DNA from: Candidatus Rokuibacteriota bacterium
GTDB taxonomy: Bacteria; Methylomirabilota; Methylomirabilia; Rokubacteriales; CSP1-6
Length of the DNA: 64,000 nucleotides
NCBI GenBank assembly: GCA_003221695.1
Contig: QHSX01000043.1
Coordinates: 1-64,000, forward strand
Reading direction: 5' to 3'
Shown: positions 1 through 64,000 of the stretch, piece after piece
Layout: every line of letters starts with the position of its first letter
Position numbering within the stretch: the first letter of the stretch is position 1
Position numbers and translations under genes: made by a program
The notes under the pieces: model-generated
The model's database searches: none
The model's input: only the letters and a program-made list of their open reading frames with translations
What the model was told of the DNA's origin: nothing

Positions 1-414
1 CACGAGAAACGCGATGAAGGCGAGCGTGGTGACGAAGAACCAGAAGCCGACGGCGCGTCGCGACGCCTCGAGCACTGCGAGGACCATGATGGTCCCCATG
101 ATCACGTGAAACGGCGTGACAGGATGCACGCCCTCCCAGCGCTCGGTGAGGGCGTGGACGTTCAGGAGGACATAGACGCACGGCACGATCGAGAGCGCCA
201 CCCCGGCCCAGTCCCATCGGGTGACGCGGTCGGTCGGCGAGCGCCCGGTGGCCGGGAAGAGGAGGAAGGCGAGCGGAAGGAGGAACAGGAGGTGGGTGGC
301 CCGCATCTCGCGCGGCTCCCACACGCCGGCGTACGCGGTCCAGATGTGGAACAGGGCGGCGGCGGCGGCCCAACCGCCGACCGCCCAGCCTACGGGTCCG
401 GCGAGTCTCCTCAG
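1..414 (-). CDS. TRAP transporter fused permease, N-terminal part (runs off the window)
   Basis: The reverse strand reads open from the end of the TAXI gene to base 1 (138 codons) and shows hydrophobic segments typical of the small-subunit half of fused 4TM/12TM TRAP permeases (for example FHIWTAYAGVW, HLLFLLPLAFLLF, WAGVALSIVPCVYVLL, FWFVTTLAFIAFLV). TRAP permeases use an ion gradient to import a ligand handed over by a periplasmic binding protein; the TAXI gene immediately upstream is the obvious partner. The frame has no ATG or GTG at the junction. A CTG at 414-412 would overlap the TAXI stop by four bases; the first ordinary starts are GTG at 324 and ATG at 306, which would cost the first helix. 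The family is clear from hydrophobicity and context; the start and the substrate are not. Confidence 0.8.
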   Translation of the reverse strand, partial: MRRLAGPVGWAVGGWAAAAALFHIWTAYAGVWEPREMRATHLLFLLPLAFLLFPATGRSPTDRVTRWDWAGVALSIVPCVYVLLNVHALTERWEGVHPVTPFHVIMGTIMVLAVLEASRRAVGFWFFVTTLAFIAFLV

Positions 415-1388
415 TTGAGGAGCCCCGCTTCCTTGTACGCCTTGGCCGCGCCCGGATGCAGCGGCACGTTGGCGAGCCGCACGGCGTCCTTCGGGTCGAA
501 GTCCTTGAACGCCGGGTGGACTTTACGGACGGCGCCGACGTTCTTGAGCAGGATCTTGGTGAACTCATAGACGGCCGGCTCGGACACCTTGGCGTTCGCG
601 ACGATGGCGTTGGCCATCGCGATCGTCGGAATGTCCACATCGTTGTTGACCACGTCCTTGTAGGAGCCCCTGGGGATCACGCCGCGGGACAAGCCGTGCG
701 CTTCCATAAACTTGATGAGGTCGTCGTCCATCGGCAGGATCCGCATCTTACGCCCGAGCGAGGCCTCCTGGATCGCCGCGCCCGGCACCGCGAGGTTGGC
801 GAAGAGGATGTCCATGTTCCGGTCACGGTACTGGGTGGTGAGGTCGGTGTAGGAGACCAGGATCACCTTGCCGCCGCGGCTGCGCACGTCGTTGTAGGTC
901 GTCTTGTAGAACTCGAACACCTTCCGCATCACCCACTCGTCCGACCCGCCCGGCGGCGTGGTGCCGATCGTGGTCCGCCCCTTCTTCTCGAAGATCTCGC
1001 GGATCGACTTGTCGGGGTAGTCCGCCGGCACGCACCACTGGATGTGCACGAAGCCGAGCCCGTTCATGACCAGGCGCATGTCCGAGTGCTTGTCCGTATA
1101 CGGGTCCTGGCCGTTATACGAGGCGGCGATGAAGGGCGGGAGCCCCCAGGCGATCTCCGTCTCGCCCGCCTGGAGCTTACTCATGTTCTGGATGCCGGCC
1201 CCCGGCACGACCTTGATGTTGAAGCTCGCGTCCTGGCTTCGGACGAGCTCGACGAACCCGCCCGCCTGCGCGTACCACCCGCCGCCGATCTGGCCGGCCG
1301 TCCAGGTGAGATTCTTCTGCTGCGCCCACGCGGCCGTCCCGCCGAGCCCCAGGGCGAGCGCCAGGACGATCGCAGAGAGTCGTCTCAT
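411..1388 (-). CDS. TAXI-family TRAP transporter solute-binding subunit
   Basis: Periplasmic receptor of a TRAP importer, 325 aa. Residues 1-22 form a clear Sec signal peptide (MRRLSAIVLALALGLGG, ending AWA before QQ). The mature part carries TAXI-family signatures: WTAGQIGGGWYAQAGG near the N-terminus, a GAGIQNMSKLQAGETEIAWG block, TTPPGGSDEWVMRKVFEFY, and a C-terminal HPGAAKAYKEAG. I chose ATG 1388 because it begins the signal peptide; an in-frame extension upstream to 1520 would overlap the neighbouring oxidoreductase. The permease follows directly with an overlapping end. The upstream FAD oxidoreductase (16-base gap, same strand) suggests that the ligand is an amino acid or amine-like compound, but that is inference. 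Confidence 0.93.
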   Translation of the reverse strand: MRRLSAIVLALALGLGGTAAWAQQKNLTWTAGQIGGGWYAQAGGFVELVRSQDASFNIKVVPGAGIQNMSKLQAGETEIAWGLPPFIAASYNGQDPYTDKHSDMRLVMNGLGFVHIQWCVPADYPDKSIREIFEKKGRTTIGTTPPGGSDEWVMRKVFEFYKTTYNDVRSRGGKVILVSYTDLTTQYRDRNMDILFANLAVPGAAIQEASLGRKMRILPMDDDLIKFMEAHGLSRGVIPRGSYKDVVNNDVDIPTIAMANAIVANAKVSEPAVYEFTKILLKNVGAVRKVHPAFKDFDPKDAVRLANVPLHPGAAKAYKEAGLLN

Positions 1389-1404
1389 GATTGTCCTCCG
1401 TCGG

Positions 1405-2568
1405 TCATCGGGTTCGTGTCCTTCCGGTCGCGGCCCCGCACCGTCCTGCGCCGAAGCGGCCGGGATCGAAGAGGGAGAGGTCGAGGGAGGGCGTGCCGTC
1501 GACGAGCCACTCGGCGACATACCGGCCGGTGGCGGGCGAGTGCTGGAAGCCGTGGCCGCCGAAGCCGACGGCGAGGAAGAAGCCCTCGACGCCCGGCGCC
1601 CAGCCGATGATGGCGTGGTCGTCGGGCGTGAGCGGGCGGAGTCCCGCCCAGCCGCCGGCGATCCGCGCGTCCGCGATGATCGGCAAGCGGTGGATCGCCT
1701 TCCGCACCAACTCTTCTACTTTCCCCCAATCCATCGGGACGTCGAAGTCCTCGCCAATATCCTCGACGTCACCCGGGCTCAGGAGGACCTGCTCCATGTC
1801 TTTCCTGAAGTAGAAGCCACTCGTCACGTCGCTCGTGAGCGGCACCGGGCCCGGGATCTCGGGGAAGGGCTCCGTGAAGAAGATGTGGCGGCGCCGGGGG
1901 TGCACCGGCAGGTCGAGACCCGCGAGCCTGCCGACGCGCGCCGCCGCGGGGCCGGCCGCGTTGACGACGATGGGCGCCGCGATCGCGCCCTGGGACGTCC
2001 TCACGCCCGTCACGCGTCGGTTCGACATCGCGAGCGCCGTCACCGCCATCCCCTCCGCGATCGTCACGCCGAGCTCGCGCGCGCGGCGCGCGAAGCCGGT
2101 CGTCACCTCGGCGGGGCCGGCCATGCCGTCCTGGGGCCCCCAGACCGCCGCGATCAGGTCGTCGACGCGGAGGGCGGGGACGAGCTTCTGCGCGTCGGCG
2201 GGGGAGATGACGCGCACGTCAGCGCCGAGCTTCCGCTGGAGCGCAATCCGGGGCTCGAACCCACGAAGCTGCTGCTCCTCGGCGAGGAGATAGAGATAAC
2301 CGATCTTCGTGTAGCCCGGATCGACGCCGAACTCGTCCGCGAAGCGCGCGAAGACGTCGATGCTCTCGAGGGAGAAGCGGATTTCGGTCTCGGCCGGGAA
2401 CTGAACGCGGATGCCGCCCGCCGCCTTGCTGGTCGTGCCCGAGCCGACGGTTTCGCGCTCGAGGAGGACGACGTCGCGGAGCCCGCGGCGGGCCAGATGG
2501 TAGGCGATCGAGCAGCCCACCACGCCGCCGCCGATGATCACCGTGCTGGCCGTCTTCGGCAGGGTCAT
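1405..2568 (-). CDS. FAD-dependent oxidoreductase, DAO (glycine/sarcosine oxidase-like) family
   Basis: 387 aa. The N-terminus is a classic FAD-binding Rossmann strand: STVIIGGGVVGCSIAYHLAR (GxGxxG around residues 13-18), followed by the acidic residue of VVLLERE and then GSGTTSKAAGGIR. The C-terminus has GGWAGLRPLTPDDHAIIGW and GFGGHGFQHSP, the second dinucleotide-contact region of DAO enzymes such as sarcosine oxidase beta subunit and glycine oxidase. Such enzymes oxidise N-methyl or free amino acids with O2 or a carrier. ATG 2568 is chosen because it sits just before the Rossmann strand; the open frame extends upstream without homologous sequence. It lies in the same direction as the TAXI/TRAP genes and likely acts on the imported compound. 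The exact substrate cannot be read. Confidence 0.88.
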   Translation of the reverse strand: MTLPKTASTVIIGGGVVGCSIAYHLARRGLRDVVLLERETVGSGTTSKAAGGIRVQFPAETEIRFSLESIDVFARFADEFGVDPGYTKIGYLYLLAEEQQLRGFEPRIALQRKLGADVRVISPADAQKLVPALRVDDLIAAVWGPQDGMAGPAEVTTGFARRARELGVTIAEGMAVTALAMSNRRVTGVRTSQGAIAAPIVVNAAGPAAARVGRLAGLDLPVHPRRRHIFFTEPFPEIPGPVPLTSDVTSGFYFRKDMEQVLLSPGDVEDIGEDFDVPMDWGKVEELVRKAIHRLPIIADARIAGGWAGLRPLTPDDHAIIGWAPGVEGFFLAVGFGGHGFQHSPATGRYVAEWLVDGTPSLDLSLFDPGRFGAGRCGAATGRTRTR

Positions 2569-2767
2569 GAGGCCGGGATATGATGAAGGGCCAACGGCCG
2601 CGACGCAAGCCCACCTGTCATCAGGGATTCTGCTCGTCTTCATGACCAGGATCTTGCTCGGATCATCTCCGGTATCCACCCCATTTTCCCGCAAGGGTTT
2701 CGGGCGATCCTCCGGCAGGGGGAATCACCGAGCCGCAGTAGGGAATATCTAGGCAAGGGAGGTCAGT

Positions 2768-3376
2768 ATGCGTCCTACAGGTTCTTACGGTTCAGGTGTA
2801 CTTGCACTCGCCGCAATGCTGTCGGCGCTCCTGGCATGGCCGATAGCTAGCGACGCTCAGACGGTCACCGGGCGGGCGAGAGCGGTGCAGGCGACCGTTC
2901 TCGGCCTACTCGGAGGGACGACGACCGTGCTCGCCGACACGGGGGCGCTGGGAGGGAGCAGTGACGCGCTGCAGGCCTCCGCGCTCGCGGGTAGCGTTCC
3001 CGCGCTGCTCACCGGGGAAACCCTTCACGCGACCACGATCGGTTGGCCCGATCAGGTGGTCTCCCGAGCGTCGCTCGCGGCTCTGGCCTTGACCGTGGCC
3101 GGGACGAGGATCGGCGCCGATTTGGTCGTGGCACGGGCTCGGGCGGTCCTTGGCGCGGCGGGCTCTGGCGTCTCGAACATCGAAAATCTCGCGATCAACG
3201 GCGTGCCCATCCCCGTCAGTGGGGGTCCGAACCAGACGGTCCCCATTCCCGGAGGCCTGGTGGTGATCAACGAGCAGCGAACGTCACCGACCAGCACCGT
3301 CGTGAATGCTCTCCATGTCATCGTCTACGGCGTCGCGGATGTGGTCATCGGGTCGGCGACCGCCGGAATCTACTAA
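2768..3376 (+). CDS. Exported protein resembling the choice-of-anchor P family
   Basis: 202 aa. A signal peptide spans about residues 1-30 (VLALAAMLSALLAWP, cleavage near SDA before Q31). The rest is rich in Ala, Gly, Val and Thr, with alternating hydrophobic residues expected of a beta-sandwich surface protein. The C-terminal block (VVINEQRTSP, then NALHVIVYGVADVVIGSATAG) strongly resembles the end of choice-of-anchor P proteins as I recall them. A good ribosome-binding site (gggagg, 2759-2764) precedes ATG 2768. The next gene encodes a protein resembling the post-COAP-1 domain, which is usually found with this family and supports the call. There is no catalytic motif and the function is unknown; a secreted or cell-surface structural role is likely. 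Confidence 0.65.
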   Translation: MRPTGSYGSGVLALAAMLSALLAWPIASDAQTVTGRARAVQATVLGLLGGTTTVLADTGALGGSSDALQASALAGSVPALLTGETLHATTIGWPDQVVSRASLAALALTVAGTRIGADLVVARARAVLGAAGSGVSNIENLAINGVPIPVSGGPNQTVPIPGGLVVINEQRTSPTSTVVNALHVIVYGVADVVIGSATAGIY

Positions 3377-3408
3377 CTCGTTGCCGGATGCGCGCGGGAG
3401 GAAGAGCG

Positions 3409-4290
3409 ATGCGTAGGGTCATCGGTAGACTTGCAGTCGCAGCATTGGTGCTCGCCGCCGCCGGCCCCGCTGGAGCCTGGGATCAGCCGTCGTCGTGTGA
3501 CTACCTGGACGGTGAGGGCTTCATCGTCACCACGGCGAGCGGCATGCACAACCCCGCTAAGGCGGAGTTCTGCGTCACGGCTGGATGCAAGTATGGGTCG
3601 CCCTGGGGCCATCTCGAATACATCGACAAAGGCACACGCCTGAACGTTCACGCGACCAGCATCACGGCATACGTATTTGTCGACCAGGGACCGCCTACCC
3701 GTGAGGGCGACCCGACGGGGACCCGTCAGATCTGTGGTACGGCCAAGACGAACTACTTCGGGTACGTCGATTTTTGGGCGCAGGTTAAAGATACGGGTGA
3801 GCCAGATACCAATGACGAGTTCATCATTCGGCTGCAGAAAGATGGACAACTCGTCTACACGACCGAGGGCGACGCGGACCATACGTTGGGCGGCCCCGGC
3901 ACGCGCCCCGGTGGGGAACTCGAACTCGAGAAGCCGAACCGCTGGAAGCCCACGGGGGCCTTCAGTGACCTCAACCCATCGAATTGTCCCGCGGCTCCTC
4001 CTTCCTGTCCTCCCGGGGAGATACTCGACGAGTACGGGAGGTGCGTGCCGCAGTGCCCCGACGGTCAGACATTCGACGAGGCGAGCCAGATGTGCGTGTG
4101 CCCTGGGGGGCAGCCACCCGACCCCTCCGGGATGTGCGCTCCGGAGTGCCCTGTCGACCAGCATTTCGACTCCTCGACCGGCACTTGCGTGTGCGATTCA
4201 GGGGGGGATTTCAACCCCGTCACGCAGCAATGCTGCGTTCCGCCGGCGGGGACTTTCGACAGTACGAGCGGGACGTGCATTGGGGACTAG
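3409..4290 (+). CDS. Exported protein with post-COAP-1-like domain and Cys-rich tail
   Basis: 293 aa, starting at ATG 3409 with gggagg a few bases upstream. A signal peptide spans residues 1-23 (ending AGA before W). Residues about 30-180 resemble the post-COAP-1 domain: GEGFIVTTASGM, a Gly-rich WGHLEYID strand, and YFGYVDFWAQVKDTGEP. From about residue 190 to the end there are repeated cysteine motifs of the form CPxGxxxD...C.C (for example CPPGEILDEYGRCVPQC and CPDGQTFDEASQMCVC), an EGF/TIL-like disulfide-rich stalk. Such repeats usually mean extracellular exposure. The gene is 32 bases behind the choice-of-anchor-P-like gene and probably co-transcribed with it. No enzymatic function is visible. 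Confidence 0.65.
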   Translation: MRRVIGRLAVAALVLAAAGPAGAWDQPSSCDYLDGEGFIVTTASGMHNPAKAEFCVTAGCKYGSPWGHLEYIDKGTRLNVHATSITAYVFVDQGPPTREGDPTGTRQICGTAKTNYFGYVDFWAQVKDTGEPDTNDEFIIRLQKDGQLVYTTEGDADHTLGGPGTRPGGELELEKPNRWKPTGAFSDLNPSNCPAAPPSCPPGEILDEYGRCVPQCPDGQTFDEASQMCVCPGGQPPDPSGMCAPECPVDQHFDSSTGTCVCDSGGDFNPVTQQCCVPPAGTFDSTSGTCIGD

Positions 4291-4419
4291 GCAAAGGGGC
4301 TAGTGTGTCCGCGCCGATGACGCCAACGTGCAGAGGCCTGCAGGCGGCGCTACTATCCCGGCGGGAGAGTTGGACCGGGTCGGGGCTGCATCGACGTCCG
4401 AGGCGCGGGGGGTTGGAGG

Positions 4420-5004
4420 ATGGCAGGTCCGCGTATCGCGAGTCCGGGGCGGCGCGCCCACCCCTGGTACCGCTGGGCCGTCATGCTCTACGACCGGGCC
4501 TACCGCGCGGTGCACGGACTGGACCGGCCGCCGGCGCAGGTCGGGCCGGCGCTCTGCGTCGAGGTCCGGCGGAGCCGCCGCGCGCGCCGCCTCCCCGACG
4601 GCACGCGGGTCGCCGGCGGCGACCGGATCGGCGTCCTCCACGTCAACAACGCGCGCATCGCCGCCGTCCACGTGAACGGCCAGCCACCGCTCGCGATTGG
4701 CCTCGAGTTCCGGCGCTGGTTAGTGACCTCGCTCCATGAGCTGGCGCGCCTCGCCGCCGACGGTGGCCCGCTCGCCGACGTGCGCGCCTTCTGCGCGGAC
4801 ACGATCTTTCACCGCGGCCTCGCCCGCCTCGGCTTCCGCGCCGAGCGCGACGGCATCGTCTGGCCTGGCCTCACGGCTGCCTACCAGCACGCGCTCATGG
4901 CCTCGCTCCACCCCATGGGTCCGCTCCGTTTCCGGCGCGCGACGCACACCCGGGCGCGGCGGCTCTGGCTCACCCGTGAGGAGCTGCTTTCGCGTTACAC
5001 TTGA
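4420..5004 (+). CDS. YkoP-like domain protein, function unknown
   Basis: 194 aa, cytoplasmic, no signal peptide. The middle (LPDGTRVAGGDRIGVLHVNN, about residues 58-77) matches the YkoP-type pattern of a decorated 'DGt.i..GD.I..LH.NN' strand-turn found as a stand-alone protein or next to polysaccharide deacetylase domains. The rest is Arg/Leu-rich and predicted helical. It is the first gene of a run of six closely spaced genes: HyuB starts six bases after its stop. The family assignment rests on one motif. The biochemical role is unknown, and its association with a hydantoinase-type operon is unexplained. Confidence 0.55.
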   Translation: MAGPRIASPGRRAHPWYRWAVMLYDRAYRAVHGLDRPPAQVGPALCVEVRRSRRARRLPDGTRVAGGDRIGVLHVNNARIAAVHVNGQPPLAIGLEFRRWLVTSLHELARLAADGGPLADVRAFCADTIFHRGLARLGFRAERDGIVWPGLTAAYQHALMASLHPMGPLRFRRATHTRARRLWLTREELLSRYT

Positions 5005-5010
5005 CGGGCC

Positions 5011-6657
5011 ATGCTCGACCCCGTCACGGTATCTGTCCTCACCCATCGCTTCGAGGCGATCGTGCAGGAGATGGGCGAGGCGATGCTGCGCACGGCGTAC
5101 TCGCAGATCCTCAACTCGAGCCGCGACTTCTCGACGGCCATCTGCGACGCGGGGGCACGGCTTTGCGCCCAGGCCGAGCACGTGCCGATCCACGTGGGGG
5201 CGATCCCGTGGGCGGTGGAGTCGGTGCGCGACGCCTTCCAGGGGCGCGTGCGCCCGGGCGACGTCTACCTTCTGAACGACCCCTACCACGGCAACAACCA
5301 CCTGCCGGACCTCACCGCGTTCGTCCCGGTCTTTGCCGACGGCGAGGTGGTGTTCTGGTCCGTCAATCGTGCCCACCAGTCGGACATCGGCGGCTCCACC
5401 CATGGCGCCTACAACCCGGCGGCGACGGAGATCTGGCAGGAGGGGTTGCGCGTCACGCCCCTCAAGCTCTACGACGCGGGCGAGCTGCGTGACGACGTCC
5501 TCAAGATGATCGCGACCAACGTGCGCCATCCGCACGACTTCATGGGCGACCTGCGCGCGATGATCGGGTCGGCCCGGGTCGGCGAGCGACGGCTCCTGGC
5601 CCTCGCCGACGAGTACGGGCCGAAGACCGTCGTGGGCGCGGTGGACGAGATCCTCGATGGCGCCGAGACGCAGGCGCGGGCGTGCGTCAGGACCTGGAAG
5701 GATGGCGTCTATCGAGGCGAGTCGATCCTGGACGACGATGGCCACGGCACGACCGACATCTGGATCCGCGCGACGGTCACGAAGAAGGGCGACGCGCTCA
5801 CCGTGGACCTCTCGGACTCGCATCGGCAGGTAGACGGCTTCATCAACTCGTCCTTTCCCAACACAATGTCGGCCGTGCACATGGCGTTCGCCTATCTCAT
5901 CGATCCGCGGACGCCGAAGAACTCGGGGACCTTCCGCCCCGTGAAGGTGGTGGCCCGGCAGGGCACGATCGTCTGGCCCTATCCGCCGGCGCCCGTGACC
6001 CTCGCGACCAACCACTGCGCCCAGGACATCGCCGAGGCGATCATCAGAGCGCTCGCGCCCGCGTGCCCGGCGCGCGCCATCGCGGGCTGGGGCAGGCGGT
6101 TCCGCGTCGCGATCAAGGGCGTGAACCCACGCACGGGACGCCCGTTCATCTGGCACATGTTCCACGCGCGCCCCGGCGGCGGCGCGACCGCCGTCGGCGA
6201 CGGCTGGGAGACCGCGGGCGAAGGGCAGGCGGCGGGCGGGATCAAGTTCGGGAGCGTGGAAGTCGCGGAGGCGCGGTTCCCGCTCACGTTCGAGCACCAC
6301 GAGTTCCGCGCCGACTCCGGCGGGGACGGCATGCACCGCGGCGGCGTGGGCGCGGTGCTCAGACTTCGGGTGGACGTCGCGGAGCCCGCGGTCGCGAACA
6401 CGGCGGGCGACGGCGTGCGTCACGCGCCCTACGGCCTCCTCGGCGGCGCCCAGGGGCTCCCGCATCGCTACCGACTCCTCTCGCGCGGCCGTCCGCTCCG
6501 CGTCCTCAAGACCAAAGAGGTCGGGATCCGCGTGAGGCCCGGCGACGTGTTCCTGGTGGAGTCGTCGGGCGGCGGCGGGTACGGGCCGCCGTCGAAACGG
6601 TCGCGCGCGGCGCGCGCTGCGGACCGCGAGAACGGCTTCGTCACGCGACGCGGATGA
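5011..6657 (+). CDS. hyuB: Hydantoinase B / oxoprolinase family protein
   Basis: 548 aa, the usual length for HyuB. HyuA/HyuB enzymes hydrolyse cyclic amides (hydantoins, 5-oxoproline) or carboxylate ketones in an ATP-dependent way. Family blocks: N-terminal DPVTVSVLTHRFEAIVQEMG, SSRDFSTAICDAGARLCAQA, the metal-site region NDPYHGNNHLPD, VNRAHQSDIGG, then VDLSDSHRQVDGFINSSF and the C-terminal GGGYGPPSKR loop. ATG 5011 begins the conserved N-terminus. The partner HyuA lies at 7848, separated by two small genes. Gaps of 5-13 bases between neighbours indicate one transcript. Family membership is firm; whether the substrate is a hydantoin, oxoproline or another compound cannot be told. Confidence 0.9.
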   Translation: MLDPVTVSVLTHRFEAIVQEMGEAMLRTAYSQILNSSRDFSTAICDAGARLCAQAEHVPIHVGAIPWAVESVRDAFQGRVRPGDVYLLNDPYHGNNHLPDLTAFVPVFADGEVVFWSVNRAHQSDIGGSTHGAYNPAATEIWQEGLRVTPLKLYDAGELRDDVLKMIATNVRHPHDFMGDLRAMIGSARVGERRLLALADEYGPKTVVGAVDEILDGAETQARACVRTWKDGVYRGESILDDDGHGTTDIWIRATVTKKGDALTVDLSDSHRQVDGFINSSFPNTMSAVHMAFAYLIDPRTPKNSGTFRPVKVVARQGTIVWPYPPAPVTLATNHCAQDIAEAIIRALAPACPARAIAGWGRRFRVAIKGVNPRTGRPFIWHMFHARPGGGATAVGDGWETAGEGQAAGGIKFGSVEVAEARFPLTFEHHEFRADSGGDGMHRGGVGAVLRLRVDVAEPAVANTAGDGVRHAPYGLLGGAQGLPHRYRLLSRGRPLRVLKTKEVGIRVRPGDVFLVESSGGGGYGPPSKRSRAARAADRENGFVTRRG

Positions 6658-6670
6658 GACTGGAGGGCGC

Positions 6671-7294
6671 ATGTTCAGGCACATGGTGACGACGGAGAGC
6701 GAGCTGCGGGAGCTGCTGGGCTCGCCGAGCCAGCGGGCGATCAAGAAGGATGTCGCCGTCCTGGACGAGCACTGCCGCGCCTTCATCGCGCGGTCGCCGT
6801 TCCTTCTGCTGGCGACGGCGAGCGCCAAGGGGCGGTGCGACGTCTCGCCCAAGGGCGACGCGCCGGGCTTCGTCCGCGTCCTCGACGACCGCCACCTCGT
6901 GATCCCGGACCGCCCGGGCAACAGGCGGCTGGACGGCATGAAGAACCTCCTCCAGAACGCGCACGTCGGGACGATCTTCCTGATCCCGGGCCGCGAAGAA
7001 ACGCTTCGTGTGAACGGGCGCGCCTCGATCGTTCGCGACGCCGAGATCCTCGAGTCGCTGACGGCTCACGACAAGCGTCCCCTGGTCGCCATCGGTGTCG
7101 AGGTCGAGGAGTGCTTCTTCCACTGCCCGAAGGCCTTCCGGCGCTCCGGGCTCTGGGAGCCGGAGCGCTGGCCCGACCGCGCCGCGCTCCCGTCGATGGC
7201 GCGCGTCCTGTTCGACCAGGTCCATCCGGCGGGCAAGACCGTCGAGGAGTACGAGCGCGAGAGCGAGGAAAGCCTCAAGCGGACCCTCTACTGA
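6671..7294 (+). CDS. Pyridoxamine 5'-phosphate oxidase-like FMN-binding protein (MSMEG_1061 type)
   Basis: 207 aa. A split-barrel flavin-binding protein: FIARSPFLLLATASAKGRCDVSPKG... (about residues 38-60) is the first barrel strand with the conserved 'D.SPkG' turn, followed by VIPDRPGNRRLDGMKN and GTIFLIPGREETLRVNGRA, which match the MSMEG_1061 subgroup of PNPOx-like proteins. These bind FMN or F420 and reduce or oxidise small molecules; they do not make pyridoxal phosphate. The start is ATG 6671, with a ggagggcgc ribosome site just upstream. The stop overlaps the next start by one base. Its place inside a hyuB-hyuA operon suggests a redox step in the same pathway. Confidence 0.85.
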   Translation: MFRHMVTTESELRELLGSPSQRAIKKDVAVLDEHCRAFIARSPFLLLATASAKGRCDVSPKGDAPGFVRVLDDRHLVIPDRPGNRRLDGMKNLLQNAHVGTIFLIPGREETLRVNGRASIVRDAEILESLTAHDKRPLVAIGVEVEECFFHCPKAFRRSGLWEPERWPDRAALPSMARVLFDQVHPAGKTVEEYERESEESLKRTLY

Positions 7295-7842
7295 TGGCGC
7301 GCGTGCCGCTGATCTCGCGGAAGGAGGAGTTGGCGCCGGAGCATCAGGCGGCCTTCGACGCGATTGCCGAGAGCCGGGGCCGGGTCGCCGGCCCGTTCGC
7401 CGTCCTGCTCCACAGCCCCGAGGTCGCGAAGCGCGCGGCGCACCTCGGCGCGTACATCCGTTTCGAGTCGGCGCTTGCCGGCGCCGAGCGCGAGCTCGCG
7501 ATCCTCGCGACGGCGCGCGCCATGGACTGCCGCTACGAGTGGGCCGCGCACGTGCCCCTCGCGGGGAAAGCGGGCGTGCGGGCCGAGGCGATCGCCGCCA
7601 TCCGTGCCCGACAGCTTCCCGGCGACCTCACGGCGGCGGAGGCCGAGATCGTCGCGTACGCCACCGGGCTCCTCGGCGTCCATCGCGTCGAAGGCGGACT
7701 CTTCGAGGGGCTGCGGAAGCGCCTCCGCCCCCGTGGCATGGTCGAGCTGACGGCGACCGTGGGCTACTATGCCATGATCGCCTGCACGCTCAACGCCTTC
7801 GACGTTGAGCCCGAACCCGGCGCCGATCTCCTGCCGGTCTGA
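7294..7842 (+). CDS. Carboxymuconolactone decarboxylase (AhpD-like) family protein
   Basis: 182 aa, all-helical. ATG 7294 overlaps the preceding TGA. The core segment (SALAGAERELAILATARA, then CRYEWAAHVPLAGKAGV) is the signature helix pair of carboxymuconolactone-decarboxylase-like proteins, with the E..H arrangement seen in the lyase/hydrolase branch. There is no CxxC, so an AhpD-type disulfide peroxidase partner is unlikely. The C-terminal GMVELTATVGYYAMIACTLN also matches the family. In the operon it probably acts on a ring-opened or lactone-like intermediate next to HyuA/HyuB. The exact reaction is unknown. Confidence 0.85.
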   Translation: MARVPLISRKEELAPEHQAAFDAIAESRGRVAGPFAVLLHSPEVAKRAAHLGAYIRFESALAGAERELAILATARAMDCRYEWAAHVPLAGKAGVRAEAIAAIRARQLPGDLTAAEAEIVAYATGLLGVHRVEGGLFEGLRKRLRPRGMVELTATVGYYAMIACTLNAFDVEPEPGADLLPV

Positions 7843-7847
7843 CTCGC

Positions 7848-9884
7848 GTGTACCGGATCGGCGTCGACGTGGGCGGGACCTTCACCGACCTTGCCTTGGT
7901 GGACCGCGAGGGGCGGGTCGTCATCGCCAAGTGCGCTTCCACGCCGCCGGATCCCTCCGCGGGGCTCTTCGAGGGGCTCGGTCTCCTCGCGTCCGATCTC
8001 GGGCTCGACCCGCCGGGCCTCCTGGCGCGGACGGAGGCGATCGTCCACGGCACGACCGTCGCTACGAACGCGCTCCTCGAGCGGAAGGGCGCTCGCGTCG
8101 GGCTCCTGACGACCGAGGGCCACCGCGACGTCATCGAGATGCGTGAAGGCCTGAAGGACGACCGTTACAACCTCCGCATGGAGCCGCCCGTGCCCCTCGT
8201 GCCGCGCGCGCGCCGGCTCGGCGTGCGCGAGCGCCTGCGGTTCGACGGCACGGTGGCGACGCCGCTCCAGCGCCGCTCGCTCGCCGCCTGCCTGACGAAG
8301 CTCGCGCGCGACCGCGTGGACTCGGTCGCGGTCTGCTACCTGCACTCCTATCGCAACCCAACGCACGAGATCGAGACCGGGCGCGCCGTCGCGCGGCGGC
8401 TGCCGCAGGCCTACGTCTCGCTCTCGTCGGAGGTGCTGCCACAGATCAAGGAGTACGAGCGCGTGTGGACGACGGTGGTGAACGCCTACGTCGGGCCGGC
8501 GCTCGCGCGCTACCTCGAGCGCCTCGCGGCGGGACTTCGCGCCCGGGGCTATCGCGGCGACGTCCTGATCATGCAGTCCCACGGCGGGGTGGCGCCCGTC
8601 CGCGAGTCGGCGCGGCTCGCAGCCGGCGCCGTGCTGTCCGGCCCGGCGGGTGGCGTCGCGGCGGGACGGTACGCGGCGCGCCTCCTCACCGAGGGGGACG
8701 TGATCACCTTCGATATGGGCGGCACGAGCACGGACATCGCGTTGCTCCAGGGCGGGGAGCCCCAGCTCACCGGCGAGAAGCGAGTCGGCATCGCCAGGGT
8801 GGCGCTCCCGGCGCTCGACATCCACACGCTCGGCGCGGGCGGTGGCTCTGTCGCGTGGGTGGATCCGGGGCGGATCCTCCACGTGGGTCCGGAGAGCGCG
8901 GGGGCCGATCCCGGGCCCGCGTGCTACGCCCACGGCGGCGCGCGGGCGACGGTGACCGACGCCGACCTGGTACTCGGCTATCTCGACCCGGGGAACTTCC
9001 TCGGGGGCCGGATCCCTCTCGACGCCACTGCGGCGCAGCGCGCGCTGGCCGAGGTCGCGCGGCGGCTCGGCACGAGCGTCCTCACCGCCGCCGAGGGCAT
9101 CTCGCGCGTCGTCAACACGAACATGGCGGAGGGGATCAGGATCGTCTCGGTGCGCCGCGGCGTGGACCCACGCCGCTTCGCGCTCGTGGCGTTCGGCGGC
9201 GCTGCGGGGCTGCACGTCACCGAAGTCGCGCGGGCCCTTGAGATCCGCCGGGTCGTCGTGCCGTCCGTCGCGGCGGTGCTGTCGGCCTGGGGCATGCTCG
9301 CGACGGATCTGCGATACGAGCTCGTGCGCTCCCACGTCGGTGAGGTCGGCCGCATGACCGCCGCGGGCCTGCGACGGCTCTTCGGCCGGCTCGAGCGGGA
9401 CGGCCGACGGCGGCTCGGCCGGTTCGACGGACCGATCCGCGTGCACCGGTCGCTCGACATGCGCTACGGCGAGCAGATCTTCGAGATTCAGGTGCCGCTC
9501 GACGGCGTGGAGCTCGGGTCGTCTGGCCTCATGACGGAGATCGTGGAGCGGTTCCACAAGCGGCACGAGGAGCTCTACGCCTACAGCGCCCCCGGCCAGG
9601 AAGTCGTCATCGTCAACGCGCGCGTCGCCGTGGTGGGCGGGCTGCCGGTGCTGCCGGCTGAGACCATCGCCGCCTCGCGACGCGCGGCCGCGGGCCCTGC
9701 GCGCCGCCGCGTCTGGCTCGGCGGCTGGCTCGAGGTACCCGTCTACCAGATGGACGCGCTTCCGGCGGGCCACGAGGCCAAGGGGCCGGCGGTCTTCGAG
9801 TCGGCGACGACCACGGTGCTCGTGCGCGAGGGCGAGCGCGTGACGGTCACGCCCCACGGCTGGCTCGACATCCGCATCGGCTGA
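7848..9884 (+). CDS. hyuA: Hydantoinase A / oxoprolinase family protein
   Basis: 678 aa, normal for HyuA, with a GTG start five bases after the previous stop. It is the ATP-binding ASKHA-fold subunit: YRIGVDVGGTFTDLALVD at the N-terminus is the first phosphate loop, VHGTTVATNALLERKGA the second, and VITFDMGGTSTDIALLQGG (about residue 285) the adenosine/phosphate 2 region, followed by HTLGAGGGSVAWVD and ESAGADPGPACYAHGG. It works with HyuB (5011-6657). Here A and B are separated by two other genes in the order B, PNPOx-like, CMD, A, which is less usual than a direct AB pair. The downstream MFS gene probably imports the substrate or exports a product. Confidence 0.92.
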   Translation: MYRIGVDVGGTFTDLALVDREGRVVIAKCASTPPDPSAGLFEGLGLLASDLGLDPPGLLARTEAIVHGTTVATNALLERKGARVGLLTTEGHRDVIEMREGLKDDRYNLRMEPPVPLVPRARRLGVRERLRFDGTVATPLQRRSLAACLTKLARDRVDSVAVCYLHSYRNPTHEIETGRAVARRLPQAYVSLSSEVLPQIKEYERVWTTVVNAYVGPALARYLERLAAGLRARGYRGDVLIMQSHGGVAPVRESARLAAGAVLSGPAGGVAAGRYAARLLTEGDVITFDMGGTSTDIALLQGGEPQLTGEKRVGIARVALPALDIHTLGAGGGSVAWVDPGRILHVGPESAGADPGPACYAHGGARATVTDADLVLGYLDPGNFLGGRIPLDATAAQRALAEVARRLGTSVLTAAEGISRVVNTNMAEGIRIVSVRRGVDPRRFALVAFGGAAGLHVTEVARALEIRRVVVPSVAAVLSAWGMLATDLRYELVRSHVGEVGRMTAAGLRRLFGRLERDGRRRLGRFDGPIRVHRSLDMRYGEQIFEIQVPLDGVELGSSGLMTEIVERFHKRHEELYAYSAPGQEVVIVNARVAVVGGLPVLPAETIAASRRAAAGPARRRVWLGGWLEVPVYQMDALPAGHEAKGPAVFESATTTVLVREGERVTVTPHGWLDIRIG

Positions 9885-9937
9885 GCCGCGCCCTGCGCCG
9901 TAACGTCCTCGCCCTCGGGGCTGACTATGGGCTCTTC

Positions 9938-11143
9938 ATGGTCGGCCTCTCGTTCGCCTCGCAGGCGACGATCCTGCCTGCCTTCGCGGCCTCCCTCGGC
10001 GCCCCGAACGTCGTCCTCGGTGCGATCCCTGCGGTGATGACCCTCGGGTGGTTCCTCCCGTCGCTCTTCGCCGCGGGCCACACGGAGGCCCTCACCCAGA
10101 AGCTTCCGTTCGTGCTCCGCCACACGGTCTGGGAGCGCGCGCCGTTTCTCGTCCTGGCCGTCGCCGCGTTCGTCGCGGCGGACCTGGCGCCTCAACTCGT
10201 GCTCGGCGTCCTGCTCGCCATGCTCCTCGTCGTGACCGGCGTGGGGGGCGTGCTGATGCCGGCGTGGATGGACATCGTGGGGCGGGCGATCCCGGTGACC
10301 TTGCGGGGCCGGTTCTTCGCGCTCTCGAATCTCGCCGCGGCCGGCGTCGGCTTCGCGGGGAGCTTCCTCACCGCCCACGTGCTAGCGGTGGTGCGGGCCC
10401 CGGCGAGCTTCGGCGTCTGCTTCCTCTGCGCCTCGGCCTGCATGGCGCTCTCGTACCTGGCGCTCGCCCTGGTCCGAGAGCCGGCGGCGACGACGTCGTC
10501 GCCGGCCGTGGCCCTCGGGACCTATCTCAGGCGCATTCCCCCTCTGCTTCGGCGTGACGCGAACCTCCGGTGGTTCCTGGTCGCCCGCGCCTTCGTCGTC
10601 GTCTCCACCATGGGCGGCGGGTTCTACACCGTCTATGCGCTCCGCGCCTGGGACGCGCCCGCCGCCGAGGCCGGCGTGTTCACCGGCCTCCTTCTCGCGG
10701 GTCAGATCATTGGCAACGTGACGCTCGGCTGGGTCGCCGACCGCCTGGGACATCGGCTCGTCATCGTCGCGGGCGTCGCGGCGATCGTGGGCGCGAATGT
10801 GCTCGCGCTCGGCGCGCCCTCGCTCGGCGCGTTCGGCGCCGTGTTCCTCCTGACGGGTGTCCAGGGGGCGGCGATCAGCATCTCCAACCTGAGCGTGCTT
10901 CTCGAGTTCGCGCCGGTGCCCGAGGAGCAGCCGACCTACGTGGGCCTGGGCACAACGCTGATGGCCCCCGTGGCGCTCGGCGCGCCGCTCACCGCAGGCC
11001 TCCTGGCCGACGCGCTCGGCTTCGCCGCCGTGTTCGCGCTCTCGGCCGCCGCGGGGGCGGTCGCTCTCACCCTGCTCCTCGCCCTGGTACAGGACCCGCG
11101 GGCAGTGACCGCACGGGGTGACACAAAGTGGAGACAGAAGTGA
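9938..11143 (+). CDS. MFS transporter
   Basis: 401 aa from ATG 9938, with about ten to twelve hydrophobic helices (for example APFLVLAVAAFVAADLAPQLVLG, FGAVFLLTGVQGAAIS, AVFALSAAAGAVALTLLLALV). A cytoplasmic loop between helices has the DRLGHR motif typical of the major facilitator superfamily. The frame stays open upstream and reads LRRNVLALGADYGLF directly into the ATG, which looks like a genuine MFS N-terminus. That segment has only CTG codons as possible starts (9881 or 9893), and 9881 would overlap the HyuA stop, so the true protein may be 15-19 residues longer. Last gene of the hyu operon; substrate unknown. Confidence 0.85.
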   Translation: MVGLSFASQATILPAFAASLGAPNVVLGAIPAVMTLGWFLPSLFAAGHTEALTQKLPFVLRHTVWERAPFLVLAVAAFVAADLAPQLVLGVLLAMLLVVTGVGGVLMPAWMDIVGRAIPVTLRGRFFALSNLAAAGVGFAGSFLTAHVLAVVRAPASFGVCFLCASACMALSYLALALVREPAATTSSPAVALGTYLRRIPPLLRRDANLRWFLVARAFVVVSTMGGGFYTVYALRAWDAPAAEAGVFTGLLLAGQIIGNVTLGWVADRLGHRLVIVAGVAAIVGANVLALGAPSLGAFGAVFLLTGVQGAAISISNLSVLLEFAPVPEEQPTYVGLGTTLMAPVALGAPLTAGLLADALGFAAVFALSAAAGAVALTLLLALVQDPRAVTARGDTKWRQK

Positions 11144-11209
11144 CCGAACGGCAAGTGGGAGATAGGTCGTGCGGTCGATAAATTCTGGAAATCATGGAGC
11201 CAAAGCCTG

Positions 11210-11225
11210 CGGCACACGGCTTGCT
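11210..11225 (+). promoter_or_regulatory. Sigma-54 (-24/-12) promoter of minor pilin set 1
   Basis: CGGCACACGGCTTGCT has GG (11211-11212) and GC (11223-11224) separated by exactly ten bases, with the CAC and TTGC cores of the RpoN consensus. It lies 113 bases before the pilin start at 11338 in a 194-base gap. The -12 end (TTGCTCAAA) is identical to that of the second pilin promoter at 15042. The call is from pattern; transcription was not tested. Confidence 0.7.
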
Positions 11226-11337
11226 CAAAGAAGACGGCCGGATAGGGTGCACGGTGCGGGTGTCCCTGCGGCGCCATTCTGACCCCTGGTACGAATGGTG
11301 ACACGCCCCGACACCAATGGGGGAGGACGTGTTCGAG

Positions 11338-11805
11338 ATGCGTCGGTTCGTCGCCCGATTGGAGCCCGGCTACACGATGCCGGAGCTTCTCGTGGTCGTG
11401 GCCATCCTGGGGATCACTGCCCTCATCGCCATCCCCTTGGTTCTGTCGTACATGCCCGGCGCCACGGTCAGGTACGCGGCGCGCGAGCTCCAGAGCGGCC
11501 TCAATCGCGCGAAGCTCATGGCGGTGACGACCCGCCAGCCCGTCTGTGTCCAGGCGACCGCTGGGGGCTACCGGTTCTTCCAGAACACGACGTGCACCGG
11601 CACGCCCTGGTCCGGCGCGGGCACCAGAGCGAACGGTCTCTTCACCCTCACCAACAACATCGCGGTGGCTCTCGTCGCGGGCGCGAACCCGGTCTTCAAT
11701 CAGTTCGGAATCGCCGTCCAGACGGGAACCCTGAGGGTGACGGGCCAGACCGGGCGCTCGACGACCGTCTCGGTCCAGGCGTCGGGGCGGGTGACGATCC
11801 CATGA
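11338..11805 (+). CDS. fimT: Type IV pilus minor pilin, GspH/FimT family (set 1)
   Basis: 155 aa. After a short basic leader (MRRFVARLEPG) comes the prepilin site G/YTMPE with Glu at +5, then a continuous hydrophobic helix (LLVVVAILGITALIAIPLVL). The periplasmic part has two Cys (QPVCVQ and NTTCTG) spaced as in FimT/FimU. I chose ATG 11338 over ATG 11317 because a strong ribosome site (gggagga, 11321-11327) sits at proper distance only from 11338. Minor pilins are cleaved by PilD and form the priming tip of type IV pili with PilV, PilW, PilX and PilY1, all of which follow. The ATGA overlap with the next gene shows translational coupling. Confidence 0.88.
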   Translation: MRRFVARLEPGYTMPELLVVVAILGITALIAIPLVLSYMPGATVRYAARELQSGLNRAKLMAVTTRQPVCVQATAGGYRFFQNTTCTGTPWSGAGTRANGLFTLTNNIAVALVAGANPVFNQFGIAVQTGTLRVTGQTGRSTTVSVQASGRVTIP

Positions 11806-12605
11806 ACGCGCCGAACGCCCTGCGACGCGACGAGCGTGGCTTCACGCTCACCGAGTTGCTGATCACGATGGCCATCCTCGGGCTCGTCATGTCGGCCGTT
11901 CTCGGCGTCCAGCTGACGAGCAACACCATGTTCCTCCGCGGCGAGAACCAGGCCGAGGCGCAGCAGGCTGCCCGCGCGGCGATGCTGATGGAGGAAGATC
12001 TGAGAATGGCGGGGTACGGGTGCCCCGACCTCGGCTGCCCCACGCCGCCGCCCGCCGGCGCCCAGCAGAAGGTCACCGCGGCGAGCGCGAACTCGGTCAC
12101 CTTCTGGGCCGACACCCTGAACGTCTCGACCCGGCTCTCCGCTGACGTCGCGGCCGGGGCGACGACGCTTCCAGTCGTCAACGCCTCGGGGATCATCGTC
12201 AACGACCGGATCTACCTCAACAACGGCAGCACGTGGGAAACGAGAGTCGTCACGGCGAAGGTCGGGAACAACCTGAGTGTCGCTGCGCTGACGAACGCCT
12301 ACGGCCAGGGGGTACAGGTGGGCCGGCCGCGGCTCATCGCCTACACGTATACCGCGGCGACGAGAACACTGACGAAGGACGCGGGCGACGGCAACGGCGT
12401 GCAGACGCTGGCCACCGGAATCGTGGGCCTCACGTTCGGTTACTTCAACAACTTCACTGACGCGTCCATCACCACGCCGGTCGCGGCGGGCAACCTCCCG
12501 CTCATCGGCAGGATCCAGATCCAGACGACGACTCAGTCGGCGCAGAGCGCGAGCGGCCCCAGCACGTATCGAATCAACACGAACGTCCGCCCGCGAAATC
12601 TCTAG
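11802..12605 (+). CDS. pilW: Type IV pilus minor pilin PilW-like (set 1)
   Basis: 267 aa. Leader MNAPNALRRDERG followed by the prepilin cleavage site G/FTLTELLI and a hydrophobic helix (MAILGLVMSAVLGVQL). The length and the segment EEDLRMAGYGCPDLGC directly after the stalk ('R.aGy.g' is a PilW hallmark) identify PilW rather than PilV. The C-terminus NTNVRPRNL matches the usual PilW end ('...n.v..RN'). ATG 11802 overlaps the fimT stop by four bases. It forms part of the pilus tip complex in the inner membrane/periplasm. A paralogue is at 16079. Confidence 0.85.
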   Translation: MNAPNALRRDERGFTLTELLITMAILGLVMSAVLGVQLTSNTMFLRGENQAEAQQAARAAMLMEEDLRMAGYGCPDLGCPTPPPAGAQQKVTAASANSVTFWADTLNVSTRLSADVAAGATTLPVVNASGIIVNDRIYLNNGSTWETRVVTAKVGNNLSVAALTNAYGQGVQVGRPRLIAYTYTAATRTLTKDAGDGNGVQTLATGIVGLTFGYFNNFTDASITTPVAAGNLPLIGRIQIQTTTQSAQSASGPSTYRINTNVRPRNL

Positions 12606-12620
12606 GGGGGTGAGGGAGCC

Positions 12621-14360
12621 ATGAACGCACGACACACGGTCCGAACGATCGCAACCGCCGAGCGCGGCGCCGCGCTGGTGATGACGCTCCTCGTCCTCAT
12701 CATCCTCACGGCGTTCGGCCTGACGCTCGTTGCCGTGGGCATGACCGAGATGGCGATTTCCTCCAACTGGCGTGACTACAGCAAGGACTTCTATGCGGCG
12801 GAGGCAGCGCTCGAGTCGGGCGTCGTCGCGCTCAGGAACCTTCTCGCGACAACCCCGACCCCGACGCAGCCGCAGCTCAACACCATCGCCACGGCGCCGA
12901 CGCTCAGCGATACGCGCATGACGTTCGGGGCGTACACGATCACGCCCGCCTCGCCGGCTCCGAGCCGGCAGACCTTCGCCACCGGCCCCTATAACGGGCT
13001 GTTCGGGTGGGGCCAGGGCTATGCGATCCAGGCACAGGTGAACGGCCAGGGCGGGACACGCGCCAACCTCACCCAGATGTTGCAGTACACGCGGGTGCCG
13101 CTCTTCCAGTTCGGAATCTTCTACGGCAAGGGCGTGGACCTGGAAATCCGCCCCGGCCCGGCCATGACCTTCAACGGGAAAATTTTCGCGAATAGCAACA
13201 TCTACATCGCCGCCGGCACCACGCTGCAGATTACCGACAGCGTGAAGACCGCCGGGAATATCTACCGCTCGATCAAGTCCGAGCCGGCCTATCCTAACTA
13301 CAACAACCCCCAGATCGAGGATGCAACCAATACGCTGCGAACCCTGGACTTCGATCACACGTACAAGCCAGGGTTCGGTGCGACGTGGTCGCCGGGCGAG
13401 TGGGCGACTCAGGCGATGCAGACCTTCGGGGGGACGGTGCAGGACAGCGCGATGGGGGTCGGGCAGATCATTCCCCCGCTCCCAGACCTGTTCGGAAACC
13501 CGAGCAACCCCGACGTCGTGGCCCATCAGCTGATCGAGATGCCGCAGCCCGGCGACTCCCCGGCGCTCACGTCGGCCAAGATGTACTCCCAGGCCGACGT
13601 CCGGATCATCGATGGTGTCGCGACCGGCCTCACGTGTGGGTCGCCGCCGCCAGGCGCGATCACGACGAAGACGTTCTACGACGCGCGTGAAACCAAGACG
13701 ATGTCGACCTACGACATCGACGTCAATCTCCTTCGCATCAACAACTGCCTTCCCAAGCAGAACGCCACCGACAGCGGGACCGTCGTCTACGTGGCCGGCA
13801 CGAACACGGCGACCAACCCGGTGGTCCGGCTCGTGAATGGCTCGCGGCTCCCGGATCGGGGGCTGACCGTGGTGTCCCAGAACCCGGTCTATATCACGGG
13901 GGATTACAACACGGTGCCGGTCGGGGCGAACCACCCGCCGGCGGCCGTCCTGGGTGATGCTGTCACCGTCCTGTCCAACGCATGGCAGCAGAACAACTAC
14001 GATACCAAGGGGAACCAGGCCTTCCAGAACCGCGTGGCTTTGGCCACCACGGTGAACGCCGCCATCGCGACCGGACCTAGCTCGGAATCCTCGATGGGCC
14101 GTGACAACGGCAAGGCGAACAACCTCGTCCGCTTCCTCGAGGATTGGACGAACAAGACGTTCAGCTACAGCGGCTCCATGCTCTCCCTCTGGCACAGCCA
14201 GCAGGCCACGGGGGACTGGCGGTGCTGCGGCGCCGGGGGTCTCTACTACTACGCGCCGCCGAACCGGGTCTGGGGCTACGACACCCTGTTCGATACCACC
14301 CAGCCGCCCGGCACGCCGATGGGCATCATCATGACGAAGGGGTCCTGGTCACAGTCGTGA
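12621..14360 (+). CDS. pilX: Large PilX-like minor pilin (set 1)
   Basis: 579 aa. The N-terminus (AERGAALVMTLLVLIILTAFG, a PilX_N pattern) lacks the canonical FTxxE prepilin motif, as is normal for PilX, and is followed by ...MTEMAISSNWRDYSKDFYAAEAALESG, the conserved PilX stalk. What is unusual is the size: ordinary PilX proteins are about 150-200 aa, and the second copy in this locus is 147 aa. Residues about 150-579 form a large extra domain rich in Asn, Thr, Gly and aromatics (for example YGKGVDLEIRPGPAMTFNGK and VVRLVNGSRLPDRGLTVVSQ) that reads like a beta-helix or adhesin module. The gene has a good ribosome site (gggggtgaggga) and lies 15 bases after pilW. Confidence 0.8.
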   Translation: MNARHTVRTIATAERGAALVMTLLVLIILTAFGLTLVAVGMTEMAISSNWRDYSKDFYAAEAALESGVVALRNLLATTPTPTQPQLNTIATAPTLSDTRMTFGAYTITPASPAPSRQTFATGPYNGLFGWGQGYAIQAQVNGQGGTRANLTQMLQYTRVPLFQFGIFYGKGVDLEIRPGPAMTFNGKIFANSNIYIAAGTTLQITDSVKTAGNIYRSIKSEPAYPNYNNPQIEDATNTLRTLDFDHTYKPGFGATWSPGEWATQAMQTFGGTVQDSAMGVGQIIPPLPDLFGNPSNPDVVAHQLIEMPQPGDSPALTSAKMYSQADVRIIDGVATGLTCGSPPPGAITTKTFYDARETKTMSTYDIDVNLLRINNCLPKQNATDSGTVVYVAGTNTATNPVVRLVNGSRLPDRGLTVVSQNPVYITGDYNTVPVGANHPPAAVLGDAVTVLSNAWQQNNYDTKGNQAFQNRVALATTVNAAIATGPSSESSMGRDNGKANNLVRFLEDWTNKTFSYSGSMLSLWHSQQATGDWRCCGAGGLYYYAPPNRVWGYDTLFDTTQPPGTPMGIIMTKGSWSQS

Positions 14361-14773
14361 GGAGCCCGGCGACGACGAACGACCGGGGCATGACCCTCGC
14401 CGAGGTGCTGGTCGCCGTCGCGATCCTCACGATCGGCCTCCTCTCCGTCGTGGGCATGCTCTCCGCGGGCTTCTCGAACGTCGTCGTCAGCGGCGGCCAG
14501 TCGAAGGCGACCTCCTACGCGCGGCAGAAGCTCGAAGAGCTCAAGAACAGGTGCTACAACAACGGCACCACCTGCGTTGATCCGACCTTCCCCGCGAGCG
14601 CGGGCGCCGACACGCCGGAGGCCGGGATCACCCGGTCGTGGACGGTGACCCAGGCGGGCGCCACGCTGGCGCCCAACCGCTTGTCGCAGATCACCGTGAC
14701 GGTCAGGTGGACGAGCGCCGTGGGGGCTGCGGGCGGTCAGCAGGTGAACGTGCAGACGATGCGCGCCGAGTGA
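14357..14773 (+). CDS. pilV: Type IV pilus minor pilin PilV-like (set 1)
   Basis: 138 aa. GTG 14357 overlaps the PilX stop (GTGA). The leader VRSPATTNDRG precedes the cleavage site G/MTLAEVLVA and a hydrophobic helix (VAILTIGLLSVVGMLS). The sequence AEVLVAVAILTIGLL is typical of PilV/GspI. A short periplasmic domain follows with one Cys pair (RCYNNGTTCVD) and a terminal strand (RLSQITVTVRWTS). It is the last gene of set 1; a strong hairpin begins seven bases after its stop. Confidence 0.85.
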   Translation: MRSPATTNDRGMTLAEVLVAVAILTIGLLSVVGMLSAGFSNVVVSGGQSKATSYARQKLEELKNRCYNNGTTCVDPTFPASAGADTPEAGITRSWTVTQAGATLAPNRLSQITVTVRWTSAVGAAGGQQVNVQTMRAE

Positions 14774-14779
14774 CCTGAT

Positions 14780-14816
14780 CATCGCGCGCGTTCCCGGCGC
14801 GGGAACGCGCGCGATG
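14780..14816 (+). terminator. Perfect 16-bp hairpin after pilV
   Basis: A perfect inverted repeat with a 16-bp stem (14780-14795 with 14801-14816) and a five-base loop (ggcgc) lies directly after the first pilin set. There is no T-run, so it may act as an mRNA 3'-end stabiliser or a factor-assisted terminator rather than a classical intrinsic one. It separates pilin set 1 from the sigma-54 promoter of set 2. Confidence 0.6.
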
Positions 14817-15041
14817 CGCCCGATCCTTCCCGTCCGCGCCTTCCTCCGCTTCGACTCCTTCACTGAGCCCCTGCTCACCGCGTGGTGTGATCACGAGGCG
14901 AGAAGTAGTCGCCCGGAGTTGCCGGAAATCGTGGCGTTTTCGGAATCGCTGGTCCATCGCTTGTCACCCGATGCCTAGCAACTTGTCACTGATCGGGGAA
15001 GAAAGCGATGTAACTTCCGTCGTTTCAAGGCCCAGGAGGTC

Positions 15042-15057
15042 TGGCATAGCCATTGCT
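15042..15057 (+). promoter_or_regulatory. Sigma-54 (-24/-12) promoter of minor pilin set 2
   Basis: TGGCATAGCCATTGCT has GG (15043-15044) and GC (15055-15056) ten bases apart and an intact TTGC -12 box. The start at 15082 lies 25 bases after the element, so the leader would be short. The -12 region TTGCTCAAA is shared with the promoter at 11210. The 308-base gap from 14774 otherwise holds only the pilV hairpin. Confidence 0.75.
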
Positions 15058-15081
15058 CAAAAGTGGCTCGCTGTGAAGATC

Positions 15082-15588
15082 ATGAATCGCTCGCAGAGTG
15101 ACCGAACAATTTCCGGCGGCTTCACGGTCGTCGAACTCCTCGTGCTCGTCGCCGTGATCGCTATCGTCACCGCGATCGGTACGCCGTTCTACCTGAGCTT
15201 CCAGCGGGCCCAGGAAACCACCGGCGCGGCGCGAGAGCTCGTGGCCGCGCTCGGCCAGGCGCGCCAGCTTGCGATCACGCGCAACACGTCGTTCAGCGTG
15301 GAGCTCCAGACGTCCCCGCAGAACCGGCTGCGGTTCTGCTCGGGTACGGCGACCCCGTGCCCCGGGGGCCTGGTCTGGGTGGGGGCAGGGACCGATGGCT
15401 CGGGCTGGATGAGAATCGACAACGCGGTCCGCATCGTCCTGGGGCCGAGGATCACGTTCAGCTCGCTCGGCGCGGCGACGGCCTCCGGCACGCTCCGGGT
15501 GCAGAACTCGTCGCAAACATCTTGCCTCGACGTGGCCGTGAGCCCATCCGGTGGGGCTCGGACCACGGCCGCTGCGGCGTGCCCATGA
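15082..15588 (+). CDS. fimT: Type IV pilus minor pilin, GspH/FimT family (set 2)
   Basis: 168 aa. Leader MNRSQSDRTISGG, then the cleavage site G/FTVVELLVL and helix VAVIAIVTAIGTPFYLSFQ. FimT hallmarks follow: ARELVAALGQARQLAITRN and Cys pairs (LRFCSG, ATPCPGG). I chose ATG 15082 because it gives a normal-length prepilin leader and lies just after the sigma-54 promoter. The frame is open further upstream but that part has unusual codon use and no homology. First gene of the second minor-pilin set; the ATGA overlap with the next gene indicates coupling. Confidence 0.88.
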   Translation: MNRSQSDRTISGGFTVVELLVLVAVIAIVTAIGTPFYLSFQRAQETTGAARELVAALGQARQLAITRNTSFSVELQTSPQNRLRFCSGTATPCPGGLVWVGAGTDGSGWMRIDNAVRIVLGPRITFSSLGAATASGTLRVQNSSQTSCLDVAVSPSGGARTTAAAACP

Positions 15589-16079
15589 TGCCGCGGAAGA
15601 GCGACAGCCGCGGGTTCACGATCGTCGAGGTCCTGATCGCCTCGATGATCCTGCTGGTCGCCCTGCTGGTCCTGGCCGGCATGTTCCCGATGGGGTACCG
15701 ACAGGTCGCCGATGCGGGAAGGATGACGCTCGCCGTGACCGGGGCCAGACAGATTCTCGAGGACACGGGTGGCCTCCCCTTCGCGAGCCTCACAAACCTG
15801 AACGGCTTCGACACGACGAATCCGGCGACTCTTCCCGCGAACGAGCCCGAGCTGGCGACCGCCCGCCGCTGGGTGTACATGTTCGCGGGCCCGGGCAATG
15901 GCTTCACCTTCACGTCGGCGGAGCTGGCCCAATGGGGCACCGTGACCCCCTTCGGGGGACGGGCGACGATCCAGGTGACCTCCCCCAGCGCGACGCTGCG
16001 TCAGGCCTCGGTCACGGTCACGGTCCCTGGCCTGCCCCCGCAGGTCCAGCTCACGACCGTCATCGCGAGCATGTTCTGA
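15585..16079 (+). CDS. pilV: Type IV pilus minor pilin PilV-like (set 2)
   Basis: 164 aa. ATG 15585 overlaps the preceding stop. Leader MMPRKSDSRG, cleavage site G/FTIVEVLIA, then helix SMILLVALLVLAGMFPMGY. The FTIVEVLIASMILLVALL pattern is PilV/GspI-like. The periplasmic domain is short with no Cys pair. In set 2 the order is FimT-PilV-PilW-PilX, while in set 1 it is FimT-PilW-PilX-PilV, so the two sets are not a simple block duplication. Confidence 0.83.
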   Translation: MMPRKSDSRGFTIVEVLIASMILLVALLVLAGMFPMGYRQVADAGRMTLAVTGARQILEDTGGLPFASLTNLNGFDTTNPATLPANEPELATARRWVYMFAGPGNGFTFTSAELAQWGTVTPFGGRATIQVTSPSATLRQASVTVTVPGLPPQVQLTTVIASMF

Positions 16080-16747
16080 TGCGTCCCAGCCGGCTCCGCA
16101 GCCAGGACGGCTTCACGCTGGTCGAGGTCCTGATCGCGATGAGCGTTTTCCTGCTCATTCTCCTCGGGGTCTTCCAGGTCTTCGAGCCGAGCAACACCGC
16201 GTACCAGTCGAGCCAGCGCAAGCTCTCCGTCCAGCAGAACGGCCGGATCGCGATGGACATGATCGTCAGGCAGATCCGGATGGCCGGTGCCTTCCCGGAG
16301 AACTTCGACGCCAACCCGGCGAACGACCTGGCCAACGGCGTTCAGATCGCCACCGACACGGCGCTGGCCATCGCCGGGGACCTCGACGGGTCCGGCGCGA
16401 GCAACGCCTTCCTCTTCTGTCGCGACGCCTCCGGACTGCGGCGCGTCAGGGGCGCGATCGGTAACGCGGCTTCCTATACGTGCGGCAACGGCGACATCCT
16501 GGCCGAGAGCGTCACGAGCCTCAGCTTCGCCTACTACGACGCCAACAACAATCCGGTCCCGAATCCGCCGACCGCCCCCTATCAGCTCGACGGGCAGGCG
16601 CCCGGGGCCGCCCCGACCTTCGTGACCACGACGGAGCGGGCGGCCGTGCGGAGGGTCGTCATCAAGCTGACCGCCCGAGAGACCGTTCCCAACCAACCGG
16701 CTCAGACCTACACGTTGAACTCCGACGTGAGGCTCCGGAATCCCTGA
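16079..16747 (+). CDS. pilW: Type IV pilus minor pilin PilW-like (set 2)
   Basis: 222 aa. ATG 16079 shares its A with the preceding TGA. Leader MRPSRLRSQDG, cleavage site G/FTLVEVLIA, hydrophobic helix MSVFLLILLGVFQVF. The sequence RIAMDMIVRQIRMAGAFPEN is the PilW 'R.aG' stalk motif, and the C-terminus YTLNSDVRLRNP ends in the typical RN pattern, like its paralogue at 11802. There are two Cys (LFCRDA, YTCGNG). Role: tip-complex minor pilin. Confidence 0.85.
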   Translation: MRPSRLRSQDGFTLVEVLIAMSVFLLILLGVFQVFEPSNTAYQSSQRKLSVQQNGRIAMDMIVRQIRMAGAFPENFDANPANDLANGVQIATDTALAIAGDLDGSGASNAFLFCRDASGLRRVRGAIGNAASYTCGNGDILAESVTSLSFAYYDANNNPVPNPPTAPYQLDGQAPGAAPTFVTTTERAAVRRVVIKLTARETVPNQPAQTYTLNSDVRLRNP

Positions 16748-16760
16748 GGGAGGCCCGCGC

Positions 16761-17204
16761 ATGTGCCGACTGTGGCGACAGTGCTCCGACGAGCGTGGAA
16801 TGGCGCTGGTGATGGCGCTTTTTACCATGGCCATTCTTCTTGCGGCCGGCACGTTCTTACTGCGAATGTCCGCCACCGAGGGCGACATTGCGTACAACTC
16901 GATGTGGGCGGAGGGCAGCTTCTTCGCCGCCGACGCGGCCATCAATCTCGGTCTCGACCTGGTGTCGCCGACCGTCACGACGACGCCGATCGCTTCGACG
17001 ACGATCGGAAGCTTCACCTACCAGGGGAACGTCAACTTCTCCGGTACGCAACCGCAGCCGGGCTACTCCCTCGGCAGCGGGACGGGGTACAACCCGGGCG
17101 GGTACGTCTTCTATAACTTCGCGGTCACGGGCTCGGGGGCGGGCCCGAGAAGCTCCCAGCGCACCATCAACGTCGTGGCTGCGTACGGCCCGGTCGCCCA
17201 GTGA
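16761..17204 (+). CDS. pilX: PilX-like minor pilin (set 2)
   Basis: 147 aa, normal PilX size. The N-terminus (DERGMALVMALFTMAILLAAG) is a PilX_N pattern, followed by the stalk MSATEGDIAYNSMWAEGSFFAADAAI. The ribosome site gagggagg lies about ten bases before ATG 16761. Its stop overlaps the PilY1 start. In Pseudomonas, PilX helps export PilY1 to the pilus tip; the direct coupling here fits that. Confidence 0.82.
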   Translation: MCRLWRQCSDERGMALVMALFTMAILLAAGTFLLRMSATEGDIAYNSMWAEGSFFAADAAINLGLDLVSPTVTTTPIASTTIGSFTYQGNVNFSGTQPQPGYSLGSGTGYNPGGYVFYNFAVTGSGAGPRSSQRTINVVAAYGPVAQ

Positions 17205-20134
17205 GGTCCAGCGTGAAGAGACTGACAGCGAGTGTCCTGATCGCCGCGTTCCTGACACTGCAGGTCCACCCGTCGGCGTTTGCCGACGACAGCGACATCT
17301 TCGGCGCGAACATCCAGCCGAACGTGATGATCCTGATCGACAACTCGGGCAGCATGGCCCAGACGGTCCCGGGGGGCGCCTATGACCCGGCGACGACCTA
17401 CCCCGTCCTGCAGCAGTGCGACCCGGTGACGACCAAGAAACCCAAGACGACGACGTACTCGGACTGCGTCTCGACCAAGGTGTACCAGAGCAGCAAGAAG
17501 GGTGAGTACACCTTCTACGCCACCACTGTCTCCGACGTGAGTGACTCGAGCGCGCAGACTGCTCTGAACACGGTGGGGTACTGGTCGGGAAAGATCGCCA
17601 AATCCACCGTGAACCTCTACACGGGCAACTACCTCAACTACCTGATCGGGGTTTGCGGGGGAGACCCGGCCTGCCAAGAGTCGAAAATGAAAGTCGCCCA
17701 GGATGTCGTCAACTTCCTGCTCGACAACGTGCACGGCGTCCGCTTCGGTGTGATGACCTTCTACTACGGCTCCAATGGCGTGCGCGGCGGCAAGATGGTC
17801 GCGGAGATCGGGAAACCCGTTGGGGCGATGAAGGCCGCGGTCAACCAACTCACCCCGACCGGTGACACCCCGCTGGGCGAATTTGCGTACGACGCGGGCC
17901 AGTACTACAAGGGCGCGACGCTCACGGACGGGACGACGTTCACGAGCCCGATCCAGCTCTCGTGCCAGCCGAACTTCGTCATCCTGATCACGGACGGGAT
18001 GCAGACCTCTGGCATTCGGACCCTGGTGCCACCCGGCAGCAGCGCGCCGAACTCCACCAACAACGTGGCGTCGGACCTCTTCACCCAAGATTACTCGTCT
18101 GCGTTCTCGGGGGTGCAGAACGTCATCGTCCACACCGTCGGGTTCGGTATCGGCGCCAGTGAGTCGGCGCAGGCCATCGCCGACCTCAAGCAGGCGGCCA
18201 AGAACGGCGGCGGGCAGTTCTACGAGGCGAACAACAAGACCGATCTCGAGAAGTCGCTTCAGGATGCGATCCGGCGAATCGTCCAGGCAACCTTCACCTT
18301 CGCCACCCCGGTCCTGCCCTCGACCAGCACGACGGGAAGCTCGAAGGCCTATCTCGCGGCCTTCAAGTCCGACCCGTCTCGCCCGTTCTGGCAGGGCTAC
18401 CTCAAGGCCTATCAGCGGGACAGTCAGGGCCTGGTCCCGGTGGACGGCTCGGGGGTTCCGCTCACCTCGGCAATGGTCTGGGAGGCCGGTCAGGCGTTGA
18501 GTGCGATCCCGGCCGCGAACAGGACGATCTATACGGAGGTCAGCGGAAGCATCACGCCATTCACCAAGACCAACAGCGCCATCACGCCGGCCCTCCTCGG
18601 CGTCTCGACTAGCCTCCAGCACGACCAGATCATCGACTTCATCCGGGGCATCGACGTCAACGACGAGAATGAGAATGGCAACACGACGGAAGATCGGGCC
18701 TGGAAGCTCGGCGACATCTTCCATGCGACGCCGGTCCTGGTCACGCCACCGATCCTGGCTCTGAACGACTCGAGCTATCAGGCGTTCAAGACGGCGAATT
18801 CGTCCCGGACCAAAGTGCTGATCGCGGGGGCCAACGACGGGATGCTCCACGCCTTCAAGGAGAGCGACGGCGCCGAGCTCTGGGGCTTCATCCCGTCGGA
18901 CCTGCTCGAGGACTTGCAGGGCCTCACGGCGACCTCGGGAGAGCACCAGTTCTTCGTGGACGGCAGCCCGATCGCCGCCGACGTCAAGATCTCGGGCACC
19001 TGGAAGACGATCGTCGTCTTCGGCCTGAGACGGGGCGGAAAGACCTACCACGCTCTCGATATCACGGACACCACCAACCCCAGGTACCTGTGGAGCTTCA
19101 CCGACACGAAGCTGGGGGAGACCTGGTCCGAGCCCGCCATCGGCAAGGTGAAGATCGGCGGCGCCGACAAGTTCGTCGCGTTCGTCGGGGGCGGGTACGA
19201 CACGCCGCAGAACAACGCCCTCGGCAAGGCGTTCTTCGTGATCGACCTCGCCACCGGCGCGAAGCTCTGGGAATATTACAACGACGGCACGAGCGACGAC
19301 CGGCAGTACATGTACTTCAGCATCCCCGCCAACCCGACCGCCGTGGACCTGAACAGTGACGGCTACATCGATCGGGTCTACATCGGCGACGTGGGCGGGC
19401 AGATCTGGAAATTCGACGTCTCCGCGGGGGCGACGAGCAGCTGGGCGGGGAAGCGCCTCTTCGCCGCGCCTCCGACCCCGACCACGCCCCCGCCGGGCGG
19501 GGAATACTATCCACCTCAGGCTGTCTACGGCACGCCGGCGCTCGCCCTGGCCCCTGACCTGAAGCTCTGGGTCTACTTCGGTACGGGCGACCGGAACCAC
19601 CCCAACAACACGACGGCCCCGAACCGGTTCTATGGGATCAGGGACACGACCGACATGACGAACGGCTCCGCGCTGACGGAGTCCTCCCTCGCAGACGTGA
19701 CGAGCTCCAACGGGAGCTCAGCGTCGGGGTGGTTCTTCCGCCTCGGTAGCAACGAGAAGGTGCTCGCCACGGCCAACGTCTTCAACATGAACGTCCTGTT
19801 CTCCAGCTTCACCCCGACGACCACTACCACGTGCGAGAGCGGCGGCGGGACGGCCAAGCTCTACTCCGTCCAGGTCCTCACGGGCTACGCAGCCATCGAT
19901 TTCGTCACGGGTCTTGCCCTCGGCACGACCGACAGCTCGGCGACCCGGTCCGCGACCATCGGTGGAGGGATCGCCTCGATGCCGATCATCGTGATCACCC
20001 CACCAACGAGCCCAGGGCAAAAAGCATCGTCGTCGGCCATCACGGGCACCACGAACCAGCAGCTCCTGAACAACACGGTGCCTGCGCCGCCCTTCTTGAA
20101 GCAGGTCCGCTCCTGGATGGAGCAGGTGCAGTGA
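17201..20134 (+). CDS. pilY1: PilY1-type type IV pilus tip protein, copy 1
   Basis: 977 aa, slightly short for PilY1. A signal peptide (about residues 6-28, ending in AFA) precedes a von Willebrand A domain with intact MIDAS (DNSGS, Asp47). The C-terminal half is the PilY1 beta-propeller: KVLIAGANDGMLHAFKESDG, RRGGKTYHALDITDT, and a calcium-binding EF-like loop DLNSDGYID (Asp716-Asp724) before RVYIGDVGGQIWKFD. PilY1 sits at the pilus tip, controls retraction through calcium and can act as adhesin or mechanosensor. GTG 17201 gives a GTGA overlap with pilX; GTG 17213, preceded by gaggt, would align with the start of copy 2 and is equally plausible. The last 126 bases are nearly identical to the end of copy 2. 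Confidence 0.88.
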   Translation: MRSSVKRLTASVLIAAFLTLQVHPSAFADDSDIFGANIQPNVMILIDNSGSMAQTVPGGAYDPATTYPVLQQCDPVTTKKPKTTTYSDCVSTKVYQSSKKGEYTFYATTVSDVSDSSAQTALNTVGYWSGKIAKSTVNLYTGNYLNYLIGVCGGDPACQESKMKVAQDVVNFLLDNVHGVRFGVMTFYYGSNGVRGGKMVAEIGKPVGAMKAAVNQLTPTGDTPLGEFAYDAGQYYKGATLTDGTTFTSPIQLSCQPNFVILITDGMQTSGIRTLVPPGSSAPNSTNNVASDLFTQDYSSAFSGVQNVIVHTVGFGIGASESAQAIADLKQAAKNGGGQFYEANNKTDLEKSLQDAIRRIVQATFTFATPVLPSTSTTGSSKAYLAAFKSDPSRPFWQGYLKAYQRDSQGLVPVDGSGVPLTSAMVWEAGQALSAIPAANRTIYTEVSGSITPFTKTNSAITPALLGVSTSLQHDQIIDFIRGIDVNDENENGNTTEDRAWKLGDIFHATPVLVTPPILALNDSSYQAFKTANSSRTKVLIAGANDGMLHAFKESDGAELWGFIPSDLLEDLQGLTATSGEHQFFVDGSPIAADVKISGTWKTIVVFGLRRGGKTYHALDITDTTNPRYLWSFTDTKLGETWSEPAIGKVKIGGADKFVAFVGGGYDTPQNNALGKAFFVIDLATGAKLWEYYNDGTSDDRQYMYFSIPANPTAVDLNSDGYIDRVYIGDVGGQIWKFDVSAGATSSWAGKRLFAAPPTPTTPPPGGEYYPPQAVYGTPALALAPDLKLWVYFGTGDRNHPNNTTAPNRFYGIRDTTDMTNGSALTESSLADVTSSNGSSASGWFFRLGSNEKVLATANVFNMNVLFSSFTPTTTTTCESGGGTAKLYSVQVLTGYAAIDFVTGLALGTTDSSATRSATIGGGIASMPIIVITPPTSPGQKASSSAITGTTNQQLLNNTVPAPPFLKQVRSWMEQVQ

Positions 20135-23007
20135 AGAGACTAACAGCGCTCGTCCTGATCGCCGCGCTCGTGCTGGCGCAGTTTCCTCCGTCGGCGTTTG
20201 CCGACGACAGCGACATCTTCGGCGCGAACATCCAGCCGAACGTGATGATCCTGCTGGACAACTCGCTCAGCATGACCGACAACGTCAATTCGCAGGCCTA
20301 TGTCCCCGCGACCAACTACACCGTCGTCAACACCTGCGGAAGCAGCTGGAATACCGCGTGCGACCGCGTCAAGGTCTACCAGAGCAACTTCTGGCACACG
20401 TACCTGCAATACGCCAACAACATCGCAGCCGTGAACAGCGCGGCCGCTCGCAGCGCACTGTCCACGAACGGGTACTGGTCGGGACGAATCGGCGGCTCCA
20501 CGGTGAACCTTTACGTCGGCAACTACATCAACTATCAATACGCGGGCTGCGTGGGCCTCACCTGCCCCAACGCCAAGATGGGCATCGCCAAGCGCGTCAT
20601 CGAAAACCTGTTCGACAACGTGACGGGTGTTCGGTTCGGGGTCATGCAGTTCACGAACAACGGCACGCAAGGCCAGGGCGGGGGCGCGATGGTCGCGCAG
20701 ATCGGGACCGACGTCGCCACGATGAAGACGGCGGTCGACGGCATCACTCCTTATGGGTACACCCCGCTGGGCGAGTTCCTCTACGACGGCGGCCAGTACT
20801 TCAAGGGCCAGGCCCTCAGGAACGGGCAAACCTACGCGAGCCCGATCCAGGCCTCGGTCGGCGAGTGTCAGCCGAACTTCATCATCCTGATCACGGACGG
20901 GCTCCAGAACGGCAGCATGGACGTGCGGACGGAGGCGACTAATCGTTACACGCAGGATCATGCGTCCTCATTCACGGGAACGCAGAACGTGATCGTCCAC
21001 ACCATCGGGTTTGGGATCGGCGTGAGCGAGCCAGGGAACGTCATCGCCGCCAATGATGTCCTGAGGACGGCGGCCCAGAATGGCGGCGGCCAGTTCTACG
21101 ACACCAACAACGAGGCCGACCTGGAGGCGGCGCTTCAGGACGCGATCCGCCGGGTCATCCAGGCGACCTTCACCTTCGCCACCCCGGTGCTTCCCTCGAC
21201 CAGCACCACGGGGAGCACCAAGGCCTATCTCGCAGCCTTCAAGTCCGACCCGTCTCGCCCGTTCTGGCAGGGCTACCTCAAGGCCTACCAGCGAAACTCC
21301 GACGGGCAGGTCCCGGTCGACGCCAACGGGGTGCCCCTGACGTCGGCTCTGGTCTGGGAGGCCGGTCAGGTGCTGACCACCATCCCGGCCGCGAGCCGGA
21401 CGATCTATACGGTGGTCGCCGGGAATCGCGAATCGTTCGTGAAGACCAACGCCGCCGTCACGGTCGCCCTCCTCGGCGCCTCCGGCACCACCCAGCGGGA
21501 CCAGATCATCGACTACCTGCGGGGCGTCGACGTCTTTGACGAGAACAAGAACAGCAACACCACGGAGGATCGGAGCTGGAAGCTCGGCGACATCTTCCAC
21601 TCGACGCCGGTCCTCGTCACGCCGCCGCTCCTGGCGCTGAACGACTCCAGTTATCAGTCGTTCAAGACGGCTCAGGCGTCCCGCACCAAGGTGTTGATCG
21701 CGGGGGCCAACGACGGGATGCTCCATGCCTTCCGGGAGACGGACGGTAGGGAGCTCTGGGCGTTCATCCCGCCGGACCTACTCGCCAGCGTCAAAAACTT
21801 GACTTCCACGTCGGGGGATCACCTCTTCTACGTGGACGGCAGCCCGATCGCGGCGGACATCAAGGTCTCGGGTAGCTGGAAAACGATCGTCCTCTTCGGC
21901 GTGCGACGCGGGGGGAACCACTACTACGCCCTGGACATTACGGACACCACCAACCCCACGTACCTGTGGAGCTTCACCGACTCCAAGCTGGGGGAGACGT
22001 GGTCCGAGCCCGCCATCGGTAAAGTGAAGATCGGCGGGGCCGACAAATTCGTGGCGTTCGTCGGCGGAGGGTACGACTCGGGGTCGAACAACGCCCTCGG
22101 TAAGGCGTTCTTCGCCATCGATCTCTCGGACGGCACGAAGCTCTGGGAGTACTACAACGACACCACGCTGGACGACCGTCAGTACATGAACTTCAGCATC
22201 CCCGCGAACCCGACCGCCGTGGACCTGAACAGCGACGGATACGTCGACCGGGTCTACATCGGCGACGTGGGCGGGCAGGTCTGGAAGTTCGACGTGTCCG
22301 CCAATGCGACATCGAGCTGGGCGGGGAAGCGCCTCTTCGCCGCGGTGGCGACCGACACCACGCCGGCGCCCGGGGAATACTATCCAGCGCAGGCCATCTA
22401 CGGCACGCCGGCGCTCGCTCTCGGCCCTGACCTGAAGGTCTGGGTCTTCTTCGGTACGGGCGATCGGAACCACCCCAACAACACGACGTCCCCGAACCGA
22501 TTCTATGGGGTCAAAGACACCACCGACATGACGAACGGCTCCGTGCTGAGGGAGACCAGCCTCGCGGACGTGTCGACCTCCAACGCGACCGACCCGGATG
22601 GGTGGTTCTTCACGCTGGGCAGCAACGAGAAGGTGCTTGCGACGGCCAACGTCTTCAACACGCAGGTCTTGTTCTCGACCTTCACGCCGGTCAGCACCGT
22701 GACGTGCACGAGCGGCGGCGGGACAGCCAAGCTGTACTCCGTCCAGATGCTCACGGGTTACGCGGGCATCGATTTCAGCACGGGCACGGCCCTCACCACG
22801 ACCGACAGCTCGCACACGCGGTCGACGACCCTCGGCGAGGGGATCGCCTCGATGCCGGTCATCTTGATCATCCCACCGGCAAGCCCAGGGCAAAAAGCAT
22901 CGTCGTCGGCCATCACGGGCACGACGAACCAGCAGCTCCTGAACAACGCGGTGCCTCCGCCTCCCTTCCTGAAGCAGGTTCGCTCCTGGATGGAGCAGGT
23001 GCAGTGA
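20131..23007 (+). CDS. pilY1: PilY1-type type IV pilus tip protein, copy 2
   Basis: 958 aa. GTG 20131 overlaps the stop of copy 1. Same architecture: signal peptide (MKRLTALVLIAALVLAQ... ending AFA), vWA domain with MIDAS DNSLS (Asp43), and the propeller with calcium loop DLNSDGYVD (Asp698-Asp706). Long stretches such as TFTFATPVLPSTSTTG and FWQGYLKAYQR are the same in both copies, whereas the vWA-proximal part (about residues 55-300) has diverged. This suggests two tip variants that share a conserved retraction-control domain but differ in ligand- or force-sensing surface. It is followed by the TPR gene with a GTGA overlap. Confidence 0.88.
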   Translation: MKRLTALVLIAALVLAQFPPSAFADDSDIFGANIQPNVMILLDNSLSMTDNVNSQAYVPATNYTVVNTCGSSWNTACDRVKVYQSNFWHTYLQYANNIAAVNSAAARSALSTNGYWSGRIGGSTVNLYVGNYINYQYAGCVGLTCPNAKMGIAKRVIENLFDNVTGVRFGVMQFTNNGTQGQGGGAMVAQIGTDVATMKTAVDGITPYGYTPLGEFLYDGGQYFKGQALRNGQTYASPIQASVGECQPNFIILITDGLQNGSMDVRTEATNRYTQDHASSFTGTQNVIVHTIGFGIGVSEPGNVIAANDVLRTAAQNGGGQFYDTNNEADLEAALQDAIRRVIQATFTFATPVLPSTSTTGSTKAYLAAFKSDPSRPFWQGYLKAYQRNSDGQVPVDANGVPLTSALVWEAGQVLTTIPAASRTIYTVVAGNRESFVKTNAAVTVALLGASGTTQRDQIIDYLRGVDVFDENKNSNTTEDRSWKLGDIFHSTPVLVTPPLLALNDSSYQSFKTAQASRTKVLIAGANDGMLHAFRETDGRELWAFIPPDLLASVKNLTSTSGDHLFYVDGSPIAADIKVSGSWKTIVLFGVRRGGNHYYALDITDTTNPTYLWSFTDSKLGETWSEPAIGKVKIGGADKFVAFVGGGYDSGSNNALGKAFFAIDLSDGTKLWEYYNDTTLDDRQYMNFSIPANPTAVDLNSDGYVDRVYIGDVGGQVWKFDVSANATSSWAGKRLFAAVATDTTPAPGEYYPAQAIYGTPALALGPDLKVWVFFGTGDRNHPNNTTSPNRFYGVKDTTDMTNGSVLRETSLADVSTSNATDPDGWFFTLGSNEKVLATANVFNTQVLFSTFTPVSTVTCTSGGGTAKLYSVQMLTGYAGIDFSTGTALTTTDSSHTRSTTLGEGIASMPVILIIPPASPGQKASSSAITGTTNQQLLNNAVPPPPFLKQVRSWMEQVQ

Positions 23008-23708
23008 GAACGCCGCTGCTCGCGCTGGCGCTCTGCGCGCTCCTGATCGGCGTCGCCCGCGGGCAGGAGCGGCCCTCCGACGCGGCGCTCGACCGGAACA
23101 ACCGGGGCGCCGCCCTGCTGCAGCAGGGGAAGCTCGAGGAGGCCATCGCGGAACTGCGACAGGTCGTCGACATGGCTCCGGCGTATGTCGTCGCCCACTC
23201 GAATCTGGCCTACGCCTATGAGCGGCAAGGGCGGTCCGACGAGGCGATCGCCGAGTATCGGAAGGTCCTCGAGCTCGAACCCGACAATTCGGTCGTCCGC
23301 AACAACCTCGGCGCCCTCTACAGCAGGGACGGCCGCTACGAGGAGGCCGTCCGCGAATTCGAGGAGCTTCTGCGGCGTGATCCCACCAACGCCACGGCAA
23401 AGGGTAACCTCGAGAACGCGAAGCGGAACAAGGCGGTCGCGCGCGAGCGTCAGGACCAGGTCGGCCGGACCCTGATGATCGTCGACGCCCGCCCCAACGA
23501 TCCCTGGGCGGCATACGACGCCGCCCGCATCTTCGCGCAACAGGGCAACAACGACCAGGCTCTCGCGTGGCTCACCAAGGCGCTCGACCTCGGCTTCAAC
23601 AAGCTGGACTTCGTGAGCGTCGATCCAGCCCTCAAGGGCCTCAGGGCGGACCCGCGGTTCTCGACGCTCCTCGAGGAGCGCGGGGCTCAGACAGGAAAAC
23701 CGCGGTAG
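23004..23708 (+). CDS. Periplasmic tetratricopeptide-repeat protein, last gene of the pilus operon
   Basis: 234 aa, GTG start overlapping the pilY1 stop. The signal peptide (TPLLALALCALLIGVARG) is followed by about three TPR units: NNRGAALLQQGKLEEAIAEL, AHSNLAYAYERQGRSDEAIA, VRNNLGALYSRDGRYEEAVR, then a linker and another pair (AAYDAARIFAQQGNNDQALA). TPRs bind proteins. Placed behind two pilY1 genes in one coupled transcript, it may assist secretion or assembly of the tip complex. No specific family is recognised. Confidence 0.75.
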   Translation: MRTPLLALALCALLIGVARGQERPSDAALDRNNRGAALLQQGKLEEAIAELRQVVDMAPAYVVAHSNLAYAYERQGRSDEAIAEYRKVLELEPDNSVVRNNLGALYSRDGRYEEAVREFEELLRRDPTNATAKGNLENAKRNKAVARERQDQVGRTLMIVDARPNDPWAAYDAARIFAQQGNNDQALAWLTKALDLGFNKLDFVSVDPALKGLRADPRFSTLLEERGAQTGKPR

Positions 23709-23801
23709 CCGTTTCGCGTTGATCCTTCCCTCCGCAGCCGGCCCGGGCGACGAGGCCCGCGCGATGGTACCATCGCGACACATCCGCCGACGGAGGATCC
23801 C

Positions 23802-24596
23802 ATGAGCCAGGACCTGCTCGAAGGGCGTAAGGATAAGGTCGCGGTGCTCACGCTGAACCGGCCCGACCGCCTCAACGCCATGTCGCCAGCAATGCTCGAC
23901 GCGCTGCTCGAAGCGCTGCCACGGCTCGCCGCCGACCCTGAGGTCGGGGTCGTCGTGCTCACGGGCGCCGGCCGCGGCTTCTGCGCGGGCGGGGACGTGA
24001 AGGCGATGGCCGAGGGGCGCGAGTTCGGCGGGACCACGCTCGAGGAGAAGGCGCAGGCGCTCCGCTCGCGCATGGAGGTGTCGCGCTGGCTCCACGAGAT
24101 GCCGAAGCCGACGATCGCGATGGTGCGGGGCGCGGCGGCCGGCGCGGGCCTGTCGCTGGCGCTCGCGTGCGACCTGCGCGTCGCCGGCGACTCGGCGCGC
24201 TTCGCGACGGCGTTTGCGCGCGTCGGCTACTCCGGCGACTTCGGCGGTAGCTGGTTCCTCACCCAGCTCGTCGGCACGGCGAAGGCGCGCGAGCTCTATT
24301 ACACCGCGGACATCGTGGACGCCAGCCAAGCGCGGGAGCTCGGGATCGTCAACCGGGTCGTCCCCGACGGGCACCTCGAGGAGGAGACGATGGCGCTCGC
24401 CGCGCGGCTCGCGCAGGGCCCACGGATCGCCTACCGCTACATGAAGCGGAACTTCAACGCGGCGGAGAGTGGGACGCTCAAAGACCTGCTCGACCTCGAG
24501 GCGTGGCACCACACGCGCTGCGGGCTGACCGAGGACCACCGCGAGGCGACGAAGGCCTTCGTCGAGAAGCGGGACCCCGTCTTCCGAGGCTTGTAG
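23802..24596 (+). CDS. Enoyl-CoA hydratase/isomerase family protein
   Basis: 264 aa, a crotonase-fold enzyme acting on acyl-CoA thioesters. The oxyanion-hole segments are present: TGAGRGFCAGGDVKAMAEG (about residues 57-75) and GAAAGAGLSLALACDLRVA (about 108-126). The acid/base position reads VGYSGDFGGSWFL, with Asp where classical hydratases have Glu, as in PaaG-like isomerases. The C-terminus has HREATKAFVEKRDPVFRG, typical of the family. The start ATG 23802 has ggagg upstream. It lies 93 bases behind the pilus operon and 19 before tenA, with no clear functional link to either. Confidence 0.87.
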   Translation: MSQDLLEGRKDKVAVLTLNRPDRLNAMSPAMLDALLEALPRLAADPEVGVVVLTGAGRGFCAGGDVKAMAEGREFGGTTLEEKAQALRSRMEVSRWLHEMPKPTIAMVRGAAAGAGLSLALACDLRVAGDSARFATAFARVGYSGDFGGSWFLTQLVGTAKARELYYTADIVDASQARELGIVNRVVPDGHLEEETMALAARLAQGPRIAYRYMKRNFNAAESGTLKDLLDLEAWHHTRCGLTEDHREATKAFVEKRDPVFRGL

Positions 24597-24615
24597 CCTC
24601 CGGCCGGAGGTCGGC

Positions 24616-25278
24616 ATGGCGTTCGCGCAGGAGCTCTGGCGGTCGATCGGGCCGATCTACGCGGCCATCCTGCGCCACCCCTTCGTGCGTGGGCTCACCG
24701 ACGGCTCGCTTCCACGGGAAAGCTTCCGCTTCTACGCGGTGCAGGACGCGCTCTACCTCCGCGAGTTCGCGCGGGCGCTCTCGCTCGCGGCGGCCCGCGC
24801 GCCCGAGGACGGCTGGATCATCATGTTCAACGAGCACGCGGCCGGCGCCCTCAAGGTCGAGCGGGCGCTCCACGAGAGCTTCTTCAAGGAGTTCGGCCTG
24901 ACGCCCGCCGCCGTCGCCGCGACGCCGATGGCGCCGACCTGTCTGGCGTACACGAGTTACCTCCTCGCCGTCGCGTACGGCGCGCCGTACCACGAGGCGC
25001 TGGGCGCGGTGCTGCCGTGCTACTGGATCTACTGGGAGGTCGGCCGCGAGCTCGAGCGCGCGGGCTCGCCCGACCCGCTCTACGCGCGCTGGATCGCCAC
25101 CTACGCCTCGAAGGAGTTCGGCGACGTGGTGGGCGCCGTGATCGACGCCACCGAGCGGACCGCCGCACGCCTCGGCCTTCGAGAGCGTGAAGCGATGGCT
25201 CGGCACTTCGTGACGACGAGCCGCTACGAGTGGATGTTCTGGGAGATGGGTCATCGCCGCGAGGCGTGGCCGCTCTGA
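24616..25278 (+). CDS. tenA: TenA/thiaminase II family protein
   Basis: 220 aa, the usual TenA length. TenA hydrolyses damaged thiamin pyrimidines (aminopyrimidine aminohydrolase) or thiamin itself, in salvage of the HMP moiety. The catalytic Cys lies in LPCYWIYWEVG (Cys135), and the C-terminal YEWMFWEM carries the Glu of the active site. HPFVRGLTDGSLPRESFRFY at the N-terminus is a strong family signature. No other thiamin gene is in the window, so it is a lone salvage enzyme here. ATG 24616 starts 19 bases after the enoyl-CoA hydratase stop. Confidence 0.92.
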   Translation: MAFAQELWRSIGPIYAAILRHPFVRGLTDGSLPRESFRFYAVQDALYLREFARALSLAAARAPEDGWIIMFNEHAAGALKVERALHESFFKEFGLTPAAVAATPMAPTCLAYTSYLLAVAYGAPYHEALGAVLPCYWIYWEVGRELERAGSPDPLYARWIATYASKEFGDVVGAVIDATERTAARLGLREREAMARHFVTTSRYEWMFWEMGHRREAWPL

Positions 25279-25293
25279 GGGCGCGGCGCGCCG

Positions 25294-25779
25294 ATGCGTG
25301 ATCCCGAGCTCATGCGACGCGCGACCGAGCTGTGGCAGGAGGCGTACCGCCACCAGCTGCAGGGCGACCTCGAGCGCGCGATCGAGTTCTACCAGCGGTC
25401 CATCGGCGTGTGCCCAACGGCGGAGGCGCACACGTTCCTCGGCTGGACCCTGAGCTTCCAGGGGCGCCTCGAGGAAGCGACACGCGAGTGTCTCAAGGCG
25501 ATCGAGGTCGACCCGGACTTCGGCAACCCCTACAACGACATCGGGTGTTACCTGATGCAACAGGACAAGCTCGAGGAGGCGATTCCGTGGCTCGAGAAGG
25601 CCAAGCGCGCCCCGCGCTACGAGCCGCGCCAGTTTCCCTACATGAACCTCGGGCGGATCTACCTGCGGCAGGGGCGCTGGTCGGAGGCGCTCCGCGAGTT
25701 CCAGGCTGCGGTGCGCCTGGCGCCCGACGACGTCGAGCTGCGCAAGACCCTCCACTCGCTGCGCGCCCGCCTGAACTGA
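25294..25779 (+). CDS. Cytoplasmic TPR protein
   Basis: 161 aa, no signal peptide, made of about three to four TPR helix pairs: YRHQLQGDLERAIEFYQRSI, AHTFLGWTLSFQGRLEEATR, PYNDIGCYLMQQDKLEEAIP, and PYMNLGRIYLRQGRWSEALR. It begins 15 bases after tenA and may share its transcript. This kind of short all-TPR protein is common and its partner cannot be inferred. Coding is well supported by the repeats. Confidence 0.8.
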   Translation: MRDPELMRRATELWQEAYRHQLQGDLERAIEFYQRSIGVCPTAEAHTFLGWTLSFQGRLEEATRECLKAIEVDPDFGNPYNDIGCYLMQQDKLEEAIPWLEKAKRAPRYEPRQFPYMNLGRIYLRQGRWSEALREFQAAVRLAPDDVELRKTLHSLRARLN

Positions 25780-25884
25780 CCGAGCGTCAGCCGGCTGACT
25801 CGTCGCGTCCGGTAGCGTGACACCGTCGGCCGCTCAGCACACCGCCGGGTTGCAGTTTCCCCGACAATCTGCGCTGCTCCGAGT

Positions 25885-25900
25885 TGGCGAAGCCGTTGCA
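25885..25900 (+). promoter_or_regulatory. Sigma-54 (-24/-12) promoter of the OmpA-like lipoprotein gene
   Basis: TGGCGAAGCCGTTGCA has GG (25886-25887) and GC (25898-25899) ten bases apart and a full TTGCA -12 box. It lies 32 bases before ATG 25933, in the 153-base gap after the TPR gene. The expected start site near 25912 leaves room for the AGGAGG ribosome site. Confidence 0.75.
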
Positions 25901-25932
25901 TAACGACGCCGCCCAATGAGGAGGAGGTGGCT

Positions 25933-26568
25933 ATGCGACAGCACTGGACGTGCGCGATCCTTCTGCCCGCGGTCGTGCTCCTGACCGGTGGGTGCGCGAC
26001 CAGGAGTTGGGTCCGGGAGCTGGTCAGCAAGCAGGAGGTGGAGATCGGCCAGCGCTTCGACGGCGTGGAGAAGCGGTTGGCCGATGACGCCCAGCAGATC
26101 GAGGGGATGGGCACCCGGCTCCAGACGGTCGAGTCCTCGCTGACGCAGACTGGGCAGCTCGCCCGCTCGGCCCAGGCCCAGGCTGAGGAGGCGGCGGGCC
26201 GGCTCACCCGGCTCTGGGGGAGCCGTAACAAGCGCGACCTGGTCGACACCCTCGAAGTGCGCTTCGGCTTCGACCGCTGGGACCTGGACGACGCCGGGCA
26301 GACCGCGCTGGCGTCGCTGGCCAAGGAGCTCCAGGCGAACCCGCGGCTCTCGGTCGACCTCGAAGGGTATGCGGATCCGACGGGCACCTACGAGTACAAC
26401 GTGGGGCTGAGCCAGCGGCGAGTCGAGACCGTCCGGCGCTACCTCGTCGAGAAGGGCATCGAGCTGCCGCGGATCAACTCGGTCGGGCTCGGGCCCATCA
26501 CGACCGCCGGCCTGCCCGACGAAAAGAAGCGCCGGGTGACGGTCAGGCTGATGGTCCAGCCCGAGTAG
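25933..26568 (+). CDS. OmpA-family peptidoglycan-binding lipoprotein
   Basis: 211 aa. ATG 25933 follows a strong gaggaggagg ribosome site. Lipoprotein signal with lipobox LLTGGC (Cys21). Residues about 30-95 form a coiled-coil-like stalk (VEIGQRFDGVEKRLADDAQQ and following). The C-terminus is an OmpA domain: VRFGFDRWDLDDAGQTALAS, VDLEGYADPTGTYEYN and GLSQRRVETVRRYL contain the peptidoglycan (diaminopimelate)-binding Asp and Arg positions. The protein would tether the outer membrane to the wall, as Pal or OmpA-like lipoproteins do. It has its own sigma-54 promoter. Its 3' end overlaps the convergent kinase-like gene by 26 bases. Confidence 0.87.
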   Translation: MRQHWTCAILLPAVVLLTGGCATRSWVRELVSKQEVEIGQRFDGVEKRLADDAQQIEGMGTRLQTVESSLTQTGQLARSAQAQAEEAAGRLTRLWGSRNKRDLVDTLEVRFGFDRWDLDDAGQTALASLAKELQANPRLSVDLEGYADPTGTYEYNVGLSQRRVETVRRYLVEKGIELPRINSVGLGPITTAGLPDEKKRRVTVRLMVQPE

Positions 26569-27607
26569 AGCCGCCCGAGGGCTCCTCCTCCGGTGGGCTT
26601 GGGCTCGAGGCCTGGAGGTCGAGCATCTCTGGGAGAGTTGGCCACCGGTCCGAGACCCTCAGTTCGGTGATGTTGCCCAGCCGGGCGACAACCGTCCGGA
26701 TACGCTCCACGCCGTCCAGCGCTGGCCGGAGGCGAGTCCGCGCCAGCTCCTCGCCGACTTGCCCGCCGAGCAGGTCAAGGTTCCCCCGGATCGTCGCCAG
26801 CGGGTTGTTGATCTCGTGGGCCGCGGCCAGGGCCAGGCGTGCGACGGAGCGAAGCGCCTCCGCCGCCCGTTCCGCTTCCTCTGCGCGCCGCCGTTCGGTG
26901 ACGTCCTCGTGGGCCACGACGACCCTGACCTCGCCCCCCCGCTCGAAGCGCGTGGCGCGCACGGTGAACCAGCCTTTCCCCTCGGGGAGCTCCGCCGAGA
27001 AGGCGTCGCGCCGCCGCTCGAGCACCTCGCGGATGCCGGCGGCCGCCGCGCGCGTCGCCTCCGCGGCGCCGCCGGAGGCGCGTCCGTAGGCGGCGAGGTA
27101 GTCGCTGCCGACGACGCGTGGCTCGCCCCGGGTCTCGTCACAGCGCCGCCACGCCTCGTTGACCGCGACGATCACGCCGCGCCCGTCGATGATCGCGATC
27201 CGCGCGGTGAGCGAGTCGAGCGTGGACTGGAGGAAGCGCCTGGACTCCTCGAGGACGGCCTCGGTCCGCCGGCGCGCCGCGTTGAGCAAGCTGATGAGGA
27301 CGGCGACGAGCACGAAGACGCCGAGCCGCAGCACGTCCGCGGGTCGCGTGAACGAGAACAGCGCGTAGACGGGCTCGAGGAAGAAGTAGTCCATCACCAG
27401 TGAGGCCAGGGCCGTCGCGAGGAGGCCGCCGCGGAGGCCGCCGACCCAGGCTGCCACCATGACGGCCGCGAGGAACACCGGCGAGACGGTGGGCCGCGTC
27501 AACGGCCAGAGTGCCTGCGCCACCGGCAGCGCGAGGCCGACGACGACCACCGCGACGCCATAGGGCTTGAGCGCGTCGAGGAGCGGTCTGGGCGTCGGGA
27601 CGCTCAC
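26543..27607 (-). CDS. Membrane PAS/HisKA protein lacking the ATPase domain
   Basis: 354 aa. GTG 27607 overlaps the upstream stop (GTGA). Residues about 10-115 are a KdpD-like DUF4118 membrane region with four helices (VAVVVVGLALPVAQALW, VFLAAVMVAAWVGGL, LATALASLVMDYFFL, LRLGVFVLVAVLISLL). A PAS domain follows (IAIIDGRGVIVAVNEAWRRC ... VRVVVAHEDVTERRRAEE), then a HisKA helix with the phospho-acceptor motif [16 protein letters not shown]. About 60 residues later the protein ends (LPEMLDLQASS plus a Pro/Ser-rich tail) without any N, G1 or G2 box. It cannot phosphorylate itself, so it may be phosphorylated in trans or act as a sensor scaffold. The downstream DNA is the oppositely oriented OmpA-like gene, so no kinase domain has been split off. 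Confidence 0.8.
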   Translation of the reverse strand: MSVPTPRPLLDALKPYGVAVVVVGLALPVAQALWPLTRPTVSPVFLAAVMVAAWVGGLRGGLLATALASLVMDYFFLEPVYALFSFTRPADVLRLGVFVLVAVLISLLNAARRRTEAVLEESRRFLQSTLDSLTARIAIIDGRGVIVAVNEAWRRCDETRGEPRVVGSDYLAAYGRASGGAAEATRAAAAGIREVLERRRDAFSAELPEGKGWFTVRATRFERGGEVRVVVAHEDVTERRRAEEAERAAEALRSVARLALAAAHEINNPLATIRGNLDLLGGQVGEELARTRLRPALDGVERIRTVVARLGNITELRVSDRWPTLPEMLDLQASSPSPPEEEPSGGSTRAGPSA

Positions 27608-28740
27608 GCGCGGTAGCGCTCGAGGACGGCGCGGTCGATCTCGAGGCCCAGGCCGGGCCCCGTCGGCACGTCGACCATGTCGCCTGCGCGCTTGGGCGGG
27701 TTGAGGGCGAGCTGGTCGCGCAGCGGGTTCGGCGTACGGTCGAGCTCGAACAACGGCTCGGCCGCGAGCAGGGCGGGTGGGTTCGGCGGGAGCGCCGCCG
27801 TGAGGTGCAGGCTCGCGAACAGGCCGACGGCAGTCCCCCACACGTGCGGGTACACCGTCATGGACGACGCCGAAGCGAGCGCCGCGATTCGCCACGCCTC
27901 GGTGAAGCCGCCGCAACCACAGATGTCGGGCTGCACGATGTCCACCGCGCGGCGCGCGCAGAGCTCGCGGAAGCCCCAGCGCGCGTACTCGGTCTCGCCG
28001 CCCGCGATCGGGATCCTGAGCGCCGCCTTGACCTGGCAGTACCCGTCGACGTCCTCGGGGACGACGGGCTCCTCGAACCAGGCGAGGTCACACGCTTCGA
28101 GCTTACGGCCGAGGCGGATCGCCTGGCCGGCGTCGTAGGCGTGGTTGGCGTCCATCGCGAGGAGCCGGTCGCTGCCGATCGCGGCGCGCACGGCCCGCAC
28201 GTTCCGCACGTCCTCGTCGAGGCCGAAGCCGACCTTCATCTTCATCGCACGAAAGCCCTCGGCCACGTACGCCTCGGCCTCGCGCGCCAGCGCCCCCGCG
28301 TTGTCGGCGACGCGGTGGCGGTAGAGGCCGGTGGCGTAGGCGCGGACCTGCGTCCGGAAGGGGCCACCGAGGAGCCGGAAGACCGGCTGGCGGAGCGCCT
28401 TGCCTTTGAGGTCCCACAGCGCGATGTCGATCGCCGAGATCGCCGCCACCGGCCAGCCCTTGCGCCCGTAGTCGCGGAAGGCACTGTAGAGGTCCTCCCA
28501 GAGCACGGCGTGCTCGAGCGCGTTCTTCCCGACGAGGCGCGGGGCATACACCTCGTCGACGAGCGTTCGGTTGACAGCCGGCGGGCCGTACGCCTCACCG
28601 AATCCGGAGAGGCCCTCCTCCGTGAGGATCTCGACGACGAGCGCCTGACGAACGGTGTGCCAGCCTTTCGACGAGCCGAATACCTCGGCCTCGGGCAGCT
28701 CGTGGCGGAGCACCCAGGTGCGGATTTCGCGGATCTTCAT
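27604..28740 (-). CDS. Mandelate racemase/muconate lactonizing enzyme (enolase superfamily)
   Basis: 378 aa. These enzymes abstract the proton alpha to a carboxylate using Mg2+. Visible residues: the KxK base motif MKMKVG (Lys167/Lys169), metal ligands Asp197 (LLAMDANHAY), Glu223 or Glu224 (FEEPVVPED) and Glu249 (GGETEYA), QPDICGCGG, and a His299 base in VYPHVWGTAVG. A Lys plus a C-terminal His places it in the MR-like group (sugar-acid dehydratases, racemases) rather than the MLE group. The start ATG 28740 is preceded by ggaggcgg. It leads a minus-strand pair with the kinase-like gene. The substrate is probably an acid sugar or small hydroxy acid. Confidence 0.9.
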   Translation of the reverse strand: MKIREIRTWVLRHELPEAEVFGSSKGWHTVRQALVVEILTEEGLSGFGEAYGPPAVNRTLVDEVYAPRLVGKNALEHAVLWEDLYSAFRDYGRKGWPVAAISAIDIALWDLKGKALRQPVFRLLGGPFRTQVRAYATGLYRHRVADNAGALAREAEAYVAEGFRAMKMKVGFGLDEDVRNVRAVRAAIGSDRLLAMDANHAYDAGQAIRLGRKLEACDLAWFEEPVVPEDVDGYCQVKAALRIPIAGGETEYARWGFRELCARRAVDIVQPDICGCGGFTEAWRIAALASASSMTVYPHVWGTAVGLFASLHLTAALPPNPPALLAAEPLFELDRTPNPLRDQLALNPPKRAGDMVDVPTGPGLGLEIDRAVLERYRA

Positions 28741-28785
28741 GGCCGCCTCCGACGATTACCATACCGCATGGGCGCCCTCCCGGGT

Positions 28786-29661
28786 TCATGTGAGCTTCGC
28801 GACGAAGTCGGCCACGGCCCGGCCGACCTCGTCGGGCGAATCCTCCTGGATGAAGTGCGTGCCGCGGACCGTGATCTCCTGCTGATTCGGTAAGGCCCGG
28901 CAAAAGGTGCGCAGCGCCCCGGTCAGAAGGAATCCCGGGTCGCCGTTGACGAAGAGCTTTGGCACGGGGCTCCGCGTGAGCCAGTCGGCGTAGGCACGGG
29001 CGATCGCAACGACGTCGGCGGGCTCGCCGTCCAGCGGGATCTCGCGCGGCCAGGTGAGCGTTGGCCGGCGCGACTCGCCGGGCTCGCGGTACGGAGCCCG
29101 GTAGCGTTCCAGCTCCTCGGGGCCGAGGCCTCGCATCACGCTCGCAGGCAGGAGGCGCTCGACGAAGACGTTTTTCACCAGGACGATCTCCTCGCCCGCG
29201 GGCGAGCGCATCGCCTGGAAGATCCGGCGAGCCGCCTCGGGCCACTCCTGCCAGGTCATCGGGCGGACGAGCGCCTCCATGTACGCGATCCCGCGCACGC
29301 GCTCAGGATGACGGCGTGCCCAGTGGAAGCCGAGGGCCGAGCCCCAATCGTGGACGACGAGGGTCACGTTCCCCTCCAGCCGGAGAGCATCGAACCAGGC
29401 GTCGAGGTAGCGGGCGTGGTCCGCGAAGTGGTACGAACCCCCCGGCGCCTTGCCCGAGTCACCCATGCCCACGAGGTCCGGCGCGAGACAGCGCCCGCGC
29501 GCCACGACGTGGGGGATGACGTTGCGCCACAGGTACGAGGACGTGGGGTTGCCGTGGAGGAAGACGATCGGGTCGCCACTCCCGGTGTCCACGTAGGCCA
29601 GCTCGGTGTCGAGGACACGGACCCTCCGGCGCGGGTGGGAATCGGCGGGCAAAACGGGCAT
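28786..29661 (-). CDS. Haloalkane dehalogenase-like alpha/beta hydrolase
   Basis: 291 aa. Matches the HLD-II group (DhaA/LinB-like): nucleophile in VVHDWGSALG (Asp105) with halide-binding Trp106, the second halide ligand Asn38 in FLHGNPTSSYLWRN, the acid Glu129 in IAYMEALVRPMTWQEWPE, and the base His269 in TVRGTHFIQEDSP. All five catalytic positions are present, so hydrolytic cleavage of a carbon-halogen bond is likely; some members are ester or epoxide hydrolases. Four bases separate it from the SDR gene upstream on the same strand. No halide transporter or further dehalogenation enzymes are nearby. Confidence 0.88.
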   Translation of the reverse strand: MPVLPADSHPRRRVRVLDTELAYVDTGSGDPIVFLHGNPTSSYLWRNVIPHVVARGRCLAPDLVGMGDSGKAPGGSYHFADHARYLDAWFDALRLEGNVTLVVHDWGSALGFHWARRHPERVRGIAYMEALVRPMTWQEWPEAARRIFQAMRSPAGEEIVLVKNVFVERLLPASVMRGLGPEELERYRAPYREPGESRRPTLTWPREIPLDGEPADVVAIARAYADWLTRSPVPKLFVNGDPGFLLTGALRTFCRALPNQQEITVRGTHFIQEDSPDEVGRAVADFVAKLT

Positions 29662-29665
29662 GCGG

Positions 29666-30448
29666 TTAATCGAGGACGACGCCGCCGTCGACGACGACCA
29701 CCTGGCCCGTGACGAAGTTCGACATCGCGGAGGCCAGGTAGACCACCGCCTGGGCGACGTCGTCGGGGTGCCCCATGCGGGAGATCGGCTGGGCGACGAC
29801 GTTGTAATCGAAGCCTCGCGTCATCTCCGACTGGACCGGACCCGGCGCGACCGCGTTCACACGCACCCCGTGGCGTCCCGCGTCCTTCGCGAGCCAGCGG
29901 GTGAAGGCGATGACGCCACCTTTGGCCGCGGCGTACGCCGATCCGGTCCGGCCGCGGGTCTCGCCCTCGTCGGCCGGCTGCGACATGGCGCCGCCGGCCA
30001 GGCCCGAGACCGAGGCAATGTTGACGATCGCGCCGCCTCGCGCCTTGAGGTGCGGATAGGCTGCCTGGCTCACGAGGATGGTGCCCTTGAGGACGACGTC
30101 GAGCACGCGCTGCAGCGTGGCGTCGTCGAGGTCCTCGAGCGCGAGGCGCTCGCCGATCCCGGCGTTGTTCACGACGACGTCGAGCCGCCCGAGCTCCGTG
30201 AGCGTGCGTGCCAGCGCCGTCTCCACGGCGGCCCGGTCGGCGACGTCGGCTGGGATCGCGAGGCACCGCCGTGTCAGCGCCTCGACGCGGGCCCGCGTCT
30301 CGAGAGGCGGCTCAAGGTCGACCGCCACGATGTCGGCGCCCACCGTCGCGAGCGCCAGCGCGATCGCTTGCCCGATGCCGCGGCCGGCGCCCGTCACGAG
30401 GGCGACCTGTCCGGAGAGGTCGGCTGGTCCGCTCGGATGCGTCGTCAC
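29666..30448 (-). CDS. SDR family NAD(P)-dependent oxidoreductase
   Basis: 260 aa, a classical short-chain dehydrogenase. Cofactor motif [13 protein letters not shown] (TGxxxGxG), the structural NNAGIG, catalytic Ser in VNIASVSG, and Tyr/Lys in SAYAAAKGG. The C-terminus ([16 protein letters not shown]) is the usual tetramer-forming end. An acidic residue after the second strand (VAVDLEPP) suggests NAD rather than NADP. Upstream of the dehalogenase-like gene in the same direction, it could oxidise the alcohol product, which is an inference from order only. It is divergent from the MFS gene, with 20 bases between starts. Confidence 0.88.
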
Positions 30449-30468
30449 GCCGCCGAGGATACGACATA

Positions 30469-31677
30469 ATGGGTAGGATGAGACCTCCCCCGTTCAGTCC
30501 GGAGATCCGGCGCGCGCTCCGCATCGACGTCTCGGCGGCGTTGCTCTTCGCCGTCTTCGCGAGCCTGACGACGCCGTTCATCGGGCTGATCCTCCGACGC
30601 GATCTCGGGGCGACGCCGCTCCAGCTCTCGGTCATGTCGGCCGCCGGAGGCGCCTGCCTGCTCCTCTCGCTCGCGTGGGCGCGCGCGCTCGGCAGCCGCC
30701 CGCCGCTGCCGTACTTCGTGTGGCCGTCGTTCGTTGCGCGCGGCCTGTTCCTCCTGGCGCCCCTCGCGTCCTCGGCGTGGTCGTTTGTGAGCCTCGTCGT
30801 GGCGGCGAACGTCTTCGCCGCCGCCGCGGGGCCCGCGCAGGCGGCCGTGGTCGAGCGCCTCTACCCGCGCGCCACGCGCGGGCGCGCCCTGGGCCTCGTG
30901 AGGATGGCGGGCGCCGCGCTGGGCATCGGGCTCGCGCTCGGCGCGGGCCAGCTCTTCGAGCGCGTGGACTACCGCGTGATCTTCCCCGTCGCGGCGGTGC
31001 TCGGGATGGCCGCGAGCCTGCGTCAGCGGCGCCTGCCCGTCCCGGCGGCCGCGGAGACGGGGGAGGGGCCCGTCGGCGGCCTTCGCCAGAGCTGGACGGT
31101 GGTCAGGCACGACGACGTGTTCCGGCGGCTCCTGGTCGCGTCGTTCCTCTTCGGCGCCGGCTGCTGGATCCAGACGCCTGCCCATCCGCTGCTCCTCGTC
31201 GACGTCCTGCACGTGAGCGCGACGCAGGTGGGTGTCTTCGCGGCGGCGGCGGCCGCGGCGACGCTGGTCGGTGGCGCGTGGTGGGGCGGGCTCGTGGACC
31301 GGCGCTCGAGCCTCGACGCGCTCTGGATGATGTACCTCGTCGGCGCGGCGACGCCAGCGATCTGCGCGCTCGCCTGGGATCCCTGGCTGCTCGTCGCCAG
31401 CTCTGTGACCGACGCGCTGGTCGGGATCGGCCTCGACGTCGTGTGGCTGATGGTCGTGATCGACATCGCGGGTCCCACCCGCGCGGCCCAGTACGTGGCG
31501 ATCGGCGCGACGCTCGCCGGCGTCCGGGGCGTCCTCGGGCCGCTCCTGGGCGGTCTCCTGATCGGGGCATTCGGCGTCCGGGCGGTTTACGTCGTGGCCC
31601 TGGCCCTGATGACGGGCGCGGCCTGGCTGGTAGTCCGCGAGCCTGCGCGCCGTGCCGTTGTATACTCCAGATCATGA
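30469..31677 (+). CDS. MFS transporter
   Basis: 402 aa with about twelve hydrophobic helices (for example [75 protein letters not shown]). The motif [12 protein letters not shown] after an internal helix is an MFS loop. ATG 30469 has gagga nine bases upstream; ATG 30478 is a possible alternative. The stop overlaps the MlaC start (ATGA), so the two are translationally coupled, an unusual pair. Substrate unknown. Confidence 0.85.
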
Positions 31678-32297
31678 CGAAAGCGGCGGCCCTCCTCCTC
31701 GTGTGCGCGCTCGTGATCGGGGTGTCGGCGCCGGCCGGGGCCGGGTCGCCGACCGACCAGCTCCGCGAGTACAGCGAGCAGGTCATCAAGGTGCTCGAGG
31801 ACCAGACGCTCAAGCCCCAGGACCGACGGGCGGCGGTCCGGAAGATGGCGCAGGAGATCTTCGACGTCGCCGAGACCGCCAAGCGCGCGCTGGCGCGCCA
31901 CTGGGCGTCGCGCACGGCGGCAGAGCGCGAGGAGTTCACCCAGCTCTTCGCCGATCTGCTCGAGAGCACGTACATCGCGCGAATCGACCAGTACGGGGGC
32001 GAGCGGATCAAGTACACGCAGGAGACGATCGATGGCGACCGCGCGATCGTCCGCGCCAAGGTGGTCACGAAGAAAGGCACGGAGGTGCCGGTCGAGTCGC
32101 GGCTGCTCCGCCGCGGCGACCGGTGGCTGATCTACGACGTCCTCATCGAGAACGTGAGCCTGATCGCCAACTACCGCTCCCAGTTCGACAGGATCGTGCG
32201 TACGAGCTCCTACGAGGAGCTCGTGCGACGGCTCAAGAGCAAGCGGGACGAGTTCCTGAACGAGCAGCCCGACACCGCGCGCCGCACGTCGGGCTAG
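31674..32297 (+). CDS. mlaC: MlaC-type periplasmic phospholipid-binding protein
   Basis: 207 aa. Signal peptide AAALLLVCALVIGVSAPAGA. The mature part matches MlaC/Ttg2D: ALARHWASRTAAEREEFTQL (the 'R...t..q..ef...F..ll...Y' block), IDQYGGERIKYTQETID, and the beta-sheet core VVTKKGTEVPVESRLLRRG, WLIYDVLIENVSLIANYRSQ. MlaC carries phospholipid between MlaA in the outer membrane and MlaFEDB in the inner membrane. MlaA is in this window at 42315 but not adjacent, and no mlaD/E/F is seen. ATG 31674 overlaps the MFS stop. Confidence 0.88.
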   Translation: MTKAAALLLVCALVIGVSAPAGAGSPTDQLREYSEQVIKVLEDQTLKPQDRRAAVRKMAQEIFDVAETAKRALARHWASRTAAEREEFTQLFADLLESTYIARIDQYGGERIKYTQETIDGDRAIVRAKVVTKKGTEVPVESRLLRRGDRWLIYDVLIENVSLIANYRSQFDRIVRTSSYEELVRRLKSKRDEFLNEQPDTARRTSG

Positions 32298-32302
32298 GAA
32301 AC

Positions 32303-32332
32303 TCGGAAGGGGGGCGAAGCCCCCTTCCGAGC
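32303..32332 (+). terminator. Hairpin after mlaC
   Basis: A 12-bp perfect stem (32303-32314 with 32321-32332, ctcggaaggggg) and a six-base loop start five bases after the mlaC stop. There is no T-run, but the stem is GC-rich and correctly placed to end the MFS-mlaC transcript. Confidence 0.6.
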
Positions 32333-32340
32333 CGCGGGGC

Positions 32341-32369
32341 TTGACGGGGCGCCAATAGTTCCATAAATT
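32341..32369 (+). promoter_or_regulatory. Housekeeping-type promoter of the arsR gene
   Basis: TTGACG (32341-32346) and TAAATT (32364-32369) are 17 bases apart and lie in the only AT-rich patch around. Transcription would start near 32376, next to the GTG at 32377, so the ArsR message would be leaderless or nearly so. The AT-rich core probably also holds the repressor's own operator. Confidence 0.5.
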
Positions 32370-32376
32370 TAAAAAC

Positions 32377-32676
32377 GTGAAGACGCTCCCGCTCGCCCGG
32401 CTCCGGGCGCGGCTCGACCACGTCGAGGCGTTCAAGGCTCTCGCGCACCTCACACGGCTCGAGATCTTCTTCTTCCTGGTGCGCGAGGGGCGTGAGGTGC
32501 CGGCGGGCGAGATCCAGCACGAGCTCGAGGTCCCCGGACCGACGCTGTCGCACCATCTCGACGTCCTGCGTCGCGCGGGGCTTGTCCAGAGCCGTCGCGA
32601 GGAGCGCTTCGTCTACTACTCGCCACGGTCCGACACCGCATCCGAGCTGGTCCGGCTGCTCACCGCCTGCTGCTAG
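32377..32676 (+). CDS. ArsR-family transcriptional repressor
   Basis: 99 aa, typical for a stand-alone winged-helix ArsR protein. The sequence FKALAHLTRLEIFFFLVREG starts the HTH; recognition helix GPTLSHHLDVLRRAGLV; wing RREERFVYYSPRSD. The protein ends in TACC; a terminal Cys pair may bind a thiophilic metal, but the classic alpha-3 ELCVCDL site is missing. The GTG start lies right behind a promoter-like sequence, so autoregulation is likely. Downstream genes at short spacing (MoaD-like, virulence-factor-family, MFS) are candidate targets. Confidence 0.83.
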   Translation: MKTLPLARLRARLDHVEAFKALAHLTRLEIFFFLVREGREVPAGEIQHELEVPGPTLSHHLDVLRRAGLVQSRREERFVYYSPRSDTASELVRLLTACC

Positions 32677-32688
32677 CCGCCGGCTACC

Positions 32689-33006
32689 ATGACCCGCGTG
32701 GACGCGACGACGACGATTCCCGTGGAGGTCGCCTCCTGGGTCACGAAGTTCGTCGGCGGCGACGGCTCGGGCCGGCGCGTCCTCGCGGAGCCGCTCACGC
32801 CTGGTGCGACGGTGCGGAGCGTCCTCGCCGGCCTGTCGGCGCGGTACCCGGAGCTTGCCGCGGCGCTCTGGGACGGGACCGAGCTCGGCGAGCACATCGA
32901 GGTGCTGGTCAACGACGCCGTGCTCGGCATCGCCCACTCGCTCGATTCCCCCCTCAAGCCCGGCGACCGGATCACGCTCCTCGCCCAGTTCATGGGCGGC
33001 GCGTAA
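32689..33006 (+). CDS. MoaD/ThiS-like ubiquitin-fold protein
   Basis: 105 aa. The ubiquitin-like beta-grasp pattern is clear: first strands to LTPGATVRSVLAGLSARYPEL, then HIEVLVNDAVLGIAHSLDSP, then LKPGDRITLLAQFMGGA. In MoaD and ThiS the protein must end in Gly-Gly for thiocarboxylation; here one Ala follows (GGA). Either a protease trims it, as for some ubiquitin-like modifiers, or this is not a sulfur carrier. It starts 12 bases behind arsR. It could serve the molybdopterin of MsrP (37441), but no other moa gene is visible. Confidence 0.72.
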   Translation: MTRVDATTTIPVEVASWVTKFVGGDGSGRRVLAEPLTPGATVRSVLAGLSARYPELAAALWDGTELGEHIEVLVNDAVLGIAHSLDSPLKPGDRITLLAQFMGGA

Positions 33007-33027
33007 GCGCGCGCCGCCCGCCGCCGC

Positions 33028-33312
33028 GTGGCCACGTATCAGATCGTCGCATGGAAGGGGATCCCGGCGGTCGTCGAGGCGCGCGACGGCACGGAGACCG
33101 TGACCCGGGAGCTCAGCGACCGGTTCCAGGCTCTCATCGACTCCGTCGCGATGCAGCTCGGGCTTCAGGAGTCGGAGGCGTACCTCGAGCAGTGGACCCG
33201 CGGCGCCGTCGAGGAGCGACCCGGTACGGCCCGTGAGGTCGCCGACACGCTCGTGGCGGAGCTCGAGGGCCGCTTCCTCGAGTTCATCGGTCGGGCGTTC
33301 GGTCGTCCGTGA
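33028..33312 (+). CDS. Small 'virulence factor' family protein (PF13769-like)
   Basis: 94 aa with GTG start. The sequence YQIVAWKGIPAVVEARDG at the N-terminus and DSVAMQLGLQESEAYLEQW in the middle match the short conserved 'virulence factor' domain as I recall it (Y.i..W.diP..V.a...; ...a...g....d.Yle.w). Despite the name the molecular function is unknown, and it is widespread in environmental bacteria. The stop overlaps the next GTG start, so it is coupled to the MFS gene. Confidence 0.65.
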   Translation: MATYQIVAWKGIPAVVEARDGTETVTRELSDRFQALIDSVAMQLGLQESEAYLEQWTRGAVEERPGTAREVADTLVAELEGRFLEFIGRAFGRP

Positions 33313-34547
33313 GCGTCGACGGCTGGCTTCTGGCCGTTTGTGCGGCACGGATGCTGATGACGTCGGTGTTCATGACCTACGCCGCGACGCTGCCGGTCCT
33401 CCGCGGCGCGTGGGGAATGTCGGCGACGGCCGCGGGGTCGATCGCGACCGGGTTCCAGCTCGGCTATGCCGTGTCGCTCGTGTTCTTCTCCTCGCTCGCC
33501 GACCGCGTCGGCGCGCGCCGGGTCTTCCTCGGCTCGGCCTGGCTCAGCGCGGTCTCGGCGCTCGCCTGGGCGCTCTGGGCCCGCTCCTACCTCACGGGTC
33601 TCGTCCTCTACACGCTCGTGGCGCTCTCGCAGGGCGGGACCTATACGACGGCGATCATGCTCCTCGCCGACCGGTACCCGTCCGAGCGCCGCGGCGCGGC
33701 CGTCGGGTGGCTCATCGCGAGCTCGTCGGCGGGCTACGCCCTCTCGCTGCTCGTGTCGGGCTGGGCCCTCGCCTGGGGCGGCTACCCGCTCTCGTTCGTC
33801 GCGAGTGCCGTCGGCCCGGTCGGGGGCGTCGTCGTCCTGTGGTGGGCGCTCCGCGCGACGCCCAACGTCCTCCACTCGCGACGCGAGGGAGCGCGGTTCG
33901 GGACCGCCGTGCTACGGAACCGGCCCGCGATGCGCCTCATCCTCGGCTACACCTTCCACTCCTGGGAGCTCCTCGGGATGTGGGCTTGGACGCCTGCGTT
34001 CGTCGCCGCGGTCTTCGCCGTCTCGGGCGCGGGCTCGGTTCGTGCCGTCGAGCTCGCGTCGTACGTCACCGCGGCCTTCCACGTGATGGGGCTCGTGGCC
34101 TCGAGCTCGATGGGCCGGCTCTCCGACGGGCTCGGCCGCCGGATCGTGCTCGTCGGTCTGGCGGCGACGAGCGCCGTGTGCTCGCTCGCCTTCGGCTGGC
34201 TCATCGGCCTGCCCGTCGCCGTGATCTTTGCGGTGGGCGCCGTGTATGGTTTCACGGCTCTCGGCGACTCACCGGTGCTCTCGACGGCGCTCACCGAGGC
34301 TGTCAGCCCGGCGCATCTGGGGGCCGCCCTCGCGCTGCGCTCCTTCCTCGGCTTTGGCGCGGGCGCGGTCGCGCCGATCGTTTTCGGACGGATCCTCGAC
34401 CTGACGAACGCACCCGGCCCGTCCCCCACGACGTGGGGCTGGGCGTTCGTGGCCCTCGGCCTGGGCGGCCTCGTCGCCGCGGGCTGCGCGTGGGGGCTCG
34501 TCCCCGACCGCGGGAATGCGCTCCGCGCCAAGATGACCGCGATGTAA
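33309..34547 (+). CDS. MFS transporter
   Basis: 412 aa, GTG start overlapping the preceding stop. About twelve helices: the N-terminal block LPVLRGAWGMSATAAGSIAT and LADRVGARRVFLGSAWLSAV is the MFS motif A region (D-R-x-G-x-R), and GRLSDGLGRRIVLVG repeats it in the second half. It resembles nitrate/nitrite- or cyanate-type MFS permeases in general layout, but no substrate signature is visible. It is the last gene of the arsR-led group and could be a metal or drug exporter under ArsR. Confidence 0.85.
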   Translation: MSVDGWLLAVCAARMLMTSVFMTYAATLPVLRGAWGMSATAAGSIATGFQLGYAVSLVFFSSLADRVGARRVFLGSAWLSAVSALAWALWARSYLTGLVLYTLVALSQGGTYTTAIMLLADRYPSERRGAAVGWLIASSSAGYALSLLVSGWALAWGGYPLSFVASAVGPVGGVVVLWWALRATPNVLHSRREGARFGTAVLRNRPAMRLILGYTFHSWELLGMWAWTPAFVAAVFAVSGAGSVRAVELASYVTAAFHVMGLVASSSMGRLSDGLGRRIVLVGLAATSAVCSLAFGWLIGLPVAVIFAVGAVYGFTALGDSPVLSTALTEAVSPAHLGAALALRSFLGFGAGAVAPIVFGRILDLTNAPGPSPTTWGWAFVALGLGGLVAAGCAWGLVPDRGNALRAKMTAM

Positions 34548-34684
34548 TAAGCTGGGTCTACCGCGGGCTGCCACCGTGCGGTGGGATACACGAAGATTTC
34601 ACACCGTTTTGACGATACGCTCCGTCCCTCCGGCGACAATGACGGCAACGTCGCGAGAGGTTCCTCTCAGCCAAGGAGGCGGGA

Positions 34685-35212
34685 ATGCGGCGCTGGCGCT
34701 CTCGGCTCGTACTGCTTGCGGCATTCGTCGGATTCGGCGCCACGGCCGCTGCCGGCCAGGCGCTTCGGATCGGCGACCAGGCTCCGGACATCGCCGGGCA
34801 GCCGTGGATCAACACGGATCCCCTGACGATGCAGGGCCTGCGTGGCCGCGTGGTCCTCGTCGAGTTCTGGACGTACGGCTGAATCAACTGCCGCAATGTG
34901 ATCCCGCAGTTGCGGGGGTGGCACGAACGGTACGCGTCGGCGGGGCTCGCCGTGGTCGGCGTCCACAGCCCCGAGTTCTTCTGGGAGAAGCCGTACGATA
35001 AGGTCGTCGACGCGACGAAGCGGCTCGGCGTGCGCTACCCGGTCGTGCAGGACAACGACTTCGCGATCTGGACCCGGTTCGGCGTGCGAGCGTGGCCCAC
35101 ACTGGTCCTCGTGGACCGCAAAGGGGTCGTCCGGTACCGGCACATCGGCGAGGGCGACTATGCCGAGACCGAAGCCGTGATCCGGCGGCTCCTCGTCGAG
35201 GGAGGCTCGTAA
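34685..35212 (+). CDS. Periplasmic thioredoxin-like selenoprotein (UxxC) with in-frame UGA
   Basis: One gene read through a TGA at 34880-34882 (codon 66), 175 aa including selenocysteine. A signal peptide spans about residues 1-24 (LVLLAAFVGFGATAAAG). Then come redoxin features: LRIGDQAPDIAG, RGRVVLVEFWTYG, then the active site U-I-N-C, RNVIPQLRGWHERYASAGL, VVGVHSPEF, YPVVQDNDFAIWTRFGVRAW, PTLVLVDRKGVVRYRHIGEG. Relatives (TlpA/DipZ C-domain-like) read WTY-x-CINC here, so the TGA stands exactly where the catalytic first Cys belongs. Both sides are in one frame with strong coding character, which argues against a pseudogene. A SECIS-like hairpin follows the TGA. The ribosome site is aaggaggcggga before ATG 34685. 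Predicted role: thiol-disulfide exchange or peroxide reduction in the periplasm, next to a two-component system and msrPQ. Confidence 0.88.
34887..34919 (+). promoter_or_regulatory. Bacterial SECIS-like hairpin of the redoxin gene
   Basis: Stem CCGCAA/TTGCGG (34891-34896 with 34910-34915), extended by three more pairs past one G-G mismatch (34887-34889 with 34917-34919). The 13-base loop has G at its second position (34898), 16 bases after the UGA, which is inside the 16-37 range known for bacterial SECIS. A competing 7-bp stem (34885-34891 with 34906-34912) is possible. Confidence 0.6.
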
Positions 35213-36735
35213 TCGGCGCCCGCTCGCCGTCGACGTGGTTCTCGATTCTCGCGCTCGCCGCCATTGTGGCCCCGGCAACGGTCGTCGCGGTTCTGGGCTA
35301 CGTGTCCCTCCGCCAGTGGGAGACGGCGACGGATCTGCTCTTCCGCGAACAGGCGCGCGACCTCGCCGCGATGGCCGCCGAGAAGGTCGAGATGATGCTG
35401 CGTCACGCCGAGGACGCGTTTCTCGACCGGCTCCAGGCGGTGCTCGCGCGCGGAAGCGCGGACGCGCGCACGCTCGACGGACTCGTCGCGCAGTTCCCGC
35501 TGATCCGCCGGCTGTACGTCTTCGACCGACGTGACCGTCTCGTCTACCCGGGGGCGTGGTTGCACGAGGACGCCGCCGTCTTCCGCCCGCTGCTCGCGGG
35601 GACCCCGCCGGGCTTCTGGGAGCGCGGCGGCAAGCGCGCGCTCGTCTCCGGCGATCACGTGCTCCTCGCGACCCTCCTCAAGTCGCGCGGCGCGCCGGTG
35701 CTGGTGGCCGTCTCGCGCGATCTCGATGCGCTCCGGCGTGAGATCTTCGAGACGACGCTCGGCGGACTCGAGTCGCCCACCATCGTCGCGGTGGTCGACC
35801 ACCGCGGCCGACCGGTCTACAGCCGTACCTCGCTCGCGGGGGCCGAGCGTGTCCTCTCGGTGAGCTTCCGCGAGGGCCTGCCGAGCTGGAGCGTGGCTGT
35901 CTACGTGCCGCCGGGCGCGTCCCCACGACAGGCGGTGCAGCGGCAGGTCGCCGTCTTCACCGCCGCCTTCGGCGTGCTCCTGGCCGTGATCGTCGCCGGC
36001 ATCGTCCTCGCCTGGCGGCTCATGCGGCAGGAGGCGGAGATGGCCCAGCTCAAGTCCGATTTCGTCGCCAACGTCTCACACGACCTGAAGACGCCGCTGT
36101 CGGTCATCCGCATGTTCGGCGAGACGCTCGAGATGGGACGGGTGGCCGACGAGGGACGACGCCAGGAGTACTACCGAGTGATCACGCGCGAGAGCGAGCG
36201 GCTGTCCCGGCTCATCGACAACGTGCTCGACTTCTCGCGGATCGAGGGCGGTCGGCAGACCTACGACATGGTGCCGACGGCCGTCGAGCCCCTGATCCGG
36301 GAGACGCTCGAGGCGTTCGCGTCCCCCCTCGCTCAGCAGGGGTTCAAGGTCGAGACGCGGGTGGCGCCCGACCTTCCCGAGATCCCGATAGACGCCAATG
36401 CAGTCGGCCAGGCGTTGGCGAACCTGATCGACAACGCGATCAAGTACTCGCGCGACCGCCGCGCGATCGCCGTCGACGCGGCGCTCGCCGAGGGCGAGCT
36501 GGCGATCTCGGTCGTGGATGAGGGCGTGGGGATCCCTCCCGAAGAGCAGGGAAAGATCTTCGAGAAATTCTATCGCGTGGGGCGGAGCGAGACGCAGGGG
36601 CAGCGGGGCAGCGGCGTGGGATTAGCGCTCGTCAAACACGTGGCAGAGGCCCATCACGGCCGCGTCACGGTCGAGAGCCGACCGGGGACGGGGAGCCGCT
36701 TTACCCTGTGGCTCCCGGTGGTGGGCCGTGGCTAG
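35212..36735 (+). CDS. Sensor histidine kinase beside msrPQ (start uncertain)
   Basis: About 507 aa. TM1 (TWFSILALAAIVAPATVVAVLG), a periplasmic sensor of about 220 residues, TM2 (AAFGVLLAVIVAGIVLAWRLM), HisKA with FVANVSHDLKTPLSVIRMFG, then ATPase boxes ANLIDNAIKYS (N), VVDEGVGIPPEEQGKIFEKF (G1/F) and GSGVGLALVKHV (G2). The start is unresolved. In this frame the only ATG/GTG/TTG codons near are GTG 35092, deep inside the redoxin gene, and GTG 35266, which would remove most of TM1. Coding character begins near 35212, where ATC overlaps the TAA of the redoxin gene. The response regulator follows with an 8-base overlap. In E. coli the HprSR (YedVW) system beside msrPQ responds to oxidants; the same job is likely here. 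Confidence 0.85.
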   Translation: MGARSPSTWFSILALAAIVAPATVVAVLGYVSLRQWETATDLLFREQARDLAAMAAEKVEMMLRHAEDAFLDRLQAVLARGSADARTLDGLVAQFPLIRRLYVFDRRDRLVYPGAWLHEDAAVFRPLLAGTPPGFWERGGKRALVSGDHVLLATLLKSRGAPVLVAVSRDLDALRREIFETTLGGLESPTIVAVVDHRGRPVYSRTSLAGAERVLSVSFREGLPSWSVAVYVPPGASPRQAVQRQVAVFTAAFGVLLAVIVAGIVLAWRLMRQEAEMAQLKSDFVANVSHDLKTPLSVIRMFGETLEMGRVADEGRRQEYYRVITRESERLSRLIDNVLDFSRIEGGRQTYDMVPTAVEPLIRETLEAFASPLAQQGFKVETRVAPDLPEIPIDANAVGQALANLIDNAIKYSRDRRAIAVDAALAEGELAISVVDEGVGIPPEEQGKIFEKFYRVGRSETQGQRGSGVGLALVKHVAEAHHGRVTVESRPGTGSRFTLWLPVVGRG

Positions 36736-37408
36736 GATCCTGATCGCGGACGACGAGCCGGAGATCGTGCGCGGCCTCGAGGACAATCTGCGCTTCGAGG
36801 GGTACCAGACCGTCTCGGCGACGAATGGCCAAGACGCTATCGCGCTCGCCCTGAGCGACGCGCCCGACCTCGTGCTGCTCGACATCATGATGCCCAGGAT
36901 GAGCGGCTGGGACGTCTGCCGGGAGCTCCGCCGCCGCGGCGTGGACGTGCCCGTGATCATGCTCACCGCGCGCGGCGCCGAAGTCGACCGCGTGCTCGGC
37001 CTCGAGCTGGGCGCTGACGACTATGTCACCAAGCCCTTCTCGCTGCGCGAGCTCCTCGCCCGCGTGCGGGCGGTGCTGCGCCGCCCGGGGCCCCGGCAGA
37101 AGTTCGAGGAGTTCGCGTTCGGCGACGTACGGGTCCGCCCTCGTGGCCGACAGGTGTTCAAGGCCGGGTGCGAGGTGCGGATGACGCGGAAGGAGTTCGA
37201 CCTCCTGGTGTTCCTGGTCGAGCACCGTGGCGAGGTGATCACGCGCGAGCGGCTGCTCGACGAGGTCTGGGGTTACGAACGGTTCCCCACGACGCGCACC
37301 GTAGACACCCATGTTCTGAAACTCAGACGGAAGTTCGAGGCGGATCCCGACCGGCCCCGGTGGATTTTGACCGTCCACGGACAGGGTTACAGGTTCGCCA
37401 CCCTGTGA
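36728..37408 (+). CDS. OmpR/PhoB-family response regulator
   Basis: 226 aa, GTG start overlapping the kinase end. Receiver domain with acidic pocket ILIADDEPE, phospho-acceptor in [15 protein letters not shown], Thr in VIMLTARG and Lys in DDYVTKPFS. Winged-helix DNA-binding domain: [75 protein letters not shown]. The kinase just upstream is its partner and msrP starts 32 bases downstream, so msrPQ is the most likely target. Complete and normal length. Confidence 0.93.
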
Positions 37409-37440
37409 AATATTATGATGAGGGAGGAGGCGTTCCTCGC

Positions 37441-38388
37441 ATGCTGATCAGGCGCGCTCCACGGTTCACATCCAATGAGATCACCGACAGGAAGGTCTAT
37501 CTCTCCCGTCGGGAGTGGATGATCGGCGCCGCCGCGCTGACCCTCCTGCCCGGCGAGTGCGGGGCGGCGACCCCGCAGGGCGAGCCGCTCGGGGCGACCC
37601 GCAACGACGGGCTGAGCCTCAAGGAGCCGCCCACGAAGTTCGAGGCGGCGACGACCTACAACAACTTCTACGAGTTCGGCGTCAACAAGGACGACCCCGC
37701 GCGGCTCGCGCACACGCTCAAGCCGCGGCCGTGGACGGTCCAGGTGGACGGGCTCGTCCACAAGCCGAAGACATTCGACGTCGACGAGCTCAGCCGGCTG
37801 TTCCCGCTCGAGGAGCGGGTCTACGCGCTCCGCTGCGTCGAGGGATGGTCGATGGTCATTCCGTGGATCGGCTTCCCGCTCGCCTCGCTGCTCAAGCGGG
37901 TCGAGCCGACCGGGCAGGCGAAGTATGTCGAGTTCACGACGCTGCTCGACCCGAAGCAGTTTCCCGGCCAGCGGGCGAGCCTGTTCGGATTTGCGCTCGA
38001 CTGGCCCTATACGGAGGGGTTGCGCCTCGACGAGGCACTTCACCCGCTCACGCTCCTGACCGTCGGCATGTACGGCCAGGTTCTGTCGAACCAGAACGGC
38101 GCTCCCATCCGCGTGGTCGTGCCGTGGAAGTACGGGTTCAAGAGCGCGAAGTCGATCGTACGGATCCGGCTCACGAGTAACGAACCGCCGACCGCGTGGA
38201 ACAAGGCCGCGCCGCGGGAGTACGGCTTCTACTCGAACGTCAACCCCGCGGTCGATCACCCGCGCTGGAGCCAGGCCACCGAGCGGCGGATCGGCGAGTT
38301 CCGGCGCCGTTCCACGCTGCCCTTCAACGGCTACGGCGACCAGGTGAGGCACCTCTACGCCGGCATGGATCTCAAGAAGTACTACTAG
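37441..38388 (+). CDS. msrP: Periplasmic methionine sulfoxide reductase catalytic subunit MsrP
   Basis: 315 aa. Molybdenum-cofactor enzyme that repairs oxidised Met in periplasmic proteins. Tat signal with twin arginine ([13 protein letters not shown], Arg23-Arg24). The Mo-ligating Cys is in [16 protein letters not shown] (Cys132). Family blocks: [93 protein letters not shown] 37441 has agggaggagg upstream and gives the complete Tat signal. It is 32 bases behind the response regulator and 7 before msrQ. All known key residues are present. Confidence 0.95.
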
Positions 38389-38395
38389 AGCGTCC

Positions 38396-39046
38396 GTGTC
38401 GCGTCGCGCCCGGATCGCCCTGAAGGCAATGATCTGGGGGGGGTGTCTCGTTCCTCTCGCGACGCTCGTGTACTGGTTCGTGCGCGACGACCTGACCGCG
38501 AATCCGATCAGTTTCGTCACGACCACGCTCGGCGACTGGACGCTCCGGATTCTGCTGGCCTCGCTCGCGATGACGCCACTCCGGCTCGTCCTCGGCGTCG
38601 CGTGGCCGATCACCCTCCGGCGGCTCCTGGGGCTCTTCGCCTTCTTCTACGTGTGCGTGCACTTCAGCGTGTGGATCGTGCTCGACTTCTTCTTCGACTG
38701 GCCTCGGATGTGGGCGGACATCCTGAAGCGGCCCTACATCACGATGGGCATGCTCGGGCTCCTCTCGCTGGTCCCGCTCGCCGCCACGTCGACGGCGGGG
38801 ATGATCAAGCGGCTTGGCGCCCGAAGGTGGCGGCGTCTGCACCGGCTCGCGTATGTCGCCGGGGTTGCCGGTTGCGTCCACTTCCTGTGGCTGGCGAAGG
38901 TCGGGCGCACGGACCAGTACTGGTACGTGGCGACGCTCGTCCTTCTGCTCGGGATCCGCCTCGGCGACGCCGCCCTTCGGGCCGTGCGGCGGCGGCGCGC
39001 GCGGCGGGCGGCAGCGGTCGCGACGGCGGGAATCCGCGTGCCTTGA
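38396..39046 (+). CDS. msrQ: Heme-binding membrane subunit MsrQ (ferric reductase-like)
   Basis: 216 aa, six predicted helices. MsrQ passes quinol or flavin electrons through b-hemes to MsrP. Heme-ligand His residues lie in FYVCVHFSVWIVLDF and in RRLHRLAYVAGVAGCVHFLW; the motif TLRRLLGLFAFFYV and WRRLHRLAYVAG are family signatures. The GTG start is seven bases after msrP. Its stop is 36 bases before a 44-bp tandem repeat array. Confidence 0.92.
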   Translation: MSRRARIALKAMIWGGCLVPLATLVYWFVRDDLTANPISFVTTTLGDWTLRILLASLAMTPLRLVLGVAWPITLRRLLGLFAFFYVCVHFSVWIVLDFFFDWPRMWADILKRPYITMGMLGLLSLVPLAATSTAGMIKRLGARRWRRLHRLAYVAGVAGCVHFLWLAKVGRTDQYWYVATLVLLLGIRLGDAALRAVRRRRARRAAAVATAGIRVP

Positions 39047-39082
39047 CGGGACCGGACGAACCGTGGAGACTCGGACGGCATG

Positions 39083-39222
39083 GTCGTGCGAGCCGCAGCC
39101 GCAGGCGAGGCGAGTCGGTGAATCCAGTCGTGCGAGCCGCAGCCGCAGGCGAGGCGAGTCGGTGAATCCAGTCGTGCGAGCCGCAGCCGCAGGCGAGGCG
39201 AGTCGGTGAATCCAGTCGTGCG
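39083..39222 (+). repeat. 44-bp tandem repeat, three full copies plus 8 bases
   Basis: Units at 39083-39126, 39127-39170 and 39171-39214 are identical, and the first eight bases of a fourth follow (39215-39222). Each unit begins gtcgtgcgagccgcagccgc and ends gtcggtgaatcca. The array lies between msrQ and the M16 peptidase gene. The GTG start of the peptidase (39206) is inside unit 3, and each copy carries the same GTGAATCCA. 44 is not a multiple of three, so copy number would not simply lengthen a protein. Confidence 0.95.
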
Positions 39223-40561
39223 GACCTTTGGAGTACGCGGGGCCCTCCTCGGCGCGGTCCTGCTGCTGGCATCGGGATGTGCGGCGGTCGGCGCTTATTC
39301 GGCGACGTCCGCGGGGCCGCCGATGCCGGTTCGCGAGGTCCTGCCGAACGGGGTGGTGCTGATCGCGCAGGAGCACCGGGCGAGCGACGTCGTGGCCGTG
39401 CAGCTGTGGATGCGGATGGGCGGGCGCGACGAGGCTCCCGACGAGCTCGGGCTCGCACACTACATCGAGCACATGATCTTCAAGGGCACGCCGACCTATC
39501 CGCCCGGGTCAATCGATCGCCTGATCGAGGGGTTCGGCGGGACGAGCAACGCCTTCACCTCGTACGACACGACCCACTACGATTTCGTGGTCCCGGCCGA
39601 GCACCTACGCGCGACCGTCGCGCTGCTCGCGGACCTCGCGATGAACGCGAGCTTCCCGCCCGACGAGATCGAGCGCGAGAAGAAAGTGGTATTCGAGGAG
39701 ATGAACCTGGTCGAGGACGACCCGGACAAGTTCCTCGTGCGCCGCCTCTACGAGGTGGCGTACGCGCCGCATCCCTACGGCCGGCCGCTCCTCGGCACGC
39801 GCGAGTTCATCGAGCGCCTGCGGCGCGACCAACTGCTGGCGTTCTATCGCAAGCACTTCGTGCCGAAGAGTATGGCGGTGGTCGTGGTCGGCGCCGTCAC
39901 GCCCGGGGAGGTTCGGTCCGCCGCGGTGGCGACCTTCGGGCGGATTCCGCCGGGGTCGGCCGGCCGGCCGGAGCTGTCGCCGCCGCCCACGATCGACCGG
40001 AGCCGGCGTGTGGACGTCCAGCGTCCCGAGCAGCAGGCGTACCTCGGCCTTGCGTGGAAGACGGCCCCGACCGGCGACGAGGACATCTACCCCGTGGACC
40101 TGCTGACCTACATCCTGGGCGACTCGCCGAGCTCCCGCCTGAACCAGGCGGTCCGCGAGCGGCAGCGCCTCGTCTCGTCGATCGAAGCGGGCTACGGCGC
40201 CTGGCAGAAGGCGGGCCTCGTCACGGTCAATGCGCGGCTCGACCCGGAGAACGCGGAGAAGGCGGAGGCCGCGATCCTCGACGTGATCCGGAAGGTGCGC
40301 GAGACGGGAGTGACGGAGGCGGAGCGGCAGCGGGCGATCATCACCGCGGAGTCCTCGTACGCGTTCGACATCGAGACGGCCGAGGGGCTCGCGAAAGCGT
40401 ACGGCCAGGCCGAAACCACCTGGACGCTCGCGGACGAGGTCGCCTACCTCGGACGGCTCCGCCAGATCGGCGCCGCGGAGATCCAGGCCGTCGCGCGCAA
40501 GTACTTCGGCGACGACACCTACGCGCGCGTGCGGTTCATTCCGACGGGACCCCCGAGGTGA
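39206..40561 (+). CDS. M16 family zinc metallopeptidase (catalytic member), lipoprotein
   Basis: 451 aa. GTG 39206 inside the last repeat unit yields MNPVVRTFG... and a lipoprotein signal with lipobox LLASGC (Cys25). The inverted zinc motif HxxEH is intact: LAHYIEHMIFKGTP (His85, Glu88, His89), with the distal Glu in KKVVFEEMNLVEDDPDKF. The second M16 half (LTYILGDSPSSRLNQAVRER) is present. It forms a likely heterodimer with the next protein, as in other bacterial PqqL/YmxG-type pairs, and would degrade peptides in the periplasm. The next gene overlaps by four bases. Confidence 0.9.
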   Translation: MNPVVRTFGVRGALLGAVLLLASGCAAVGAYSATSAGPPMPVREVLPNGVVLIAQEHRASDVVAVQLWMRMGGRDEAPDELGLAHYIEHMIFKGTPTYPPGSIDRLIEGFGGTSNAFTSYDTTHYDFVVPAEHLRATVALLADLAMNASFPPDEIEREKKVVFEEMNLVEDDPDKFLVRRLYEVAYAPHPYGRPLLGTREFIERLRRDQLLAFYRKHFVPKSMAVVVVGAVTPGEVRSAAVATFGRIPPGSAGRPELSPPPTIDRSRRVDVQRPEQQAYLGLAWKTAPTGDEDIYPVDLLTYILGDSPSSRLNQAVRERQRLVSSIEAGYGAWQKAGLVTVNARLDPENAEKAEAAILDVIRKVRETGVTEAERQRAIITAESSYAFDIETAEGLAKAYGQAETTWTLADEVAYLGRLRQIGAAEIQAVARKYFGDDTYARVRFIPTGPPR

Positions 40562-41868
40562 CGGCCGGAACCCGCCGCGCGGCGGCCCTCGGCCTCGTCG
40601 GTCTGCTGGCCGTCGGCGTCCTCGTGGTACCCTCCGCGGCGCTCGCCGAGAGCCGCCGGGAACGGCTCGACAACGGCCTGACGGTCATCGTCCGCGAGAA
40701 TCCCGTTGCGCCGGTCGTCGCCGTGTCGCTGCTCGTGAAGATGGGGACGCGCTGGGAGGCGCCGGCGACGGCCGGCATCGCGAACTTCGTCCATGCGGTG
40801 ATGGTGAAGGGGACCGCGAAGCGGACGGGCGCCGAGCTCGCCGAGGCCGTCGCGGCGCTCGGCGGCAAGATCAGCGCGACGGGCGACGTCGACTACTCGG
40901 AGATTCGCGCGTCTTCGCTCGCGCGCTTCTGGCGCGACCTGCTCGGTTTTGTGGCGGAGCTCGCCCTCGAACCGACGTTGCTGCCGGACGACGTGGATCG
41001 GGAGCGCGACTGGCTGCTGAGCCGGGTGCAGAAGCGACGTGACAACGCGTCGTCACGCGCCTTCGACGCGTTCTACGCGGCGCTCTACGGCCCGCACCCG
41101 TACGCCTTGCCCGTCCTGGGGACCCCCGAGTCGCTCGCGCGTATCGATCACGCCGCGATTGTCGCCGCCTATCGCGCGGGCTACCGACCCGACCGGATGG
41201 TGCTGGCGGTCAGCGGCCAGGTCGCGGCCTCCGAGGTGCTCGCCGAGGCCCAGCGCCGCTTCGGCGGTGTGGCGCGAGACGGCGCCGGCGTGGACCCGCC
41301 CGTCCCCGCGCCGATCGCGTCCGCCAGGCGGGTCGAGCTCGAGATGCCGGCTCAGCAGTCCCAAATCCTGGCGGGCTCCCTCGCGCCTCCCCTCGACCAT
41401 CCTGACCACGCCGCCGTGAAGGTGCTCTCGACGATCCTCGGCGGCGGCATGGCCGGACGGCTCTTCGCCGAGCTGCGTGACAAGCAGGGCCTCGCCTATA
41501 CCGCGACCTCCTACTACGACCCCGTGCGTGAGCCCGGAGCGCTCGTGCTCTATCTCGGCACGGCGCCCGAGAACGCGCCGAAGGCTGAAGCGGCGCTCCT
41601 CGCGGAAGTCGAGCGGATTCGTCGCGACCCCGTCTCGACCGAGGAGCTCACGCGGGCGAAGGGGTATCTTCTCGGCCGCTACGCCATGGATCGACGCACG
41701 AACGAGCGCCTGGCGTGGTACCTCGCGTTCTACGCTGTCGAGGGGCAACCGCCCGATTTTCCGGAGCGCTACAGGCAGGCCGTGGAAGCGGTGTCGACCG
41801 CGGATATTCTTCGCGTGGCCCGCCGCTACCTCGCCACACTCACGACGCTGGTCGTCCGGGCCCGCTGA
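40558..41868 (+). CDS. M16 peptidase-like partner without the zinc motif
   Basis: 436 aa, GTG start overlapping the preceding stop (GTGA). The signal peptide (AAALGLVGLLAVGVLVVPSAALA) is followed by a full M16 fold: RERLDNGLTVIVRENPVAPV, LPVLGTPESLARIDHAAIVA, VKVLSTILGGGMAGRLFAEL, RDKQGLAYTATSYYDP. The zinc-binding HxxEH position reads NFVHAVMVKGT, so Glu and second His are missing. It is therefore the non-catalytic substrate-binding half of a heterodimer with the 39206 protein, a known arrangement in this family. Confidence 0.88.
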   Translation: MTAGTRRAAALGLVGLLAVGVLVVPSAALAESRRERLDNGLTVIVRENPVAPVVAVSLLVKMGTRWEAPATAGIANFVHAVMVKGTAKRTGAELAEAVAALGGKISATGDVDYSEIRASSLARFWRDLLGFVAELALEPTLLPDDVDRERDWLLSRVQKRRDNASSRAFDAFYAALYGPHPYALPVLGTPESLARIDHAAIVAAYRAGYRPDRMVLAVSGQVAASEVLAEAQRRFGGVARDGAGVDPPVPAPIASARRVELEMPAQQSQILAGSLAPPLDHPDHAAVKVLSTILGGGMAGRLFAELRDKQGLAYTATSYYDPVREPGALVLYLGTAPENAPKAEAALLAEVERIRRDPVSTEELTRAKGYLLGRYAMDRRTNERLAWYLAFYAVEGQPPDFPERYRQAVEAVSTADILRVARRYLATLTTLVVRAR

Positions 41869-41891
41869 GGCTGTTCGACGTCGTGAGGCGC

Positions 41892-42122
41892 CTAGCCGAT
41901 GCGGTCCCGGCGCGCCTCTTCGGCGGCTCTGATCTCGTCGGCGAACATCTCGACGTGGAGCGGGCAGGGCGGCTTGTTCTCGTCGACGTACTGGCAATCG
42001 AGCTGATTGCACTGGACGAAGTATCCGTTGGGCCGTCCGAACCCACCCGACCGGCGCAGCCGGATCTGGACGGTTTCTTGGACCACCGGGCACCGGAATT
42101 CTCGCGCTCGACTTCGACTCAC
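41892..42122 (-). CDS. Small Cys-containing protein, unknown function
   Basis: 76 aa. Not recognised. It contains FRCPVVQETVQIRLRRSGGF, then GYFVQCNQLDCQYVDENKPP and CPLHVEMFADEIRAAEE, giving four Cys (C..., C...C, C) in an arrangement that could bind a metal. Acidic-basic C-terminal helix. It is the only minus-strand gene between 30.4 and 57.7 kb; its stop is 24 bases from the end of the convergent M16 gene. Codon use and Cys spacing make it plausible; no ribosome site stands out. Confidence 0.5.
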   Translation of the reverse strand: MSRSRAREFRCPVVQETVQIRLRRSGGFGRPNGYFVQCNQLDCQYVDENKPPCPLHVEMFADEIRAAEEARRDRIG

Positions 42123-42314
42123 GGTTCCATCACCTTACGCTACTCGGCGCGGCCGCACAAGACAAGAAGAGGGTAACCCTCGCTCACGAGTTCCTACGGA
42201 CGCGCGAATCCCGCCCGGGACGAGGGCACAAATTCGGAGAACGACACTCGGTGTTCCGAGATATAGTGTGGCGGGTTTTCCGAACTCCATTCGCGGTGCC
42301 ACGGGAGGGTTCGT

Positions 42315-43178
42315 TTGTCTCGGGTCGTGGTTTTCGACTCTCTCGGCAGGACAGCCCTCCTGACGCTCGCCATTGCCGGAGTGCTCCTCGGAGGATGCGG
42401 GACCCTGGCCCGTGCCACCCGCGTCGACGAGCCCACCACCCCCGCGGAGGGGAGCCGGCTCGACACGGGCCTGCGAGAGGGCGGGGCCACTGACGGCGAC
42501 GCGGGCGCGGCGCCGGCCGTGGCGCAAGCGCAGCGTGCGCCCCAGGACGCGTCCGGGAACAACGAGGAGGTCGACGAGGAGTACGATCCCTGGGAGCCGT
42601 TCAACGAGAGGATGTTCGAGTTCAACCGGCGACTCGACCGGTACATCCTGAAGCCGGCGGCGCAGGTCTACAACAAGATCATGCCGGAGCCCTTTCAGGT
42701 GTTGATCTCGAACGGCTTCGACAATATCCGGTTCGTCAAGCGTGCGGCCAACAGTATGCTCCAGGGCAAGTGGAATGGCGCCGGGCGCGAGGTCGCGCGG
42801 TTCCTGATCAACAGCACCCTCGGCATTGGCGGGCTGTTCGACGCCGCGAAATACTGGGACATCCAGAAGAGCCGCGAGGACTTCGGCCAGACGCTGGCCG
42901 TCTGGGGCTCGGGGCCGGGCCCCTATCTGGTCATGCCGTTCCTCGAGCCGCTGACGGTCCGCGACGGAATTGGCAAAGCCGTCGACGGCGCGATGGATCC
43001 GTTATCGTACGTTCTGCCGTTCCTTTGGACGGGGGTCGGCATGTCGGCCGGCGATTTGCTGAACGATCGCTCGCTGAACCTCGACCTGTTCCAGGGTTTC
43101 GAGGAGAGCGTGATCGATATGTACAGCGCCGTGCGAAACGGCTACCTCCGACGTCGGGAGGAACTGATCAAGGAGTAG
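42315..43178 (+). CDS. mlaA: MlaA (VacJ) outer-membrane lipoprotein
   Basis: 287 aa. TTG 42315 follows gggaggg; lipobox LLGGC (Cys28). After a Pro/Gly-rich linker comes the MlaA domain: YDPWEPFNERMFEFNRRLDR, QVLISNGFDNIRFVKRAANS, ARFLINSTLGIGGLFDAAKY, REDFGQTLAVWGSGPGPYLV, MPFLEPLTVRDGIGK. MlaA removes misplaced phospholipids from the outer leaflet and hands them to MlaC (31674). The C-terminus carries the usual extra helix but is short. The cytochrome gene starts one base after the stop. The 192 bases upstream hold no other gene and no clear promoter. Confidence 0.92.
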   Translation: MSRVVVFDSLGRTALLTLAIAGVLLGGCGTLARATRVDEPTTPAEGSRLDTGLREGGATDGDAGAAPAVAQAQRAPQDASGNNEEVDEEYDPWEPFNERMFEFNRRLDRYILKPAAQVYNKIMPEPFQVLISNGFDNIRFVKRAANSMLQGKWNGAGREVARFLINSTLGIGGLFDAAKYWDIQKSREDFGQTLAVWGSGPGPYLVMPFLEPLTVRDGIGKAVDGAMDPLSYVLPFLWTGVGMSAGDLLNDRSLNLDLFQGFEESVIDMYSAVRNGYLRRREELIKE

Positions 43179-43179
43179 C

Positions 43180-44121
43180 GTGAAGACCGGTTCGACCCGG
43201 GGAGAGCGCTCGCACCTCCTCGGCTTCGGCGTCACTGTGCTCCTCATCGCCGTCCGCGGGTGGCTGGCGTCGTCCTCCGCGGCCGCGGCGTCTCCCGCCC
43301 CGGACGTCGCGGCGGGCCGCGCGCTCTACGCCACCCACTGCGCGCTGTGTCATGGCCCGTCAGGGCGAGGCGACGGCCCCTCGGCCGTCGGCTTCGCCAC
43401 CAAACCCTCGGACCTCACCGACGGCCGCTTGATCAACCAGATGCCCGACGACTTTCTCGTCAACGTCATCACGCATGGCGGGTCGGTCGAGGGGCTCTCT
43501 TCGGGCATGCCAGCGTTCGGTGCCTACCTGAGCGACGCGCAGGTCGGCCAACTGATCCTCTACGTGCGCTCCCTCGCCTCGCCGCCGTTCCAGACGGCGG
43601 CTGTGGTCCCGCTCGTGACGGCGCCGCGGGCGCCGAAACAGCCGATCTTTTTCAGCCACGTCGTCCACGCTGGCAAGTACCGGCTCGACTGCCAGTACTG
43701 TCACGCCGACGCCCGACGCTCCGAGTACGCGGGGATCCCGTCCGTCGAGCGCTGCCTGGGTTGCCACAGGATCATCGGCGCGCAGGACAACCCCGAGATC
43801 GGCAAGATCCAGGAGTACCGGCGTCGTGGGCAGCCGATCCCGTGGATCCGGGTCTTCAAGCTCCCCGAGTTCGCCTACTTCACCCACAAGGCGCACATTC
43901 GGTTCGGACTCGCGTGTCAGACGTGCCACGGCCCGATCGAGCGCATGCGCGTGGTCGGCGCCGATACCGGGCCGTCGCTCGCCCACGACCTCATGAACCT
44001 GGTCGGTCTCAAGCCGCCGCCGCGCCCGCTCACGATGGGGTGGTGCGTGGACTGCCACCGCCGCGAGAACGCGGAGGGCGGGGCTCGTGCGCCGCTCGAC
44101 TGCGCCGTGTGCCATCACTGA
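43180..44121 (+). CDS. Hexaheme cytochrome c: class I domain fused to ActA-like pentaheme domain
   Basis: 313 aa, GTG start. The N-terminus has a hydrophobic segment (LLGFGVTVLLIAV) for export. Six CXXCH motifs: CALCH (Cys54) in a class I cytochrome domain (residues about 43-135, with GMPAFGAYLSDAQVGQLILY), then CQYCH (171), CLGCH (192), CQTCH (246), CVDCH (289) and CAVCH (308). The latter five lie in blocks (FFSHVVHAGKYRLDCQYCH, PIPWIRVFKLPEFAYFTHKA, LTMGWCVDCHR) that match the pentaheme ActA subunit of alternative complex III. No other Act subunits follow, so it may be an electron carrier linked to another oxidoreductase. It ends 139 bases before the sigma-54 activator. Confidence 0.88.
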   Translation: MKTGSTRGERSHLLGFGVTVLLIAVRGWLASSSAAAASPAPDVAAGRALYATHCALCHGPSGRGDGPSAVGFATKPSDLTDGRLINQMPDDFLVNVITHGGSVEGLSSGMPAFGAYLSDAQVGQLILYVRSLASPPFQTAAVVPLVTAPRAPKQPIFFSHVVHAGKYRLDCQYCHADARRSEYAGIPSVERCLGCHRIIGAQDNPEIGKIQEYRRRGQPIPWIRVFKLPEFAYFTHKAHIRFGLACQTCHGPIERMRVVGADTGPSLAHDLMNLVGLKPPPRPLTMGWCVDCHRRENAEGGARAPLDCAVCHH

Positions 44122-44260
44122 GATTCCGGAGCGACGCCGCGCGTCTCGGACCGGTCCGCGGGTGGGGTCCTGACGACCGTGAAGCACGACCCGTTGGGGC
44201 GCATTGTGGTGGTAAGAAAGTGGGCGAATCGTCCTTCTGGATCAGCTATTTTAGGTCTTA

Positions 44261-45607
44261 ATGGACAACGTCCTCGTGGTAGACGACGAGCGCAACATTC
44301 GGGCCCTCGTGGCCAGGGTCCTCGGCCAGGACCAGGTCGAGGTCCATGGCGCCGGCACAGGGAAGGAAGGTCTCCAGATGGCCGACGAGGTGAGCCCGGA
44401 CCTCGTCCTCCTCGACCTCCGCCTCCCGGACATGGACGGCATGGACGTCCTCCGCGCGCTGCGGACCCGATACCCTGAGATTGCCGTGATCATCATCACG
44501 GGCTTCGGGCAGATCCAGAGTGCAGTGGAGGCCATTAAGGTCGGCGCGACCGACTATCTGGAGAAGCCCTTCGAGCACGTCGAGAAGCTCAAGCTCGCCG
44601 TCGCGCGCGCCCTGGACGAGGTCAGGGCGAAAAGCGAGATTCGGCGCTTGCACGGGCTTCAGGAGAAGCAGTACGGGGTCGACCAGATCATCGGCGACTC
44701 TGAACCCACCCGCACTCTCCGCGACCTCATTCGCAAGGTCGCCCGAAGCGAGGCGCAGACGATCCTGATCCAGGGTGACAGCGGGACCGGAAAGGAGCTC
44801 GTGGCGCGCGGCCTACACTACGAGAGCCCACGGCGCGACTTTCCCTTCATGGAGGTCAACTGCGCGGCCATCACGGAGACGCTCTTCGAGAGCGAGCTGT
44901 TCGGTCACGAGAAGGGGGCCTTCACGGACGCGAAATCTGCCAAGAAGGGGCTCATGGAGCTGGCGGACCGGGGGACGCTCTTCCTGGACGAAGTGAGCGA
45001 GATGTCGCTCAACAGCCAGGCGAAGTTCCTGCGGGTCCTCCAGGAGCGCGTCTTCCGGCGCGTCGGGGGCACGCGTGACATCAGGGTGGACTTGCGCGTC
45101 ATCACAGCCTCGAATCGGCCGCTCGAGGCCCGAGTGAAGGAAGGGCAGTTCCGTGAGGACCTCTTCTACCGTCTGAACGTCATTCCGATCCACATCCCGC
45201 CCCTCCGCGAGCGCCGGGAGGACATCATGCCGCTTGCTCGGCACTTCCTCACGGAATCGAACGTGCGCTCGCACAAGACGATCAAGGGATTCACGTCGGA
45301 GGCCGAGCGCCTCATGGTTGGCTATCCTTGGCCGGGCAACGTGCGTGAGCTCCGTAACCTGATCGAGCGCGTCGTCATCCTCGGCGCGTCCGAGCACATC
45401 GAGCCGCAACACCTGCCCATCCAATTCGCGGCCCAGGCCATCGAGGTACCCCGCCCTGAGTCACCGCAGGAGTTTCGGACGCTCGCAGAAGTGGAGCGCG
45501 CCTACATCAATCAGGTCATGCAGCGGGTCGAGGCCAACAAGAGCAAGGCTGCGAAAATTTTAGGGATCTCCCGCCAGACGCTCCGCAAGAAGCTCATGGA
45601 GGAGTGA
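44261..45607 (+). CDS. NtrC-family sigma-54-dependent response regulator
   Basis: 448 aa. Receiver (residues about 1-120; phospho-acceptor Asp52 in LVLLDLRLPDMDG; Lys in TDYLEKPFE). AAA+ domain: Walker A GDSGTGKEL, the sigma-54-contact loop reads GAFTDA instead of GAFTGA (in ESELFGHEKGAFTDAKSA), Walker B GTLFLDEVSEM, sensor segment RVITASNRPLEARVKEGQFR and REDLFYRLNVIPIHIPPLRE. C-terminal Fis-type HTH NKSKAAKILGISRQTLRKKL. It would bind enhancers and activate RpoN promoters, and four such promoters lie in this window. Kinase candidates are the proteins at 51809 and 53947. Confidence 0.93.
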   Translation: MDNVLVVDDERNIRALVARVLGQDQVEVHGAGTGKEGLQMADEVSPDLVLLDLRLPDMDGMDVLRALRTRYPEIAVIIITGFGQIQSAVEAIKVGATDYLEKPFEHVEKLKLAVARALDEVRAKSEIRRLHGLQEKQYGVDQIIGDSEPTRTLRDLIRKVARSEAQTILIQGDSGTGKELVARGLHYESPRRDFPFMEVNCAAITETLFESELFGHEKGAFTDAKSAKKGLMELADRGTLFLDEVSEMSLNSQAKFLRVLQERVFRRVGGTRDIRVDLRVITASNRPLEARVKEGQFREDLFYRLNVIPIHIPPLRERREDIMPLARHFLTESNVRSHKTIKGFTSEAERLMVGYPWPGNVRELRNLIERVVILGASEHIEPQHLPIQFAAQAIEVPRPESPQEFRTLAEVERAYINQVMQRVEANKSKAAKILGISRQTLRKKLMEE

Positions 45608-45868
45608 CGCCGTCGGGCTACCTTCTGGCCACTGGTCGATTACGTACCGTTTGAGACCTTTAGGCCGGGAATTCCGTAAGTTGCCTGGAATTCAGGACTT
45701 CCGGAAACCGACAGCCGGTCAGATCTGGGAGTTGGCTAGGAATGAGCCAATCGGATCCAGATGACACTCGACAGCACATCGGTGGAATTCCCCAATATTA
45801 TGGTCAGTTGCGGAGCAAAGCCGCCTTTGGTCTACGGTTTGCTTTCCATAGGTCCTGCGGAGAGCTGG

Positions 45869-47518
45869 ATGAGACCTACGTTTAAGCGGCTGGAAGTCAA
45901 GGATCTCGGCAACTTGGAGAAGCTCGTGGCCGATAATATCGAAGGTATCGAGCCCGGCCTCCGGGTCGTTGACTCGCGCCTCGTCCTGGGGCAAGCGGCG
46001 ATCGACTTGGTCGCGCTCGACGCCAGTGAATCGCTGGTTCTCATTGCGCTCGACTTCATGGCGGACGAGGGCCTGCTCCTGCGAGCCATGGACGCGTATT
46101 CGTGGTGCCTCGAGTACCCCGACACGCTCCGGAGGCTCTATCCAATGGCGAACGTGTCGTTCGCCCGCCCGCCCCGGATCCTGTTCATCGTCGAACGCCT
46201 GACCGATGCGTTCGTGCGGCGGATCAAGCACCTGAGCTTCCTTGAGATCGACTGTCTGGAGTTTCGGCATCTCGAGGTGAACGGCGCGTCGGCCGTCTAT
46301 TTCGATCTGGTCGAGCGGCTGAGGCGCGCAGCGCCCATCGAGCCCGCCCCTGACGAGCGTGTGATCACGACGACCCCCGTGCGAACCCCAAAGCGGATCG
46401 ATCCCGAGCCGCCCGTCTTCAGACCGGCGTCGCCCGTCGTCGCCGAGCCGACGGTGGAGCAGCCCTCGCCCCCGTCGCCCGTCTTCGAGCCCACGCCCTT
46501 CGTGCCGGCCGAGCCCACGCCTGAGAGCATCACTGCCGCGTCGGCGGTCCACGAGCGGATTGTCTCGCTCGAGACGCGCCTGGCCGAGCTCCTCGCCGAG
46601 GCGTCCGCCGCCCCAACGGCATCGCCCGCTGAGACGACCTCCGCTGCGACGATGTCATTCGCCGTGGAGATGCCGTCCCTGGAGAGCCTGTTCACCGCGG
46701 AGCTGCCGCCGGCTGGGGAAACGCCGTCCGCCGAGGAGATGCCGACGGCGTTCGAGATGCCGGCTGAAGAACACGCAACCGAGGAGGAGCCGGCGGCCGC
46801 CAGCGCGGACGTCGATCCAGAAGTGGGCGCCGAAGAGCCCGCGCTCGAGTTCGAGCCTGTCGGCGACACCGATCAGGAGGAGGTGCGGGAGGCGCCGTCC
46901 GTGGCGGCTCGCGTGGCCGCGAATCCTGATTGGCAGGCGCTGTTGAGTCAGCTCGGAGTCGAGATTCCGGCTCCGCCCAGAGGGACGAAGGCCGAGTCGA
47001 CCGAGCGCGCGTATGAGACGCCGCCGCCGGTCAACATGGGCATGGCGGCCGTCGCCGAGGTCGCGTCGGCCGTCGAAGAGACCGTCCCGGCCGTCGAAGA
47101 GGCCGGGCCACCCCCGGTCGAACCGACGGCGCCCGAGAGAACGCTGCCAGCGTGGGCGAAGCCCTCGGCCAACCGAGTCGGGCAGCCGGTCGGCGGGCGG
47201 ACGTACTTCTTCTCGCAGGCGGCGAAGGGCCCGACGCCCGCCGACGCACCCGCGGCGACGCCCGTAGCGGCACCGGCGCAGCCGGCGACCGCGCCGTCCT
47301 ATCTGCGGCCCGCAGCGACGGCACAGCGGTCGGTGTGGCCGCCCGCCCCGCCCGCGGCACAGATCGCGGTTCCAGGGTCGCAGCCCGCGCCGGCGTCCGC
47401 GCCGAAGCCCCTGGAGCCCGCCACGGACCGTCCGGAGCTCGAGGCGCTGCACTTCCCGAAAGACGGTCTCTCGCGTCAGTGGCTCGAGTTCCTCAACCAG
47501 CTCGGCGGGACGCAGTGA
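45869..47518 (+). CDS. Protein with degenerate PDDEXK-like N-domain and Pro/Ala/Glu-rich tail
   Basis: 549 aa from ATG 45869. The frame is open to 45761, but the 36 extra codons have low-GC third positions unlike the rest, and cggagag precedes 45869. Residues about 1-150 look like a DUF91/NucS-type nuclease fold: FKRLEVKDLGNLEKLVADNI, LGQAAIDLVALDASESLVLI, RAMDAYSWCLEYPDTLRRLY. The place of the catalytic E-x-K reads ALD, so it is probably not a nuclease. Residues about 155-510 are a low-complexity Pro/Ala/Glu/Val-rich region, followed by a C-terminal helix (FPKDGLSRQWLEFLNQLGG). The function is not recognised; its position just before the HD-GYP gene suggests a scaffold or adaptor in signalling. 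Confidence 0.7.
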   Translation: MRPTFKRLEVKDLGNLEKLVADNIEGIEPGLRVVDSRLVLGQAAIDLVALDASESLVLIALDFMADEGLLLRAMDAYSWCLEYPDTLRRLYPMANVSFARPPRILFIVERLTDAFVRRIKHLSFLEIDCLEFRHLEVNGASAVYFDLVERLRRAAPIEPAPDERVITTTPVRTPKRIDPEPPVFRPASPVVAEPTVEQPSPPSPVFEPTPFVPAEPTPESITAASAVHERIVSLETRLAELLAEASAAPTASPAETTSAATMSFAVEMPSLESLFTAELPPAGETPSAEEMPTAFEMPAEEHATEEEPAAASADVDPEVGAEEPALEFEPVGDTDQEEVREAPSVAARVAANPDWQALLSQLGVEIPAPPRGTKAESTERAYETPPPVNMGMAAVAEVASAVEETVPAVEEAGPPPVEPTAPERTLPAWAKPSANRVGQPVGGRTYFFSQAAKGPTPADAPAATPVAAPAQPATAPSYLRPAATAQRSVWPPAPPAAQIAVPGSQPAPASAPKPLEPATDRPELEALHFPKDGLSRQWLEFLNQLGGTQ

Positions 47519-47555
47519 CGGCACGGGTGTACGACCCGGGCCCAGGAGGGGATCG

Positions 47556-49118
47556 GTGACAACCAAGGCTGCGGTGCAGATCGACGGGGCCGGCGAGATC
47601 CAGGCGGAGACGCTGCGCGTCCTGCTCGTGGACGACAACGCGTCGGTGCTCCGCTTCCTGGTGTCTGCGGTCGCCTCGAACAACTGCGAGGTGACGACGG
47701 CGTCGACGGCCGAGCAGGCGATGGAGGTGTTGGGCGACGCGCCGTTCGACCTCGTGGTGTCGGACATCAAGATGCCCGGGCTCTCCGGGCTCGACCTGCT
47801 GCGCGCGATCAAGAGCAAGCAGCCGGCGACGCCGGTCGTGCTGATCACCGGGGTTCCGTCGGTGAACTCGGCCGTCTTCGGTCTCCGCCACGGCGCGTAC
47901 GACTACCTGCCGAAACCGTTCTCGGTCACGGAGGTCCGCGATCTGCTCCAGCGCCTCCGCAGGGACCGTGCCGAGGGTAACGGCAACGTCACCTATCCCG
48001 CAGGACTCAACGATGAGCTCCAGCGCCGCCAGGGCGGCGTGGCCGTGCTCTCGTCGATCGGCGAGCTCGCCCTCCAGGGGCTCGAGCAGGGCGCGTTCGT
48101 GGAGAAGGTGCTCGAGAAGACGCTCCAGAGCCTGCGCTGCGACGGCGCGGTCATGCTGCTGGGCGACCAGGAGGGAAAGTTCAACGCCAGTCGCATGGGT
48201 CAGCCGTCGATGGTCAGCGAGCTTCTGCCCCTTCTCCAGGCGCGCTTCGCCGACGTCGTCAAGACCGGCGGCCGCGAGACGTTGACGCTCACGACCAAGG
48301 AGCATCGCTTCGAGGCGCTCGCGGCGCTCATCCCGGGCGTGGGCGACGCCGTGGGGGTCCTGTGCATGGGCCGCGACGCGCGGGTCGGTGCGTTCCTGCC
48401 CGACGAGAAGGGACTGCTCCTCGGGTACGCGCAGACCACGGCGGTCGCGCTCCAGAAGCTCGTGCTCCGCGAGAACCTCGAGACGAACCTCGTCAACACG
48501 ATCTCCTCGTTTGTGATCGCGCTCGAGTCGAAGGACCCCTACCTCAAGGGCCACTCCGCACGTGTGTCGCTCTACTCGGGAGAGATCGCGAAGGTGATGG
48601 CCATGACCACGACGGACGTGGTGCTGTACAGCCGGGCGGGCCTGCTGCACGACCTGGGCAAGCTCGTCATGCTGGACAACATCCTCCGCAAGCCGCGGCA
48701 GCTCACGGAGGAAGAGTTCGAGCTGGTCCGTAGTCATCCGGTGGTCGGCGACAAGATCCTCAAGCCGCTCCGATTCCTCTCGTGCGAAGCCAAGGCGGTC
48801 CGGCACCACCACGAGCGGTACGACGGCAAGGGGTATCCCGACGGCCTCGCGGGCGAGGACATCCCGCTCATCGCCCGCGTTGTCACCGTGGCGGACGCCT
48901 TCGACGCGATGACCTCCGATCGCCCGTACCGTGACAAGCGTCCCATCGAGGCGGCGCTCGAGGAGATCTCCCGCGGGGCGCGGACGCAGTTCGATCCTGT
49001 CGCGGCGGACGCGTTCGTCAAGATTCCGGTGGCTCGACTCGAGCTGATCAGCCGTCAGTTCGATCTGCGGCCGGTGGAGACACCCGCCGCCAGCCGACCG
49101 CCCGCGGACGGCAAGTGA
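47556..49118 (+). CDS. Response regulator with GAF-like and HD-GYP (c-di-GMP phosphodiesterase) domains
   Basis: 520 aa, GTG start. Receiver (about residues 22-135): LRVLLVDDNAS, phospho-acceptor in DLVVSDIKMPGLSG, Lys in YDYLPKPFS. A GAF-like middle (about 160-300). HD-GYP domain (about 315-500): SKDPYLKGHSARVSLYSGEI, RAGLLHDLGKLVMLDNILRK, AVRHHHERYDGKGYPDGLAG, VADAFDAMTSDRPYRDKRPI. The HDxGK, HH and GYP residues are all present, so it should hydrolyse c-di-GMP. c-di-GMP commonly sets type IV pilus activity, which fits the pilus locus in this window. The next gene overlaps its stop. Confidence 0.92.
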   Translation: MTTKAAVQIDGAGEIQAETLRVLLVDDNASVLRFLVSAVASNNCEVTTASTAEQAMEVLGDAPFDLVVSDIKMPGLSGLDLLRAIKSKQPATPVVLITGVPSVNSAVFGLRHGAYDYLPKPFSVTEVRDLLQRLRRDRAEGNGNVTYPAGLNDELQRRQGGVAVLSSIGELALQGLEQGAFVEKVLEKTLQSLRCDGAVMLLGDQEGKFNASRMGQPSMVSELLPLLQARFADVVKTGGRETLTLTTKEHRFEALAALIPGVGDAVGVLCMGRDARVGAFLPDEKGLLLGYAQTTAVALQKLVLRENLETNLVNTISSFVIALESKDPYLKGHSARVSLYSGEIAKVMAMTTTDVVLYSRAGLLHDLGKLVMLDNILRKPRQLTEEEFELVRSHPVVGDKILKPLRFLSCEAKAVRHHHERYDGKGYPDGLAGEDIPLIARVVTVADAFDAMTSDRPYRDKRPIEAALEEISRGARTQFDPVAADAFVKIPVARLELISRQFDLRPVETPAASRPPADGK

Positions 49119-49492
49119 TGAACTCGAAGCCAAAGATCCTCGTGGTCGATGACGCCGGGCCCGTTGTGATCCTCTGCGTCAACGTCCTGCAGGCCCTCGG
49201 ATACTCCATCCGGGCCGCGAACCGAGGCGAGACGGCGATCGACCTTGTCCGCCGGGAGCCGTTCGATCTGCTCGTGGTGGACTACAAGATGCCGGGGATG
49301 AACGGGTTCGAGGTGCTCGAGCAAGCGCGGCAGATCCGCCCCGAGATGGCGTGCATGCTCATGACGGCGCACGGGACGCCTGACATCATCAACGAGGCGA
49401 CCCGGCTCGGGTTCAACTACATCCTGCTCAAGCCGTTCACGCCGTCGGAGCTGCGCGGGGCGGTCGACAAGGTCCTCGCGGGAAAATCCTAG
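49118..49492 (+). CDS. Single-domain response regulator
   Basis: 124 aa, a receiver alone. Acidic pocket ILVVDDAGP, phospho-acceptor in LLVVDYKMPGMNG, Thr in MLMTAHGTPD, Lys in YILLKPFTP. It has no output domain, so it acts as a phosphate relay or CheY-like partner. ATG 49118 shares its A with the HD-GYP stop; GTG 49115 is the other option. It may relay between the kinases downstream and the HD-GYP protein. Confidence 0.9.
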   Translation: MNSKPKILVVDDAGPVVILCVNVLQALGYSIRAANRGETAIDLVRREPFDLLVVDYKMPGMNGFEVLEQARQIRPEMACMLMTAHGTPDIINEATRLGFNYILLKPFTPSELRGAVDKVLAGKS

Positions 49493-49551
49493 GCGAAGGG
49501 ATGCAGGCCGGTGCCCCGGCGGGCGGGACCCTGGGAGTGGCGGGGGGTGTC

Positions 49552-50295
49552 ATGAACTCCCTGTTTGGTGGCCTCCACTGGAGCCTCGATCGGATGCTCT
49601 CGATCGCGTACGGCGTCGTGTACGACTATATCTTCGAGCGCTTCGCCCCATACCAGCGGCTCCAGGAGGAGGTCCGAGCCCTGGTCGAGGCGTCGGTACC
49701 CGCCGCCGTCGACCGGCGCGAGGTGCGCGTGCTCGACATCGCGTGCGGCCCCGGCAACTTCACGTGCCTGCTGGCCGAGTGCGGATTCACGGTCGCCGGG
49801 CTCGACTCCTACGGCGCGCTGGTCGAGGTGGCCAAGGAGAAGCGGCGGGCGAAGCACCTCTCGAACGTCGCCTTCCGCCACGCTGACCTCGCCCGTGGAA
49901 ACACGTTCAGGGAGGGCGCGTTCGACCAGGTCGTGAACATCCATTCCCTGTACGTGCACCCGGCACCGGACGCGCTCCTCCGCGAGGCCTGCCGGGTGCT
50001 CAAGCCGGGCGGGCGCGCCGTGTTCGTGAATCACACGCGGCAGGTCGGGCAGTGGTCGACGCTCCGGGAGATCCGACAGCGGGAAGGGTTCGCCGTGGCC
50101 CTCAGGTGTCTGCTCTGGGTGCTCCCGAACTCGATCTTCGAGGCGGCGCGGATGCCGATCGGGCCGCACTACTGGGACGAGGAAACGTTTGCCGCTCATC
50201 TGCGCACCGCGGGCTTCACGGTCCTCGAGATGCGCCGGACATTCCTGAACGGCGCCAGCCTCCTGGTCTGGGCGCGGAAGGGCACGGAGGGCTAA
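49552..50295 (+). CDS. Class I SAM-dependent methyltransferase, paralogue A
   Basis: 247 aa from ATG 49552 (ATG 49501 would add 17 residues and lacks spacing for a ribosome site). SAM-binding motif I is RVLDIACGPGNFTCLLAECG, then the acidic VAGLDSYG, and motif post-I/IV GAFDQVVNIHSLYVHP, followed by ACRVLKPGGRAVFVNHT. It resembles the 50300 protein over its whole length, including the N-terminal IAYGVVYDYIFERFAPYQRL. A methyltransferase pair inside a signalling cluster may modify a receptor, a lipid or a surface molecule; the substrate is unknown. Confidence 0.83.
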   Translation: MNSLFGGLHWSLDRMLSIAYGVVYDYIFERFAPYQRLQEEVRALVEASVPAAVDRREVRVLDIACGPGNFTCLLAECGFTVAGLDSYGALVEVAKEKRRAKHLSNVAFRHADLARGNTFREGAFDQVVNIHSLYVHPAPDALLREACRVLKPGGRAVFVNHTRQVGQWSTLREIRQREGFAVALRCLLWVLPNSIFEAARMPIGPHYWDEETFAAHLRTAGFTVLEMRRTFLNGASLLVWARKGTEG

Positions 50296-50299
50296 GCCG

Positions 50300-51106
50300 G
50301 TGAGTCGCAAGGAGCTCGCGTCGCATCGTCTTCGGCCGCTCGCCGAGCGCGTGCTCTCGCTGGCCGGCGGAGCCGCCGACCGCATGCCCGTGCGCGCCGC
50401 GGTGGAGCACATGATCGCCGTGACGTACGGCATGACCTACGACGTCGTCGTCACGCGCTTCGGACCGTACGAGGCGATGATCGACGAGATCGTCTCCCTC
50501 GTGACCCGCTCCGTCCCGGTCACCCAGAGCCCCCGGTCCATCAAGGTCCTGGACATCGCCTGCGGGATCGGGAACGTGGGGCTCCGGCTGGCGCGGCGGG
50601 GCTACACCGTCGTGGCCGTCGACGCGGTCCGCCACCTCATCGCGATCGCGCGCGAGAAGCACCACTCGACCGGGAGCGCGCCGAACCTGAGCTTCCACCA
50701 TCTGGACATCGCGCGCGACGAGCTGCCTGGCGCGGGCAGCTTCGACGTGCTCGTGAGCATGCATACGCTCTACTGGCACCCGGATCCGGCGGCGCTCCTG
50801 GCGGCGTCGCGTCGCGCGCTCAAGCCGGGCGGGCACGCGATCTTCCTCACCTACAACCGCCCGGCGCGCGTCCTCCAGACGTTTCGGGAGGTGCGTCGCG
50901 CGGAGGGGCTCGGTGCAGCCGTCGGGGCCCTCCGCTGGCTCGTACCGACCGCAGTCTTCGAGTGGTTCCGCGACTGCGACCATCGATACATGAGCGAGGC
51001 CGAGTTCCACGAGGCTCTCGACCGGGCCGGCTTCGACGTGCTCGAGGGGCACCCAACGTTCCTGGTGGGGCTCAGCCATCTGGCCTGGGCCCGGGCCCGC
51101 GAATGA
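50300..51106 (+). CDS. Class I SAM-dependent methyltransferase, paralogue B
   Basis: 268 aa, GTG start four bases after paralogue A. SAM motif I KVLDIACGIGNVGLRLARRG, VVAVDAVRHL, motif IV GSFDVLVSMHTLYWHPDPAA, then RALKPGGHAIFLTYNRPARV. The N-terminus VTYGMTYDVVVTRFGPYEAM matches paralogue A (AYGVVYDYIFERFAPYQRL), so the two arose by tandem duplication and then diverged. They may form a heterodimer or act on successive positions of one substrate. Confidence 0.83.
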   Translation: MSRKELASHRLRPLAERVLSLAGGAADRMPVRAAVEHMIAVTYGMTYDVVVTRFGPYEAMIDEIVSLVTRSVPVTQSPRSIKVLDIACGIGNVGLRLARRGYTVVAVDAVRHLIAIAREKHHSTGSAPNLSFHHLDIARDELPGAGSFDVLVSMHTLYWHPDPAALLAASRRALKPGGHAIFLTYNRPARVLQTFREVRRAEGLGAAVGALRWLVPTAVFEWFRDCDHRYMSEAEFHEALDRAGFDVLEGHPTFLVGLSHLAWARARE

Positions 51107-51152
51107 CGCGGGTGGCGTGGGGTCGTCGGATCAGACGCGCGCAGGTGGAGGG

Positions 51153-51812
51153 GTGACCGCGGAGTCCACATCGCTCGCCGGCGAGAGCCGGCGCGAACCG
51201 GACCGGCAGGGGGTCGTCTCGCGCGGCCCGCGAGTGTACCTCCGCCCGCTCAGGCGCGAGGACCTCGAGTACTTATCCGGATGGGCCGAGGACGGGTTCG
51301 TCGAGCGCATGGTGGGCAGCGAGTTCCTGAACGCCTACAAGCACGTCTATGACAAGGACCCGTCGTTCTTCGACGCCGTGCTGACGGACACGACGCAGGT
51401 GGTCCTCATGGTCGAGGCAAACCGGGGGTGGACGAAGCCGCTCGGCATCGCGCGCCTCTTCAACATCCACCTCCTGGAGGGCTACGCCTTCCTCGAGGTC
51501 GTGCTGACGGACCAGAAGGCTCTGCGCCGCGGATTTGGCGTGGAGGCGGGCAAGCTCATCTCGTACTATGGAGTCGACGTGCTGGGGCTGCGGCGCATCG
51601 AGGCCAAGGTCTACGAGTACAACGCGCTGAGCGCGAACTCGCTCCGCCGGAACGGCTTCCACCAGGAGGGCGTGCTTCGCAAGGCCGGCTACCAGGACGG
51701 CCGGTACTGGGACGTCTTCGTGTTCGGTATCCTGAAGGACGAGATCGACGAGCAGCGGAAGAAGGACAATCCCTACCTGCCGCTCGCCGAATCCGAGGGG
51801 GAACGCGCTTGA
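51153..51812 (+). CDS. GNAT family N-acetyltransferase (RimJ/RimL-like)
   Basis: 219 aa from GTG 51153 (ggtggagg upstream); an in-frame GTG at 51117 is less favoured. The fold is RimJ/RimL-like: RVYLRPLRREDLEYLSGWAE, LGIARLFNIHLLEGYAFLEV, VVLTDQKALRRGFGVEAGKL (acetyl-CoA pyrophosphate loop, with RGFGVEA in place of R/QxxGxG/A), VLGLRRIEAKVYEYNALSAN, LRRNGFHQEGVLRKAGYQDG. It probably acetylates a protein N-terminus, an amino sugar or a metabolite. The TTGA overlap couples it to the sensor kinase. Confidence 0.85.
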   Translation: MTAESTSLAGESRREPDRQGVVSRGPRVYLRPLRREDLEYLSGWAEDGFVERMVGSEFLNAYKHVYDKDPSFFDAVLTDTTQVVLMVEANRGWTKPLGIARLFNIHLLEGYAFLEVVLTDQKALRRGFGVEAGKLISYYGVDVLGLRRIEAKVYEYNALSANSLRRNGFHQEGVLRKAGYQDGRYWDVFVFGILKDEIDEQRKKDNPYLPLAESEGERA

Positions 51813-53929
51813 CGCTCCATAGCCTCCTCCCCCTCATCGCGCTCCTCCTGAACGTCCTGCTCGCCGTGATCACGCTCGTGCGGAACCCGGGCAGCCGGCT
51901 GAACCGCGTCTTCACGTATTTCGTCACGGGCATGGCGGTGTGGAACGTGGGAACGTTCATGCTGCGCCGCGCGCCGGACCAGGCCGTGGCGACGTTCTGG
52001 GAGGTCGTGATCCACGCGGGTGTCGTGCTCCTCCCCGCGTTCTACTACCACTTCGTCCTGATCTTCCTCGAGAGCACGACACAGCACCGCTCCTCCCTGG
52101 TTGTCGTCTACCTGCTGGCGGCCTTCTTCAGCGTCGTCAACCTGAGCGGCTCCCCCCTCTTCATGCGCGGCGTGACGCAGACGTACTGGGGATGGGCGCC
52201 GGTGACGGGGCTCCTCTACCCGCTGTTCGTCGTCTACTTGAACTTCTTCCTGATCTACGGCGTCTCGCATCTCGTGAAGGCGTACAAGGGCGTCGATTCG
52301 AGCTTCCGTCGCAACCGCGGGACCCTGATCCTCCTCGGGACGCTCGTGAGCCTCGCCGGCGGGGTCATCGACTTCGCCCGCTTCATCCTCGTCCGCTTCG
52401 TGCCCGCCGCGGATCTCGTCTACCCCATGGGGATCCCGGCGAACATGGTGTTCGCGCTGATGCTCGGCACGTCGATCGTGCGTTACCGCCTGTTCGACGT
52501 GAACGTGGCGGTGAAGAAGGGCGCGATCTACCTGCTGCTCTGGGGCGTGCTCACGTCGGTCCTCGTCATGGCCGAGCAGTACGCCGACTGGGAGCAGCTG
52601 AACCCGCTGTGGGTGATCCTCCCGCTCGGCTTCCTCATGACGTTGCTCGTGAGCCCGCTGGGTCAGCGCCTGGAGGGCGCGATCGAACGTCTCATGTTCA
52701 GCCGGCGCCGCGGGTGTTACGAGACCCTGCTCGACCTCAGCAAACGTATGAGCACGATCCTCGACTTCGGCCGGCTCATGGAGACCCTCGTGCACGGCCT
52801 GGTGCGAGGTGTCCCGCTGACCCACTGCGCGCTCATGATCTACGACGCGACGCGGAGCGCGTTCGTCGTCTATCGCGAAGAGACGAACCTCGGCGAGGGC
52901 GTGAGCGTCAGCGTGGTCCCGGTCGACAGCCCCATCGTCCAGTGGCTCAACCAGACGGGCCGCGTGCTGGTCAAGGAGGAGGTCAAGCTCAACCCCCAGA
53001 TCGCCGAGTACTTCGAGACCGCGGAGGGCGAGCTCGAGGAGATCCACGCGGCCCTCATCGTGCCGCTCAAGATCGAGAACAAGCTCACCGGCATCCTCCT
53101 CGTCGGCGAGAAGCTCTCGGGTGAGATCTTCGACGAGCAAGAGCTCGAGGTGCTCGCCGTGCTCGCGAACCAGGTGGCGATCTCGCTCGAGAACGCGCGG
53201 CTGTACGAGGAGCTGTCGGCCTCGAACGCCCAGCTCATGCAGGCGAGTCGGCTGAAGTCGCAGTTCCTCGCGAGCATGTCGCACGAGCTCCGGACGCCGC
53301 TGAACTCGATCATCGGGTTCTCGAAGGTGATGCTGAACCGCCTCGACGGCGACCTGACCGAGCGCCAGGAGACCTACATCCGCTCCGTGCACAACAGCGG
53401 CACCCATCTGCTCCAGCTCATCAACGGGATCCTTGACTTCTCGCGCATCGAGGCGGGGAAGCTGGAGATGATGTCCGAGGAGCTCGACATCCACGAGCTG
53501 ATCGACGAGTGCATCGAGTCCTCGATGCCGCTCGCGCGCGGGAAGCAGCTCAAGCTCGAGAAGAACGTGCCGCTCGAGCTGCCGCGGCTCGTCGCGGACC
53601 GCACCAAGGTGAAGCAGATCCTGCTCAATCTGCTGTCGAACGCGATCAAGTTCACCGCCCAGGGTCGGGTGGCCGTCAGCGTGCAGGCCGAGCCGGGGGC
53701 CGTGCGCGTGAAGGTGTCGGACACCGGGATCGGCATCCGCGCGGAGGATCTCGCGCGCTTGTTCGAGCCGTTCCAGCAGCTGGACAATCCGGTCACGCGG
53801 GGCGCGGGGGGCACCGGGCTCGGCCTCGCGATCAGCAAGAAGTTCGTCGAGCTCCACGGTGGTCGCATCTGGGCGGAGAGCCGTGAGAGCCAGGGATCCA
53901 CGTTTCACTTCACGCTGCCGTTGAACTGA
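51809..53929 (+). CDS. Membrane sensor histidine kinase with N-terminal multi-helix sensor and GAF domain
   Basis: 706 aa, TTG 51809 overlapping the preceding stop. Residues about 1-300 have eight or nine helices (SLLPLIALLLNVLLAVITLV, VVIHAGVVLLPAFYYHFVLI, GAIYLLLWGVLTSVLVMA, and others) like the His-kinase N-terminal 7TM sensor. A GAF domain follows (about 310-460; MSTILDFGRLMETLVHGLVR to LVGEKLSGEIFDEQELEVLA). HisKA with SQFLASMSHELRTPLNSIIG; ATPase boxes LLNLLSNAIKFTAQG, VSDTGIGIRAEDLARLFEPF, GGTGLGLAISKKFVELHGG. All kinase residues are present. Immediately before the hybrid kinase at 53947, it may feed the NtrC-type and HD-GYP regulators upstream. Confidence 0.92.
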   Translation: MTLHSLLPLIALLLNVLLAVITLVRNPGSRLNRVFTYFVTGMAVWNVGTFMLRRAPDQAVATFWEVVIHAGVVLLPAFYYHFVLIFLESTTQHRSSLVVVYLLAAFFSVVNLSGSPLFMRGVTQTYWGWAPVTGLLYPLFVVYLNFFLIYGVSHLVKAYKGVDSSFRRNRGTLILLGTLVSLAGGVIDFARFILVRFVPAADLVYPMGIPANMVFALMLGTSIVRYRLFDVNVAVKKGAIYLLLWGVLTSVLVMAEQYADWEQLNPLWVILPLGFLMTLLVSPLGQRLEGAIERLMFSRRRGCYETLLDLSKRMSTILDFGRLMETLVHGLVRGVPLTHCALMIYDATRSAFVVYREETNLGEGVSVSVVPVDSPIVQWLNQTGRVLVKEEVKLNPQIAEYFETAEGELEEIHAALIVPLKIENKLTGILLVGEKLSGEIFDEQELEVLAVLANQVAISLENARLYEELSASNAQLMQASRLKSQFLASMSHELRTPLNSIIGFSKVMLNRLDGDLTERQETYIRSVHNSGTHLLQLINGILDFSRIEAGKLEMMSEELDIHELIDECIESSMPLARGKQLKLEKNVPLELPRLVADRTKVKQILLNLLSNAIKFTAQGRVAVSVQAEPGAVRVKVSDTGIGIRAEDLARLFEPFQQLDNPVTRGAGGTGLGLAISKKFVELHGGRIWAESRESQGSTFHFTLPLN

Positions 53930-53946
53930 GGAGGACGGGAGAGCGT

Positions 53947-56631
53947 ATGCCGGGACGCGCGCTCGACAAGAAGCCGAAGGTTCTCTACATCGAGGACAAC
54001 CGCGAGAACCGGATGCTGGTTCGCGCCGTCCTCGAGGCGGCCGGGTACACCATCGTCGAGGCGGAGGACGGCCTCGCGGGCATCGAGGCGGCGATCCGTG
54101 AGGAGCCGGCGCTCATCCTCCTCGATATCAACCTGCCGGGCGTCGACGGCTACGAGATCGTCGCCATCCTGAAGTCGTTCCCCAACCTCGCGTCGACCCC
54201 GGTGATCGCCGTGACCGCCTACGCGATGCAGGGCGACCGGCAGCGAACCCTCGTCGCCGGCTGCGACGGCTACATCCAGAAACCGATCAACGTGGACGTG
54301 TTCCCGCGGCAGGTCGCCGAGTTCCTCGGGGGCAAGCGCGAGCGCGTCGAAGGCCGCGAGGAAGGCGTCTATCTCCGCGAGCTCAACCAGCGGTTGGTCT
54401 ACCGGCTCCTCAACCAGGTCGAGGAGCTCAAGCGGCTCAACCAGCACTTCGTCCGGCGCGCGAGCCAGCTCGCCGACCTGCACCACGCCGTGCAGGGGAT
54501 CACCTCGGAGTTGGGCGTGGCCGAGATGCTCGAGCGGCTCCTCCGGGCGGTCGCCGAGGCGATCGGTACGACCAGCCTCCGTGTCGAGCTCACCGGGCCG
54601 CCGGCCTTGCAGGTCGTGGTGCGCGGCGAGACCGGCGACCAGCCACGGAGCGTGCTTGCGGGCGCCGGCGTCGAGGCGCCGGACGAGTGGACCGAGGTCG
54701 AGTGGACGCTCCCCCTCACGGTCCGCGGCCGCGAGCTCGGCGTGATGGTGGCGCGACACGTCATGCCACCGGGGGCCAAGGCCGACGAGGAACAGCTGCT
54801 CAAGATCGTCGCCGACCAGGTCGCGATCGCGGTCGAGAACGCACGCCTCTACGAGGGCGTCACGCGTCGCGCGGCCGAGCAGGAGAGTCTCGTCGAGGCC
54901 GGGCGTCTGCTGACCGGGACGCTGCAGGTCTCGGAGGTCCTTCACCGGCTCAGCGAGCTCGTGCGGGCCCGCCTCGGCGCCGACGTCGTCCGGATCCTGA
55001 TCGCGGAGGACACGCCTGGTCACTTCCGCCTCGAGGCGCAGGCGGGCACCACGCGCACGCCCAAGCAGTCCGCCGAGCACTCGGCCGACGACGACGACGA
55101 CGGGCTGGTCGGCTGGGTCGTGAAGCATCGGGCGACCCTCGCCCTGAGCGACGTGCTCTCCCGTCCCGGCGTCAAGGGCCGTGACTGGCTCCAGAGCGAA
55201 GGGTTCGTGTCGTTCCTCGGCCTCCCGCTCTTCCTTGAGAACCAGCTCGTCGGGATCCTCACGGTCTGGTATCGGGAGCCCCACAGCTTCGCCCCCGACG
55301 AGGTCGCGCTCGGCGAGGCGCTGGCGACGTCGGCGACGGCGGCGATCCGGAACGCGCGCCTCTATGAGGAAACGCAGGAGCGGCTGCGCCACACCGAGAC
55401 GCTCCTGGCGGTGAGCTACGACACGAGCTCGACCCTCGAGTTGACGGAGGTCCTGCGCCGGACCACGCGGGCGCTGGTGCGCGCGCTGGGCGCCGACACC
55501 GGCGGTGCGTGGCTCGTGAGCACGGGCAAGGACCGCTTCCTGCCGATCGTGGGATACCACGTGCCGAAAGAGGCGTTGCAGATCTTCGCGAGCACCGAGA
55601 TCGTGATGACGGATCTGATGGTGAAGGCGTGGGGGAAGTACGATCGGGCGGTCTACTCGAGCGACAGCACGGCGGACCCGCGCTTCGCGCATCCGATCAC
55701 CCGACTCCTGCCCCACCGGTCCCTCCTCATCCAGCCGATGCGCTGGAAGGGGGAGACCATCGGCGGGTTCGCGATCGCCTGGCTCAAGGACCGCCACCGA
55801 TTCAGCACCGACGAGCTGCGGCTGGCCGAGGGCATCGCGCTCCAAGCGGCGGTGGCGGCCGAGAACTCGCGCCTGTACGAGGGCGTCAAGCAGCAGATGG
55901 CCGAGCTCAAGCGGACCCAGGCACAGCTGATCCAGTCCACGAAGCTCGCGGCGATCGGCGAGCTGGCCGCCAACATCGCCCACGAAATCAACAACCCGCT
56001 GACGAGCGTGCTGGGCTTCGCGTCGTATCTGGCCGAGCGCATCCCCCCGGGCGAACCGATGCGGGAGGAGCTCGACCTGATCCAGGAGGAAGCGGGACGC
56101 GCCCGCGACATCGTGCGCGACCTCCTCCACTTCAGCCGGCAGCGCGAGTTCGTACCGCAGCTGACGGACCTCAACGTGGTGCTCGAGCAGACGCTCACCA
56201 TGGTGCGTCGCCAGGGCGCGCTCGACGCGATCACACTCGTCGAGGAGTACGCGCCCGGGCTCCCGCCCGTCGAGGTGGACGTGCCACGCGTCAAGCAGGT
56301 ATTCCTGAACCTCATCAACAACGCCGTCTACGTCATGAAGGACGGCGGGTCCCTCACGATCCGATCGTCCCTCGTCGGCGAAACGGTTCAGGTCGAAGTC
56401 ATCGACACCGGCACCGGGATCCCGGCGGACCACCTCGATCGGATCTTCGAGCCATTCTTCACGACGAAACCCGACGTGAGCGGTACGGGCCTGGGCCTGC
56501 CGGTCAGCCTCGGGATCGTCCAGAGTCACGGCGGCACGATCGAGGTCACGAGCGAGGTCGGCCGCGGCTCGAACTTCGTCGTGAAGCTTCCGGCAAAGCC
56601 GAGCGCCGCGGTCACCGACGGCGACGAGTAG
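53947..56631 (+). CDS. Receiver-GAF-GAF-GAF-histidine kinase hybrid protein
   Basis: 894 aa, soluble. An N-terminal receiver (about residues 10-130: [13 protein letters not shown], phospho-acceptor in [16 protein letters not shown], Lys in GYIQKPIN), a coiled segment, then three GAF-type domains (about 175-305, 310-475, 485-650; each ends in a helix with [20 protein letters not shown] or [10 protein letters not shown]). Kinase core: [20 protein letters not shown] (phospho-His), [20 protein letters not shown] (N box), [38 protein letters not shown]. This NtrB-like kinase type often partners with NtrC-type regulators such as the one at 44261. It could receive phosphate on its own receiver from the kinase at 51809. 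Confidence 0.92.
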
Positions 56632-56830
56632 TCCCTTCCCGCGCTGGCCCGGACCGGGATCGTTTCCGGATTCTTGATCGCGCGTCCCGGTCGGTGACTC
56701 ACCTGGAAATTTTTCGTCCACGTGCCGTTGCAAGTCGATGTGGTAAGAAGCGGACCGCAAAGACCGTCGACAATCCGGAAATTTAGCCCAAAACGCTCAT
56801 AAAATCCACGTGTTGCCTTACGTCGACGAT

Positions 56831-56846
56831 TGGCCTCGGCGTTGCA
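56831..56846 (+). promoter_or_regulatory. Sigma-54 (-24/-12) promoter of the exported protein gene
   Basis: TGGCCTCGGCGTTGCA has GG (56832-56833) and GC (56844-56845) ten bases apart and a full TTGCA. It lies 61 bases before ATG 56908, inside the 276-base gap after the hybrid kinase gene. The gap is AT-richer than its surroundings and holds no other gene. Confidence 0.75.
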
Positions 56847-56907
56847 ATTCCTCCAGTCCAGGATGCGACAGATGATCAACAGACATCGTGGACGAGGAGA
56901 TAAGGCA

Positions 56908-57651
56908 ATGAAAGCGTTCAACTGGCGCAGCACAACGATGTGGACCACAGCGTCGCTGCTGTTTCTTCTGCTGGCCTTGATGGTTGGCCCGGCGCCGGCG
57001 CTGGCGGGCGGGGTCGCGCAGGGTGTCGGCCTCGTCCTGTACGAGGTCACCGAGGATATGTACCTCCTGGACCAGTACGGCGTCCCGACGGTCTCGCTCG
57101 CGAACGCCGCCCGCCGCAGCGCGGTGGCCCAGCTTTCCGGAACCGCGCAGATCGGCACCCCGCTCTGCCCCTGGGAAGTGCTGGTCATCGCGCCCGGCGC
57201 CAAGAACTGCACGGTGAACGCGACAGGCGCTGACGATCTCTGGCTCGGCGGGCCCAAGGCCGGCACGGGGACGGTGAGCGGCAAATTCGCGGTTGTGGTG
57301 CAGGGCGACAACAAGCACGATGCCCCGGAGTTTGTCGTGATGACCGGCTGGTTCGGCGGTGACGCGGACCTCTCGCTGCCGTTCGCGGGCAAGGCGCCGA
57401 TCGGCTACCTCACGAACGGCGTCGTGTTCATCGATGCGGACCACGACGGCCAGCAGGGCTCGAGTGACCCTGCGTTCAAATTCAGTGGGAAGTTCCGGCT
57501 GCCGTACGGCCTCGACAAGCGTGGGAACCAACTGAAGCCGCGGCGGTATCAGGACTCGTACTATATGACTGACGACTGGAGCTCGGTCGGGATCGAGGGC
57601 AGCGAGCGGTCGCTCGGTTGGCCGACGGTGCGGCTCGAGATCAAGTTCTAG
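56908..57651 (+). CDS. Exported protein of unknown function under sigma-54 control
   Basis: 247 aa. Not recognised. ATG 56908 is preceded by gaggagataagg. The signal peptide is long (TTASLLFLLLALMVGPAPALA, cleavage near ALA before GG). The mature part is predominantly beta: VAQGVGLVLYEVTEDMYLLD, GTGTVSGKFAVVVQGDNKHD, EFVVMTGWFGGDADLSLPF, then a calcium-loop-like DADHDGQQGSSD and a C-terminal strand WPTVRLEIKF ending in Phe. A C-terminal Phe and amphipathic strands are compatible with an outer-membrane or surface beta protein. It has its own sigma-54 promoter and a strong terminator, so it is a single-gene unit of the proposed sigma-54 regulon. Confidence 0.75.
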   Translation: MKAFNWRSTTMWTTASLLFLLLALMVGPAPALAGGVAQGVGLVLYEVTEDMYLLDQYGVPTVSLANAARRSAVAQLSGTAQIGTPLCPWEVLVIAPGAKNCTVNATGADDLWLGGPKAGTGTVSGKFAVVVQGDNKHDAPEFVVMTGWFGGDADLSLPFAGKAPIGYLTNGVVFIDADHDGQQGSSDPAFKFSGKFRLPYGLDKRGNQLKPRRYQDSYYMTDDWSSVGIEGSERSLGWPTVRLEIKF

Positions 57652-57677
57652 TCATCGCCTACTCCTCGCATCCACGG

Positions 57678-57718
57678 CGGGCCCGGACCAGATCATCGGT
57701 CCGGGCCCGTTGATTTTT
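57678..57718 (+). terminator. Intrinsic terminator after the exported protein gene
   Basis: A perfect 12-bp GC stem (57678-57689 with 57698-57709, cgggcccggacc) with an eight-base loop is followed by ttgattttt (57710-57718). This is a classical rho-independent terminator for the plus-strand gene ending at 57651. Confidence 0.85.
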
Positions 57719-57732
57719 GGTTGCCCGCATCC

Positions 57733-57758
57733 GGCTGGGGGCCTCCCGGCCCCCAGCC
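57733..57758 (-). terminator. Hairpin directly after the metH stop
   Basis: An 11-bp perfect stem (57733-57743 with 57748-57758, ggctgggggcc) and a four-base loop touch the metH stop codon on the minus strand. No T-run follows at once. With the neighbouring plus-strand terminator it insulates the two convergent genes. Confidence 0.6.
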
Positions 57759-60700
57759 TCACTCGGCCTTGAAGTATTTCGCGGCGGGATGGTGGAAGAC
57801 GAGCGCCGACACCGACGCCTCCGGGTCCATCATGAAGCCCTCCGTGAGGCGCAGGCCGATCGCGTCGGGCTCGAGCAGGCGGAAGAGGATCTGCTGGTCC
57901 GCGAGGTTCGGGCATGCCGGGTAGCCGAAGGAGACGCGGATCCCGCGGTACCGGCCCTTGAGTTTCTCACTGATCGGGAGGTCGGGCGGGTCCGGAAACC
58001 CCCAGAGCGTCCGAAGACGCGCGTGCAGCATCTCGGCGAACGCCTCCGCGCACTCGATCGCGAGCGCCGCAAGGGCGTGAGACCGGACGTACTCGCCCCG
58101 ATCCTTCCACCGGGCCGTGAGCTCCCGCACGCCCTGACCACAGTTCACGGCGAAGAGAGCGACGAAGTCGTCCACGTCGTCCCGGAGGTAATCGGCGAGG
58201 CAGAGGCGCTCACCGTCCGCCTGACGGGGGAACTCGAAGCGCGCGAGCTCCCGTCCCGCGGGGTCGAGGACGACCACCGCGTCGCCGGCCGCGCGCGCCC
58301 GGTACCAGCGATAGACGCCGTGGGCCTTCAGTAGCCGCTCGGCCACCGCGTCGCGCTTGAGCCGCTCCACGGTCTCGTGGAGCTCGAGCGCCTTCGGATC
58401 GCCGCCGGCGAGGAGCCGCTCGACGACCCCCCGCAGGCCGAGGTGCTTCCCGTAGAGCATCTGGAGGTTGAGGTACGGGTAGATGTGGGCGAGCGGCACG
58501 TCGCGGAGGAGGTGGGGCTCGAGGTCCGGCGGGGTCGGGACGGGGACCGGCTCGAGGCGCGCCCGCGGTCGCTCCGGCGTGGCGACGGGGCGCGCGACCT
58601 CGCCGCCCGCCGGGATCCCCGCGGTGAGGGCGGCCTGCTCCGCGCGCACGCGCTCGACGAGGCGGTCGCGCGTGACGGCCGAGAAGAGGTGGTTCGCCAG
58701 GTCGAGCCCCTCCATCGCGTCCTTCGCGTAGAGGGTGAGACCGCCGTACTCGGGGGCGATCCGCGTCGCGGTGAACTTCTTCGTCAGTGCGGCGCCACCC
58801 ACGAAGAGCGGGAGGTCGATCCCCGCGGCCCGGAGGTCCTGAGCGGTCACCACCATCTGTTGCGCGGACTTCACGAGGAGCCCCGAGAGGCCCAGCGCGT
58901 CCGGCTTGTGGGTGTGGTACGCAGCGATCAGCTCCTCCGGCGGCACCTTGATCCCGAGGTTGATGATCCGGTACCCGTTGTTCGACAGGATGATCTCGAC
59001 GAGGTTCTTGCCGATGTCGTGCACGTCGCCCTTCACGGTGGCGAGCACGATCGTGCCCCGGGTCGCCGACTCGGCCTTCTCCATGAACCGCTCGAGGTGC
59101 GAGACCGCGGTCTTCATCGCCTCCGCGGACTGGAGCACCTCGGCGACGATGAGCTGGTTGTCGTTGAAGAGGCGACCGACCTCCTCCATGCCGCGCATGA
59201 GCGGACCGTTGATGATGTCGAGCGGCGCCGCCTCGCTGAGCTTCGTGTTCAGGTCGTCGATGAGGCCGTCGCGGCTGCCCTCGACGATGTAGCCCGCGAG
59301 CCGCTCGTCGAGCGAGCGCGCGCGTGTCGCTGCCGCGGGCACCTTCTTCTTCTCTCGGAAGTATGCCGCGAACGCCGCCACCGGGTCGGCGCCACGCCCG
59401 AAGATGAGGTCCTCAGCGAGAAGCCGCTCCGCCTCGGGGATCGAGGGGTAGCGTTCGAGCCGTTCCGTGTTCACGATCGCGCAGTCGAGTCCGGCCTTCG
59501 TCGCGTGGTAGAGGAAGACGGAGTTCAGGACCTCGCGACCCGCCAGGGGGAGGCCGAAGGACACGTTCGAGATGCCCAGGATCGTCTTGCATTCCGGAAA
59601 GCGCGCCTTGATCGCGCGGATGCCCTCGATCGTCTCGACGGCCGAGCCGATATAGTTTGCGTCGCCCGTGCCGACCGGGAAGACCAGCGCGTCGAAGATC
59701 AGGTCGCGAGCGGGCACGCCGTACTTCCTCGTGAGCAGGTCGTGGCTGCGTTCGGCGATCGCGAGCTTGCGCGCACGCGTCACCGCCATGCCCTGACGCT
59801 TGTCCTCGTCGATCGTGCCGACCACCACGGCCCCGCCGTAGGTCCGGAGCAGCGGGACAACCTTCGCGAACCGCTCCTCGCCGTCCTCGAGGTTGACCGA
59901 GTTCACGATCGCCTTGCCCTGGCAGTGGCGGAGCGCCAGCTCGATGACCCGCGCGTCGGTGGAGTCGATCATGAGCGGGACCTTCACCTTGCGCGTGAGC
60001 TGCGCCATAAACCGATCCATGTCCGCCGCCTCGTCGCGGTCGGGGTTGGCGAGGCAGACGTCGAGGACCTGGGCGCTGTTCCGCACCTGGGCCCGACCGA
60101 TCTCGGCGGCCTCCTCGAACTGCTCCGCGACGATCAGCTCCTTGAAGCGACGCGAGCCGATGACGTTCGTGCGCTCGCCCACGAAGAGCGGGCGATTGTC
60201 GTCGGTCGGATAGACGGCCTCGATGCCGCTCACCGCCTGGGGCTCCCGGGGCGCGGGGACCCGCGGCGGACGCCCCGTCACCAGCGCCCGGAGGGCTCGG
60301 GTGTGAGCCGGCGTGGTGCCACAGCAGCCGCCGACGATGTTGACCCACCCCTCGTCTACGAAGCGCCGCATCTTGAACGCGAGGCTCGTGGGCGTCTCGG
60401 CGTATTGGCCGCGCTCGTCCGGCAGCCCCGCGTTCGGGTAGACGCTGACAAAGCGGGTGGCCATCGCCGCGAGCGTTCGGAGGTGGTCGGTCATGAACTC
60501 GGGGCCGGTCGCGCAGTTCAGGCCGATCGCGAAGAGGTCGAGGTGCTCGAGCGCGACGTAGAGCGCTTCCACGCCCTGGCCCGCCAGCATCGTGCCCGTC
60601 GGCTCGATCGTGCCGCTGACCATGAGCGGCCGATCCACGCCGGCCTCGCGCATGGCATGGCGGACGCCGATGGCGGCGGCCTTCACGTTCAGCGTGTCCT

Positions 60701-61166
60701 GCTGGGTCTCGAGCAGGAGCGCGTCCACGCCGCCGTCGAGCAGGCCGCGCGCCTGGACCGCGTACGCCTCCCGCACCTCGTCGAAGGTGACGTTGCGCGT
60801 GACGGAGATCGAGCGCGTCCCCGGACCCATGGCGCCAACGACGAATCGCGTCCCGGCGACCTCGCGCGCGAGGCGGGCCGCGGCCCGCGCGATCTCGTAG
60901 GCCCGCTCGGCGAGGCCGTACTCGCCGAGGACGTACGGCGCACAGCCGAACGTGTTGGTCGAGATGAGATCGGCGCCGGCCTCCAGATACGCCGCATGGA
61001 CCTCCCGAATGACGTCGGGTCGCGTCAGGGTCAGATACTCGTTACAGCCTTCGTACCGGGCGCCCCCGAAGTCTTCGGCGCGGAGCCCCGCCGCCTGAAT
61101 CATGGTGCCCATGGCCCCGTCGAGGACGAGGATCTTCTGGCGGAGCGCGTCGCGAAGGGTCGACAT
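57759..61166 (-). CDS. metH: Cobalamin-dependent methionine synthase
   Basis: 1135 aa, four modules in the normal order. Homocysteine domain with zinc ligands Cys218 (GLNCATG) and Cys281-Cys282 ([10 protein letters not shown]). Pterin (methyl-folate) domain with [20 protein letters not shown] and [20 protein letters not shown]. Cobalamin domain with the axial ligand His716 in GDVHDIGKN, plus [13 protein letters not shown] and [15 protein letters not shown]/activation domain with [23 protein letters not shown] 61166 begins the homocysteine domain; the frame is open far upstream without homology. It methylates homocysteine with 5-methyl-THF. A divergent CoA-transferase gene starts 18 bases away. 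All domains are complete. Confidence 0.96.
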
Positions 61167-61184
61167 AGAGGTATAGTAGCGCAC

Positions 61185-62384
61185 ATGACGAGCCCGACCC
61201 TCGCGCTCGACGGCATCCGTGTCATCGATTGCTCGCGCGTCCTGGCCGGCCCCTTCTGCGGCATGCTGCTCGCGGACCTGGGCGCCGACGTCATCAAAGT
61301 GGAGGACACGGGCCCGGGCGACGAGTCGCGCACCTGGCCGCCCCACAAGGAGGGCGAGTCGGCGGCGTACCTCGTCATCAACCGCAACAAGCGCGCGATC
61401 ACGCTCGACCTCAAGTCGGCGGAGGGCGCCGAGGTGCTGACGACTCTCGTGCGCCGGAGCGACGTCCTGATCGAGAACTTCCGGACGGGGACGATGGAGT
61501 CGTTCGGTCTGGGCTACGAGACGCTCGCGGCCGTCAACCCGCGGCTCGTCTACTGCTCGATCTCGGCCTTCGGGCGCACGGGACCCCGCGCCGACGGCGC
61601 CGGCTACGAGGCGCTCATGCAGGCCTTCAGCGGCATCATGTCGATTACGGGCGAGCCCGACGGCCCGCCCGTCCGCTGCGGCGTCTCGTTCCTCGACCTG
61701 ACGACGGGCATCCTCTGCGCATTCGGGGTCGTGAACGCGCTGCTCCACCGGGAGCGGACGGGTCTCGGGCAGCGGCTGGACGCCTCGCTCCTCGAGACCG
61801 CCGTGGCGCTCCTGAACTACCACGCCGAGGGCTATCTGCTCACCGGCGCCGTCCCCAGGGCGCTCGGCTCGTCCCACCCGTCGCTCTCGCCCTACCGGAA
61901 CTTCCGCTGCCGCGACGGCCAGTGGGTGTTCATCGCGGGCGCCAACGACCGGTTCTGGCAGCGGCTGGTCCCGGCCCTCGGGCTCGCGTGGATGGCGACG
62001 GACCCACGCTTCGCCAGCAACATCGAGCGCGTGCGACACCGGAAGGAGCTGGAGGCGGAGCTCGAGCAGGCGATCGCGACGCACGAGCGGGAGCCGCTGC
62101 TCGGGATCCTCGAGGAGGCCGGCGTCCCCGCCACGCCCGTGAACACGGTGGACCAGGTGATGCAGGACCCGCAGACCGCGGCGCGCGAGCTGATCGAGCG
62201 GGTCGTGCATCCACGGCTCGGCGCGATCCCCGTCGTCGGCACCCCGGTGAAGTTCTCGGGCATGCGGCCGGGTGTTCGCACGCCGGCTCCGCTCCAGGGC
62301 GAGCACACCGACCAGGTGCTCGCCGAGCACGGCTACAGTGCCGGCCGGATCGCCGAGCTCCGCGCCCGGAAAGTCATCCTGTAG
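61185..62384 (+). CDS. CaiB/BaiF family CoA transferase
   Basis: 399 aa, standard size for family III CoA transferases. Catalytic Asp171 is in CGVSFLDLTTGI. Family signatures: IRVIDCSRVLAGPFCGMLLA, DLGADVIKVEDTGPGDESRT, LVINRNKRAITLDLKSAEGA, DVLIENFRTGTMESFGLGYE, SISAFGRTGP and a C-terminal TPAPLQGEHTDQVLAEHGYS. They move CoA between carboxylic acids (formyl-CoA:oxalate, carnitine, benzylsuccinate types). The exact acid is not readable. ATG 61185 is 18 bases from the metH start; the UGSC selenoprotein gene starts 12 bases after its stop, so the pair is probably co-transcribed. Confidence 0.92.
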   Translation: MTSPTLALDGIRVIDCSRVLAGPFCGMLLADLGADVIKVEDTGPGDESRTWPPHKEGESAAYLVINRNKRAITLDLKSAEGAEVLTTLVRRSDVLIENFRTGTMESFGLGYETLAAVNPRLVYCSISAFGRTGPRADGAGYEALMQAFSGIMSITGEPDGPPVRCGVSFLDLTTGILCAFGVVNALLHRERTGLGQRLDASLLETAVALLNYHAEGYLLTGAVPRALGSSHPSLSPYRNFRCRDGQWVFIAGANDRFWQRLVPALGLAWMATDPRFASNIERVRHRKELEAELEQAIATHEREPLLGILEEAGVPATPVNTVDQVMQDPQTAARELIERVVHPRLGAIPVVGTPVKFSGMRPGVRTPAPLQGEHTDQVLAEHGYSAGRIAELRARKVIL

Positions 62385-62395
62385 GAGGGCGGACC

Positions 62396-64000
62396 ATGGC
62401 ACGCCTCGAGATCCTGAACCCCGTGGCGAAGACGGTCGAGCACTCGGTGAAGCCGGCGCCCCGGCTCCCGACGCTCGAGGGCGCCACGATCGGCCTCTAC
62501 TGGAACATGAAGGCGGGCGGCGACGCCGCGCTGGACCGGACGGAGGCGCTCCTGCGCGAGAAGTTCGGGGGGACGACGTTCCGGCGGTACACGGGCTCGG
62601 TCGGCTGGCTCATGCGCCACTGCACCGCGGAAGACGCCGATCGCATCGCGGCGGAAGTCGACGCGGTGGTCGGCACGACAGCGGACTGAGGGTCGTGCAC
62701 GTCGTGGGGGGCCCACGACATGGTCGAGCTGGAGCGGCGGGGGATCCCGACCGTGCTCTTCACCGCGCAGACGTTCGTGCACGACGCGCACCGGAGTGCC
62801 GCGAGCTTCGGCCTGGCGGGCCTGCCGCTCGCGGTCGTGCCGCTGCCGTTCACCAACCAGACGCCGCGTGACATCCAGGGGATGGCCGAGCGGGCGTTCG
62901 ACCAGGTCCAGGCGGGCCTCACGCGGCCCGTCGAAGCGCCGAAGGCCGTCGAGCGCCCCCCGCTCGACGAGCGACTCCGCTACGACGGCGATGACCTCCT
63001 CGATGCGTGGGGGCGAATGCAGACTGACTTCCTTGCGCGTGGCTGGTCCGACGGATTTCCGCTCGTGCCGCCGACCGAGCGCGCCGTGGCGGCGCTGCTC
63101 CGGTCGACCCGCCGTGGCCCCGCCGACCCCATCGCGACGCTCGAGCCGGGCTTCGGCATCGCCACCGTCGAGAAGCTCGCGATCAATGCAGTGATGGCGG
63201 GTTGCGGTCCCGAGCACCTGCCGCTCTTGATCGCGGCGGTCCGCTGCCTCGCGGAGCCGAAGATGTACATCCGCAACAAGGCGATGTCGACGGGCCCCCA
63301 CGCGCCCCTCGTGCTCGTCAACGGGCCGAAGGGCCGGGCGGCCAACCTGAACTCGGGGATGTGCGCGCTCGGCCCGGGAGCGCCGTCGGCGAGCAACACC
63401 GTCCTGGGCCGCGCCGTGCGGCTCACCATGATGAACGTCGGCCACACCTACGTCGGCGTGTCGGACATGGACACGATCGGCTCGCCGCTCAAGTACAGTC
63501 TTTGCTGTGCGGAGAACGAGGCCGAGAGCCCGTGGGAACCGTATCACGTCTCGCGGGGCTTCGCGCGGGACGCGTCCACGGTCACGGTGCACTTCGTCTA
63601 CGGCATCTGCGAGCTCCACGACTTTCGGTCCACGGCGCCCGACGACCTCGTCCAGGTCTTCGCGACGGCGGCCACCAACGTGGCGCAGGTCGGCACCGGC
63701 CTCTGGCTCATCGGCCGGCGGGCGGACCCCCGGTCGAAGACCGAGGAGAAGGAGCACAACACGCTCTTCATCTGCCCGGAGCACGCGCAGGTCTTCGCCA
63801 AGGCGGGCTGGGGGCGCCGCGAGATCCAGGCGGCGCTCTACCGCGCCGCGCGCCTGCCGTTCAGGACGATGATCCTGAACAAGGAGCCGAAGGCGATGGC
63901 GACGGCCCATCCCGAGCTCGCGTGGCTCGCGGACCACCCGGACCTGCCCGTGCCCGTGGTCGAGGAGCCGACGTGTTTCGACATCGCGGTCGTCGGTGCC
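62396..64000 (+). CDS. UGSC-type selenoprotein with in-frame UGA (runs off the window)
   Basis: Open from ATG 62396 (ribosome site aggagggcgg) to the window end apart from one TGA at 62687-62689 (codon 98), at least 535 codons. The residues around it read VGTTAD-U-GSCTSWGAHDMVELE. The U-G-S-C motif followed by TSWGAHDMVELERRGIPTV is, from memory, the defining feature of the UGSC family (seleno)proteins, where homologues have Cys or Sec. The N-part contains LEILNPVAKTVEHSVKPA and EGATIGLYWNMKAGG. After the first domain (to about residue 190) comes a second large domain (WGRMQTDFLARGWSDGFPLV, NKAMSTGPHAPLVLVNGPKG) of unknown function. There is no frame change at the TGA, and a strong hairpin follows. 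Function unproven; probably redox or hydrolytic catalysis linked to the CoA-transferase neighbour. Confidence 0.88.
62701..62719 (+). promoter_or_regulatory. Bacterial SECIS-like hairpin of the UGSC gene
   Basis: A perfect 8-bp stem (62701-62708 with 62712-62719, GTCGTGGG/CCCACGAC) with a GGG loop lies 11 bases after the UGA. The loop G at 62709 is 20 bases from the UGA, inside the 16-37 range for bacterial SECIS elements, which need G at the start of the apical loop. Confidence 0.7.

Follow-up and report, generated by a model that had tools for sequence, protein, structure and literature searches.

The two minor-pilin operons in the 64,000-nucleotide (64-kb) stretch of DNA analysed here, referred to as the window, are each preceded by a -24/-12 element of the sigma-54 type. 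The favoured reading, with a probability of about 0.83, is that these elements are the RpoN promoters of the set 1 and set 2 operons and that an NtrC-family activator, likely PilR, acts on half-sites spaced by 22 bp, which would place both sets in one regulon with pilA. The genes for the tip parts and for the main pilus subunit very probably share one switch, composed of sigma-54 and a common upstream activator site. This reading is built on sequence and its conservation, namely the promoters, their link to fimT, the spacing of the half-sites and the rpoN, pilS and pilR genes found in the genome.

Organization of the minor-pilin sets

The window is part of contig C11 within a 4.6-Mb draft genome of an uncultured soil bacterium, whose closest relatives with a name are Candidatus Rokubacteria/Rokuibacteriota, and displays two runs of minor-pilin genes between positions 11338 and 23007.

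11338-11805, + strand: set 1 FimT/FimU-like minor pilin (Pfam GspH, E 5.7e-7; N_methyl)
11802-12605, + strand: set 1 PilW-like minor pilin (N_methyl, E 4.8e-9; named from gene order and resemblance to set 2 PilW)
12621-14360, + strand: set 1 PilX (PilX_N, E 2.6e-10; unusually long, 579 aa)
14357-14773, + strand: set 1 PilV-like minor pilin (N_methyl, E 9.8e-7; 35% identity with set 2 PilV over 100 aa)
14780-14816, + strand: 17-bp hairpin between the sets (-35 kcal/mol, z -3.7; without a T-run)
15082-15588, + strand: set 2 FimT/FimU-like minor pilin (Pfam GspH, E 2.2e-7)
15585-16079, + strand: set 2 PilV-like minor pilin (N_methyl)
16076-16747, + strand: set 2 PilW-like minor pilin (N_methyl)
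16761-17204, + strand: set 2 PilX-like minor pilin (without a Pfam match; 39% identity with set 1 PilX over 66 aa)
17201-20134, + strand: PilY1 tip protein, copy 1 (T4P_PilY1, E 5.4e-28)
20131-23007, + strand: PilY1 tip protein, copy 2 (start approximate; 70% identity with copy 1)

The gene order is FimT-PilW-PilX-PilV in set 1 and FimT-PilV-PilW-PilX in set 2, where the two PilY1 genes follow; the names PilV and PilW were assigned from gene order and weak similarity. Set 2 comprises all five types of tip-complex component (FimU/FimT, PilV, PilW, PilX by weak similarity only, and two PilY1), and set 1 has four pilins without PilY1. Both minor-pilin sets named in the preliminary description are present, but the genome contains four in total, and the tandem genes at 17201-23007 of set 2 are its only PilY1. 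Candidate start codons of set 1 FimT lie at 11317, 11329 and 11338. The hairpin at 14780-14816 probably marks the end or an attenuation of the set 1 transcript and is consistent with two transcription units.

The putative sigma-54 promoter sites

Sites were scored over the 11 positions of the consensus TGGCA(C/T)-N5-TTGC(A/T), that is TGGCAY-N5-TTGCW, and the following two lie before the minor-pilin sets.

11210-11225, + strand: putative sigma-54 -24/-12 promoter of set 1 (CGGCACACGGCTTGCT; 10/11 to consensus)
15042-15057, + strand: putative sigma-54 -24/-12 promoter of set 2 (TGGCATAGCCATTGCT; 11/11 to consensus)

The GG-N10-GC geometry reported earlier for both sites was confirmed, with the invariant pairs at 11211-11212 and 11223-11224 in site 1 and at 15043-15044 and 15055-15056 in site 2. 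Similarly, the identical -12 end is real: TTGCTCAAA is common to both sites and occurs in the whole window at 11221 and 15053 only. Transcription is predicted to start about 12 bases past the GC pairs, at ~11236 for set 1 and ~15068 for set 2. Site 2 lies ~25 bases and site 1 ~112 bases upstream of the respective fimT, and the predicted set 1 leader of ~100 bases counts against the favoured reading. The fold of this leader was not better than that of shuffled sequences, and an Rfam scan of 10800-15300 returned no significant match. In one relative (G001, locus L128) the leader region 11258-11340, which has neither an Rfam match nor an unusual fold, is better conserved than the bases immediately past the promoter.

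Conservation upstream of fimT genes

The same layout is seen in dozens of related genomes. Sites resembling site 1, CGGCACACGCCTTGCT, were found in G001, G006 and G003, while set 2-type fimT genes are preceded by TGGCACACCCATTGCT and close variants in seven relatives, one site of this kind belonging to the named genome AR27 (L183). The upstream DNA of all GspH/FimT genes was read in 40 genomes (the present genome and relatives), and a site scoring at least 10/11 precedes 22 of the 50 type IV pilus fimT genes. In contrast, none was found upstream of the 27 type II secretion gspH genes, which encode pseudopilins of the same family, nor on the reverse strand or with the mirrored pattern. A second set comprised 52 fimT genes from 31 Rokubacteria genomes absent from the first; 45 of them reach 9/11 or more and 25 reach 10/11 or more, against zero in both controls, and the low scorers are five genes at 7/11 and two at 8/11. 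Some of the loci in these counts are orthologues and hence not fully independent. Thus the claim that a promoter of sigma-54 type stands before both minor-pilin sets holds for the window and extends to relatives, and a putative sigma-54 promoter before minor-pilin sets is the rule in the Rokubacteria lineage.

The candidate upstream activator element

Upstream of each promoter lies a pair of pentamers separated by two helical turns.

11118-11144, + strand: set 1 candidate activator element (GTGAC at 11118 and 11140, 22 bp apart; -118/-96 from the predicted start)
14963-14989, + strand: set 2 candidate activator element (GTCAC at 14963 and 14985, 22 bp apart; -105/-83 from the predicted start)

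Set 1 displays an additional GTGAC at 11105, and the set 2-type pair recurs in seven other genomes, where its position relative to the -24 element is kept within 3 bp. GTGAC/GTCAC is enriched before minor-pilin sigma-54 sites (18 found, 5.3 expected) and before pilA (31 against 8.4), in contrast with 24 other sigma-54-like sites of the genome, where no enrichment was seen (8 against 8.5). In the second set the count is 23 against 3.9 expected, with the pentamer present in 13 of 14 sequences. Pairs of half-sites 21-22 bp apart number 12 at minor pilins and 13 at pilA, with 0.2 expected in each case. Tandem dimers separated by a whole number of helical turns are a usual layout for NtrC-class activators.

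The pilA half-sites form TGAC-N7-GTCA inverted repeats, which themselves recur at 21-22 bp. This inverted repeat was considered as the common element and rejected, being found in 12 of 25 cases at pilA but in 2 of 17 at minor pilins; the common feature is the 22-bp tandem spacing. The candidate elements of sets 1 and 2 thus match those of pilA in half-site and spacing, not in orientation, which is opposite in set 1 and set 2 while pilA has mostly inverted pairs. As the orientation differs among the three, the identity of the binder is uncertain.

Other pilin loci and regulators

The core locus (L071, on contig C10) is ordered pilT, pilC, pilS, pilR, three near-identical pilA genes, a TPR membrane protein, pilD and the fourth minor-pilin set. 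The pilS and pilR genes lie directly upstream of the three tandem pilA, each of which carries a TGGCAT-N7-CGCA-like site (9/11) 56-59 bases before its start codon; in relatives, sites before 25 of 30 pilA genes score 9/11 or higher. The tandem copies occupy L071:5733-7712, and a fourth pilA (93%) with a 10/11 site of its own is found at C27:18211-18591. The third minor-pilin set, on contig C1, has CGGCACAGGCCTTGCT 13 bases before FimT, and the type II secretion cluster on contig C15 is without a sigma-54 site. The genome holds a single copy of rpoN and about 20 genes for NtrC-family activators.

The core (fourth) minor-pilin set is preceded by a sigma-54-like site, TGG(T/C)CC-N5-TTGC(A/T), that lies inside pilD at L071:10421-10438 and spells FGPFLA codons. 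It uses codons that window genes seldom employ (TTT, CTT and GCA account for 4.8%, 5.0% and 3.5%, respectively, of the codons for the amino acid concerned), and the site, including the rare CTT GCA codons, is kept across many genera. The FGPFLA protein motif does not by itself explain this pattern. In this genome the pilD-embedded sites score 9/11 and are without upstream half-sites, and because they are weaker and lack these they are ranked below the two promoters of the window. Across Rokubacteria, it seems rather likely that pilA, several minor-pilin sets and PilY1, and hence the whole filament, belong to a single sigma-54 regulon and share an enhancer with 22-bp spacing, the core-set promoter being embedded in the FGPFLA codons of pilD.

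Alternative explanations

In a GC-rich window the sites could have arisen by chance, with ordinary sigma-70 promoters serving the operons. Counts within the window alone prove little. With up to two mismatches, 6 sites were found in the window against 9.15 expected, which is no enrichment and was set aside as evidence; at 10/11 or better there are 3 against 0.88 per 64 kb in third-order Markov sequences, an 11/11 site is expected 0.017 times per 64 kb, and the mirrored window likewise yields 2 sites of at least 10/11. The genome scan for RpoN sites proposed in the preliminary description was run by pattern searches and gave 27 matches to NGGCAY-N5-TTGCT against 8 for the reversed pattern, many of the 27 lying just upstream of plausible genes, among them that for P-II, a classical sigma-54 target. 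Chance can be set aside as extremely improbable because the sites stand before two fimT genes and are conserved before fimT in many other genomes, with zero in all three kinds of control. A recent duplication, with the promoter shared by descent only, would account for adjacent sets of the same gene types and for the identical TTGCTCAAA. However, it is very unlikely, since the upstream regions have only short words in common, identity between the minor pilins reaches only about 34-39% where they align and the gene order differs between the sets. Duplication of the promoter region itself was rejected, as the two upstream regions do not align; an old common descent of all fimT operons is possible.

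The sites could also be true sigma-54 promoters at which one or both sets answer to a dedicated activator other than PilR, giving alternative tips in the manner of Myxococcus HsfA, whose effects on clusters 1 and 3 are opposite in sign (PMC9109919). Among the roughly 20 candidates in the genome, one lies in the window, an unpaired NtrC-type regulator at 44261-45607 with 47% identity with PilR. Such an arrangement is nevertheless unlikely, because the half-site and its 22-bp spacing are common to set 1, set 2 and pilA and absent from the other sigma-54-like sites of the genome. The preliminary description had offered either coordinated or alternative tip assembly; the 22-bp TGAC/GTCA repeat common to the sets and pilA favours the former, and since the same enhancer grammar predicts co-expression, the latter, understood as separate switching, is not supported. 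A single activator for set 1, set 2 and pilA would be the simplest reading, and PilR is the likely one since its gene adjoins pilA, although with so many NtrC-family activators encoded a PilR paralogue could serve one set. As separate observations, no histidine kinase gene was seen directly beside the regulator at 44261-45607, and a 9/11 sigma-54-like site at 45828 falls within the start region (45761-45880) of the gene that follows.

Proposed regulation and comparison with known systems

In the proposed single regulon, sigma-54 (RpoN) would start the set 1 and set 2 operons from sites 1 and 2. An NtrC-family activator, most likely the PilR of a PilS-PilR pair, would bind the tandem TGAC/GTCA half-sites two helical turns (22 bp) apart, which in both sets lie some 55-95 bp upstream of the -24 element, contact the sigma-54 polymerase by looping and then open the promoter with ATP. 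Because pilA has the same promoter type and upstream grammar, the major pilin, the minor pilins and PilY1 would be made together. From the DNA we infer that the cell uses RpoN here, that PilR is the binder, that looping and co-expression take place, and where the start sites lie. Minor pilins and PilY1 prime the pilus, so the number of pili started should depend on how much of them is made relative to the major pilin, and one sigma-54 switch for both would be a simple means of holding this ratio. The analysis yields a candidate binding motif and regulon for Rokubacteria, a lineage of which we know no cultured member.

Control of pilA by PilSR and sigma-54 is textbook knowledge. The core locus resembles the PilS-PilR/RpoN systems of Pseudomonas aeruginosa, Geobacter sulfurreducens and Kingella kingae in its sigma-54 site before pilA, its pilS-pilR genes and its candidate upstream activator sites. 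The earlier statement that sigma-54 dependence is unusual for minor-pilin operons fits P. aeruginosa, where a pilR mutant shows a change of fimU-pilVW-pilY1-pilE that a pilA mutant shows as well and that had earlier been found Vfr-dependent and was judged indirect (PMC6058289). In contrast, the minor-pilin operons described here appear to have sigma-54 promoters of their own together with the upstream repeats of pilA. In G. sulfurreducens, pilA depends on RpoN and has PilR immediately upstream, and pilus genes are among the predicted RpoN targets; in the available portion of that study the target named is pilA, not a minor-pilin operon (PMC2725144).

The same statement fits Myxococcus xanthus less well. 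Several sets of four minor pilins per genome occur there, clusters 1-3 with PilY1 (PMC7541494), and the NtrC-like HsfA of HsfBA directly binds the promoters of minor-pilin/PilY1 clusters 1 and 3, with opposite regulation (PMC9109919). Multiple minor-pilin sets and an NtrC-like regulator on cluster promoters are thus common to both systems, the regulator being a predicted one here. However, every Myxococcus cluster comes with a PilY1 of its own and the HsfA effect is opposite or nil, while here PilY1 occurs in one of four sets and the promoters look co-regulated with pilA. NtrC-like control of minor-pilin/PilY1 clusters is therefore a kind of system already known from Myxococcus, beyond which searchable papers gave no direct match on minor pilins under sigma-54. 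The searchable literature, outside which most subscription journals lie, yielded no description of a sigma-54 regulon that links pilA with several minor-pilin sets across a whole lineage by means of a common spaced repeat. The present data suggest direct control of the sigma-54 type for minor pilins beyond the Myxococcus case.

Additional sigma-54-like sites

The 15 bases of site 2 (GGCATAGCCATTGCT) also occur at L011 (C15:123466-123480), ahead of a gene whose product begins with a stretch resembling a signal peptide. Within the window, a sigma-54-like site at 25885-25900 (TGGCGAAGCCGTTGCA) precedes a gene for an OmpA-like lipoprotein and is kept as TGGCGAAGCTGTTGCA in L185. Similarly, a 10/11 site at 56831-56846 lies ahead of a gene whose product has a signal-like N-terminus.

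Follow-up and report, generated by a model that had tools for sequence, protein, structure and literature searches.

Does an in-frame TGA in a thioredoxin-like gene of a Rokubacterium break the gene, or does it encode selenocysteine (Sec), and what might the product do? The gene, here called the redoxin gene, lies in the window (the whole stretch of 64,000 nucleotides that we analyzed). Its main features are:

34673-34679, + strand: Shine-Dalgarno-like AAGGAGG, read directly, 5 nt 5' of the start codon
34685-35212, + strand: predicted thioredoxin-like selenoprotein gene, 175 residues (Sec66, Cys69), continuous with TGA read as U; DipZ homologue
34880-34882, + strand: in-frame UGA, predicted Sec codon 66 of a UINC motif; Cys69 is encoded at 34889-34891

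One reading frame continues across the TGA

We found that a single frame extends from the ATG at 34685 to a TAA at 35210-35212, and that its sole interruption is the TGA at codon 66. This TGA occupies the first Cys position of a C-I-N-C motif. Mechanical ORF calling yields a 65 aa ORF (34685-34882) and a GTG-started ORF of 104 aa (34898-35212), the split that the original prediction had expected from a gene finder. That prediction also held that the frame is the same on both sides of the TGA, and this was borne out by homology and by selection. The read-through product matches Pfam AhpC-TSA and Redoxin, and residues 30-171 align with DipZ (2hyx; phmmer, E 9e-42) with no break at the TGA. Purifying selection was evident on both sides: dN/dS measured with 11 relatives was 0.14-0.58 upstream and 0.12-0.27 downstream.

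The host genome encodes the Sec machinery

All four genes sought for Sec synthesis and decoding were present in the host genome (G000; 4.6 Mb, completeness 100). selA (588 bits), selB (373 bits), selD (337 bits) and the tRNA-Sec (69.8 bits; anticodon UCA) all scored above curated cut-offs. selA, the tRNA-Sec gene (selC) and selB are clustered on one contig (C52). selD is on another (C35) and itself contains an in-frame TGA.

The host genome has two further likely selenoproteins. One is ResA/TlpA-like with the motif FWATW-U-PDC (L003 1501-1860; G000:C14:7591-7950), and another is a peroxiredoxin with the motif TPG-U-STC (L006 1501-1956; G000:C79:29700-30155). A search for a Sec cytochrome family gave a score below the cut-off.

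Homologues have TGA or a Cys codon at position 66

We read codon 66 in 87 homologues, codon by codon. It was TGA in 43 and TGC or TGT in 44, and no other codon was found. The 43 homologues with TGA span many genera and several families. In the host's family, 45 of 57 genomes had a match, nearly all with one TGA, and the same pattern was found through the host's class. Outside the Methylomirabilota, a Chloroflexi MAG carries a Sec form of the redoxin domain (FWTYS-U-INC; L169 6001-6426) and a SECIS-like hairpin of its own.

Two Rokubacteria of one genus (G010 and G011) have TGC at codon 66. Both retain tRNA-Sec and selB (the G011 selB is partial, at a contig end). Because they have TGC despite keeping these genes, we interpret the codons as a change from Sec to Cys within a lineage that uses Sec.

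These results bear on two other explanations of the TGA. A nonsense mutation, pseudogene or sequencing error would leave a broken gene that yields only fragments, and plain ORF calling does give two. However, the TGA is conserved exactly at the catalytic codon in the 43 homologues, which argues against a sequencing error, and purifying selection persists downstream of it. We rejected this explanation and consider its probability negligible. Alternatively, UGA might have a new meaning throughout the genome (e.g., Trp) or be read through as some other amino acid, consistent with in-frame TGA codons in several genes of the host genome. But TGA is the ordinary stop codon of the nearby response regulator gene, msrQ and both M16 peptidase genes, indicating that the code is not reassigned. 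In addition, the homologues have Cys, and never Trp or Gly, at codon 66, and the host has the full Sec machinery. Reassignment was also rejected, as extremely improbable.

A conserved hairpin follows the TGA

34902-34917, + strand: candidate bSECIS hairpin, U-CCCGC (AGUU) GCGGG-G, loop at 34908-34911 with G second in the apical loop; found in 39/39 close Sec forms, with double-sided changes

A SECIS-like hairpin had been predicted 16 bases downstream of the TGA. The hairpin itself held up; the distance was only approximate, with 25 nt separating the UGA from the loop. The arms pair 34902/3-34907 with 34912-34916/7, giving a stem of 5-6 bp. By published criteria (PMC13188914), a bSECIS has a stem of 4-16 bp and a 3-9 nt loop in which one of the first two positions is G, and the loop lies 16-37 nt after the UGA. 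The loop, stem and spacing of the redoxin hairpin all fall within these limits.

We found that Sec forms conserve the hairpin, and Cys forms do not. It was present in 43/43 Sec forms, with a score of 16.5 compared to 8.6 in synonymous shuffles. The score in Cys forms (5.45) was that of their shuffles (5.44). Synonymous divergence over codons +5 to +13 was 0.07 in Sec forms, compared to 0.37 in the rest of the gene and 0.65 in Cys forms. At codons 73-77 there was no synonymous change in close Sec forms; Cys forms gave 0.5-0.8 at these codons. Leu76 is TTG in 36/36 cases, although TTG accounts for ~6% of the other Leu codons in these genes. When the set was extended to class-level and paralogous Sec genes, double-sided stem changes were found in 11 cells; 0/500 shuffles were as high and all slid versions were lower. 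The sequences in this set are related and were partly picked for diversity, so the count is support and not a probability.

Other stems occupy the same place in more distant Sec forms: GCCUUG-GGU-CAAGGC in those from Methylomirabilis-type genomes and UUCCUUC-GGU-GAAGGAA in the Chloroflexi MAG. Among the Rokubacteria with TGC, G010 has kept the stem and lost the loop G (AAUU), and G011 has lost the whole hairpin.

The significance of the hairpin comes from its conservation and not from the window sequence alone, as the window copy by itself did not differ significantly from synonymous-codon shuffles (p=0.16). In single-sequence folding of the window copy the minimum-energy structure was an alternative hairpin, and we therefore did not take single folds as evidence. 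An Rfam scan of 32-42 kb gave no match at E up to 1. Based on the sequence comparisons, we conclude that UGA 66 is almost certainly decoded as Sec by SelB and tRNA-Sec, helped by the hairpin at 34902-34917.

The product resembles the DipZ C-terminal domain

The AlphaFold2 model (window protein plus 31 relatives) had a pLDDT of 90.3. Confidence was low over approximately residues 1-25, which, judged by eye, probably form an export signal:

34685-34759, + strand: probable N-terminal export signal, ~residues 1-25, by inspection; Arg-rich start, hydrophobic stretch, AAAG/Q

The best PDB match in Foldseek was the C-terminal domain of DipZ (TM 0.81, 43% identity), followed by SOQ1 and NHLRC2, and then ResA. 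The active site, FWTYGUINC, fits the FW-x-x-x-C-x-N-C pattern of the DipZ/NHLRC2-type thioredoxin-like domain. Of the earlier label "TlpA/DipZ-like", the DipZ part stands, extended to NHLRC2, and the TlpA part does not. The redoxin fell short of the NCBIfam cut-offs for TlpA (28.3 bits, cut-off 230), ResA (57.4, cut-off 170) and DsbE (37.8, cut-off 123), and no NCBIfam model scored above its cut-off.

Relatives contain a second selenoprotein, which is NHLRC2-like: a thioredoxin-like domain with the motif FWTFC-U-INC, followed by an NHL-repeat-like propeller. We found it at loci L206, L207, L208, L209, L210 and L211 (genomes G041, G002, G003, G045, G044 and G005, respectively), with a SECIS-like hairpin (UUCCGC-AGUU-GCGGAA), and did not find it in the window's own genome. 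With this protein, the family to which human NHLRC2 belongs would have a Sec form.

The redoxin gene lies in a conserved cluster with msrPQ

The original prediction missed that the redoxin gene belongs to an MsrPQ cluster. Downstream of it are:

35212-36735, + strand: sensor histidine kinase (HisKA and HATPase_c), sensor region unrecognized, start codon uncertain here
36728-37408, + strand: OmpR/PhoB-type response regulator
37441-38388, + strand: msrP, catalytic subunit of periplasmic protein-methionine-sulfoxide reductase (NF003767, 471.8 bits, cut-off 207)
38396-39046, + strand: msrQ, haem-binding membrane subunit (NF003831, 144.8 bits, cut-off 130)

No recognized sensor domain was found in the sensor region of the kinase. 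In the window (39206-41868), as in many relatives, a pair of M16 peptidase genes comes after msrQ.

We found three gene orders in relatives: redoxin-kinase-regulator-msrP-msrQ, redoxin-msrP-msrQ, and msrP-msrQ-redoxin-kinase-regulator. The majority of relatives within the family have the redoxin gene either first in the five-gene order or immediately next to msrPQ. In 13 relatives the redoxin gene is beside msrPQ with no intervening kinase gene. We searched independently for msrP in 95 genomes of the phylum, of which 47 have both msrP and redoxin. msrP was ≤8 kb from the redoxin gene in 33 of the 47, all in the host's family, and in the other 14 the two were on different contigs. Outside the host's family, the phylum had few redoxin/msrP pairs and none was linked. 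In nine genomes, some of them incomplete, redoxin was present and msrP was not found.

Beyond the phylum, a Cys form adjoins msrPQ in an Anaerolineales MAG (L158), and a Sec form does so in a MAG labelled Syntrophobacter. In Xanthomonadaceae and Actinobacteria, Cys forms adjoin kinase/regulator pairs. Many homologues in other phyla are located away from msrPQ.

In 16/26 relatives with both genes, the redoxin gene runs 4 nt into the kinase gene (NTGA: ATGA, GTGA or CTGA); in 7 of these 16 the kinase start would be CTG, which is less certain. In the window the overlap site reads GTAA, and the sole upstream ATG, GTG or TTG in the kinase frame is the GTG at 35092, inside the redoxin gene. Promoter and terminator scans found nothing. 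The gene order is conserved, and we infer that redoxin, sensor kinase, response regulator, msrP and msrQ form one transcript.

Possible roles of the redoxin

As judged from sequence, the locus very likely encodes a UxxC selenoprotein redoxin (Sec66-Ile-Asn-Cys69), probably exported, that heads a conserved MsrPQ cluster and may have a role in the repair of periplasmic oxidative damage. In the periplasm, the redoxin might work as a fast thiol/selenol reductase or peroxidase that acts on oxidized cysteines or oxidants. MsrPQ, fed from the respiratory chain, would repair oxidized methionines alongside it, and the linked two-component system would switch on both. The fold and neighborhood suggest, with about an even chance of being right, that the redoxin is a periplasmic thiol/selenol branch beside MsrPQ, with both under the linked two-component system. 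The redoxin itself would probably be reduced by a CcdA/DsbD-type membrane carrier. Against this reading, MsrPQ is not known to require a thiol partner.

Our results might also indicate that the Sec redoxin functions in general periplasmic disulfide reduction, or in maturation of cytochrome c or a cofactor, and that its adjacency to msrPQ reflects shared regulation only. This is quite possible, if somewhat less than an even bet: the fold is also near ResA/DsbE-type enzymes, many homologues in other phyla are away from msrPQ, and nine genomes had redoxin with no msrP found. Against it is the tight clustering with msrPQ in 33 genomes of the family, in at least three gene orders. Alternatively, the redoxin could be a redox input to the two-component system and not a repair enzyme, a notion that fits the NTGA overlap in 16/26 relatives and the Cys forms beside kinase/regulator pairs in Xanthomonadaceae and Actinobacteria. 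We think this unlikely; in 13 relatives the redoxin gene is beside msrPQ with no kinase gene between.

Because the redoxin and kinase genes overlap in most relatives, we also propose a selenium gate, although we regard it as speculative and improbable. When selenium is low, ribosomes would leave at UGA 66, less sensor kinase would be translated, and MsrPQ induction would be tuned to selenium. If so, a single operon would couple selenium metabolism to the repair of methionines in the envelope.

Relation to known systems and significance

The original prediction was right that Sec in UxxC motifs of thioredoxin-fold proteins is established. UxxC redoxin selenoproteins are a catalogued kind: Table 1 of PMC13188914 lists a UxxC 'Redoxin family protein' (PF08534, HEU0032618.1) and a 'Prx-like thiol:disulfide oxidoreductase' (PF00578), which share with the window redoxin the UxxC motif and the Pfam domains AhpC-TSA and Redoxin. 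These entries are broad and come without operon or function, and HEU0032618.1 was compared with the window redoxin by its table description only.

Among solved structures, the C-terminal domain of Mycobacterium tuberculosis DipZ (2hyx, 5cyy; 43-44% identity; motif CINC) is closest in both sequence and fold. In DipZ the residue is Cys and the domain belongs to a larger protein, whereas the window redoxin has a predicted Sec, is free-standing and is predicted to be exported. Human NHLRC2 and plant SOQ1 have a thioredoxin-like domain of the same subfamily. In contrast to the window redoxin, they have Cys and a fused NHL propeller.

MsrPQ repairs oxidized methionines in the periplasm with electrons from the respiratory chain, and in Escherichia coli it is induced by oxidants via a two-component system (PMC9302797, PMC8945050). 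In that species, HprSR is the two-component system that controls msrPQ, whose products repair periplasmic proteins (PMC9302797). The E. coli hiuH-msrPQ operon with HprSR (PMC9302797) resembles the window cluster in linking msrP and msrQ to a two-component system. However, it has no thioredoxin-like selenoprotein, and PhoB-like models give the window response regulator a higher score than HprR does.

In the open-access literature we found no selenoprotein linked to MsrP or MsrQ, none in Rokubacteria, and no described family for a DipZ-like Sec redoxin. UxxC redoxin selenoproteins are known, and we did not find the DipZ-like subfamily and its MsrPQ cluster described in that literature.

The Methylomirabilota include a MAG recently reported to have the largest predicted bacterial selenoproteome, as cited in PMC13188914. 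Annotation pipelines will miss or split the redoxin in Rokubacteria and related Methylomirabilota, which are uncultured bacteria of soil and groundwater. The natural Sec-to-Cys change in one Rokubacterial genus, with its decaying SECIS, provides a ready comparison. Many UxxC redoxin selenoproteins have no assigned role; for one of them, the conserved association with MsrPQ now points to a function that can be tested. The presence of the redoxin in one conserved cluster with a periplasmic repair system suggests that selenium helps these bacteria repair oxidized envelope proteins.
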